Of a DNA stretch of 36,606 nucleotides, positions 1 to 36,606 are shown in pieces. Source of the DNA: Spirochaetaceae bacterium. Lineage in GTDB: Bacteria; Spirochaetota; Spirochaetia; Treponematales; Breznakiellaceae. The stretch covers positions 1 through 36,606 of the forward strand of contig JAISIL010000011.1 of assembly GCA_031262035.1 (NCBI GenBank). Direction: 5' to 3'. Position numbers and translations under genes: made by a program. The notes beneath the pieces are model-generated. The model had not been told where the DNA came from. It saw only the letters and a list, made by a program, of their open reading frames with translations, and ran no database searches. How positions within the stretch are numbered: the first letter of the stretch is position 1; each line of letters starts with the position of its first letter.

Positions 1-948
1 TATCTTTTTGGTCATGGCGAAAATTCTATTTATCAGATTGACCGTGAGCTGCGGCTCCTCCAGGACGAAGGCGTTGGTGAAAAGGCGTCGATTGTCCCAA
101 TTATCGGAGACCTGAAAGATGCAGACTATATGGACTATATAATAGAAAAAACCAGAGTTGATGTCATTTTCCATGCGGCAGCTTACAAACACGTTCCCAT
201 GACGGAAGAAAATCCGGTGGCCGCCATTGAAAATAATTTTTTTGGAACAATTAATCTGGTGAATGCAGCAAAGAAAAACCATGTAAAGCGATTGGTGCTT
301 ATTACCACCGACAAGGCGGTAGAGCCTGTTTCGATTTATGGTGTTTCAAAAAAACTCTGCGAAGAGGTTGTGCTTGACAGTAATGGCGGTGACACAAATT
401 TTATGGTGGTGCGTTTTGGAAATGTCCTTGGTTCCAGGGGTTCGATTGTGCCGCTTTTCAGGCAGCAGATTTTAAAAGGCGGCCCGGTAACAGTTACTTC
501 CCCGGAAATGCGCCGTTACTTTATGACAATCCCTGAGGCCTGTTCCCTGGTGCTTAAGGCAGGCGGTGTTGGTAAAAATGGTAAGCTCTATCTTTTGGAT
601 ATGGGTGAACCGATTAGAATTAGCGATATGGCCGAACAAATGATTCGCTTTTATGGTTTTGAACCGAATGTTGATATTCAGATTAATTATATTGGTTTAC
701 GTCCTGGGGAACGAGTTGACGAATCATTGTGGGCAGAAGATGAAAGGCCCATGCCAACAGAGTATAAGCGAATACTGCATGTAGAAAGAACTTGCACAAA
801 GAAAATAGACCTTAAAGAACTGACCGATAAGTTAAAACCAATTTGTTTTTATGATAATGCAGAAAAAGAAAAATTCAGGGATTCGGTTCTCTTGCGAAAA
901 GTGTTAAAAGAAATAATTCCCAGCTTAATTGTGAAGGATGCTGCATGA
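1..948 (+). CDS. Polysaccharide biosynthesis nucleotide-sugar dehydratase/epimerase (5' partial)
   Basis: The frame is open from base 1, so the start lies before the window. The visible 315 residues belong to the CapD/FlaA1/PglF group of extended SDR enzymes, which act on UDP-GlcNAc-type sugars (4,6-dehydration or epimerisation) in the cytoplasm to supply surface glycans. The family block LFGHGENSIYQIDREL is at visible residues 2-17. The SDR Tyr-Lys pair is seen in IYGVSKK, after TTDKAVEP, and GLRPGERVDE near the C-terminus is also typical. It cannot be told whether the protein has the N-terminal membrane segments of the long CapD/EpsC form. The stop overlaps the next start (ATGA), so the downstream hydroxylase genes are probably translated from the same mRNA, an odd pairing of functions. 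Class is confident; the exact sugar is unknown. Confidence 0.88.
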   Translation, partial: YLFGHGENSIYQIDRELRLLQDEGVGEKASIVPIIGDLKDADYMDYIIEKTRVDVIFHAAAYKHVPMTEENPVAAIENNFFGTINLVNAAKKNHVKRLVLITTDKAVEPVSIYGVSKKLCEEVVLDSNGGDTNFMVVRFGNVLGSRGSIVPLFRQQILKGGPVTVTSPEMRRYFMTIPEACSLVLKAGGVGKNGKLYLLDMGEPIRISDMAEQMIRFYGFEPNVDIQINYIGLRPGERVDESLWAEDERPMPTEYKRILHVERTCTKKIDLKELTDKLKPICFYDNAEKEKFRDSVLLRKVLKEIIPSLIVKDAA

Positions 949-2993
949 TTAGTGCACGGAATTTACTTTTTGCAGGTGATTTTGCATCTCCACAGATGTA
1001 TTACGGAACAGTTTTAAGAACAGAGCTTTCCAATGGAACAATAAAGAAAATAAACTGCCCTAAATTACCGGCATCATACAAATTGATTAGTGCAAAAGAT
1101 ATTCCGGGAAAAAATGTATTACCCTATTCTGATTTTCCCCTGCTTATCAAAAATTCTATTCATTATAAGGGTGAAGCATTTGCCTTATTGATAGGCCCTG
1201 ATAAAACAAAGCTGGAAGAACTTGCCATTAAAATAAATATACAGGTAGTAACAGAAGAAGATAAGATTGCAGAGACCAGTATAGAAAGGAGCTGGAAAAA
1301 TACTGTTTCACCTAGTGATACCGGTAATAATCCCGATAACAGAGACACAGAAGCTGTATACAGCTTTAGTGCACATACAGGCAATTATGGTGAACCGGTA
1401 TGTGCAGCAGCGAGTTCAAAGATTGAAAAAACAAAGACTGAAAAAAAAATTAATTTAAAGATTTATTGTGCAGGGCAAACACCATTTTGGACCAGAAAAG
1501 CGGTCTCTGATTTTATGCACCTGGATGAAAGTCATATTGAAATAGTTAGCTGTAATGTCGGTTTTGTAAAGAACACAAAGATTATTCAGTCTGCGATATT
1601 TTCCTGTTATGCCGCACTTGCAAGCTTACTTACAAAGCATCCTGTGCAGATGCTTTCGAATATAACACCGGCTTCATTGGACCTTGAGAATGATTATTCT
1701 TCTGTCATAAAACTACACAGTGTAAATGATAAGACAGGAAAATTTGTATCGCACAGTGTCTCTACACAAAGAGATTTTGGTGCATTTTCTTTGTTTAAGG
1801 ATGAGTATATTGATAAATCACTTATATCTTCTATCGGTATTTATGAACATGCAGGTGTTGAGATTGAGGCACAGGCAGTATCTTCGGAGAAGGCGCCGCA
1901 AAGTCCGGGATTAAGCTTTGGTATGGCCGAAGGAAGTTTCGCACTGGAAACACAGGTAAGTAGAATTGCACAAGCCCTTGATTTAAACCCTTTGGAATGG
2001 CGCAAAAATAATCTTATAGAGAAAAAACAAAAATTAGTCTGTGGAATGCTGCCTTCGGAATTGCCTTCCTGTATTGACATTATAAACTGTGCACAGGAAA
2101 AGAGCGATTTTAACCGGAAATGGACAGCATATAATCTAATAAAAAAAACAAACGGCAGTAATTCTGAAGAAAACTTGCGGGGAATTGGTGCTGCATTTGC
2201 CTTTCAGGGCCGTGGTTTTATATATCCTGAAGCAGATAAGACAAAGTATTCAATTGAATTAAGGCTTGAAAAAGATGGCAGTTTAAAAATAAACACCGGT
2301 TGTATTGTGTCGAGCGCTGAAATAGTTGAAACATGGAAAGGCATTGCACAATCTATTCTGGATGTTGAGGATATTCAATTTATTGATGGCAGCACAAAAA
2401 ATACCTGCAATTCCGGCCCGTCTCTTTTATCGCGTAATATCAGTATAATGACAAAGTTAATAAGCGATGCCTGTTATGATATTCGCAAACTACGATTCCG
2501 CGACCCCTTGCCTATTATTGTTCGTCCGCAGAAAACCATGTCGAAAACTACTATTTGGTGTGGTAAAAAGGCTTGTAAAGATGCATTTTCACGCTTAAGC
2601 GCTGCCTGTTCAGTGATTGAACTTGAAATCAGACGAGGTGAATGGATTCCGCATATCAGGAATATTAATATGGTAATTGATGCAGGAAAAATCCTCTTAA
2701 AGAGTAGTGCAGAAAGGAATATAAGAATACAAACAATGAATGCATTGGAAATTGCATCGGGCGGCCTTTTTGAAAAACCAAAAATCAATATTCATTTTAT
2801 CGAAGGAAAATCTGATTACCCAAAGGGTTTAGGCGAGCTTCCCCTTTGTTGCATTCCTTCCTCTTATGTTCAGGCTGTTTCTCTTGCATTAAACAAAAAT
2901 TTTAGTTCAGTGCCTTTAACAAAGGAAAAGATTTTCGAAGCTCTTTCAGGCGGAGAAAGCGCACAGAAGGAGGACACTGAAAATGACAATTAA
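945..2993 (+). CDS. Xanthine dehydrogenase-like molybdenum-binding subunit (divergent)
   Basis: This 682-residue protein resembles the large Mo-pterin subunit of the xanthine dehydrogenase/aldehyde oxidase family, somewhat shorter than usual (about 750). Recognisable family blocks are AGQTPFWTRKAVSDFM (about residues 175-190), a helix block around FGMAEGSFALETQVSRIAQAL, a SGPSLLSRNISIM stretch matching the usual serine-rich pterin loop, and KGLGELP near the C-terminus, which keeps the Glu of the catalytic KGxGE motif. The glycine-rich GGGFGG(K/R) cofactor loop is not recognisable: where it is expected the protein reads NVGFVKNTK. The Mo-FeS-FAD gene order and overlaps support a three-subunit enzyme. 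The substrate cannot be predicted; purine hydroxylation is only a guess. Translation starts at the ATGA overlap, with AAGGA about 6 nt upstream. Confidence 0.75.
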   Translation: MISARNLLFAGDFASPQMYYGTVLRTELSNGTIKKINCPKLPASYKLISAKDIPGKNVLPYSDFPLLIKNSIHYKGEAFALLIGPDKTKLEELAIKINIQVVTEEDKIAETSIERSWKNTVSPSDTGNNPDNRDTEAVYSFSAHTGNYGEPVCAAASSKIEKTKTEKKINLKIYCAGQTPFWTRKAVSDFMHLDESHIEIVSCNVGFVKNTKIIQSAIFSCYAALASLLTKHPVQMLSNITPASLDLENDYSSVIKLHSVNDKTGKFVSHSVSTQRDFGAFSLFKDEYIDKSLISSIGIYEHAGVEIEAQAVSSEKAPQSPGLSFGMAEGSFALETQVSRIAQALDLNPLEWRKNNLIEKKQKLVCGMLPSELPSCIDIINCAQEKSDFNRKWTAYNLIKKTNGSNSEENLRGIGAAFAFQGRGFIYPEADKTKYSIELRLEKDGSLKINTGCIVSSAEIVETWKGIAQSILDVEDIQFIDGSTKNTCNSGPSLLSRNISIMTKLISDACYDIRKLRFRDPLPIIVRPQKTMSKTTIWCGKKACKDAFSRLSAACSVIELEIRRGEWIPHIRNINMVIDAGKILLKSSAERNIRIQTMNALEIASGGLFEKPKINIHFIEGKSDYPKGLGELPLCCIPSSYVQAVSLALNKNFSSVPLTKEKIFEALSGGESAQKEDTENDN

Positions 2994-3468
2994 TTTTATC
3001 CTGAATGGAAATGATGTTGCAGTTCAGGTTGCTCCAAATACCAGATTGCTCTATATTCTTCGTGATATTTTTAAATTGAGTGGAACAAAGGCATCCTGTT
3101 TAAAAGGCTGTTGTGGGGCATGTCTTATTTTTTATAATAATATGCTGGTTCCTTCCTGTATGCTGAATGCTTATAAGGTTCGTTCATCTGAAATAATTAC
3201 TATTGAAGGTTTTTCACAAACGGATGAATACAATGATATTGTTAATGCATTCCGGGAAACAGGTGCAGAGTGTTGCGGTTTTTGTGATTCAGGAAAAATA
3301 CTTACAACAGAAGCTTTGCTGGAACAAAGTGCAAAGCCAAGTGAAAAAGAAATCTATGATGCATTTCAGGGTATACAGTGTTCCTGCACAGAATACGAAA
3401 GCCTTATAAGGGCAGTAAATTTGGCAAGTGATAAAAGACAGAGAAGGATATATGGACGAAAACTTTAG
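2983..3468 (+). CDS. Xanthine dehydrogenase-like 2Fe-2S iron-sulfur subunit
   Basis: At 161 residues this is the normal length for the small electron-transfer subunit of molybdenum hydroxylases. The N-terminal plant-type ferredoxin domain carries a C-x4-C-x2-C motif in CLKGCCGAC plus a later SC, the four ligands of the first 2Fe-2S cluster. The C-terminal helical domain has CGFC and CSC, the four ligands of the second cluster. All eight cysteines are therefore present even though the catalytic subunit is divergent, so electron transfer is probably intact. AAGGAGG at 2967-2973 lies 9 nt before the ATG, and the gene overlaps the Mo-subunit gene by 11 bp and the FAD-subunit gene by 17 bp. It should pass electrons from the Mo site to FAD. 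Confidence 0.9.
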   Translation: MTINFILNGNDVAVQVAPNTRLLYILRDIFKLSGTKASCLKGCCGACLIFYNNMLVPSCMLNAYKVRSSEIITIEGFSQTDEYNDIVNAFRETGAECCGFCDSGKILTTEALLEQSAKPSEKEIYDAFQGIQCSCTEYESLIRAVNLASDKRQRRIYGRKL

Positions 3469-4282
3469 AGAGGCACTTTTACCATCGAATCTTGATGAAC
3501 TGTGGACTATGTGGAATCGATTTCCAGAAGCAAGGCCTGTTGGGGGAAGCAGTAACATTGTTTCAAACTATGGCTATGGTGATTCACTTTCATATCCTGA
3601 TAGCATTATTTCACTTGCAAGCATACAAGAGCTGCAAGGCATTACCCGTAGCGAAAGATACATTGATATTGGGGCAATGACAAATTTGAATCAGATACTT
3701 GCATTGGGTAAAGCAATTCCTGAAATTTTATTATTGAGTTTAAACAATATCGCCAGCCCGCAATTGCGAAACATTGCTACGATTGGCGGCAATATAAACA
3801 GCACTAATCCAAAAGGTATATTACCGGGAACTATTGCCGCACTTTCATCTCTTGATGCGCTTTTGGAATTTCACAGCCCAAAAACTTCAAGATGGATTTC
3901 TGTAAGCCGTTTTGCCGCTTCTGACTTCAGGCTTGATGCAACAAAGTTATTAAGCAAGGTGCGTATTCCCATTGCACAATGGAATTATGCTTCTTACAAA
4001 AGGTTTGACCTTTCCTATTATCCTGAAATTATTGTCATGACAGGCATTATAACAAAGACATCAATTGCAAAAATTAAGATTGTCTATTCGGGAACAGAGC
4101 TCCTGCAGAGCAAAGCTGCTGAATCTATTATAGAGGGAAAGAATTTACCGCTTGAAACAAGAACAATAAAGCATTTTATTGATGAATGGAAAGAAAACTT
4201 TGAAAATGCAAATTTTATAAGGCCGCTTATTAAATCACAAATTCTTAGCTTTTTGGAAACAGAGCTTAATAAACTTACCTGA
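3452..4282 (+). CDS. Xanthine dehydrogenase-like FAD-binding subunit
   Basis: This 276-residue protein matches the FAD-binding subunit of molybdenum hydroxylases. The first FAD loop is GGSSNIVSNYGYG near the N-terminus, and the second is SPQLRNIATIGGNI, the family hallmark. A CO-dehydrogenase-flavoprotein-type C-terminal domain follows. I chose the ATG at 3452 because AGAAGGA sits just before it; a longer frame begins at a GTG at 3428 without a better ribosome site. It overlaps the end of the FeS gene by 17 bp. The gene converges on pbpC and the two coding ends overlap by 8 bp (4275-4282), so there is no room for a conventional terminator between the opposing transcripts. Confidence 0.87.
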   Translation: MDENFREALLPSNLDELWTMWNRFPEARPVGGSSNIVSNYGYGDSLSYPDSIISLASIQELQGITRSERYIDIGAMTNLNQILALGKAIPEILLLSLNNIASPQLRNIATIGGNINSTNPKGILPGTIAALSSLDALLEFHSPKTSRWISVSRFAASDFRLDATKLLSKVRIPIAQWNYASYKRFDLSYYPEIIVMTGIITKTSIAKIKIVYSGTELLQSKAAESIIEGKNLPLETRTIKHFIDEWKENFENANFIRPLIKSQILSFLETELNKLT

Positions 4283-6452
4283 CCACAAATACTACACTGT
4301 CTTCTTCATCGCCATTTTCTATACGAATACTGTGTGCACCTTTTTTGTAAGGTATATCGAAATAAAAAGGTTTTTTTGTAGTGTATAATAGTGTATCATC
4401 ATAATACACAGTAATTGTATCAGCTTTACCGCCAATGGCCTCGGCAGGAATTGAGTCTGCACCATTGTAATACAGGTATTCAAAGCCGTTCTTCGGACTA
4501 AGTATTGCAAGGCTGCCTTCGCCGGCTTCTATACTCCCCTGTCTTGGCAGTGATTCAAACCAGGATTGATATTCTGCTGGATATTGTGTGCTTATTTTTC
4601 CATTGCCGTCAAGGTAATGCCACTTGCAGGTTTTAAGGCCTTGCGGCTTAAGCAGATACTCATGCCTTTGGGCAATGCAGGCAGGCCCTGGCTTCATACC
4701 GGAAAGAGCACATATCAGGGTTTTTTCATAGTGTTCAGGTTCAGCAAAGGGAATGTTTGTATTACCATTAAGGTATTCCAGTATGTTCCGGACTATTTTG
4801 GCAGGCACTGAGCTGCCGGTTTTTCCTACAACGGTTTCGCCACTAAAATTACCCATCCACACAGCAACTGTGTATTGCACCGTTGCACCAAGGGCAACAA
4901 TACTTTGATACTGATTGGCTGTGCCTGTTTTAAAGATAGCGGGGAAAGAAGTTTTAAAAATATTCCCCTGACGAAAGCCGATACTCCGTGCAGTGTTATC
5001 AGAAAGAATGCTACAGATGATGCGGGCGGTATCTGCTTGAATAACTTGGGGAGCCTCTTGTTTGTCCGCTAAGCTTGAATTACTAAGCATAAAATTCAGT
5101 TTTACCAGTTTTCCTTCATTGGGGAAAATGCTAAAGGCATGAGCCAATGACAACAAACTAACCGGACTATTACCGAGGGCAAGGCCAAGGCCGGTGTTTT
5201 GTTCTATGCTAAAACCAAGCTTGTCGAGAAAGCTGCTGTATTGTTTAACACCAAGGCGGTAAAGGAGTTCTACGGCAGGAACATTGAGGCTTGAAGCCAG
5301 GGCAGTGCGAAAAAGGACCGGGCCATTAAAGCGGTTGTTGAAGTTAAAAGGGATGTATAATTCTTCCGCGCCGAATGTTGATGGAACATCTGCGATGAGG
5401 GTATTGGCTTGCAGGCCGTTTTCCAGGGCCAGGGCATAGAGGAAGGGTTTCATGCTGCTACCCATTTGCTGCCGCGCACGAAGGCCGTCTATCTGACCAC
5501 CGGCTTTGTTGTTGTAGAAGTCGGCGGAACCGACATAGGCAAGCACCTCCCCGCTTTGGTTATCAATTACTATTCCTGCACCATTGGTAATTCGATTATC
5601 AAAGTAGTTGTTTACATTTGTGGCGATAAGATTCTCGAGATATTGTTGGAGGCTCAGGTCTATCGTTAAAGTCACCTGCGGTGGAGGCAAATCAGTATTT
5701 GTTTCTTTGTTGCCCTGCAAATAATTTATAAGGTGCGGGGCTTCCATTGGGTAGCTGAAGCGCTTTAGTGATGCACCATAATACGATGGCCGTCTGGGGA
5801 TGGTTGCAAGGATTTGCATTTCGCCCTTGCTTAATTGTGAAAGCTCTTTTCCGAAAAAGGTTCGGGCAGCACCGACATAACCTATTGTGTTATAGGAAAA
5901 GGGCACAGCGTTTATATACATCTCAAGAATTTGGTCTTTTGAAAAACGTGATTCAAGACGCATTGCATTAAATGCTTCGTTTATTTTACGCACAATTGAT
6001 GGACGATTATCATCACTGATATTCGTCTGTCTTTTTATAATTCGTGCCAATTGCATAGTAATTGTTGAAGCTCCGGACACTGTTCTTTTACCTGCAATAT
6101 TTTGCAATAGTGCACGGCATATAGCAATGGTATCGTAGCCTGAATGGTTATAAAAGCGGGAATCTTCGGTAGTAATAATAATCTTTTTCATTAGAGGCGG
6201 CAGATCACTTAGGGAAATATATTCCCGGCGACTGCCATTTTGCAAAGGACGCACTTGCAGGAGTGCAGCATTCCTGTCTATATATACAGTGCTGTATGGT
6301 TCTTGCAGAAATTTTGCCAAGTGCGGATAGGGAGAAAAACGCAAGCCTAGATACAGAATAAGTATTGAAACAAAGAGTATAAGTAAACTGCGAAATTTCT
6401 TAATCAATGATACACAAAGCCCCGTTGGACCTGCCGAAAGTTTCTGCTTCAT
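4275..6452 (-). CDS. pbpC: Penicillin-binding protein 1C (bifunctional peptidoglycan synthase)
   Basis: This 725-residue class A PBP polymerises and cross-links peptidoglycan on the periplasmic side of the inner membrane. There is one N-terminal membrane segment at about residues 21-38. The GT51 glycosyltransferase domain has the catalytic EDSRFYNHSG at about 96-105, GASTITMQLAR at 127-137 and an E-M-Y-I-N motif near 187. The transpeptidase domain has the SxxK nucleophile SSMK at 332-335, SLN at 388-390 and KTGT at 508-511. The last ~90 residues match the PBP1C C-terminal domain. It overlaps the upstream alpha-2-macroglobulin gene by 53 bp. That pairing is well established in bacteria (PbpC with the YfhM-type protein) and supports the 1C assignment over 1A. 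Confidence 0.95.
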   Translation of the reverse strand: MKQKLSAGPTGLCVSLIKKFRSLLILFVSILILYLGLRFSPYPHLAKFLQEPYSTVYIDRNAALLQVRPLQNGSRREYISLSDLPPLMKKIIITTEDSRFYNHSGYDTIAICRALLQNIAGKRTVSGASTITMQLARIIKRQTNISDDNRPSIVRKINEAFNAMRLESRFSKDQILEMYINAVPFSYNTIGYVGAARTFFGKELSQLSKGEMQILATIPRRPSYYGASLKRFSYPMEAPHLINYLQGNKETNTDLPPPQVTLTIDLSLQQYLENLIATNVNNYFDNRITNGAGIVIDNQSGEVLAYVGSADFYNNKAGGQIDGLRARQQMGSSMKPFLYALALENGLQANTLIADVPSTFGAEELYIPFNFNNRFNGPVLFRTALASSLNVPAVELLYRLGVKQYSSFLDKLGFSIEQNTGLGLALGNSPVSLLSLAHAFSIFPNEGKLVKLNFMLSNSSLADKQEAPQVIQADTARIICSILSDNTARSIGFRQGNIFKTSFPAIFKTGTANQYQSIVALGATVQYTVAVWMGNFSGETVVGKTGSSVPAKIVRNILEYLNGNTNIPFAEPEHYEKTLICALSGMKPGPACIAQRHEYLLKPQGLKTCKWHYLDGNGKISTQYPAEYQSWFESLPRQGSIEAGEGSLAILSPKNGFEYLYYNGADSIPAEAIGGKADTITVYYDDTLLYTTKKPFYFDIPYKKGAHSIRIENGDEEDSVVFVVR

Positions 6453-9400
6453 ACATACATTCTACATAGGCAGGCGGTGTCGGGTAGACGCCTCGACGAA
6501 CGGCACGGAACAGTAAACTGACGCCGGCCTCGCCACGCTTAAATCTATCCCAAAAATACTGCACTTCGTTATCCATGGTGCGTGTATAATCAAACTGATT
6601 CTTACTGCGCTCCTCTTTTTCGGTGTTTGCTTCAAGGACTTCTGCACCCGAAGGAACAGGCAGGCGCAATGCAACATAAGTTCTGTCCATTGGGCTGTAT
6701 ACCTTTGCCTCTATTCTATACAGAACACCGGCGGTAAATGTATTATTAGTGATAAGTTCATTGGTATTATTGTTATAGATGCTATAGTTTACTCCTATTC
6801 CCTGTTCGGTATAAGTTTGCAATTCATAGGGCAGGCTGTTTGACAATGTAGCACGGTAAAAAAGGCCACCGACGCCGTTTTTTGTAATAGTCAGGGGAAG
6901 TGTTGTATTGCTTTGCTCGTTTTGAAAACTAAGCAAGGGTGGTAAAAACAAGTCATAAATTTGTTCTAATGAATTGGAATTAAGTCCCAGGAAACTGCCT
7001 TGTAGTAATTCGGTATCGGCAAGTGTCACTGTAGCATTTATATCAGTGTTTTCCAAATTATCTTCTGCAATGTATGCACAGATTGCCTGTAATGCCCGTA
7101 TGGAAACAGCGGTATTGTCCCAGCCCTTACCCGTTGTTTTTCTTGCAATAAGGCTATTTAAGAGGCGCCTTTCCAATGCAGAATCGGTATTACGCCGAAC
7201 CAGGAAGGCAAGGCTTGTGGCAAGTTGTTCAGTCTTCCCGCCATAATAGTAGTTTGCTCCAACATCGGCGCCCGAAAGATCTGCACCGGTAGGGCTTATT
7301 CGAATGAGTTTTTTCAAATTTGTTTCTGCGATTTCGGCACTGACGGTATTGTTTGAATTGAGGGCAGCCATACCGGCAAAAGAAAGAACAATCGGATTTT
7401 CAACAGGCAACAAAGCTTGCAAATTATCCGGTAAATATTCTTTGTTATAGATGCTTTCGATGTAGAGTGAATAGGCTTTAAGATAATTATTCTGTGTGTT
7501 ATATTCCTTGCTTATATACTCAAACATTTTTTCAATATTCAATGAAGGAGGAATAATAAAACCTTTTTCCTGTGCAGTTCGCACTGTTTCTGCTATACGA
7601 AGGGTCACATAGTAATCTGCATTGGAGGAGGAAGGCCAGTAAGGGAATCCGCCTGTGGGCAACTGCATATCAGCCCAGGAAGAAAGCGCCAAGTTAATAG
7701 TATTCGGTATATCTTCTATATCAGTCCTCATGCCAAGAATTGCACTCATATCGTTGAGTAGTAAGAGTGACATCACCGCTCCGCTTCTCTGCTCAAGACA
7801 GCCGTAGGGATAGTGAATAAGATAGTCGAAGGCATCTTGCACAAGAGAGAGACCTGCCGCATCAAGCTGAATACCCAGGCTCGCTTCATCAAGCTTTGTT
7901 ACACTTGGTAATATAACAGGTTCGGTGATAGTGTTAACATCAGTGTCCAGGAAGCCTGATATACCGCTTGTTTCTTTTAAAATATTTGCATCAACAATTA
8001 AAGGAACAATAAGCGCTTCGTTAAGGACATCGGAAGTGATTGTCCAGCGCAGTGTTTCTCTGCCTGCATGCAAGGCTGCAACATCAAAATACACGGCGGC
8101 TGTATTCCCTGCCGGCATGGTGAGCATTTTACTAAACATATTTTCTTTGGCATCCTGGGAATCGACTACACAAATATTGTCCATTGTTTCAAGCTGCACA
8201 GTAATTGTGTGTTCTTTTGTATCAAGGTTATTCAAAAGAACACCAACACTACCGGTATCCCGTTCACGCAAACGGCGGGGCAGCACGGCCTGAACGGTAA
8301 GCGGCTGCGTTACAGTAAATTCTTCTTCGGTAAGGCCAAAAGAATCGCCCTTATAGGCAAAAGCGGTAAGCCGGTATTTTGTTAAACTATCCGGCAGAGT
8401 AAAACTGGCCACTGCCCTTCCCTTTTCGTCGGTAGTAATTGCAGGGAGGAATACTGCCGTCGGATTAAAATCGCTCCGCTCGTCTATTTTACTGTCTTCT
8501 GCAGTAGCACCCGCACCACCCATCAAATTCTTTACCCTGTAGGTAACCGGGTCGACAAGCCAGGAACGGGAATCGCCACCGCCTGCCATCAAGGGAAAGT
8601 TACTTCTATCATAAAAAAAGTCAATCGGATTTGGCACATGGTAATCAATAACATCAACAACACCGCGGTCGACAGCCATCAGGGTAAGTTCAGTGTTGGC
8701 AATTGCCTCGCCGTTTTTGTTTGTAAATAGTTCGATATTTACCGTTTCGCCCGGCGCATAAGTTTCTTTATCCAGTTTTAAATCGACAGTAAAACTACGC
8801 ACATGAGGGTTTACCGCCAGTGCAATAAGACCATAGTAACCCTTGGGCTTATCCACATCGGCCTCGCCGTATTGATGCTTGGGAGGGCTGCTTCGGGTAG
8901 AGTAACTGGCAATAGACACATACACTAGAGGCACAAAGTTTCGTGCTATAGGTATTTCAATTACATTCATTGCCTGGTCAAAATAGCGGACTTCTTCTGT
9001 ATAAATTCCTTCCCGTTCTACAGTTATAAGATACCAGCCTTTTGGAAGCGGTGTTTGAAGCAACACCTGCGCCTTATCACCGGGATTGTAGAGCGGTTTG
9101 TCACTTACCAGATTGAGTTCCTCTGCCCTGCTCTGATTCCACCAGCGGCTTGCGTTTGAACCTGTGCAGTAAAATGTTCCTTCGCTTAATGCAGTGCGAC
9201 CGGCATCATCCTGCATGCTTAATCGAATAATATAAAAACCAGGCTTGCTTGGCTTAAGCTTAAAGCTATTGTTTGCATTTCCTGTATAGTTAATCTCTGT
9301 TTTATAGTCGCTGATATATTCCCTTGTGTAGCGATCATACACATAGCCGCCAACACCGGGCTGCTGCACCCGTTTCCATTCTTCGCGAAGTAATTCTATA

Positions 9401-12378
9401 CTCATCTTTTTTGGGTTTTGCGGCTTGTAAATACTGCCGTCAACATTCTGCACGGTAAAAATATGTTCCTGTTCTTCACCTGCTTTTGCAAAACCTGTCT
9501 TCCGTGAAAGGCCTATGTAAAACGATGCCGGGTGAATGAGCACCTTCGAAGAAGCCTCTATCATTTGGCCTGAAAGGTCGGTAATATTACTCTGCAAAAT
9601 ATACGAATAGGGCATACCAATAACTTCTTCATCACCTGTTCTTTGCGAAAAATCTGCCTCGCCACTGCTATTGAGTTTTCCTTCTTCTGTAGACAAATTC
9701 TTTCGGGCATCCGCATTCTCTTCAGTCCGGGGGCCATAGATATAGCCATCGGGCGCTGCCGGAGGAATAAACCAAGAGGACTCGCGATACCAGGCTGCAT
9801 TGTATGCAGCATCATTTAGAGGTCCGCCTGACATATACGAGGCCGTCAGTTTTTCAGTAATAGTATCACCTGAATACAACGGGCTCTGCGGTGTTTGAAA
9901 ATTTGCTTCGAACTTACGGCGCTCAAAGTAGGAGACCTGTATTTGTGTGCTGCCTGCTACAGTTGTTGTATTCTCTCTGCGGTAAGACAGGCGATAATTC
10001 CCCGGCGGAATAGTTTCAGGAAGACTAATTGTTCCGTTAAAGCCACCTGAATCACTTAAACTACCACTGATCGTCTGAATCTCCTGGCCCTGCCAGGAAT
10101 CTTCTTCGAGGACTATCGAATAATTGCCTTTATACACCAGATACATCCCCAGCACCAAAGAACGGTCTACACCACGAAAACTAATTGTTTCGCCGGGTTT
10201 GTAAATACCCCGGTCGCTAAAGAGGAAGACTACCGGCTTCACCTCTTCTGCTGTTTGGGGCTGCCTGAAACCAACTCCGAAAGCCCAGGCATTATGGGAA
10301 CCGGGCCGATAGACCACCCGGTCGCCTTCTTTTTCGGCAGAAACCCAGGGCTCTGTCCTGTAATCCTCGCCGGTCAAGGTTGCATCACGAAGAAGCCCGG
10401 TCTCGGTCACAATTACTGCAAGGCCGTTTTTATCGCTCATTGCCTGCCCAAATGAATTACTGTCATTTACTACCCAATCGGTTTTTGTTCTGCCTTCATC
10501 ATCAAAAAAAGGTGCAGGCCGCAAAAGGCTGACAACAGCGCCTTCAACCGGTTCGCCGGTAGAAATTCTGCTTACAAGGGCTGTGGTTTTATTAAAAGCA
10601 TAGCGAACGGTCAGAGCTAAATCACTTACCTGCAGGCGCATAGTATTACTGATACTTGCCTGCACTTCTTCTTCCTGACTGCTTGACGAACCACTATCGT
10701 CGCTTATCATTATGTATCGGGTTTGTTTCTGGGGAAAGGTAAGATTCGCATTAAAATACACAGAACCTCTACCATATTCATTAAGGTAAGGGTTCAGGTC
10801 AATTTCTTCAAAATGCGGCTTATTGTCGCTGCTTGCTTCAAGGTCAATCTTGTTTTCCTGAATGAGTGCATTGGGTGCATCAAAAGATTTAATATAATAC
10901 GATGAAGGTTCGATGATATTTGTATATTCAAAGATGGTTCTTGGCGTATAATTGGGCATGCCGGTAATTACTGCTTCCATTATATTGTTACCGGAATCGG
11001 GAAAAGAAGCACTGCCAAAAGGTTTTGCCTCTTTTGGCATGGCAAAGCTGCCCCGATAGGTTTTCCCCAGATTTCTTCCGTATACATCCTGCACATTTGC
11101 GTTTACAATCACCGTATAGGATTTACCATATTCCAATGGCAGCTTTGTCAAACGAACAGAATCATAATAGACCTGCTGATTATCCTTGCCAATACTGATG
11201 CTCTTTCCACCCTGTTCAGTGATACTAATCTGATTAGTAAAACTCTCTGTATTAAGGCGGGCGGAAAACTTGATATCGACATCCATTGAACTATTATCGT
11301 AGCTTTCTTCGCAGGCCAGCTTGTTTACCAGAAAAAGGCCCGGTGTAGAAAAACTGTATCCCGTGGCATTCGATGAAAGCCTGACAGTAACACTGGTATT
11401 AAAGTTTATAGCATCTGTAACATGAGCAATAACAGTATCTTCATCACTTTGTTCTAGTGTATAATTTAGATTGCTGTTTCTTCCCTGTGTAATCTTCAAA
11501 TTACTGTAGAGCTCGGCAGTATTTACCGGATAATTAAAATCAATGCTTATCTCTTTTGCTGCTTCCGGGGGAACATTGGTATCATTAAACCACATGCCGG
11601 TATCTTTTTTGAATGCAATACCTGCTTCAATCTTACTAATGGCAAGCGGCGCCGTATTAAAACGAAGGCTTGTATTCCCTGCAAAAGTGTTTCCGTATAA
11701 AGATTTTACAGCAGGATTTATATTAATCGTATAATTGGTTCCCGCTTTAAACGATTCACTTGCCTGAAAGACAAGAAAACTGGAACCTGACCACATAAAA
11801 GTTCCCTCAACCGGAGGTTGTATGTTTACCAGAGCAGAACTGCTTTCGCGAACATTCAATGTAGACAGGGCGGACATCGGCTGGCTAAAAATGATGTATA
11901 TTTGTGGACGGTCTACAATGTCTGCCACCGTTCCCTGCGGCCCCCAATCGCTAATCGTCACGGGGCTCCGTGTTCTGTTTTTTTCAAAGTCATCATTATC
12001 AATAGTAGTAAGGCCGGCAGCAAGAGTGTCGGACTGCAATTCATAATCAATTACATAGTCAGAAAGCGGACGCAGAGGACTATCAAGTATTTGAGGAGCA
12101 GTGCTCGTCTGAGGAGTAGTTTGAAGAGGCATCGGCAGAGCCTTTGTTTCAGGCTTTTCTTCCGGAGGATACTGGGGGCGATAATCGAGATTGAAGGCAG
12201 CAGCGACTGCCTCATCATTTGCAAGGCTTAACATGCCCATACCGGGTTTTTCCGCTTCTTTTATATAGCTCGTTTCCGGCACCGGCACAATATCAATCTG
12301 CTCCTTCGGCGCTTCTTCTTTGCAAGAGACAAAGAAAGATACAAGTAAAAGAATAATACCCTTTTTATACAAAACCAT
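6400..12378 (-). CDS. Bacterial alpha-2-macroglobulin lipoprotein
   Basis: This 1992-residue protein resembles YfhM-type bacterial alpha-2-macroglobulins, which trap attacking proteases by a covalent thioester after cleavage of a bait region. The N-terminus is a lipoprotein signal: a Lys-Lys start, a hydrophobic core and the lipobox VSC, with Cys19 as the lipidated residue. Many beta-sandwich (MG) domains follow. The thioester motif CLEQ is intact at residues 1527-1530 within YPYGCLEQRSGAV, and an alpha-helical toroid domain follows. The family role is periplasmic protection when the envelope is breached, with the partner PBP1C repairing the wall; pbpC follows with a 53-bp overlap. The gene lies 30 bp after the ABC transporter and has GGAGAAA upstream of the ATG within a 13-bp tandem duplication. 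Confidence 0.94.
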   Translation of the reverse strand: MVLYKKGIILLLVSFFVSCKEEAPKEQIDIVPVPETSYIKEAEKPGMGMLSLANDEAVAAAFNLDYRPQYPPEEKPETKALPMPLQTTPQTSTAPQILDSPLRPLSDYVIDYELQSDTLAAGLTTIDNDDFEKNRTRSPVTISDWGPQGTVADIVDRPQIYIIFSQPMSALSTLNVRESSSALVNIQPPVEGTFMWSGSSFLVFQASESFKAGTNYTININPAVKSLYGNTFAGNTSLRFNTAPLAISKIEAGIAFKKDTGMWFNDTNVPPEAAKEISIDFNYPVNTAELYSNLKITQGRNSNLNYTLEQSDEDTVIAHVTDAINFNTSVTVRLSSNATGYSFSTPGLFLVNKLACEESYDNSSMDVDIKFSARLNTESFTNQISITEQGGKSISIGKDNQQVYYDSVRLTKLPLEYGKSYTVIVNANVQDVYGRNLGKTYRGSFAMPKEAKPFGSASFPDSGNNIMEAVITGMPNYTPRTIFEYTNIIEPSSYYIKSFDAPNALIQENKIDLEASSDNKPHFEEIDLNPYLNEYGRGSVYFNANLTFPQKQTRYIMISDDSGSSSSQEEEVQASISNTMRLQVSDLALTVRYAFNKTTALVSRISTGEPVEGAVVSLLRPAPFFDDEGRTKTDWVVNDSNSFGQAMSDKNGLAVIVTETGLLRDATLTGEDYRTEPWVSAEKEGDRVVYRPGSHNAWAFGVGFRQPQTAEEVKPVVFLFSDRGIYKPGETISFRGVDRSLVLGMYLVYKGNYSIVLEEDSWQGQEIQTISGSLSDSGGFNGTISLPETIPPGNYRLSYRRENTTTVAGSTQIQVSYFERRKFEANFQTPQSPLYSGDTITEKLTASYMSGGPLNDAAYNAAWYRESSWFIPPAAPDGYIYGPRTEENADARKNLSTEEGKLNSSGEADFSQRTGDEEVIGMPYSYILQSNITDLSGQMIEASSKVLIHPASFYIGLSRKTGFAKAGEEQEHIFTVQNVDGSIYKPQNPKKMSIELLREEWKRVQQPGVGGYVYDRYTREYISDYKTEINYTGNANNSFKLKPSKPGFYIIRLSMQDDAGRTALSEGTFYCTGSNASRWWNQSRAEELNLVSDKPLYNPGDKAQVLLQTPLPKGWYLITVEREGIYTEEVRYFDQAMNVIEIPIARNFVPLVYVSIASYSTRSSPPKHQYGEADVDKPKGYYGLIALAVNPHVRSFTVDLKLDKETYAPGETVNIELFTNKNGEAIANTELTLMAVDRGVVDVIDYHVPNPIDFFYDRSNFPLMAGGGDSRSWLVDPVTYRVKNLMGGAGATAEDSKIDERSDFNPTAVFLPAITTDEKGRAVASFTLPDSLTKYRLTAFAYKGDSFGLTEEEFTVTQPLTVQAVLPRRLRERDTGSVGVLLNNLDTKEHTITVQLETMDNICVVDSQDAKENMFSKMLTMPAGNTAAVYFDVAALHAGRETLRWTITSDVLNEALIVPLIVDANILKETSGISGFLDTDVNTITEPVILPSVTKLDEASLGIQLDAAGLSLVQDAFDYLIHYPYGCLEQRSGAVMSLLLLNDMSAILGMRTDIEDIPNTINLALSSWADMQLPTGGFPYWPSSSNADYYVTLRIAETVRTAQEKGFIIPPSLNIEKMFEYISKEYNTQNNYLKAYSLYIESIYNKEYLPDNLQALLPVENPIVLSFAGMAALNSNNTVSAEIAETNLKKLIRISPTGADLSGADVGANYYYGGKTEQLATSLAFLVRRNTDSALERRLLNSLIARKTTGKGWDNTAVSIRALQAICAYIAEDNLENTDINATVTLADTELLQGSFLGLNSNSLEQIYDLFLPPLLSFQNEQSNTTLPLTITKNGVGGLFYRATLSNSLPYELQTYTEQGIGVNYSIYNNNTNELITNNTFTAGVLYRIEAKVYSPMDRTYVALRLPVPSGAEVLEANTEKEERSKNQFDYTRTMDNEVQYFWDRFKRGEAGVSLLFRAVRRGVYPTPPAYVECMYEAETFGRSNGALCIID

Positions 12379-12402
12379 AACTTTCTCCCATAACTTTCTC
12401 CC
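12377..12402 (-). repeat. 13-bp tandem duplication carrying RBS and start of the macroglobulin gene
   Basis: ATAACTTTCTCCC occurs twice in tandem on the plus strand (12377-12389 and 12390-12402). Read on the coding strand this duplicates GGGAGAAAGTTAT, so there are two ribosome-binding-site/ATG units 13 nt apart and in different frames. The downstream ATG (12378) opens the macroglobulin. The upstream ATG (12391) opens a frame of only eight codons ending at TAA just inside the gene. Confidence 0.8.
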
Positions 12403-12408
12403 GGCTAC

Positions 12409-14235
12409 TTATTCTTCAATTTCCCCCTCGTATTGCAACTTATACAGTGTTGCATACAGGCCATTTTTCGCAATAAGTGCATCGTGTTTGCCGCTTTCCA
12501 CAAGAATGCCGTTGGAAAGGGCTAAAATCCGGTCTGCATGGCGAATAGTGCTTAAACGGTGCGCTATAACGATTGAGGTTCTTCCCTGAAGGACTTTTTC
12601 CATACCTAATTGTATCAATTTTTCTGTTTCCGTGTCAATAGAACTGGTTGCTTCATCGAGGATAACAATTGCAGGATTATGGGCAATAACCCGTGCAAAG
12701 CTGATTAATTGCCTCTGCCCGCTGGAAATATTGCTTGCTCCTTCCGATAGTTTTGTTTTATAGCCATCGGGAAGCTTGCTGATAAATTCGTGTGCATGCA
12801 CAGCCCTTGCCGCATCTTCAATTTGGGCATCACTTAAAGGCAGGCCCAGGCTGATATTGTCCGCTACAGTGCCCGAAAAGAGGAACACATCCTGCAACAC
12901 CGGAAGGCAAGCACTTCGTAAGGCAGAAAGGGGAATATCTTTTACCGGAATGCCGTCGAGTTTAATAAGGCCCGAATCAATGTCCCAAAGGCGGGTAAGC
13001 ACATTGGTAATGGTTGTTTTTCCTGCACCGGTGTAGCCTACAATCGCTGCCATCTCGCCGGGCTCCACGGTAAAGTTTAATCCCTTAAGCACTTCTTCAT
13101 TTTGCTTGTAGGAAAAGTGCACATTCTCGAAGTCTATATGCCCACGGAATGTTGGGGTGTTTTTTGTTTCGCCGGTGTCGGGAATAAAATCCTCTGTGTC
13201 CAATAGCTTAAAGACCCTTTCCCCGCCGGCCATTGCCGATTGGAGGAGCGTATATTTTTCTGCAATGTCGCCAACGGGGCCGTAGAACATACCAACCAGG
13301 TTGATGAATGCAAAAAGTGTGCCCAGTGTTTCTTCTCCACGGAGCACAAAAGCGGCACCAACAATAAGCACAGCAACAGTGGTCAGTGTTGAAAGCCAGT
13401 CAATTATCGGGCGGAAGGTAGCAAATACATACATCTCTTTTAAGCTTGCCTTAAGGAATTCGCCATTGCGTTCAGCAAATTCTTTTTTGCTTTTTCCTTC
13501 GCCACGAAACAATTGCACAACGGAAACACCGGAAAGCCGTTCGGATAAATACGAATTAACCTTACTTGATGCAACACGTTGTTTACGGTAGGCGTCACGG
13601 CTTTTTATGCGGCTGATATTTGTTGCAATAAGCACAGGCGGCAGTGTTACCAATACTACCAATGCTAATTTCCAGGAAAGCAGAAAAAGCACTATTATAA
13701 CACCAATCATAATAGAAAGGTCTTTAAGGAATGCAATTAAGACATCGGTAAAAAATGAATTGATTGTTTCAACATCGCTGGTAAGCCTGGTAACAATTCT
13801 TCCTACCGGATGCTTTGATAAAAAGCTTGTGCTCATTCGCACAGTTCTTTTGAACAATTGCAAACGCATGTCCTTCATTACAAGCTGCCCCAGGTAGCTT
13901 GTTGTCCAGGTTTGTATGTAGGTAAAAAGAAAAACCAAAAGAAGAATGCACAAGGTGAATATAGTCATGGCAAAGAGGTATTGGAAGCGTCCATTGTCAA
14001 GAAAGCCCTGTTCAATCGGGCTTAAGGCAGAAGCATGGGGGTTGGGGACAAGGGCATGGTCTATAACCCTTTGAATAATGACTGGGGTAACAAGGTCGCC
14101 AATAGTAGTAACAATCAGTGCAAAGAGAGTAATTACTGCAAACTTTTTGTATGGTTTTATATACGAGAGAATTCTTTTGAATATCTGGCTGTCATAACCT
14201 TTTGTTATTTCATCCTGTTCAAAATAATCAGACAC
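12409..14235 (-). CDS. ABC exporter half-transporter B (heterodimeric, unusual signature motif)
   Basis: This 608-residue ABC half-transporter has an N-terminal six-helix membrane domain (to about residue 320) and a C-terminal ATPase. Walker A is GYTGAGKTT at about 400-408. Walker B is IVILDEATSS with the catalytic Glu present. The ABC signature is degenerate, reading ISSGQ instead of LSGGQ. It starts with GTG, overlapping the hemerythrin stop by 8 bp (GTGTCTGA), with AGGGGAAG just upstream. The partner is the half-transporter at 14676-16466, whose Walker B ends in Asp. Together they should form an exporter with one degenerate and one normal ATP site, as in LmrCD, BmrCD and TM287/288. The substrate is unknown; multidrug or lipid export are both possible. 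Confidence 0.92.
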   Translation of the reverse strand: MSDYFEQDEITKGYDSQIFKRILSYIKPYKKFAVITLFALIVTTIGDLVTPVIIQRVIDHALVPNPHASALSPIEQGFLDNGRFQYLFAMTIFTLCILLLVFLFTYIQTWTTSYLGQLVMKDMRLQLFKRTVRMSTSFLSKHPVGRIVTRLTSDVETINSFFTDVLIAFLKDLSIMIGVIIVLFLLSWKLALVVLVTLPPVLIATNISRIKSRDAYRKQRVASSKVNSYLSERLSGVSVVQLFRGEGKSKKEFAERNGEFLKASLKEMYVFATFRPIIDWLSTLTTVAVLIVGAAFVLRGEETLGTLFAFINLVGMFYGPVGDIAEKYTLLQSAMAGGERVFKLLDTEDFIPDTGETKNTPTFRGHIDFENVHFSYKQNEEVLKGLNFTVEPGEMAAIVGYTGAGKTTITNVLTRLWDIDSGLIKLDGIPVKDIPLSALRSACLPVLQDVFLFSGTVADNISLGLPLSDAQIEDAARAVHAHEFISKLPDGYKTKLSEGASNISSGQRQLISFARVIAHNPAIVILDEATSSIDTETEKLIQLGMEKVLQGRTSIVIAHRLSTIRHADRILALSNGILVESGKHDALIAKNGLYATLYKLQYEGEIEE

Positions 14236-14683
14236 CTTGCTTCCCCTGCTTTTCTGCTGCGGTAAAACATTCCGCTGCCTTTAAATCATAGTTCTTGATA
14301 TGATTTACAATCCATGCACTGAGCATATCAGATATTTCTATCATCTTTTCTGCACGATTAGTGCTATTTACTTCCTGTAATTTATCCTCCAATTCTTTTT
14401 TTATACCATCATGAGCAATCTTGTGTTCAGTAAAACCGGCAAATTGCGCGGCATCCATTATCTGTTCTTCTGTGCAAAAATGATTTTCCAATTGCTGAAT
14501 GCCCATGTGAACTATCTTCTCAAATTCTTCTTCACTGTCTTTCCCTTTTCTGAAATAATCTGCTACATAGTTTATAAAGCTTAATATTTCTTTATGCTGG
14601 TTATCAATCAAACTGGAGCCTACAGAAAAACCATCATCCCAATCAGTATACTGAATAGTGTTTTCTTCGTGCATCTTATCCAT
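14228..14683 (-). CDS. Bacteriohemerythrin (di-iron O2-binding protein)
   Basis: This small cytoplasmic four-helix protein (151 residues from the chosen start) is of the hemerythrin family, which binds O2 at a di-iron site for storage, delivery or sensing. All seven expected ligands are seen: His30 (NQH), His68 and Glu72 (HFCTE), His87 and His91 (EHKIAH), His128 and Asp133 (HIKNYD). I chose the ATG at 14683 because GGAGG lies 6 nt upstream; a longer frame from 14731 would run 56 bp into the upstream gene. It overlaps both flanking ABC genes by 8 bp, so it sits translationally coupled between two half-transporters, an unusual position. In an anaerobe it may buffer or sense oxygen; any link to transport is inference. 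Confidence 0.9.
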   Translation of the reverse strand: MDKMHEENTIQYTDWDDGFSVGSSLIDNQHKEILSFINYVADYFRKGKDSEEEFEKIVHMGIQQLENHFCTEEQIMDAAQFAGFTEHKIAHDGIKKELEDKLQEVNSTNRAEKMIEISDMLSAWIVNHIKNYDLKAAECFTAAEKQGKQGV

Positions 14684-16466
14684 TTTTCCCCTCCAATTGC
14701 TGTAAGGCAGCAGTCTTTGCATAGAAACCATTCTGTTTAATCAATTCATCGGGACTGCCGTATTCGGCAATGCGGCCATTCTCGAGCACCAATACCTGTG
14801 CTGCATGCCGCAGTGTAGACACCCGGTGCGAAATGACAATAGCAGTCCTTCCCTTAAGCTCGGTAAAAAGTGCATCAAGTATGTGTCTTTCGGTTTCAGC
14901 ATCCACCGCAGAAAGTGAATCGTCAAGAATTAATATTTCAGGCTTAATCAAAAGGGCACGGGACATAGCAATTCTTTGCTTCTGCCCGCCGCTTAAAGTA
15001 AGGCCTTTTTCCCCAATTACGGTATCCCAGCCTTCATGAAAGGCCGTTAAATCCTGGTCAATTGCAGAAATTCTCGCCGCTTCCTGCACTTTTTCGTTAT
15101 ATTGGGGAGTATTTTTAAGTGATTGATCAATTCCGTAAGCAATATTATCACGAATACTATCAGAAAAAAGATAAGAATCCTGCGGCGTCACCCCAAAGCA
15201 GCCACGCAAAGCGGCAAGCGAATATTCATGCACATCAATCCCATTCACAAAAACTGTTCCCACAGGCGGGTCGACCATTCGTGTCAGTGTTTTAATCAAA
15301 GTAGACTTCCCCGAACCGGTTTTCCCCAGTATCCCCAGCATAGTCCCCCGCTGCACACTAAAACTAACATCATCCAAAACCTTCTTCTCATTCCCCGGAT
15401 AAGTAAACGACAAATGCTCGACACGAACAGCATCATCATTACTAACAACAACCTTCCTACTTCCTACTTCCTCCTTCCTACTTATTATTGATGGTTTTGT
15501 TTCTAAGACCTCATTAATTCTTGTCAAGCTTACCGCCCCGCGCTGAATCATATTGACCATAAAACCTGCACCCATAAGCGGCCATATTAGCATTTGTAAG
15601 TAGGTAAACAATGCAACCAAATCGCCTGCAAGCATCTGGCCATCGAGCACCTTTTTACCGCCAACAAGGAGTAGTATTATTGAAGTAAGTCCCGAAAGAA
15701 AAGTAACAAAGGGAAAAAAGAAGGAAAAGATTTTTGCAAGCACCATATTGGCAGCCTTGTAATCCTCGTTTGTATCTGCAAACTTTTTTACAAACCATGC
15801 TTCTTTTACAAATGATTTTACTACACGAATCCCGGCAAAGGTTTCTTGTGCTACATCGCTCATTTCTGAATAGGTTTCCTGCACACGGAAAAAACGCTTA
15901 CCCACGAGTTTACCAAAGAGCAGTATCAGTAGAGTAACAATAGGCAAAGGCAGCACCGCCCAAATAGCTGTAGAGGCATCCTGCACAAAGATAATAAGCA
16001 ATATGGCAATGGTCATAACAAGTGAATCACAAATTGTAACAAGGCCCATTCCTAAAGCCTGACGGACTGCCCCCAGGTCGTTTATAGCACGGGCCATTAA
16101 GTCGCCAATTTTATTCTTTTGATAAAAATCATAACTTAAGGTCAGAAGGTGACCAAAAAATTTATCCCGAAGTTCTGTTTCAATATGCCGGGAAGCACCG
16201 TGCAGAAAATAACGCCACAAAAAACGGCCGGCCGAAACCAGGGCCATTGTTCCCAGTGCATACAAGCCAAGCACAATAATTTCGTTTAATTCAAAAGACC
16301 CGAGTGAAATTAAATTAATGGCACGCCGGGTAAATTGCGGTATGAGCATTTGTGCAAGGTCGACAACAATTAAAAAAAATATTCCCCAAGCATATTGAAA
16401 GCGATAACGATAAAAATAATCTTTGAGGCTTTTAAAAACTTTCAGATGGACTTCTTTATTTTCCAT
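14676..16466 (-). CDS. ABC exporter half-transporter A (heterodimeric, Walker B Asp variant)
   Basis: This 596-residue ABC half-transporter has a membrane domain in the first ~310 residues. Walker A is GKTGSGKS at 381-388, followed by a canonical LSGGQ signature and Walker B LILDDSLSA, where Asp replaces the catalytic Glu. This is the usual sign of the subunit that carries the degenerate ATP site of a heterodimeric exporter. The partner is the 608-residue protein two genes downstream, whose own signature is the degenerate one. I chose the ATG at 16466, overlapping the preceding stop by 11 bp, rather than a TTG at 16505. Residues ~329-338 (RKEEVGSRK region) in the linker before the ATPase are encoded by a GGAAGTA-type simple repeat also found in purB. 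Confidence 0.92.
   Translation of the reverse strand: MENKEVHLKVFKSLKDYFYRYRFQYAWGIFFLIVVDLAQMLIPQFTRRAINLISLGSFELNEIIVLGLYALGTMALVSAGRFLWRYFLHGASRHIETELRDKFFGHLLTLSYDFYQKNKIGDLMARAINDLGAVRQALGMGLVTICDSLVMTIAILLIIFVQDASTAIWAVLPLPIVTLLILLFGKLVGKRFFRVQETYSEMSDVAQETFAGIRVVKSFVKEAWFVKKFADTNEDYKAANMVLAKIFSFFFPFVTFLSGLTSIILLLVGGKKVLDGQMLAGDLVALFTYLQMLIWPLMGAGFMVNMIQRGAVSLTRINEVLETKPSIISRKEEVGSRKVVVSNDDAVRVEHLSFTYPGNEKKVLDDVSFSVQRGTMLGILGKTGSGKSTLIKTLTRMVDPPVGTVFVNGIDVHEYSLAALRGCFGVTPQDSYLFSDSIRDNIAYGIDQSLKNTPQYNEKVQEAARISAIDQDLTAFHEGWDTVIGEKGLTLSGGQKQRIAMSRALLIKPEILILDDSLSAVDAETERHILDALFTELKGRTAIVISHRVSTLRHAAQVLVLENGRIAEYGSPDELIKQNGFYAKTAALQQLEGKNG
15452..15483 (-). repeat. In-frame GGAAGTA-type simple repeat inside ABC half-transporter A
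   Basis: On the coding strand this is a purine-only-plus-T stretch built from GGAAGTA and GGAAGGA units, containing AAGTAGGAAGGAGGAAG. It encodes SRKEEVGSRK between the membrane domain and the ATPase. The same 17-mer occurs in purB at 23964-24001. Its sharply different composition from the surrounding gene suggests an inserted or expanded element tolerated in a linker. Confidence 0.75.
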
Positions 16467-17229
16467 TTCTCTTATCGCTATCAGCTTTGGCAAGCCAGGC
16501 GTCAATTTTTCTTTTCAGTGTATTTGCTTCGTCAGGCCTATTTAGCAATACAAAGAGCCGCCTCTGGACCTGTAAAAAATTAACGGCTAACATTATATCA
16601 GAGGGGTTCTTAGTAGTCAGTTCATATTTTTTCCAATACTGATTAGCAATATTATCAAAAACCTGTTCAATCAGGGTAAAATGTAAATTAGTCACTTCAT
16701 AATCGGCATTATGCTGCTTCATAACCTGCATAGCCTGCTTTAAATCGACTATATTTTTTGTTATCGCAGCACAACGTGCTTCGAGGTCAAGCAATGCCCA
16801 GACATAACGGCTATCTTTTCCCGAGCTATCATTCAGGCGCTGCATAGTAAGGCCTATTTTCCGAACCAAATCGTATCTTGTCTTGGGCGACATAAATGTA
16901 AGAGCAGTCAGTCTATCTGCATACTCATCAAATGCTGCATCAACCTGTTTACCAATGATACCTTCAAGGCCGAGCAGAGCATTTTGCATAGCCAGTCTTG
17001 CATCACTTAAAAGAGTTTCGTTTCGCTGTGACTTCGCTGCAAGATAGGCCTCATTCAATGAAAGATTCACCGCCGCTTTTTCAATATTGAGCTGTGCAAG
17101 CACAATTTGTATTTCGGCAGTGTTTCCGTTCTTTATTTTTGCCTGCAAAAGAGCTTCTTTCTTTGCCAATTCATCCAAACGAGACTTGCAAAAATTTGAT
17201 ACTTCATTCAATTTTGACTTTGTTATCAT
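16456..17229 (-). CDS. Conserved-looking helical protein of unknown function
   Basis: I do not recognise this protein (257 residues from the ATG at 17229; a TTG start at 17259 is possible). It appears soluble and almost entirely alpha-helical, rich in Ala, Leu, Lys and Gln, with charged stretches that could form coiled coils in the first ~70 residues. No signal peptide, membrane segment or catalytic motif is visible. It overlaps recN by 26 bp upstream and the ABC gene by 11 bp downstream and has no good ribosome-binding site, so it is probably translated by coupling to recN. The position in a tightly packed operon argues that it is a real gene, but gives no function. Confidence 0.7.
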   Translation of the reverse strand: MITKSKLNEVSNFCKSRLDELAKKEALLQAKIKNGNTAEIQIVLAQLNIEKAAVNLSLNEAYLAAKSQRNETLLSDARLAMQNALLGLEGIIGKQVDAAFDEYADRLTALTFMSPKTRYDLVRKIGLTMQRLNDSSGKDSRYVWALLDLEARCAAITKNIVDLKQAMQVMKQHNADYEVTNLHFTLIEQVFDNIANQYWKKYELTTKNPSDIMLAVNFLQVQRRLFVLLNRPDEANTLKRKIDAWLAKADSDKRNGK

Positions 17230-18922
17230 ATTTTTCAAGCAGAGCGTCCGCATGGGCAAGCGCTGCCTCTCCCCCTGAATCTCCTGCCAGCATTCTGGCT
17301 ATCTCTTTTCTTCTTTCTTCCCGATTAAGCGCCCGGACAGAGGTAATAGTTCTGCCGCCGCTTTCATCTTTTTCTACCTTTAAATGATGAGTTGCACGCA
17401 CCGCAATACTGGCAAGATGGGTTACCACCATAACCTGCCGCCCGACTGCAATCTTTGCAAGATACTCGGCAACGGCAAGGGCTACCTCGCCGCCAATTCC
17501 GGTATCAATTTCATCGAATATAATTGTAGCAGAATCTCCATTTTCTGTCAAGACAACAGTTTTTATGGCAAGCATTACCCGGGAAAGTTCACCACCCGAG
17601 GCAATTCGCGAAAGCTCCTTCAAAGGTTCACCGGCATTTGCACTAAAAAGAAACTCAATTTCATCGGCGCCATAGGGCCCGCAAATAAGGCTGCCGTTTT
17701 CCCGCCGGCGCTGCACAGAATGCGCTTCGAACCGAGCTTTTGGCATACCAAGCTTGCTGATAATAGCGGTAATACCCTCCCCCAGCCCACCGGCAGCACT
17801 GTTTCTTTTACTGCTCAACACCAGGGCACGCTTTGCAACATCCTGTTCCAGGGCCTTAATCTCGGCCTCTAGCTTGTCGCGGTTTTCTTCCAGGCCGGAA
17901 AGGGCTTCAATTTCCGAAGCGGCTTCGTTCCGGTAAGTGATAAGCGCCTCCTCGATGCCGCTATCCAATGGAGCCTTCAGATATTTCTTTTGCAAGCGCC
18001 TTATATGGGAAAGCCGTTCGGAAACTTCTTCCAGGCGTTCAGGGTCAGCCTTAAGCTCATCCCGATAAGCACGGAATTCACCGGCAAGGTCTTCGGCCTC
18101 GTAAAAAAGGGCTTCAAGGCGGCGGCGGTTGTTTTCAAGGGATGGGTCAATTTGCGAGGCGGCCTCGGCTGAAGCACGGGCATGGCGGCTCTGGCTCAAG
18201 ATTGTCTCGCTGCCGTCACTGAGAGCGTCCAGGGTATTATTGATAAGAGAAGAAAGCTTTTCGAAATCGGCAAGGCGTGCCAGCTCTGCTTCCAGATCGC
18301 GGATTTCCCCGGCTTTTAATGCAGCCTTGTCGATTTCTTCCACTGCGAAGCCTAATATGTCAAGGCGGACTTCCCTATCCTTCCCTGCATTGAGGGAAGC
18401 TTCGAGAAGCCGCTTTTTTTCGGCCATTTCGAGGAATATTTTGTTGTAAGTCTCTACTTCGGCATCGAGTTTTCCAAAATTATCAAGATAAACCCGATGA
18501 CTTTCCTTCTTAAGAAGCGATTCATGGGCATGCTGGCCGTGTAAATCGAAGATAAAAGAAGTAAATTCTTCCAATTCGGCACGGCTCACCGCCGTATTTT
18601 GTATATAGGCAGATGATTTCCCGCTCTGTTTCAGGCTGCGGCGTAAAAAAACCTGTCCCGCTTCGGTTTCAAGGCCCCGGCTTTGCAGCCAGGCCAAGGC
18701 ATCTTTGTTTTTTGTGCTTACTTCTGCCTGAATCAGGGCTTCTTCGGCGCCGGCACGAATGCTCGACACATCGGCCTTTCCCCCCAGGAGGAAACTCAAG
18801 GCCCCGACGATGATGCTTTTCCCCGCACCTGTTTCCCCGGTCAGTATGGTCAGGCTGTCTTCAAAAGAAAGGCTTAAGTTTTCGATTAATGCATAATTGC
18901 GAATAGATAATTCGTTCAGCAT
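17204..18922 (-). CDS. recN: DNA repair protein RecN
   Basis: At 572 residues this is a normal-length RecN, an SMC-like ATPase that acts at double-strand breaks during recombinational repair. The N-terminus has Walker A GETGAGKS at about residues 30-37. The middle is long charged coiled coil, and the C-terminal head carries the signature ASGGELSRVMLAIK and Walker B TIIFDEIDTGIGG, the expected SMC-type split ATPase. The start ATG overlaps the nadK stop (TGATG). Pairing of nadK with recN is common in bacteria, and the order here agrees with it. Confidence 0.96.
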   Translation of the reverse strand: MLNELSIRNYALIENLSLSFEDSLTILTGETGAGKSIIVGALSFLLGGKADVSSIRAGAEEALIQAEVSTKNKDALAWLQSRGLETEAGQVFLRRSLKQSGKSSAYIQNTAVSRAELEEFTSFIFDLHGQHAHESLLKKESHRVYLDNFGKLDAEVETYNKIFLEMAEKKRLLEASLNAGKDREVRLDILGFAVEEIDKAALKAGEIRDLEAELARLADFEKLSSLINNTLDALSDGSETILSQSRHARASAEAASQIDPSLENNRRRLEALFYEAEDLAGEFRAYRDELKADPERLEEVSERLSHIRRLQKKYLKAPLDSGIEEALITYRNEAASEIEALSGLEENRDKLEAEIKALEQDVAKRALVLSSKRNSAAGGLGEGITAIISKLGMPKARFEAHSVQRRRENGSLICGPYGADEIEFLFSANAGEPLKELSRIASGGELSRVMLAIKTVVLTENGDSATIIFDEIDTGIGGEVALAVAEYLAKIAVGRQVMVVTHLASIAVRATHHLKVEKDESGGRTITSVRALNREERRKEIARMLAGDSGGEAALAHADALLEKYDNKVKIE

Positions 18923-19788
18923 CAGCTTTTCTTCTCCGTTTTTTCTGTTTTATCCGTATTGATATTAAAAAGTTTGGTCTGCAAGGCATTGTAAAAGGCT
19001 TTTCGCCCCGATGCAGCTAAAAGCGCCTTGTGCGGGGCCTTTTCTATATGAATTTCATCCCCGGCCTGTATCGCAAAAACAATCTGCCCGTCCATAGTAA
19101 TTGCTGCCTGGCGCGTGCGTTTTTGCCCCATGCTAATCCTGATTTTCTCTTCGGCAGGCACAATAAGGGTTTTATTGGTAAAGTTAAAAGGACAAATCGG
19201 GTTAATAATGATACTTTCGGTCTCACCTTCCATTACCGGCCCCCCAGCCGCCACCGAATAAGCCGTAGAACCGGTCGGCGTAGATATAATCAGCCCATCG
19301 GCCTTGTAAGGAAAGGATACATCTTCCATTTCCAGGCTAAAACCAATCAGGTGTGCCCCGCCTGTCGAAGAAATAACGGCGTCATTTAGGCAAATCGATG
19401 AAAACACCTCGCTGCCCTTCCGAATAACCTTTGCCTGAAGCATCATTCTTGCCGATACATCGGCATGACCTTCGCGCCAGCGCCTGAATGCCTGGCCCCA
19501 ATTGTTGGGATTTAAGGTCGCAAGAAAACCAAGTGTGCCCAAATGAATAGGAAACACAGGAATGCCCGCACCGGCACAGAGGCGCGCCGCATAAAGCACC
19601 GTGCCGTCGCCGCCCAGCGAAAAGGCAATATCAAAATGCCTGTCCTGTGGAATGACCGACCAGGCCCCCCGTTCAATGCACTCAGAATCAATTCCATCAT
19701 CTTTTAAAAGAGACTGTATCTCTAAAGCCAGCCCTTTTGCCGCATCTTTTGAGACATTCACAACAATAAGCACATTCATAGAGGACAT
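18922..19788 (-). CDS. nadK: NAD kinase
   Basis: This 288-residue cytoplasmic enzyme phosphorylates NAD to NADP. The GGDGT nucleotide-binding motif is at about residues 59-63, the NDA catalytic region follows after SSICL, and the conserved TPTGSTAYSVAAGGP block is intact. It is the first gene of the long minus-strand run that continues to pbpC. The start is ATG 19788 or, 9 nt later, ATG 19779. Neither has a purine-rich ribosome-binding site, and a candidate promoter sits so close that the mRNA may be nearly leaderless. Confidence 0.95.
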   Translation of the reverse strand: MSSMNVLIVVNVSKDAAKGLALEIQSLLKDDGIDSECIERGAWSVIPQDRHFDIAFSLGGDGTVLYAARLCAGAGIPVFPIHLGTLGFLATLNPNNWGQAFRRWREGHADVSARMMLQAKVIRKGSEVFSSICLNDAVISSTGGAHLIGFSLEMEDVSFPYKADGLIISTPTGSTAYSVAAGGPVMEGETESIIINPICPFNFTNKTLIVPAEEKIRISMGQKRTRQAAITMDGQIVFAIQAGDEIHIEKAPHKALLAASGRKAFYNALQTKLFNINTDKTEKTEKKS

Positions 19789-19797
19789 ATAATAGAA

Positions 19798-19826
19798 ACA
19801 TTACTACTTTTTTCCGGAAAAGTCAA
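19798..19826 (-). promoter_or_regulatory. Candidate promoter of the nadK-recN-...-pbpC run
   Basis: TTGACT (19821-19826) is separated by 17 nt from TAATGT (19798-19803) on the minus strand. The -35 is good and the -10 poor. The spacer contains the 12-bp palindrome TTTTCCGGAAAA (19810-19821), which could be an operator. A transcript from here would begin only a few bases before the nadK ATG. Confidence 0.4.
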
Positions 19827-19895
19827 GAGCTTGGAATTTTAGAATTACTGAAAATCTTCCTCTAATCTATTTAAAAATTTCTCCGATAATAAAGT

Positions 19896-22775
19896 ATGAA
19901 GAACCTAAAAGAAACAGTCTTTTTTAGCTTGGCTATTATGCTGGCTTTATTGTCGTTTTCCTGCGCCGGAACACCGCCTACGCTGGATGTAGCGCCTTCA
20001 AACGAGGAAGCCGCTGCGAATCAAAGTGCAGATGCATCTGCAAGTACCGAAGCAGCAACAGAAGCAAATGTAGCAGCGCCGGCCGCAAGCGCAAAAACAG
20101 ACATCTGGGATCTTATTGAAAGCGGCAGGGGCGAAGAAGCTCGGTCTGCTTTTATCGGCGAATACGAGGTGAATGATACAGACGAAAACGGTAAAACACC
20201 TCTACTTGCAGCCGTTGAATCGGGTGACGAGGCTCTGACATCATTTTTTATAAGCCGTGGCGCCGATGTAAACATTGCAGACAATTCAGGCATGACCCCT
20301 CTTTCCGTTGCTGTCGAGAAAAAGGACCCTCTTCTGATTTCAAGCATTGTTACGGCAGGGGCAAATATTTTTAGAAAGCCTGCAAACGGACAAAGCCCTG
20401 CAACAATTGTAGTCAATGAAGGCGGTGATATTCTAAAAGCAGCCCTTAACCCGGTTACCGTAAAGGACTTTGACCTTGAAGGTAAAACACTGCTTCACCT
20501 TGCTGCACAAAAAGGCGATGCAGACAGTGTTAGCCTGATTCTTAGTGCAGGGGCCAATGTAAATAAAAAAGATAATGATGGTTATACTCCCCTGGATTTA
20601 AGTTTTATGAATACAGATAGTGAAGCCTTTGCAAAAACAGCAGAAAACTTGATTCTTGCAGGCGGTATTTCCAGCAATCCTCTGTATCTCTACTTTGCTC
20701 CGGCAGTTCAGGGACACAATTTTGATATTCGTGCAAATGATGGTGAAACTCCCCTTACCTATTGTTCCGTTGAAGGGCAAAAAGGTTATGTGCAGTTTCT
20801 GCTTGATAATGGTGCAGGCATTAATATAAGGAATAATTCAGGTTCTACTCCCTTACATGTTGCCGCACGGGAAGGCCGCATTGAAGTAATGAAGCTTCTT
20901 ATTGATAGGGGCGCCGATGTAAATGCACAGGATTCAACAGGCAATACTGCAATGCACCTTGCTATTCCCCCTTATGTTCAGAAAGAGGCTCTTGATATGC
21001 TGATTGCTGCAGGCGCCAACCCCAATATTCGCGATGAACACGGCGATTCTGCCCTTCATATACAGATTGTGCTGAATAGAGATACTGATATAATACAAAC
21101 TATAATCAATGCAAATGCAGATGTTACCATTCATAACATCGATGGAAAAACACCATTGTATCTTGCCGTAGAAAACAGCCGAAATGCTATTATTCCGCTT
21201 CTTCTTGAGCAAAATGCTGATATATTCTCGGAAGACAACAATGGAATGACCCCCTTTGAATTAGCTCTTTTGGAAAAACCCGGAACACTTGACCTATTGA
21301 TTAATGAAAAAACAGTATTATTAAACGATAAATCAGGTAATACTGTTTTGCACATTTCCGTAAAGGACAAGGCTGAATCCCGTGTTATAACACAAATATT
21401 AAGCGACGGGGCTAAAATCAATGCGAGCAATCAGCAGGGCAACACGGCCTTGCATATTGCCGTTGATACAAACCAAAATTCCAGCGGGCAGCTTTTAATC
21501 GAAAACGATGCCGACATCTTTGCACCAAATTCCCGTGGAGAAAGCCCGCTTTTTATGGCATTAAATGCTCCCGAAGGCATGCGCGACTGGATACTTACTC
21601 CAAAAACACTCAGTGCAAAAGACAGCCGTGGAAATACTATTCTCCATTATGCTGCACAGTGGAAGTTTGACAGATACATTCCGACAATCATTCAGAAGGG
21701 CGCCAATCAAAATGTAAAAAACTCAAGCGGCGAAACTCCCCTCTTTTATGCAACAATGGTAGACTCAGCCTCTACTGTCCGAACACTTACTCTGGAAGGT
21801 TCTGCCATAAATGCCCGTGACGATATGGGCGGCACCTGCTTACACACCGCCGTTCGCTGGAATGCTCCAAATGCTGCTATGGCACTTATTGAACAAGGTG
21901 CAGACATTGATGCTACCTCCAGCAGAGGCGACACCCCTTTACATGATGCAATTACCCTGGGTATAAACCGTGTAGAAGATGTGGTAATTATTCGTGGAGC
22001 AAACATTGAAGCCCGTGACAATGATGGTAACACTCCTTTAATGGACGCCGTTATTTCTGACCGACTTGATGCAGGCAAACGTTTAATTTCTTTGAATGCA
22101 AAAGTAGATGCAGTAAACAAAAGAGGTGACACACCTTTACAATTAGCAGTATCACTGAACAGGCCTGAAATAGCAGACGCCTTGCTCGACGCCGGCGCCT
22201 CTATTTACAAGAGCACACCTTCCGGTATAACTCCTTTGAAGACAGCCTTTAGCGCTTCACCTGCAATACTCCCTGCACTGCTTGCAGACGGCCGTATTCG
22301 CAGTTCCGATGATTCAGGAAATACACCGCTCCATTTAGCAGCAGCAAATATAGTGCCTGTTGATATCATCAATACACTGATTAGCCTGGGCGCCGATATC
22401 AATGCCCTAAACAACGAGGGAAAAACACCGCTGCGTATTGCAATTGACCTTAATGCCTATTCTATTGTGCAAGCGCTTGCAAACGCCGGCTCCAACCCAA
22501 TGATTGCAGCCGGTGACGGCCTAAGCCCTGCCGATGTAGCAATTTCCAAGGGGACAGAAGCGGTGCGGGCTATGTTCTCAGGCTCTGCAGTAAATACGAT
22601 TGATTCGGCAGGGAATTCGGCCCTTCACAAGGCAGCTCAAACCGGCAATGTCCGTATAATCAGGCTCCTCACAGAGCTTAAATTCAACAAATCCCTACGT
22701 AACTTTGCCGGCGAAACAGCACGGGATGTAGCTATCCGCTGGAAGCAAACCGACGCAGCCGATTTATTAAGGTAA
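19896..22775 (+). CDS. Giant ankyrin-repeat lipoprotein
   Basis: This 959-residue protein starts with a lipoprotein signal: MKNLKE, a hydrophobic core, then LSFSC with Cys at about residue 23. An Ala/Glu/Ser-rich linker runs to about residue 70, then an almost continuous ankyrin array. I count about 27 repeat units (the G-x-TPLHxAA pattern about every 33 residues) from about residue 90 to the C-terminus. No catalytic domain is visible, so it is probably a protein-binding scaffold anchored to a membrane. It stands alone, divergent from nadK across a 107-bp gap, and followed by purB. No strong ribosome-binding site precedes the ATG. Partner proteins are unknown; ankyrin proteins are often linked to host interaction or envelope function, but nothing here shows which. 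Confidence 0.9.
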   Translation: MKNLKETVFFSLAIMLALLSFSCAGTPPTLDVAPSNEEAAANQSADASASTEAATEANVAAPAASAKTDIWDLIESGRGEEARSAFIGEYEVNDTDENGKTPLLAAVESGDEALTSFFISRGADVNIADNSGMTPLSVAVEKKDPLLISSIVTAGANIFRKPANGQSPATIVVNEGGDILKAALNPVTVKDFDLEGKTLLHLAAQKGDADSVSLILSAGANVNKKDNDGYTPLDLSFMNTDSEAFAKTAENLILAGGISSNPLYLYFAPAVQGHNFDIRANDGETPLTYCSVEGQKGYVQFLLDNGAGINIRNNSGSTPLHVAAREGRIEVMKLLIDRGADVNAQDSTGNTAMHLAIPPYVQKEALDMLIAAGANPNIRDEHGDSALHIQIVLNRDTDIIQTIINANADVTIHNIDGKTPLYLAVENSRNAIIPLLLEQNADIFSEDNNGMTPFELALLEKPGTLDLLINEKTVLLNDKSGNTVLHISVKDKAESRVITQILSDGAKINASNQQGNTALHIAVDTNQNSSGQLLIENDADIFAPNSRGESPLFMALNAPEGMRDWILTPKTLSAKDSRGNTILHYAAQWKFDRYIPTIIQKGANQNVKNSSGETPLFYATMVDSASTVRTLTLEGSAINARDDMGGTCLHTAVRWNAPNAAMALIEQGADIDATSSRGDTPLHDAITLGINRVEDVVIIRGANIEARDNDGNTPLMDAVISDRLDAGKRLISLNAKVDAVNKRGDTPLQLAVSLNRPEIADALLDAGASIYKSTPSGITPLKTAFSASPAILPALLADGRIRSSDDSGNTPLHLAAANIVPVDIINTLISLGADINALNNEGKTPLRIAIDLNAYSIVQALANAGSNPMIAAGDGLSPADVAISKGTEAVRAMFSGSAVNTIDSAGNSALHKAAQTGNVRIIRLLTELKFNKSLRNFAGETARDVAIRWKQTDAADLLR

Positions 22776-22793
22776 ACGATTAGTTTAATTTAT

Positions 22794-22853
22794 TGCGGTC
22801 TACCTATTGACAAGATTTTTCGTTTTTGATAATCTTTATTATGGTAGACCGCA
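22794..22853. repeat. 11-bp inverted repeat bracketing the purB promoter and start
   Basis: TGCGGTCTACC (22794-22804) is perfectly inverted as GGTAGACCGCA (22843-22853). The arms enclose the candidate promoter, and the right arm overlaps the second base of the start-codon region of purB. A regulator binding both arms, or a looped complex, could block transcription or initiation. Confidence 0.7.
22807..22835 (+). promoter_or_regulatory. Candidate purB promoter
   Basis: A perfect TTGACA (22807-22812) lies 17 nt before TAATCT (22830-22835). It would start transcription at about 22842, at the purB ATG itself, giving a leaderless message. That fits the lack of a ribosome-binding site. The weak -10 lowers confidence. 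Confidence 0.45.
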
Positions 22854-24295
22854 GTATTTTTTTAAACATATCCCCTCTGGACCATCGTTATTCCCTTTCA
22901 GAAAAACCGGTTTTTGACGCCCTCCTTCCCTGGCTTTCCGAAGAAGCCTCGATAAATGCCTGTGTTAAGTGTGAAATTGCCCTTGTCAACGCACATTTGC
23001 AAAACAAGGCCATAGGGGCAGGCTTCAAGCCTGCCCTCCAAGACCGTCTTTCCTTCAACGATATTCAGATTAACCCTGCCGAGATTTATGCTGAAGAAGA
23101 AAAAACAAAGCATAACATTCGGGCGCTGGTTAATGTCCTCAAGCAAAAAGTTCCGGCGGATATCGCGCCGCTCGTTCATCTGGGGGCGACCAGTGTTGAT
23201 ATTCTTGATACAAGCCTTGCCTATAGAATGAAGGGAGTTACAAGAGAAGTCCTGCTTCCCCTCCTCCGTCATCTTGAAAATGAGCTTTGCGATTTTGCAG
23301 AACGGGAAGCCGATACGCCCCAGGTTGGGCGCACACACGGTCAGCACGCAGTGCCCATCACTGTAGGTTTTGCCATTGCAGAATATGTCAGCCGGCTGGG
23401 GAAGTCTATCATCGAAATAGAAAAATTGAGTAATAATCTTAAGGGAAAACTTGCTGGTGCTACAGGCAGCTACAATGCTACCAGCATGATAGTGAAAGAC
23501 CCCGAGGAGCTTGAGCGCCTCTACCTTGCAGAGCTCGGCCTTGAAGCATCAGAACACTCCACTCAATTAGTTGAACCCGAATACCTCTTGCGCCTTCTCC
23601 TTGAATGCAATCTTGCCTTTGGCATTATAGCCAACCTTGCTGATGATTTACGGCACTTGCAGCGCAGCGAAATCGGCGAACTCCGTGAAGGCTTTGCGGC
23701 AGAACAAGTCGGCTCGAGCACCATGCCACAAAAACGAAACCCCTGGAATTCAGAACATGTAAAGAGCCTTTGGAAGGCCTTTATGCCAAGAGTTATCACT
23801 TTCTATATGGACCAAATTAGTGAACACCAAAGAGATTTATCCAACAGTGCCAGCCAACGCTTTGTAGCAGAATACATTACCGGTTTTTGTTTTGCAATAA
23901 ACAGAATGACCGGCGTCATAGAAGGCCTTGGTGTAGATAGAGAAAGATTGATGGTAAACCTTAGGGGAAGTAGGAAGGAGGAAGGAGGAAGTAGGAAGGG
24001 GATGCAGGGTGGCGTGCTGGCAGAACCGGCTTATATTCTTCTTGCTGAGTCTGGGGTATCCGACGCACATGAGGTGATACGAAAAATAACATTGAAGGCC
24101 GAGAAAGAAAATTTGGCATTTGCAGAAGCTCTTGCAACAAACACTGATGCTCTACAGAGGATTACTACACAGATGAAAAAACTCGGCATCATAAAAGAAG
24201 AAAAAGAAGCACTGGAATGGTTTCACCATCCTGAAAGATACTGTGGCTTGGCAGCTAAGAAGGCTACTGAGCTAGCAAGAAAATACAAAAATTAA
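22841..24295 (+). CDS. purB: Adenylosuccinate lyase
   Basis: This 484-residue enzyme of the fumarase/aspartase superfamily acts twice in purine synthesis, on SAICAR and on adenylosuccinate. Family blocks are HLGATSVDILDT, GRTHGQHAVPITVGF and the signature GSSTMPQKRNPWN. I start at ATG 22841 (MVDRSIFLNISPLDHRY); an in-frame TTG at 22826 is less likely. Two stretches look inserted in frame: residues ~57-67 (AIGAGFKPALQ), encoded by a palindromic element, and residues ~376-390 (RKEEGGSRKG), encoded by a GGAAGTA-type repeat. Both fall outside the catalytic motifs. The next gene is guaB, so the two branch enzymes from IMP (to AMP and to GMP) are adjacent. Confidence 0.95.
   Translation: MVDRSIFLNISPLDHRYSLSEKPVFDALLPWLSEEASINACVKCEIALVNAHLQNKAIGAGFKPALQDRLSFNDIQINPAEIYAEEEKTKHNIRALVNVLKQKVPADIAPLVHLGATSVDILDTSLAYRMKGVTREVLLPLLRHLENELCDFAEREADTPQVGRTHGQHAVPITVGFAIAEYVSRLGKSIIEIEKLSNNLKGKLAGATGSYNATSMIVKDPEELERLYLAELGLEASEHSTQLVEPEYLLRLLLECNLAFGIIANLADDLRHLQRSEIGELREGFAAEQVGSSTMPQKRNPWNSEHVKSLWKAFMPRVITFYMDQISEHQRDLSNSASQRFVAEYITGFCFAINRMTGVIEGLGVDRERLMVNLRGSRKEEGGSRKGMQGGVLAEPAYILLAESGVSDAHEVIRKITLKAEKENLAFAEALATNTDALQRITTQMKKLGIIKEEKEALEWFHHPERYCGLAAKKATELARKYKN
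23016..23036. repeat. In-frame palindromic element in purB (GAGFKPA type)
   Basis: GGGCAGGCTT (23016-23025) and AAGCCTGCCC (23027-23036) form a perfect 10-bp inverted repeat around one central base. Translated in the purB frame it gives GAGFKPAL. A related element occurs inside the acyl-CoA synthetase gene at 27137-27186. This resembles palindromic elements known to sit inside genes elsewhere (for example the Rickettsia palindromic elements), though the family is not the same. Confidence 0.75.
23964..24001 (+). repeat. In-frame GGAAGTA-type simple repeat in purB
   Basis: A 38-bp purine-rich run of GGAAGTA/GGAAGGA units that shares AAGTAGGAAGGAGGAAG with the repeat in the ABC gene at 15452-15483 (opposite genomic strand, same coding sense). 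It encodes GSRKEEGGSRKG in the region where other PurB proteins have a short loop before the C-terminal helices. Confidence 0.75.
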
Positions 24296-24342
24296 CCGTT
24301 CGCGTAGTCAACGCATACATGCGTAACGTGGTTCGCGGTTAA
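24292..24342. repeat. Nested inverted repeats between purB and guaB
   Basis: TTAACCG (24292-24298, overlapping the purB stop) pairs with CGGTTAA (24336-24342). Inside, ACGCAT and ATGCGT (24311-24316 and 24319-24324) form a tight second stem. No T-run follows, so it is not a standard terminator. It may be an mRNA-processing or stabilising structure, or a repetitive palindrome. Confidence 0.6.
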
Positions 24343-24358
24343 TTATTTTGGAGGATAT

Positions 24359-25801
24359 ATGTTTGAAGAAGCGCTCTCTTATGACGATGTGCTATTAGTT
24401 CCCGGCTACAGCGATTTACTGCCACGGGACTGCGATGTTTCTATCGACCTCTGTGCCGGTGTTCGTTTAAATGTGCCTATTATTTCTGCTGCAATGGATA
24501 CCGTTACCGAAGAAAAACTTGCCCTTTCTCTTGCTCTACAAGGCGGCGCAGGTGTTATTCACCGGAACTTAAAGCCTGAGGAACAGGCACGGCAGGTGGC
24601 CAATGTAAAACGCTACCTCAACTGGGTTATTGACAATCCGGTTACCGTGTATGCAGACGCAAAACTCTGCGATGTAAAAAATTTAATGCAGGCACACAAT
24701 GTATCAGGGGCACCGGTTATTGACCATGACGGCACATTGATTGGCATTATCACCAACCGTGACCTCCGTTTTTGCACCGATGATACTATTCCCGTGCTTA
24801 AAGCCATGACCTGCAATCCCGTGTCTATTTCTTCAAGCGGTTCGGTTACTGTTGAAGAAGCAAGGGCGAAATTTGACAAACACCGTATCGAAAAACTTCC
24901 CGTGGTAGATAAAGACGGTAAGCTTATCGGTCTTATCACCGTAAAAGATATGGAGAAACATGAAAAGTATCCCAAGGCTGCAATGGATAAAGACGGACGT
25001 TTAATTGTTGGTGCTGCAGTTTCCCCACAGGATTACGAAACCCGTATGCCCCTTCTGCAGAATGCAAAGGTCGACTTTGTTGTTTTGGACACTGCCCATG
25101 GCGACAGTAAAAATGTTATGGATGCTGTTTCAGGCATAAAGAAAAAGTTTGGTGTCCCGGTAATCGGCGGTAATGTTGTTACCAAAGAAGGCACCCGAAG
25201 GCTCATAGACGCAGGCGCCGATGCGGTAAAGGTCGGGGTCGGGCCTGGTTCTATATGCACCACACGAATTGTAGCCGGTGTTGGTGCCCCGCAATTTAGT
25301 GCCGTGTGGAATTGTGCAGAAGAAGCAAGCAAGAACAATATCCCGGTGATTGCAGATGGTGGCATTAAATACTCAGGCGATATAGCCAAGGCCATTGGAG
25401 CAGGCGCCAATGTGGTAATGATTGGCGGCCTTTTTGCCGGCCTTAAAGAAGCGCCGGGGAAGGAAATTATTTTCGACGGCCGCATTTACAAGGAATGCCG
25501 TGGAATGGGCAGCCTGGGAGCAATTGCCAATGGTTCAGGCGACCGCTACCAATTAACCAAGGACGAAGAGCCCGTCCCCGAAGGCATTGAAGGCCGTGTT
25601 CCCTATAAGGGCGAACTCAAGAGCTACTTGAACCAGCTTATATCCGGCCTGAAAAAAGGAATGGGCTACTGCGGCTGCCACAACCTGGAAGAACTTAAAC
25701 GCTACCGGAAATTTGTTCGCATCACGGCAAGCGGCCTTCGGGAAAGCCACCCCCACGATGTAACCATTACCCAGGAGGCCCCGAACTATAGCCGTGGTTA
25801 A
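24359..25801 (+). CDS. guaB: Inosine-5'-monophosphate dehydrogenase
   Basis: This 480-residue enzyme oxidises IMP to XMP, the committed step to GMP. The (beta/alpha)8 core is interrupted by two CBS domains at about residues 95-205. The active-site loop [13 protein letters not shown] carries the catalytic Cys300, and [17 protein letters not shown] (phosphate binding) follows. The usual C-terminal flap is present. TTGGAGG lies close before the ATG. It follows purB by 63 bp and is probably cotranscribed with it. Length and motifs are typical. Confidence 0.97.
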
Positions 25802-25811
25802 CTGAATAATG

Positions 25812-25895
25812 AACCACTAAGGACACAAAGGACACTAAGGTAAATCAGATGCTATCATATTACAACCCTTTGTGTCCTTAGTGTCCTTCGTGGTT
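25812..25895. repeat. Large imperfect inverted repeat after guaB (possible bidirectional terminator)
   Basis: Two 29-bp arms (25812-25840 and 25867-25895) are inverted copies with three mismatches around a 26-bp loop. Each arm is itself built of AAGGACAC(A/T) units. It lies between the convergent guaB and acyl-CoA synthetase genes, where it could stop transcription from both sides. The internal unit structure looks more like a mobile palindromic repeat than a simple terminator. Confidence 0.75.
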
Positions 25896-25914
25896 AAATT
25901 TAATTAGAAAGCGC

Positions 25915-27660
25915 TTATTTATTTCCCCGGATCTCTACCCTTCGTATTTTCCCGCTGATAGTCTTGGGCAGTTCTTCAACAAATTCTATTATGCGGGGAT
26001 ACTTATAAGGGGCAGTCGTAGTCTTAACATGTTCCTGAAGCTCTTTCTTTAAGGCCTCACTTGCAACATAACCCTTTACAAGAACAATCGTTGCCTTAAC
26101 AACAGCACCACGGTCAGGGTCGGGCACAGCGGTTATGGCACATTCCAGCACGGAAGGATGTTCGAGCAAACAGCTTTCCACTTCGAAAGGCCCAATCCGG
26201 TAGCCGGAACTCTTTATAACATCATCGGCGCGGCCAATAAACCAATAGTAACCGTCTTCATCACGCCAGGCCATGTCGCCTGTGTAGTAAATAGCATCAT
26301 GCCAAACCTTTTCTGTCAGTTCTGCATCGCGATAGTAGCCATCGAACATACCATCGGGTCTGCAGCCATTCTTTCCGGAGCCTTCCCCAGCCTGGGAACT
26401 TTGTGGGGCAGTATATATTACAATCTGGCCTTCTTCGCCCATGCCGCAACTACTGCCGTCATCCCGGACTAAATCCACATGATAATTCGGCGCCGGCTTT
26501 CCCATAGACCCTGGTTTAGGCTCATTCCATGGCCAATTTGCCATAACCACAGTGAGTTCCGTTTGCCCATAAGCTTCACGGAGTTCAAAACCGGTAGATG
26601 CCTTAAACTGATTGTATATTTCAGGGTTCAAAGGTTCCCCTGCTACAACAAATTGTTTAAACGAAGAAAAGTCGTATTTCGATAAATCTTCTTTTATAAA
26701 GAAACGGTAGATTGTCGGTGGTGCACAAAAGGTAGTCACCTTATGCCGGGTAATGACATCAAGCATCTCATGGGGAACAAAGCGTTCGTAGTCGTATACA
26801 AAAACAGCACTACCGCAGAGCCACTGCCCATAAATTTTTCCCCAAGCAGCCTTTGCCCAGCCGGTATCGGCTACCGTTAAGTGTAGGCCGCCATAGGGTG
26901 TGGCAGCGCCATCCAAAACCTGCTGCCAATATTTTGCCGTTACAATGTGCCCCAGCGGATACCTGAAATTATGCCGCACCATCTTTGGCATACCTGTTGT
27001 CCCCGAAGTAAAATAGAGCAGCATAATATCATTGTTGGTATTACAGGGGTTCGGTTTGTTGAAGGTCTGGCCTTCATATTTTGCCATCATTTTCTTGAAA
27101 TCGACCCAAGGCTTGTTAACCAGGGCATTGGCGGCGGGGGCGGGCGTGAACCCCGCCCCTACAAATGCGCACTGCGGCGCATTTGTTCCCAATTGCGGCA
27201 GGGAATCATCTATGTGCTGTATTACCCGTTCATCGTCCACACAGACAATTGCCTTAATGTCGGCGGCCTTGCAGCGGTAGATGACATCTTTTGCAGTAAG
27301 CAAATGGGTTGCCGGTATTGCGATTGCAGCAAGTTTGTGCAGGGCCAGAAGAAGCGGCCAGTATTCCCAGCGTCTTTTCAGAATAAGCATTACCGGGCTG
27401 CCTTTACCAATACCCATTTCGCTAAAGGCCAGGGCAGCCGCATCGGAAAGCCGTTTTAAATCAGCATAGCTGAATACTGCCTCATCGCCATGCTCGTCAC
27501 ACCAGACCAAAGCCCGTTCATTGGGCTTTTCTGCAGCCAGGCTGTCCATAACATCCCAGGCAAAGTTAAAATTGTCGGGAGTGTTTATCTTAAAATTGTT
27601 AAAAAAATCTTCATACGAACTAAATTCAGTTTGTGTTACATACTTATCAAGTAAAGCCAT
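25915..27660 (-). CDS. Acyl-CoA synthetase (AMP-forming), copy 2
   Basis: This 581-residue ANL-superfamily ligase is closest in style to acetyl/medium-chain acyl-CoA synthetases. It activates a carboxylic acid with ATP and joins it to CoA. The P-loop is [11 protein letters not shown], the A5-type motif is in EAYGQTE, the hinge region is [31 protein letters not shown] and the catalytic Lys lies in [10 protein letters not shown] near the C-terminus. Residues ~158-181 ([19 protein letters not shown]) look inserted in frame and are encoded by a double hairpin. It follows an XRE-cupin gene, separated by 128 bp of palindromic repeats. The substrate is unknown. Confidence 0.9.
27137..27186. repeat. 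In-frame double-hairpin element in acyl-CoA synthetase copy 2
   Basis: There are two perfect inverted repeats side by side: GGGGCGGG/CCCGCCCC (27137-27144 with 27152-27159) and ACAAATGCGC/GCGCATTTGT (27161-27170 with 27177-27186). In the gene frame they encode the [16 protein letters not shown] stretch. The GAGFTPA portion parallels GAGFKPA in purB, pointing to one repeat family inserted in coding sequence. Confidence 0.8.
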
Positions 27661-27681
27661 TTTAACCTATCCTTTTTATAA

Positions 27682-27778
27682 GTGGTCTCGACCCTTCGAC
27701 TAGGCTCAGGGACCGCAAGCTCGACCACCGCTTTGTGTTGAGCTCAAACATCGGTGGTTGAGCTTGTCGAAACCACCG
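27682..27778. repeat. Cluster of REP-like palindromes between regulator and ligase genes
   Basis: One unit (27682-27728) is bounded by GTGGTC and GACCAC with an inner CCCT/AGGG pair. A second (27752-27778) is the hairpin CGGTGGTT/AACCACCG. Both share GGTGGT(C/T)GAGCTTG in opposite orientations, so they are related inverted units. They fill most of the 128-bp gap between the XRE-cupin gene and its downstream ligase. Confidence 0.75.
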
Positions 27779-27788
27779 CTTATCGAAA

Positions 27789-28331
27789 TCAGAATACAAA
27801 AGCAAGAAACCTCACATTATCCTTGCCTGCTGCTTTCATACCATGCATTTCAGTTGAATCATAGTAGATTGAATCCCCCGGGCCAAGTGTTACCTCGCGC
27901 CCGCCAATTGATACCAAGAGCTTGCCTTCAAGCACATAGTCAAATTCCTGACCGGGATGATTGTTCAGCGCAATCGGTTCATCTGCAGTCTTTGCACTTG
28001 TTTCTACAAGAAATGGCTCAGCCTTCTTCCCGTGAAAGTTGAACCCCAGATTCCAGTAAGTGTGCATCGGACGGCGGTTCACCATAGGAGCCTCCCCTGC
28101 CCGTGTCAGACAATACTTGGAAAGTTTTGCACTGTTTCCCGTTAAAATCTCGGAAATGTCTACTTTGAAGTGGGTAGCAATCTCAACAAGAGAACCCATT
28201 GGGAACTCTTTTTTACCCTCCTCCCATTCGGCATACTCAGCCGGATCGAACTTCAGTTCGTTCGCCAAGTCGTCGGCGGAAATATCTGCAATTTCCCGCA
28301 GCGCCTTAATTCTTTGGACTATCTCATTCAT
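27789..28331 (-). CDS. XRE-family HTH / cupin transcriptional regulator, copy 2
   Basis: This 180-residue protein joins an N-terminal helix-turn-helix of the XRE type (about residues 5-62, [19 protein letters not shown]) to a C-terminal cupin sensor domain (about 105-178, with [15 protein letters not shown] and [19 protein letters not shown]). Such proteins bind DNA and a small ligand through the cupin barrel. The ATG overlaps the stop of acyl-CoA synthetase copy 1 by 8 bp. It is similar in architecture to the regulator at 30053-30649, and each regulator precedes an acyl-CoA synthetase, suggesting control by the ligase substrate or product. The ligand is unknown. Confidence 0.9.
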
Positions 28332-29964
28332 TTTCCTTTATCCTCCTCAGGCCATCTTCCCTCATCTTATACTTCTGTATCTTCCCCGCAGCATTCATCG
28401 GAAAGCCATCAACAAAAAATACATACTTGGGAATCTTGTAGCGGCTAATCTTTCCCCGGCAGTAATCCTTTACATCTTCTTCGTTCATATTAACGCCATC
28501 TTTTAAGATAATAAACGCCCCAACCTCTTCGCCGTATTTTTCACTTGCAATACCGACAACCTGCACATCCCGGATGCCCGGCATATTATAGAGAAAATCT
28601 TCTATCTCTTTGGGCGAAATATTCTCGCCGCCGCGAATTATCATATCTTTGATACGCCCGGTAACCTGGAAACAGCCATCAGGACGCTTCACGCCGCGGT
28701 CGCCTGAGTGAAGCCAGCCGTCAGCGGTGATGCACTTCGCCGTCTCCTCGGGCATCTTGTAGTAGCCCTTCATCAGATTGTAGCCCTTGCAGCAGAATTC
28801 GCCGGGGACACCGTCGGGACATTCCTCGCCTGTTTCCGGATCGCGGATAGTTACCTCGACACCGGGAAGCTGGCGGCCAACTGTTTCTACCTTGATATCA
28901 ATCGGGTCATCAAAACGAGTCTGACACATACCGGGGGAACTTTCGGTCAGGCCATAAACGATGGTCACCTCGCTCATGTGCATTTCGTTAATCACCTGCC
29001 GCATCGTCTCAATGGGGCAAGGCGAACCTGCCATAATACCGGTGCGCAGGCTCGAAAGGTTAAACATCTTGAACATTGGATGGTTCAGCACATTGATAAA
29101 CATAGTCGGCACACCATAACAGGCCGTGCATTTTTCTTTTTGCACGGTCGCAAGAACCAGCAGCGGGTCAAACCATTCAATAATTGCAGCCGTCGCCCCA
29201 TGGGTAAGAATTGCCATCATCCCCAGCACAAGGCCGAAGCAATGGAAAAGCGGCACGGGGAGGCAGACAATATCCTCATGGGTGTAGCGCATGTTGTCCC
29301 CAAGGCCGAGACCGTTGTTCAAAATATTCCGGTGGGTCAGCATGACGCCCTTGGGAAAGCCGGTCGTCCCCGAAGTATACTGCATATTGACAGTATCGTT
29401 TGGGTCAATTTCCTTTTCGATTTTACGAAGTTCAGCATCATCAGTGTTCTGCCCGAGGAGAAGTATCTCATTAAAACTATACATGCCCCGGTGTTTCTGC
29501 TGACCGATGTAAATAAGCCGCTTGAGCTTGGGGAATTTGGGCGAAGCAAGATAACCGCGCTCAGATGTCCGGAGTTCCGGCACCAGATCGAACACCATTT
29601 GTATATAGTCGCTGTCACGCCAGCCGTCAATGACACACAAACATTCCATATCGGATTGCTTCATCAGGTATTCCAGTTCGTGGGTTTTGTAGCCGGTATT
29701 TACCGTAATGGCTATCATGCCGGCACGGGCACAGGCAAAAAGGATAGTGTTCCAATCGGGAACATTGGTTGCCCAAATGCCGACATGGGCGCCTTTTTTA
29801 AGGCCGATTGCCAAAAAGCCCTTGGCAAGGTCATCAACCCGTTTGTCAAATTCACTGTAGGTAAAACGAAGGTCGCGGTCCGCATAAATCAGGAAATCCT
29901 GATCAGGCTGCTTCAAGGCCGTTTCGTGGAGGACCTGTCCCAATGTCTTCTCTATGTAGTGCAT
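28324..29964 (-). CDS. Acyl-CoA synthetase (AMP-forming), copy 1
   Basis: This 546-residue AMP-forming acyl-CoA ligase resembles FadD-type or medium-chain fatty acyl-CoA synthetases. The P-loop is [16 protein letters not shown], the A5-type motif is VYGLTESSP, the adenylate-binding aspartate and hinge are in [23 protein letters not shown] and the catalytic lysine lies in [11 protein letters not shown]. It has a strong ribosome-binding site (AGGAGGAAG) before the ATG. It follows the first XRE-cupin gene by 88 bp and overlaps the second by 8 bp. It and the ligase at 25915-27660 belong to different branches of the superfamily, so they likely act on different acids. Confidence 0.91.
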
Positions 29965-30003
29965 TTTCTTCCTCCTATTTCATTAAAGGGCTCTATTAAA
30001 GGA

Positions 30004-30017
30004 CAAGATATATCTTG
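30004..30017. repeat. Perfect 14-bp palindrome between XRE-cupin 1 and its ligase
   Basis: CAAGATATATCTTG is its own reverse complement, flanked by GG and CC that extend the pairing after one mismatch. It lies in the 88-bp gap upstream of acyl-CoA synthetase copy 1 and is either an operator for the neighbouring regulator or another dispersed palindrome. Confidence 0.6.
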
Positions 30018-30052
30018 CCCCTGCGGCCCCTATATGCTACCTGCTACTTTTA

Positions 30053-30649
30053 CTACGCCGGTGTATAGACTACTGCCAAAATACGCACAGGCTTGCCGTC
30101 TGCCGAATGCACACAATGGGGAACAATGCAATCGTAGTAGATTGAATCGCCAACATTTAGCGTCCATGTGGAAACACCATATTCTATTGTAAGAGACCCC
30201 TGCATGACATAGATAAATTCTTCGCCCTCGTGAGGCTTCTTTGTCTGCTCAGAATCCGGTTCAATATCAACGATAAAAGGCTCCATGTGCCTGCCGCTTT
30301 TGTCCGCCGCCATGGAATGATAGTGAAGCCCTTTGTGTTCCGAAGCTGTTCCACTGCCATCCTTCCCCGGCAAACCGGTAATGAAGCGTGTCGCATCGCC
30401 CCGTTCCCCCTGCCGGGAGATAACCGGGCCGAGCTCCTCTTTATCATCAAGCATCGTTCCCAGCCGCACGCCAAGCACCCGCGAAATCTTGATGAGCGGC
30501 GCCAGGTCGGGAATCAGCCCCTCTTCTTCAATCTTCCGAATTAACTCAAGAGGAACCCCGCTACGCTCGGACAAATCTTCCCTTGAGACCGAATAAGTTT
30601 TACGAATTTCCGAGATTCTCGCTCCCGGAGTCTTAGTTGCATTTTTCAT
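30053..30649 (-). CDS. XRE-family HTH / cupin transcriptional regulator, copy 1
   Basis: This 198-residue regulator has an N-terminal XRE helix-turn-helix (about residues 10-68, ISEIRKTYSVSREDLSERSGV) and a C-terminal cupin (about 120-195, with KPHEGEEFIYVMQGSLTIEYG and LNVGDSIYYDCIVPHCVHS). The ATG lies five nucleotides after the 3' end of tRNA-Ala on the same strand, with no room for a ribosome-binding site. Maturation of the tRNA would leave a nearly leaderless message starting GTATCATG. The HTH begins about ten residues in, so a later start is unlikely. It heads the regulator-ligase-regulator-ligase operon. Confidence 0.9.
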   Translation of the reverse strand: MKNATKTPGARISEIRKTYSVSREDLSERSGVPLELIRKIEEEGLIPDLAPLIKISRVLGVRLGTMLDDKEELGPVISRQGERGDATRFITGLPGKDGSGTASEHKGLHYHSMAADKSGRHMEPFIVDIEPDSEQTKKPHEGEEFIYVMQGSLTIEYGVSTWTLNVGDSIYYDCIVPHCVHSADGKPVRILAVVYTPA

Positions 30650-30654
30650 GATAC

Positions 30655-30727
30655 TGGAGATAAGGGGATTCGAACCCCTGGCCTATAGATTGCGAACCTA
30701 TCGCTCTACCAACTGAGCTATATCCCC
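30655..30727 (-). tRNA. tRNA-Ala (anticodon CGC)
   Basis: A 73-nt cloverleaf folds completely: 7-bp acceptor stem (GGGGATA with TATCTCC), GCTC/GAGC D-stem, anticodon stem ATAGG/TCTAT with loop TTCGCAA (anticodon CGC, reading GCG), and AGGGG/CCCCT T-stem with loop TTCGAAT. The acceptor contains G3-U70, the alanine identity pair, and A73. The terminal CCA is not encoded. It marks the border between backbone and accessory DNA. Confidence 0.96.
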
Positions 30728-30732
30728 ATCGT

Positions 30733-30790
30733 AAACTTTCGGCCTATCGGCCTCAAGTTTTAAGTTTGGAGTTTTGCGTAGCAAAACTCC
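30733..30790. repeat. Two hairpins in the tRNA leader
   Basis: GGAGTTTTGC/GCAAAACTCC (30768-30777 and 30781-30790) is a perfect 10-bp stem with a 3-nt loop. Next to it AAACTT/AAGTTT (30733-30738 and 30755-30760) encloses GGCC/GGCC. No T-run follows on the minus strand. Both would be transcribed ahead of the tRNA from the promoter at 30815-30843. Confidence 0.7.
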
Positions 30791-30814
30791 CAGATAATTT
30801 CGACCTACATTGAT

Positions 30815-30843
30815 ATGATAACAAAGACAGGAAAAAGTGTCAA
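30815..30843 (-). promoter_or_regulatory. Promoter of tRNA-Ala and the downstream regulator/ligase operon
   Basis: On the minus strand TTGACA (30838-30843) is followed after exactly 17 nt by TATCAT (30815-30820). This is a strong sigma-70-type match, placing the start near 30808, about 80 nt before the tRNA. Confidence 0.75.
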
Positions 30844-30908
30844 GGGGGTAAAATAAAAAAATTTGCACTACTTCATCCGCTCTTTTCTTATTTTCTTTCA
30901 AAGTAGTA

Positions 30909-30937
30909 TTGACATTTTTATATGGATTCAGTATAAT
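30909..30937 (+). promoter_or_regulatory. Perfect consensus sigma-70 promoter of the abiE operon
   Basis: TTGACA (30909-30914), a 17-nt spacer and TATAAT (30932-30937) match the consensus at all twelve positions. Flanking AAGTAG (30901-30906) and CTACTT (30961-30966) are inverted and could be AbiEi binding sites, since AbiEi antitoxins are known to repress their own promoter. Confidence 0.85.
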
Positions 30938-30979
30938 TATAGGTAGTTGGAGTGATTCTTCTACTTAAGGAACAAGACT

Positions 30980-31600
30980 ATGGATAATAAGGAACGCAAA
31001 ACTAAAAAAGACCTCATTAAGAAGGCGTTTGACGAGCATGGCGGCCTTATGCAGACCAAAGACCTGAATGCCATCAAAGTCTATTATCGTGATATACAGA
31101 AACTCATAGAAGCGGGGCTTGCCGAGAAAGTCCGCTACGGCTACTTCCAATGGGTAGACGAAGAAAACCTAAGCGAAGCCCGCCTTATCAACCAACTGTT
31201 TCCGGACGGTGTTCTTAACATGCTCACTGCTCTTTTCTACTATAGATATAGCGACTGGATACCGCTGGAATGGCATATCGCCGTGAGTAAGGATTCCGGC
31301 AAGTCCCGGTTTAATCTCGACTACCCCCATGTCCAGCCCTACTATGTGGAACCTTCCCTGCTGGAACTGGGGCTGACCACCGGGGACATAGATGGCAACC
31401 CTGTCCGTATCTACGATAAAGAGCGGACTATCTGTGATGTTCTGCGTTATCGTAAAAAGATAGACCGGGAAATCTTCAGTAAGGCCATCATCAACTTTGT
31501 TCAGGACAGGACGAAATCAATTACCCGCTTTTCAGACTATGCAAAGGCTTTGCATGTGATGACTGCCGCTCAAGACCTGGTCGGAATATGGATGGTATAA
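30980..31600 (+). CDS. abiEi: AbiEi-family antitoxin / autorepressor
   Basis: This 206-residue protein matches the AbiEi antitoxin of type IV AbiE systems. The N-terminal ~65 residues form a winged helix (KKAFDEHGGLMQTKDLNAIKV) that in the family binds operator DNA. The C-terminal domain has the family block ERTICDVLRYRKKIDREIFSKAI at about residues 150-172. It counteracts the AbiEii nucleotidyltransferase without binding it directly in characterised members. AAGGAA lies about 8 nt before the ATG and a perfect consensus promoter lies upstream. The abiEii gene follows after 60 bp. Length and order are standard. Confidence 0.92.
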   Translation: MDNKERKTKKDLIKKAFDEHGGLMQTKDLNAIKVYYRDIQKLIEAGLAEKVRYGYFQWVDEENLSEARLINQLFPDGVLNMLTALFYYRYSDWIPLEWHIAVSKDSGKSRFNLDYPHVQPYYVEPSLLELGLTTGDIDGNPVRIYDKERTICDVLRYRKKIDREIFSKAIINFVQDRTKSITRFSDYAKALHVMTAAQDLVGIWMV

Positions 31601-31628
31601 TTTGCTTTGCAATTTTTCGATTTACGTT

Positions 31629-31643
31629 GCACGCGGGGCGTGC
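31629..31643. repeat. Small stem between abiEi and abiEii
   Basis: GCACG and CGTGC (5-bp stem, 5-nt loop) lie in the 60-bp gap between antitoxin and toxin genes. It may tune toxin translation, but it is short enough to be chance. Confidence 0.35.
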
Positions 31644-31660
31644 CAAAATAAGGTTATAAT

Positions 31661-32560
31661 ATGAAGGATTTAGGCGCATCTCTACTGGCAAAACTCAAGA
31701 ACAAGTCCAACGGCACGAGCAAGGACTACCAGCGGACACTCTTGCTGTTCATGCAGGAAGAATTTTTACGGAGGCTGTCGCTGTCTCGCTACGCAGATAA
31801 CCTTATCCTCAAAGGCGGACTTTTTATTTACACGCTGTCTAATTTTCAGAGCCGGACTACTGTAGACACTGACTTCCTTGCCTGGCATCTCGACAACCAG
31901 CCGTCTCACATGGATTCTATGGTCGCCGAAATACTGTCTATCCCTACAGATTTAAGCGATGTGGTGTTTATGGAAGCAACACCGACCAAACCGATTGCCC
32001 TTGAGCGGGAGTATCATGGTGTCCGCACACAGATTATCGGACATATCAAGAAGGCGCGGATTGTCTTTGATGTGGACATCGGCGTAGGCGATGTTATTGT
32101 GCCAGAGCCGGAAAAGCTGGCAATCCAGCCCCAGCTTGAAGAATACGGAACACCAGTGGTCTATACCTACTCTCTTGAAAGCACAATTGCCGAGAAGTTT
32201 GACGCTATCCTTCAAAGATTCGAGTTTTCAAGCCGTATGAAGGACTACTTCGACATTTTCTACCTTGCCCATACCTTCGACTTTGAGGGGAACCTCTTGA
32301 TTAAGGCAGTTTCAGAGACCTTGAGGAACCGGCGCACAGAGTATGATGGCGACAGCTTTGACCGGATTATGCGGATTGCTGATAACAACGATGTTCTGGT
32401 CCGCTGGCACAGTTTCCGTAAGAAGATGAATCAGACAGGGCTGTCCCTGTCTGATGTTTTTGTTGTGATAGAGGCGTTTCTTCGGCCGGTGTTCGAGACG
32501 GTAGTAGCAGGGTCTGAGTTTTCAAGCCGTTGGTATGCAAAAGAGCGGGAGTGGATGTAG
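31661..32560 (+). CDS. abiEii: AbiEii-family nucleotidyltransferase toxin
   Basis: This 299-residue protein matches AbiEii, a DUF1814-type nucleotidyltransferase that halts growth in phage-defence toxin-antitoxin systems; characterised relatives modify tRNA 3' ends. The motifs are KGG at residues 51-53, RTTVDTDF (65-72) with the two metal-binding aspartates Asp69 and Asp71, a later D-V-D-I-G-V-G-D block, STIAEKFDAIL and SSRMKDYFDIFYLA. All catalytic positions I can recognise are present, so the toxin looks active. AAGG lies about 8 nt upstream. It ends 30 bp before the target duplication of the IS remnant, so the IS did not disrupt it. Confidence 0.92.
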   Translation: MKDLGASLLAKLKNKSNGTSKDYQRTLLLFMQEEFLRRLSLSRYADNLILKGGLFIYTLSNFQSRTTVDTDFLAWHLDNQPSHMDSMVAEILSIPTDLSDVVFMEATPTKPIALEREYHGVRTQIIGHIKKARIVFDVDIGVGDVIVPEPEKLAIQPQLEEYGTPVVYTYSLESTIAEKFDAILQRFEFSSRMKDYFDIFYLAHTFDFEGNLLIKAVSETLRNRRTEYDGDSFDRIMRIADNNDVLVRWHSFRKKMNQTGLSLSDVFVVIEAFLRPVFETVVAGSEFSSRWYAKEREWM

Positions 32561-32589
32561 TGATTTTTTTTCCGAAAACCACTTGAGCT

Positions 32590-32599
32590 ATTGCGGCTA
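32590..32599. repeat. Target-site duplication, left copy
   Basis: ATTGCGGCTA directly abuts the left end of the IS remnant and is identical to 33151-33160. A 10-bp duplication fits the 8-10 bp typical of ISAs1-family insertions. Confidence 0.88.
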
Positions 32600-33081
32600 C
32601 AGGGCAAAAAACATTTACTTTCCGAACAGGAGATATGCTCTGTATCTGTACATGTGAACCGCCCTTCCCCATACCAGGCGCTCACCACATGCACCGCCTT
32701 ATGCTCCCCTTCATCGGCGCTTCCTCTTATCGTTTTCCCGTCTACATTTATTACCCTGCCCCCGCTCCTTCCTATCTCTAACAGCCACTCCTGCAGCACT
32801 TTGTTTACCGCCTCCGGTTTCAGCCTCTCATACAGCCTCTCAAATGTCTTCCAGCATGGTATCCCGTTCGGCAATTCCAGAAATCCCCGGAACCATTCCT
32901 CCTTCTCCTGTGCAAATTCTATTATTTCATCCCATTCCTGCAACTTGCTTAAAATTGCAACAAATGGTATCACCAGCAAATCTATCAGATTATGCCTCAG
33001 ATTCCCCCATTGCCGTCGCGGATCCTCAATTTCCCTCAATTTTTCCATAAGCCATTGTATGTCTTCTTCTTGCGCTTCCAT
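32600..33081 (-). pseudogene. ISAs1-family transposase, N-terminal remnant
   Basis: The frame begins at ATG 33081 after a GGGAGGGGG ribosome site. About 135 residues match the N-terminal half of ISAs1/H-repeat transposases: REIEDPRRQWGNLRHNLIDLL, then FLELPNGIPCWKTFERL, and VINVDGKTIRGSAD with the first catalytic Asp, ending near HVVSAW. Beyond this the sequence turns into unrelated Ser/Cys-rich residues. The frame runs through the left inverted repeat and ends at 32431, antisense to abiEii. The remaining DDE residues are gone, so it cannot transpose by itself. Confidence 0.88.
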
Positions 33082-33150
33082 AGATTACCCCCTCCCAAGG
33101 GTTTCTACAAGTATATCAGTTTTCCTCTAAAAGAAAATGTTTTTGCCCTG
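32600..33150 (-). mobile_element. Internally deleted ISAs1-family element (551 bp)
   Basis: The ends are imperfect terminal inverted repeats: CAGGGCAAAAAACATTT (32600-32616) and, inverted, AAATGTTTTTGCCCTG (33135-33150), differing by one A. Perfect 10-bp direct repeats flank them. Full ISAs1 elements are about 1.2-1.4 kb, so some 700 bp or more are missing. Only the N-terminal part of the transposase remains, near the right end. With both ends intact it could still be moved in trans by a complete copy elsewhere, like a MITE. Confidence 0.88.
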
Positions 33151-33160
33151 ATTGCGGCTA
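33151..33160. repeat. Target-site duplication, right copy
   Basis: ATTGCGGCTA, identical to 32590-32599, immediately follows the right terminal inverted repeat. It lies 9 bp before the -35 box of the RiPP operon promoter. Confidence 0.88.
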
Positions 33161-33169
33161 CCGAGGGCC

Positions 33170-33198
33170 TTGACTATTTTTGTAATTTTCTATATACT
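33170..33198 (+). promoter_or_regulatory. Promoter of the RiPP operon
   Basis: TTGACT (33170-33175), a 17-nt spacer and TATACT (33193-33198) give a good sigma-70 match. The start would be near 33205, leaving a ~125-nt leader before the precursor gene. An AGGAG/CTCCT hairpin (33212-33216 with 33222-33226) lies at the start of that leader. Confidence 0.7.
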
Positions 33199-33330
33199 TA
33201 AAGGTAAGTAGAGGAGCTAATCTCCTGCTTGAAAAGTGTAGCTAATTCTTTGTGTTACAATGAATTAATGATGTTTTTCAGGGAGCAAATCAGGGGAGTT
33301 AGTTTCAAATCATATTTTTGGAGGATCTTT

Positions 33331-33477
33331 ATGAAGAAAGATTTTAGCCCGAAGATTGAGGTCTTTGACCCTTTCAAGGAACCCTTTTCAGGGAAGAGCA
33401 GTGTTGTGTTTGATGAACACGACCTTGACGCCTGCTGTGCCTGCACAGCTTGCTCAGCTTGCAGTGCCTGCAAGTAA
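33331..33477 (+). CDS. Cys-rich RiPP precursor peptide
   Basis: This 48-residue peptide begins at ATG 33331, with GGAGG (33320-33324) six nt upstream; a longer frame from 33229 lacks such a site and I reject it. The N-terminal ~33 residues are charged, with several Phe and Pro (MKKDFSPKIEVFDPF...), as expected of a leader. The C-terminus DACCACTACSACSACK packs six Cys (35, 36, 38, 41, 44, 47) among Ala, Ser and Thr, the last four in a strict every-third-residue spacing. It is followed directly by two radical SAM/SPASM genes and a PqqD-like chaperone, so the Cys-rich end is probably the core to be modified, for instance by thioether cross-links. I cannot match it to a named precursor family. 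Confidence 0.88.
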   Translation: MKKDFSPKIEVFDPFKEPFSGKSSVVFDEHDLDACCACTACSACSACK

Positions 33478-33483
33478 CACAGC

Positions 33484-33527
33484 GGCTGGTTTACTTAGAA
33501 GTTATTAATTTTGTAGGTAAACCAGCC
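33484..33527 (+). promoter_or_regulatory. Stem-loop between precursor and maturase genes (attenuator or processing site)
   Basis: GGCTGGTTTAC (33484-33494) and GTAAACCAGCC (33517-33527) form a perfect 11-bp stem, extendable by about three weaker pairs, with a 22-nt loop. It starts 6 nt after the precursor stop and ends shortly before the first maturase start. There is no T-run, so partial termination or mRNA cleavage and 3' protection of the precursor message are more likely than full termination. Confidence 0.75.
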
Positions 33528-33548
33528 TATTCTAGAAGAGAGATGCTT

Positions 33549-34571
33549 ATGACTCACATGAAGAGGCCAAGCGCCCCGTTTTATGTCCAGTTTGAACTTA
33601 CGGAGCAGTGTAATAATCGTTGCTATTTTTGTTATAACCCGCTGGGACATATTGGCGGGCAGGAGTTTGACCTTCCAAAAATCAAAGATATTCTCAAGCA
33701 ACTCCATGATGCTGGTGTTTTTCGTATAAATTTTAATGGAGGGGAACCTACTATACGCCCAGACTTTCGCTCTATACTCGAATATGCTACAGGACTCGGT
33801 TTTGAACTACACATGAATACTAACTCAACTTTGATAACTGATGATTTGGCACATTTTATTTCCTTGTATATGAAGAGTGTTTGTACATCCATCCTCCATT
33901 CTAACAAGGAGGAACATGACAGAATGACCGGTCGTTCCGGTGCGTATGATGATGTCATTAAAGGTATTTCCTGTTTACGCAATAATAATGTCAAGGTAGA
34001 AGTAAATGTCTGCACTTCAACAGAAAACTACCGTGACATATACAATATAGGAAAATTAATCTCTAGTCTTGATTGCTATGCCCTTTGTTCTACACGTTAT
34101 ATCCTCAACGATGCTAAAAACAAAGCGCTTTTGCTCAATAGTGCAGAAACGATGGAATTAATTGACTCTCTTCTGAAGGTAAAAAATGACTTTCCGAATA
34201 TAACTGACGTCAGTTTACCCGGACCTGTCCCCTACTGTGAAATAGATAAGTCTTATTATGAAAAACTAAGAATTCTCAATATTCCCTGCCAGTATGGATA
34301 CGGGCTGGCGCGCATCAGTCCGAGTGGGAATGTTACACCTTGTACCATCTCTGATGATGTCATGGGAAATCTTAACAATGATAGTTTTGAACATATATGG
34401 AATGCTCCAACTTGGGAAAAATATGAATGTCTCTGCCATATTCCGGTTCCATGCCGTGATTGTAATGAATTCCATGTTTGTCGCGGTGGTTGCGTTGTTT
34501 ATGACGAATCTATCAATACTCTGGGCGTTAAAATTGCTACAAAGAAATGGGGTGTGACAAGTGGACAATAA
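33549..34571 (+). CDS. Radical SAM/SPASM peptide maturase 1
   Basis: This 340-residue enzyme has the radical SAM motif CNNRCYFC (Cys21, Cys25, Cys28) for the SAM-binding 4Fe-4S cluster and FNGGEPTIRPDF as the GGE motif. The C-terminal ~95 residues form a SPASM domain with nine Cys (PYC, PCQY, TPC, ECLC, PCRDC and VCRGGC) that should hold auxiliary Fe-S clusters. SPASM enzymes typically modify ribosomal peptides. I take ATG 33549 (AGAGAG six nt upstream); ATGs at 33543 and 33558 are also possible. It follows the precursor and overlaps maturase 2 by 11 bp. The reaction, perhaps thioether or other carbon-centred cross-linking of the Cys ladder, is inferred. Confidence 0.9.
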   Translation: MTHMKRPSAPFYVQFELTEQCNNRCYFCYNPLGHIGGQEFDLPKIKDILKQLHDAGVFRINFNGGEPTIRPDFRSILEYATGLGFELHMNTNSTLITDDLAHFISLYMKSVCTSILHSNKEEHDRMTGRSGAYDDVIKGISCLRNNNVKVEVNVCTSTENYRDIYNIGKLISSLDCYALCSTRYILNDAKNKALLLNSAETMELIDSLLKVKNDFPNITDVSLPGPVPYCEIDKSYYEKLRILNIPCQYGYGLARISPSGNVTPCTISDDVMGNLNNDSFEHIWNAPTWEKYECLCHIPVPCRDCNEFHVCRGGCVVYDESINTLGVKIATKKWGVTSGQ

Positions 34572-35565
34572 AAAACTACTTGATTACAGTATTTCTATGG
34601 CTCCTCTCCGTGTTGAATTTGAACTGACGGAGGAGTGTAACTTACATTGTAGTTTTTGCTATAATAGCCAGACTCCACAGTTTTCGCATAAAGCTACTAA
34701 AATTATTGATAAACTTTGCTCGGAAAATGTACCTGAAATAGTGCTTACCGGCGGAGAGCCAATGCTGCATCCTGATTTTTCTGCCTTGTTCAAATCATGC
34801 TCTATTCAATTTGAAAAAGTTATGGTTCAAACAAATGGCACGTTTATAACTCCTGATATTATTCAAATGTTTAAGGAACATAAGGTATTTGCAGTAAATG
34901 TATCTTTCCATGGTGATAAAATACACCATGAAAAATTGACAGGAGTAAAGGGAAGTTATGAAAAAGCACTTGATGCTATTCGGCTTTCGGTGGATGAGGG
35001 ACTTAATATATCTTCAAATTTTGTTCTGACTACAGAAAATGTAGCATGTTTAGATGATACAATTTCGTTGCTTTATTCTATAGGGCTCCGTCAGATTACT
35101 CTTACTCGTTTTACGCCGACAGGAATTGGAGCAGGTAATAGCAATCTACAGCTTACCCGGGAACAGTTAATTAAGGCATTGTATACTGCAAAACAGAAAA
35201 TGGATGAATTTCCTGATCTGAATATCATTGCAGCGAATTCCATCCCTTACTGTGCATTGCCAAATGATTTAAATTTCTTTTCTTCATATTGCCATTTCGG
35301 GGCATCACGTTTTTATATTGATATTAATGGCAATGTGCTTATGTGCGGTATGTCACGTATAAAGATTGGCAGTATTCTGGAAAATAATTTTAAAGAAATT
35401 AAAAACATGTCAAAAGAATTTGCTGAACATATACTTGGCACTGATGTGCCCCGTCAATGTAAATCTTGTCCTGATTTTTCATATTGTCGGGGCGGATGCA
35501 GAGCAGCGGCTTTAGCGCTTAGCAAGAATTTTCAGGGGAGAGACCCCTATATGAAGGAGATATAG
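34561..35565 (+). CDS. Radical SAM/SPASM peptide maturase 2
   Basis: This 334-residue protein is a paralogue of maturase 1. The cluster motif is CNLHCSFC (Cys26, Cys30, Cys33) and the GGE motif lies in VLTGGEPMLHPDF. Both proteins share (E/Q)FELTE(E/Q)CN leading into the cluster. The C-terminal SPASM region keeps seven Cys (PYC, YC, MC, QCKSC, YCRGGC), two fewer than maturase 1. It starts with GTG overlapping the upstream stop by 11 bp; an internal ATG at 34597 would cut away only the first 12 residues. The tandem arrangement suggests duplication followed by division of labour on the same precursor. Reaction not determined. Confidence 0.9.
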   Translation: MDNKKLLDYSISMAPLRVEFELTEECNLHCSFCYNSQTPQFSHKATKIIDKLCSENVPEIVLTGGEPMLHPDFSALFKSCSIQFEKVMVQTNGTFITPDIIQMFKEHKVFAVNVSFHGDKIHHEKLTGVKGSYEKALDAIRLSVDEGLNISSNFVLTTENVACLDDTISLLYSIGLRQITLTRFTPTGIGAGNSNLQLTREQLIKALYTAKQKMDEFPDLNIIAANSIPYCALPNDLNFFSSYCHFGASRFYIDINGNVLMCGMSRIKIGSILENNFKEIKNMSKEFAEHILGTDVPRQCKSCPDFSYCRGGCRAAALALSKNFQGRDPYMKEI

Positions 35566-35569
35566 TTTT

Positions 35570-35848
35570 ATGGAAACAAAAAAAATTGATAGAAAGGCTA
35601 TCTTTTCTCTTACTGATGGCATCCGTATCCGTGACGAGTCATTTGGCATGCTCATTATATCCAAAAACGCGCCGGCATTATCATTAAACCCGGACAGCGC
35701 TTTTATCATTAAATTAATTGATGGCATCCGCAGCGTAAACGATATTGTTAAAATCGCCTGTGAACAATACAATGAAGAAGCGGTAAATAACAATATTGAC
35801 GACTTATTTTCAGAATTGGTAAATCTCAAACTTATTGAGGAAAAATGA
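35570..35848 (+). CDS. PqqD-like peptide chaperone (RRE domain)
   Basis: This 92-residue protein looks like a stand-alone PqqD-family RiPP recognition element. It begins with a beta-rich region (FSLTDGIRIRDESFGMLII), followed by LNPDSAFIIKLIDGIRSVNDIVK and a helical C-terminus, the usual PqqD pattern (a variable residue-G-x-L start, then a DG turn). Such proteins bind the leader peptide and present it to a radical SAM maturase. AAGGAG lies 10 nt before the ATG. It overlaps the next gene by ATGA. It fits between the maturases and the next enzyme as the leader-binding partner for one or all of them. Confidence 0.85.
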   Translation: METKKIDRKAIFSLTDGIRIRDESFGMLIISKNAPALSLNPDSAFIIKLIDGIRSVNDIVKIACEQYNEEAVNNNIDDLFSELVNLKLIEEK

Positions 35849-36606
35849 TTTATCTTATTCCGCCACTCTGTGATATAACAGTTCCTCTGCTGGGTCCTTA
35901 CCAGATGGCCGGTTTTGCCGATAGTATAGGCTATTCATTTGAAATACATGACTTAAACATTGCTTTTGCAAAGCATATTGTAAAAGAAGCGCCCCGTGAT
36001 GCTGTGCAGGAAAAAACACCCTTAAATGGCCTTGATTCTATCGAAGAGCAGGCTGTCGCTCGTTTCATCGCTCAATGTCAAAATTTCAAGTCTTATGACG
36101 ATGTGCTGAATGGTTTACGAAATTGTACCAGTCTTAAATCATATTGGCATACAATGGATTATATGCGCGCATGCTATGACGCATATTCTCTAAAATTTAA
36201 TAACATGCGCTTTAAAATTGATGGGTTTGACACAAGCTATCGGTGGAATATATGGAATGATAGTAAGCAATTCATTAGCGACGCGTTTAATTCGGAATTG
36301 CTACCGCTTATCCAAAACTGGCTTGACAAAATTAGCTTTCCGAATAAAGAAATAATCGGTATTAATATAACTTTTGACAGTCAATACTTTTTCGCCTTGC
36401 TAATTTGTGCTGTTCTGCGTAAAACGCGGCCTGATTTACGCATCGTTATCGGCGGTGGGTTCGTTAATTCCTTTATTGACTCAGCGGAATCAATAGGGCC
36501 TCTTGGCCGTTATTGCGATACTGTCTGCGCGGATGAAGGCGAAGCTTTGCTCTGGGATCTGAATGCTAATCAAAATGATTCCAATAAACTTCATTCGTTA
36601 GGACAG
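35845..36606 (+). CDS. Probable B12-binding radical SAM protein (3' partial)
   Basis: The frame starts at ATG 35845 (overlapping the PqqD-like stop) and stays open to the window end, 254 residues. The start MIYLIPPLCDITVPLLGPYQMAGFA and the later IGINITFDSQYFFALLICAVLRKTRPDLRIVIGGGF followed by DTVCADEGEALL match the N-terminal cobalamin-binding domain of B12-dependent radical SAM enzymes, including the GGG and the geG(E) turn. The radical SAM cluster motif would lie beyond the window, so that part is inferred. In RiPP clusters these enzymes commonly methylate unactivated carbons or carry out other rearrangements. A middle stretch rich in Asp, Asn and aromatics is unusual for the family. Confidence 0.78.
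   Translation, partial: MIYLIPPLCDITVPLLGPYQMAGFADSIGYSFEIHDLNIAFAKHIVKEAPRDAVQEKTPLNGLDSIEEQAVARFIAQCQNFKSYDDVLNGLRNCTSLKSYWHTMDYMRACYDAYSLKFNNMRFKIDGFDTSYRWNIWNDSKQFISDAFNSELLPLIQNWLDKISFPNKEIIGINITFDSQYFFALLICAVLRKTRPDLRIVIGGGFVNSFIDSAESIGPLGRYCDTVCADEGEALLWDLNANQNDSNKLHSLGQ

Follow-up and report, generated by a model that had tools for sequence, protein, structure and literature searches.

Gene content and layout of the cassette

The window, by which we mean the whole stretch of DNA analysed, is an entire contig of 36606 bp, and at its right end lies a cassette of five genes (A, B, C, D and E) arranged head to tail on one strand, with intergenic gaps of 71 (A-B), -11 (B-C), 4 (C-D) and -4 nt (D-E). 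The genes and the features preceding them are listed below.

30980..32560, + strand: abortive-infection pair upstream of the cassette, AbiEi (30980-31600) and AbiEii (31661-32560) (PADLOC 2e-70 and 4e-81; Pfam AbiEii 6e-35)
32590..33160, no strand assigned: 551-bp IS deletion derivative with terminal inverted repeats, between AbiEii and the cassette promoter, transposase fragment on the - strand
33170..33198, + strand: promoter-like TTGACT-17-TATACT, 5' of peptide gene A; suggestive in position, at chance level in frequency
33320..33325, + strand: ribosome site GGAGGA, 5 nt 5' of the ATG of A, read directly
33331..33477, + strand: the 48-aa precursor peptide A with leader MKKDFSPKIEVFDPFKEPFSG... 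and core DACCACTACSACSACK; conserved across the eight related loci
33484..33527, + strand: strong hairpin with a 14-bp main stem in the A-B gap (z -5.25)
33549..34571, + strand: B, first radical SAM/SPASM enzyme, 340 aa, with CNNRCYFC (Pfam PF04055 7e-22, PF13186 2e-8); homologues in eight loci
34561..35565, + strand: C, second radical SAM/SPASM enzyme, 334 aa, GTG start (Pfam Radical_SAM 2e-22, SPASM 4e-7); clade apart from B
35570..35848, + strand: D, predicted PqqD-like stand-alone leader-binding protein, 92 aa (PF05402 2.6e-8)
35845..36606, + strand: first 254 aa of E, a cobalamin-type radical SAM enzyme truncated where the contig stops; 48% identical to E of the Lachnospiraceae copy

Reading of the frames and Pfam searches bear out the peptide gene, the two SPASM genes, the PqqD-like gene and the B12-type N-terminus that had been described in an earlier note on this DNA, and the strong ribosome site placed there before the peptide is indeed found as GGAGGA. 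The promoter of that note fares less well: a TTGACT-17-TATACT sequence is present, but such matches are no commoner in the region than chance predicts (12 found against 11.3 expected). As the window is the whole contig and ends inside E, this gene is cut after 254 aa.

Related copies and the precursor peptide

When 84,980 GTDB species genomes were searched with a profile built from three B sequences, eight other copies of the cassette came to light.

L022: Lachnospiraceae MAG; B 67% identical to window B
L023: Alphaproteobacteria PG1894_72; B 57% identical
L024: Desulfovibrio sp. A2, a genome record not labelled as a MAG; B 45% identical
L020/L025: Spirochaetia D159; B 44% identical
L027: Clostridiales HAN107
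L026: Clostridiales HAN108
L021/L028: Spirochaetia MS502-68
L029: Clostridia Lapin-020

The order A-B-C-D is common to all nine loci; in L022 an additional gene separates A from B. E comes next in eight of the nine, directly after D in all copies but L023, apart from L020, where one unrelated gene intervenes. In seven of the eight other copies E is followed by F, a UvrA-like double ABC ATPase, with a methyltransferase gene between the two in L022. Type 1 copies carry extra radical SAM enzymes and an M19 dipeptidase (the latter in three of them), and L023 has neither E nor F, its cassette featuring a third SPASM enzyme, with an ABC exporter encoded on the other strand. Neither a 266-aa gene inside the L022 cassette nor one of 552 aa in L020 could be assigned to a family or matched to a solved relative.

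A precursor of 47-70 aa with a Cys ladder at its C-terminus lies 5' of B in all eight other loci, and the leader follows the consensus xP(R/K/M)(I/V)E(V/I/Y)Fxx(F/Y)xxPF, which can also be given as xPRIEVFxPFKxPFS. Because the same leader and Cys ladder recur 5' of B in every related locus, A is more than a chance frame, and the conservation among relatives that the earlier note had proposed as a check is thereby found. Peptide A itself has no Pfam match and matches no NCBIfam family at E 1. Its core DACCACTACSACSACK contains six Cys; the type 1 core is ACCACTACSACSACK or a shorter form, the type 2 core KCTPCQCCACR, and that of L023 ETCSACSACSACSSACCACTACGSW. In the comparison of A with its closest copy, that of L022, 27 of the 43 nucleotide differences fall on third codon positions, and the 16 residues of the core show no replacement despite many differing codons; on this sequence comparison, the core of A is under purifying selection. 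According to a profile search of the whole genomes of the loci there is one precursor per genome, a second match in L020 being due to the terminal overlap of its contig. L029 gives one additional match at chance level (E 0.43).

Hairpins of unrelated sequence occupy the equivalent place between A and B in L020 (z -7.3), L022 (-4.5) and L023 (-4.2), and none was found there in L024 (z -0.96). A hairpin between a precursor gene and its enzyme genes is the usual arrangement when the precursor is needed in excess, and the one in the window probably keeps A in excess through mRNA processing or attenuation. The locus has the hallmarks of a RiPP system: modifying enzymes accompany a short precursor whose leader is conserved and whose core varies, and a leader-binding element is present in the PqqD-like D (2.6e-8).

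Distribution and mobility

The window organism shares its family with Spirochaetia bacterium MS502-68 and its order with Spirochaetia bacterium isolate D159. The hosts are out of step with the cassette tree, in which the window (Spirochaetota) groups with the Lachnospiraceae MAG and the alphaproteobacterium, the D159 spirochaete with Desulfovibrio, and MS502-68 with the Clostridia. With the latter two as nearest relatives of the window copy in mind, namely the Lachnospiraceae MAG and the alphaproteobacterium, the cassette is no speciality of spirochaetes. Carriage is sporadic: of 393 Spirochaetota sampled, one carries the cassette, namely the source genome of the window, and the figures are 1/288 for the Desulfovibrio family, 1/397 for the Lachnospiraceae family, and 2/396 and 1/50 for two further orders. 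Its G+C content lies below that of the surroundings in the window (38.5 vs about 47), L028 (40 vs 55), L029 (41 vs 54) and L024 (59 vs 67).

B and C are each monophyletic and form two separate clades of identical branching order, which argues that the cassette was inherited as a unit across phyla; the trees of E and F fit those of B and C, and the short D is resolved less well. The contig of D159 has a 141-bp terminal overlap equal to the k-mer length in its name, which indicates a circular molecule of 44,450 bp, and since this molecule also carries a ParA-like gene, that copy is very probably plasmid-borne. Judged from these sequence comparisons, the cassette is rare and moves horizontally as a unit across phyla. 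Host assignments are uncertain, above all for the plasmid copy, because most copies lie on MAG contigs. No cassette was found among viral contigs or PLSDB plasmids. Upstream of the HAN copies a serine-recombinase-like gene was read by eye. One further match (L065, in genome G122) was rejected as a copy, as it represents a different system with an HSAC-repeat precursor.

The radical SAM enzymes and the carrier protein

D resembles PqqD, which is known to bind the leader in trans for its SPASM partner PqqE (PMC8326336). For E, the window holds the N-terminal part alone, with a weak Pfam B12-binding match. Its homologues have a radical SAM domain above cut-off with a conserved CX4CX2C motif, and among them the B12-binding Pfam family is just above cut-off in L020 only. 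A structural model of E of moderate confidence (mean pLDDT 61) has as best solved relatives MgmA, AprD4, TsrM and OxsB, all B12 radical SAM enzymes. Through its homologues E therefore combines the two features of a cobalamin-dependent radical SAM enzyme, a B12-binding fold and a radical SAM domain with the [4Fe-4S] Cys motif, and by homology and fold it is a predicted enzyme of this type. This agrees with the earlier assignment, for which a radical SAM motif further downstream was the proposed check; the motif is present in the homologues, and the window sequence ends before it.

A UvrA-like ATPase in the related copies

Because the contig ends, the earlier reading missed two features described below, the ATPase related to UvrA and the recurrence of defence genes next to the cassette. 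The remainder of E, F and the M19 gene were searched for across the window's own assembly, where only the housekeeping UvrA was found; F in the window is thus inferred from its relatives, the assembly itself being without it. Contig C45 was considered as a continuation of E and rejected, since its end-open radical SAM gene resembles RimO and not E.

Against the UvrA model TIGR00630, F scores 366 bits in L020 and 760 bits in L028, and its fold matches are UvrA, UvrA2 and Ecm16. The UvrB-binding domain UvrA_inter is absent in all six F proteins analysed, while the genome's own UvrA, used as a control, is positive at 1.4e-37. F of the relatives therefore has the UvrA fold and lacks the UvrB-binding domain, an architecture that characterizes class II UvrA proteins. 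The Cys residues of Zn module 3 are invariant (7/7). The DNA-binding insertion domain PF17755 is above cut-off in L026, L028 and L029, marginal in L020 and L024, and absent in L022. Type 2 F proteins keep this domain and both ABC signatures; in type 1 the first ABC signature is degenerate and the insertion domain marginal or missing, so that DNA binding may be lost in type 1. L023, where an ABC exporter and a different radical SAM enzyme take the place of E and F, indicates that F is not essential to every product. A PADLOC assignment of F as mad3 was rejected as generic, since mad3 is also matched by an ordinary ABC exporter in the window.

The self-resistance protein Ecm16 likewise lacks the UvrB-binding domain; it binds DNA, drug-bound DNA stimulates it, and it acts independently of UvrABC (PMC10192343). 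More generally, uvrA-like genes mark clusters of DNA binders, and some uvrA-containing actinobacterial clusters have been binned as RiPPs (PMC10413001), so that the pairing of UvrA and RiPP may already stand in bulk data.

Comparison with known systems

The pathways of PQQ (PqqA/PqqD/PqqE) and mycofactocin resemble the cassette in their SPASM enzyme, stand-alone PqqD-type leader binder and short precursor, but the cassette adds a second SPASM enzyme, a B12 enzyme, a UvrA-like ATPase and the Cys ladder core, and its proteins stay below the respective models (B against PqqE 100.9 of 381 bits; at most 110.3 of 265 bits for the mycofactocin maturase). The GeoRSP system (TIGR04303 and companions) also combines a SPASM-type pair with a PqqD-like protein, and the earlier note had likened the cassette to it; C (111.6 bits) and B (83.8 bits), however, remain far below the TIGR04303 cut-off of 400, and D has no match to the GeoRSP PqqD model, which leaves kinship unsupported. 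SynChlorMet (ScmD/ScmE/ScmF) has two SPASM enzymes and a PqqD-like protein as well, but its models are not reached either (95.7 and 69.6 of 400 bits for ScmE, 21.3 of 100 for ScmD). Radical SAM sactipeptides and ranthipeptides share the Cys-rich core and SPASM maturases, whereas the cassette has an AC-repeat core and its PqqD in trans; the PapB model among the SCIFF/ranthipeptide models is matched at 55-83 of 340 bits, and A matches none of them in NCBIfam at E 1.

With respect to F, the closest parallels are the class II UvrA self-resistance proteins Ecm16 and DrrC, which have a UvrA fold without UvrB-binding domain and are encoded within a biosynthetic cluster; they protect actinomycetes against NRPS/polyketide DNA binders, whereas F sits in a radical SAM RiPP cassette of other phyla. 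Anti-phage lanthipeptides of defence islands are likewise encoded by RiPP genes beside phage-defence genes and give an apparently intracellular product, but they depend on lanthionine synthetases, while the cassette has radical SAM enzymes and a UvrA-like gene.

None of the curated NCBIfam equivalog families, GeoRSP and SynChlorMet included, was reached by cassette proteins, and a search of the open literature, with subscription papers and preprints outside its scope, returned no paper in which UvrA, RiPP, radical SAM and biosynthetic gene cluster occur together. The cassette thus apparently represents a new and undescribed radical SAM/SPASM/PqqD RiPP family with a self-resistance-type UvrA, small and coherent, with one copy in Desulfovibrio sp. 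A2. The earlier claim of an undescribed radical SAM RiPP-type system gains support from the conserved precursor frame and gene order and from the lack of an NCBIfam equivalog.

Genomic neighbourhood

In the window, the IS derivative between AbiEii and the cassette promoter is flanked by a perfect 10-bp target duplication, ATTGCGGCTA, at 32590-32599 and 33151-33160, which implies that the two were contiguous before the insertion; as the derivative occurs in one copy in the assembly, a repeat-driven misjoin is unlikely. In Desulfovibrio an RdrA/RdrB-like pair lies divergently upstream (PADLOC 1.6e-31 and 1.6e-29), and in all three Clostridia copies A is immediately preceded by an FRG (PDC-S15) gene, at a distance of 3 nt in L026. 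The FRG domain belongs to the ART superfamily and is a candidate antiviral effector (PMC9503650). The upstream neighbour of the MS502-68 copy is a TPR-DUF2971 gene, and the contigs of L022 and L023 begin too near the cassette to show this side. As a control, ten other window genes were compared with PADLOC, of which one, an ABC exporter, gave a generic match. With about three independent defence neighbourhoods and a small control, the association is a lead rather than a statistic. Beside eight of the nine copies, no exporter or C39-type peptidase was found among the visible contig genes, the sole neighbouring exporter being the ABC exporter of L023, which is convergent with the cassette; this suggests an intracellular role of the product.

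Proposed function and alternative explanations

The reading that we favour, and to which we give an even chance of being correct, is that of a mobile RiPP cassette A-B-C-D-E-(F)-(further enzymes), represented in the window by its 5' half, in which the Cys core is modified, the product acts on or near DNA and F protects the producer. By analogy with the PqqD-PqqE pair, D would bind the conserved PRIEVFxPFKxPFS leader and present the C-terminal Cys ladder to B and C, and these would oxidatively cross-link or otherwise alter the Cys of A, most likely to thioethers. Thioethers are the commonest outcome of SPASM enzymes acting on Cys-rich peptides. E may then tailor the product, with methylation a likely reaction, as may the additional radical SAM enzymes and the M19 dipeptidase of some copies. 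Because F of the relatives has an Ecm16-like architecture, the product would act at DNA, and it probably stays within the producing cell and acts on or near DNA there. In the manner of Ecm16 and DrrC, F would bind host DNA, free the compound through ATP hydrolysis and so protect the producer. The UvrA-like gene would in this way predict the molecular target, DNA, ahead of any known product, and an anti-phage role becomes testable through the defence genes nearby.

An intracellular role together with defence neighbours makes phage defence a live option, in which the cassette itself would be the defence system, the modified peptide staying inside the cell to block phage DNA or transcription and F protecting host DNA. 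There are precedents for this in DNA intercalators and in the intracellular lanthipeptides of defence islands (PMC12360287). The adjacency of AbiEi/AbiEii before the IS insertion, the RdrA/RdrB-like pair in L024, the FRG genes of the three Clostridia copies, the single generic control match and the lack of a visible exporter in 8/9 copies are all consistent with it. We nonetheless consider it unlikely: the neighbourhoods amount to about three independent cases, with L022 and L023 too short upstream to contribute; defence islands gather many accessory genes; and B and C resemble the pVip models at the generic radical SAM level only. In its most specific form, a radical SAM RiPP would be an intracellular, DNA-directed anti-phage chemical that the UvrA-like ATPase strips off host DNA, with the cassette travelling among at least four bacterial phyla, a proposal that we regard as rather improbable; if true, radical SAM peptides would join chemical phage defence, and UvrA-type self-resistance would reach the RiPPs.

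Bacteriocins are numerous among Cys-rich radical SAM RiPPs, and the convergent ABC exporter of L023 would suit a secreted bacteriocin with F as immunity protein or energy source for export. This is quite unlikely, as no exporter or C39-type peptidase is seen beside the other copies and F is UvrA-like, without a membrane-spanning partner, and not an exporter ATPase. The combination of SPASM enzymes and PqqD follows the logic of PQQ and mycofactocin, and the M19 dipeptidase of three type 1 copies could release a small molecule trimmed from the peptide, as in a cofactor or metallophore pathway of that kind. We consider this explanation very doubtful, given that there is no recurring linked dehydrogenase or user enzyme, that the sporadic, mobile distribution is unlike that of a metabolic cofactor, and that the repair-type ATPase would be left unexplained. 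The probability of an ordinary operon with a chance Cys-rich frame, which the short frame and its low-complexity C-terminus might bring to mind, is negligible, being refuted by a leader and core conserved in nine loci and by the synonymous-only change in the core.

Cluster motif of the B12-type radical SAM proteins E

The usual radical SAM cluster motif is CX3CX2C, whereas the B12-type enzymes E of the cassette family have a different spacing, with CX4CX2C as the cluster motif in all six complete E proteins (from Lachnospiraceae, L022; Spirochaetia D159, L020; Desulfovibrio sp. A2, L024; Clostridiales HAN108, L026; Spirochaetia MS502-68, L028; and Clostridia Lapin-020, L029).

Additional genes in and around related cassettes

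Further genes lie inside or beside the cassette in L022, L020 and L024:

L022 691-1491: gene inserted between precursor gene A and radical SAM/SPASM gene B, coding for a 266-aa protein that belongs to no known family
L020 2496-4154: 552-aa protein, inside the plasmid-borne cassette
L024 4169-9489, minus strand: two diverged genes of the RADAR type, RdrA/RdrB-like, immediately upstream of the cassette in Desulfovibrio

By eye, the 266-aa protein recalls nucleotidyl cyclases, while neither a family nor a solved relative was found for the 552-aa protein. Two additional B12-type radical SAM genes flank an M19 membrane-dipeptidase-like gene in L020 (7902-11751) and L024 (16046-19814), and this gene order is identical in the spirochaete plasmid and in Desulfovibrio. 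The L020 cassette is complete and is borne on a circular molecule of 44,450 bp (G073:C124, which also holds L076 and L077), as judged from a 141-bp terminal overlap. Next to the cassette, inspection by eye finds metabolic genes, a ParA-like gene, a probable relaxase gene and an IS110-like transposase.

Other features of the window and a further Cys-repeat system

32590-33160: internally deleted IS element, 551 bp, with a transposase fragment (PF13808), terminal inverted repeats and a target duplication
25915-27660, 27789-28331, 28324-29964, 30053-30649: alternating XRE-type regulator and AMP-dependent synthetase-like genes (by eye)

The inverted repeats of the IS element begin CAGGGCAAAAA, its 10-bp target duplication (ATTGCGGCTA) is perfect, and the assembly holds one copy only. 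Within 27789-30649, the two XRE-type regulators that alternate with synthetase-like genes have, by eye, apparent cupin C-termini.

A different Cys-repeat system occurs in another spirochaete (genome G122, L065 1-2085), where a 245-aa protein with C-terminal (C/S)HSAC repeats is followed by a radical SAM gene whose product has a PqqD-like N-terminus.
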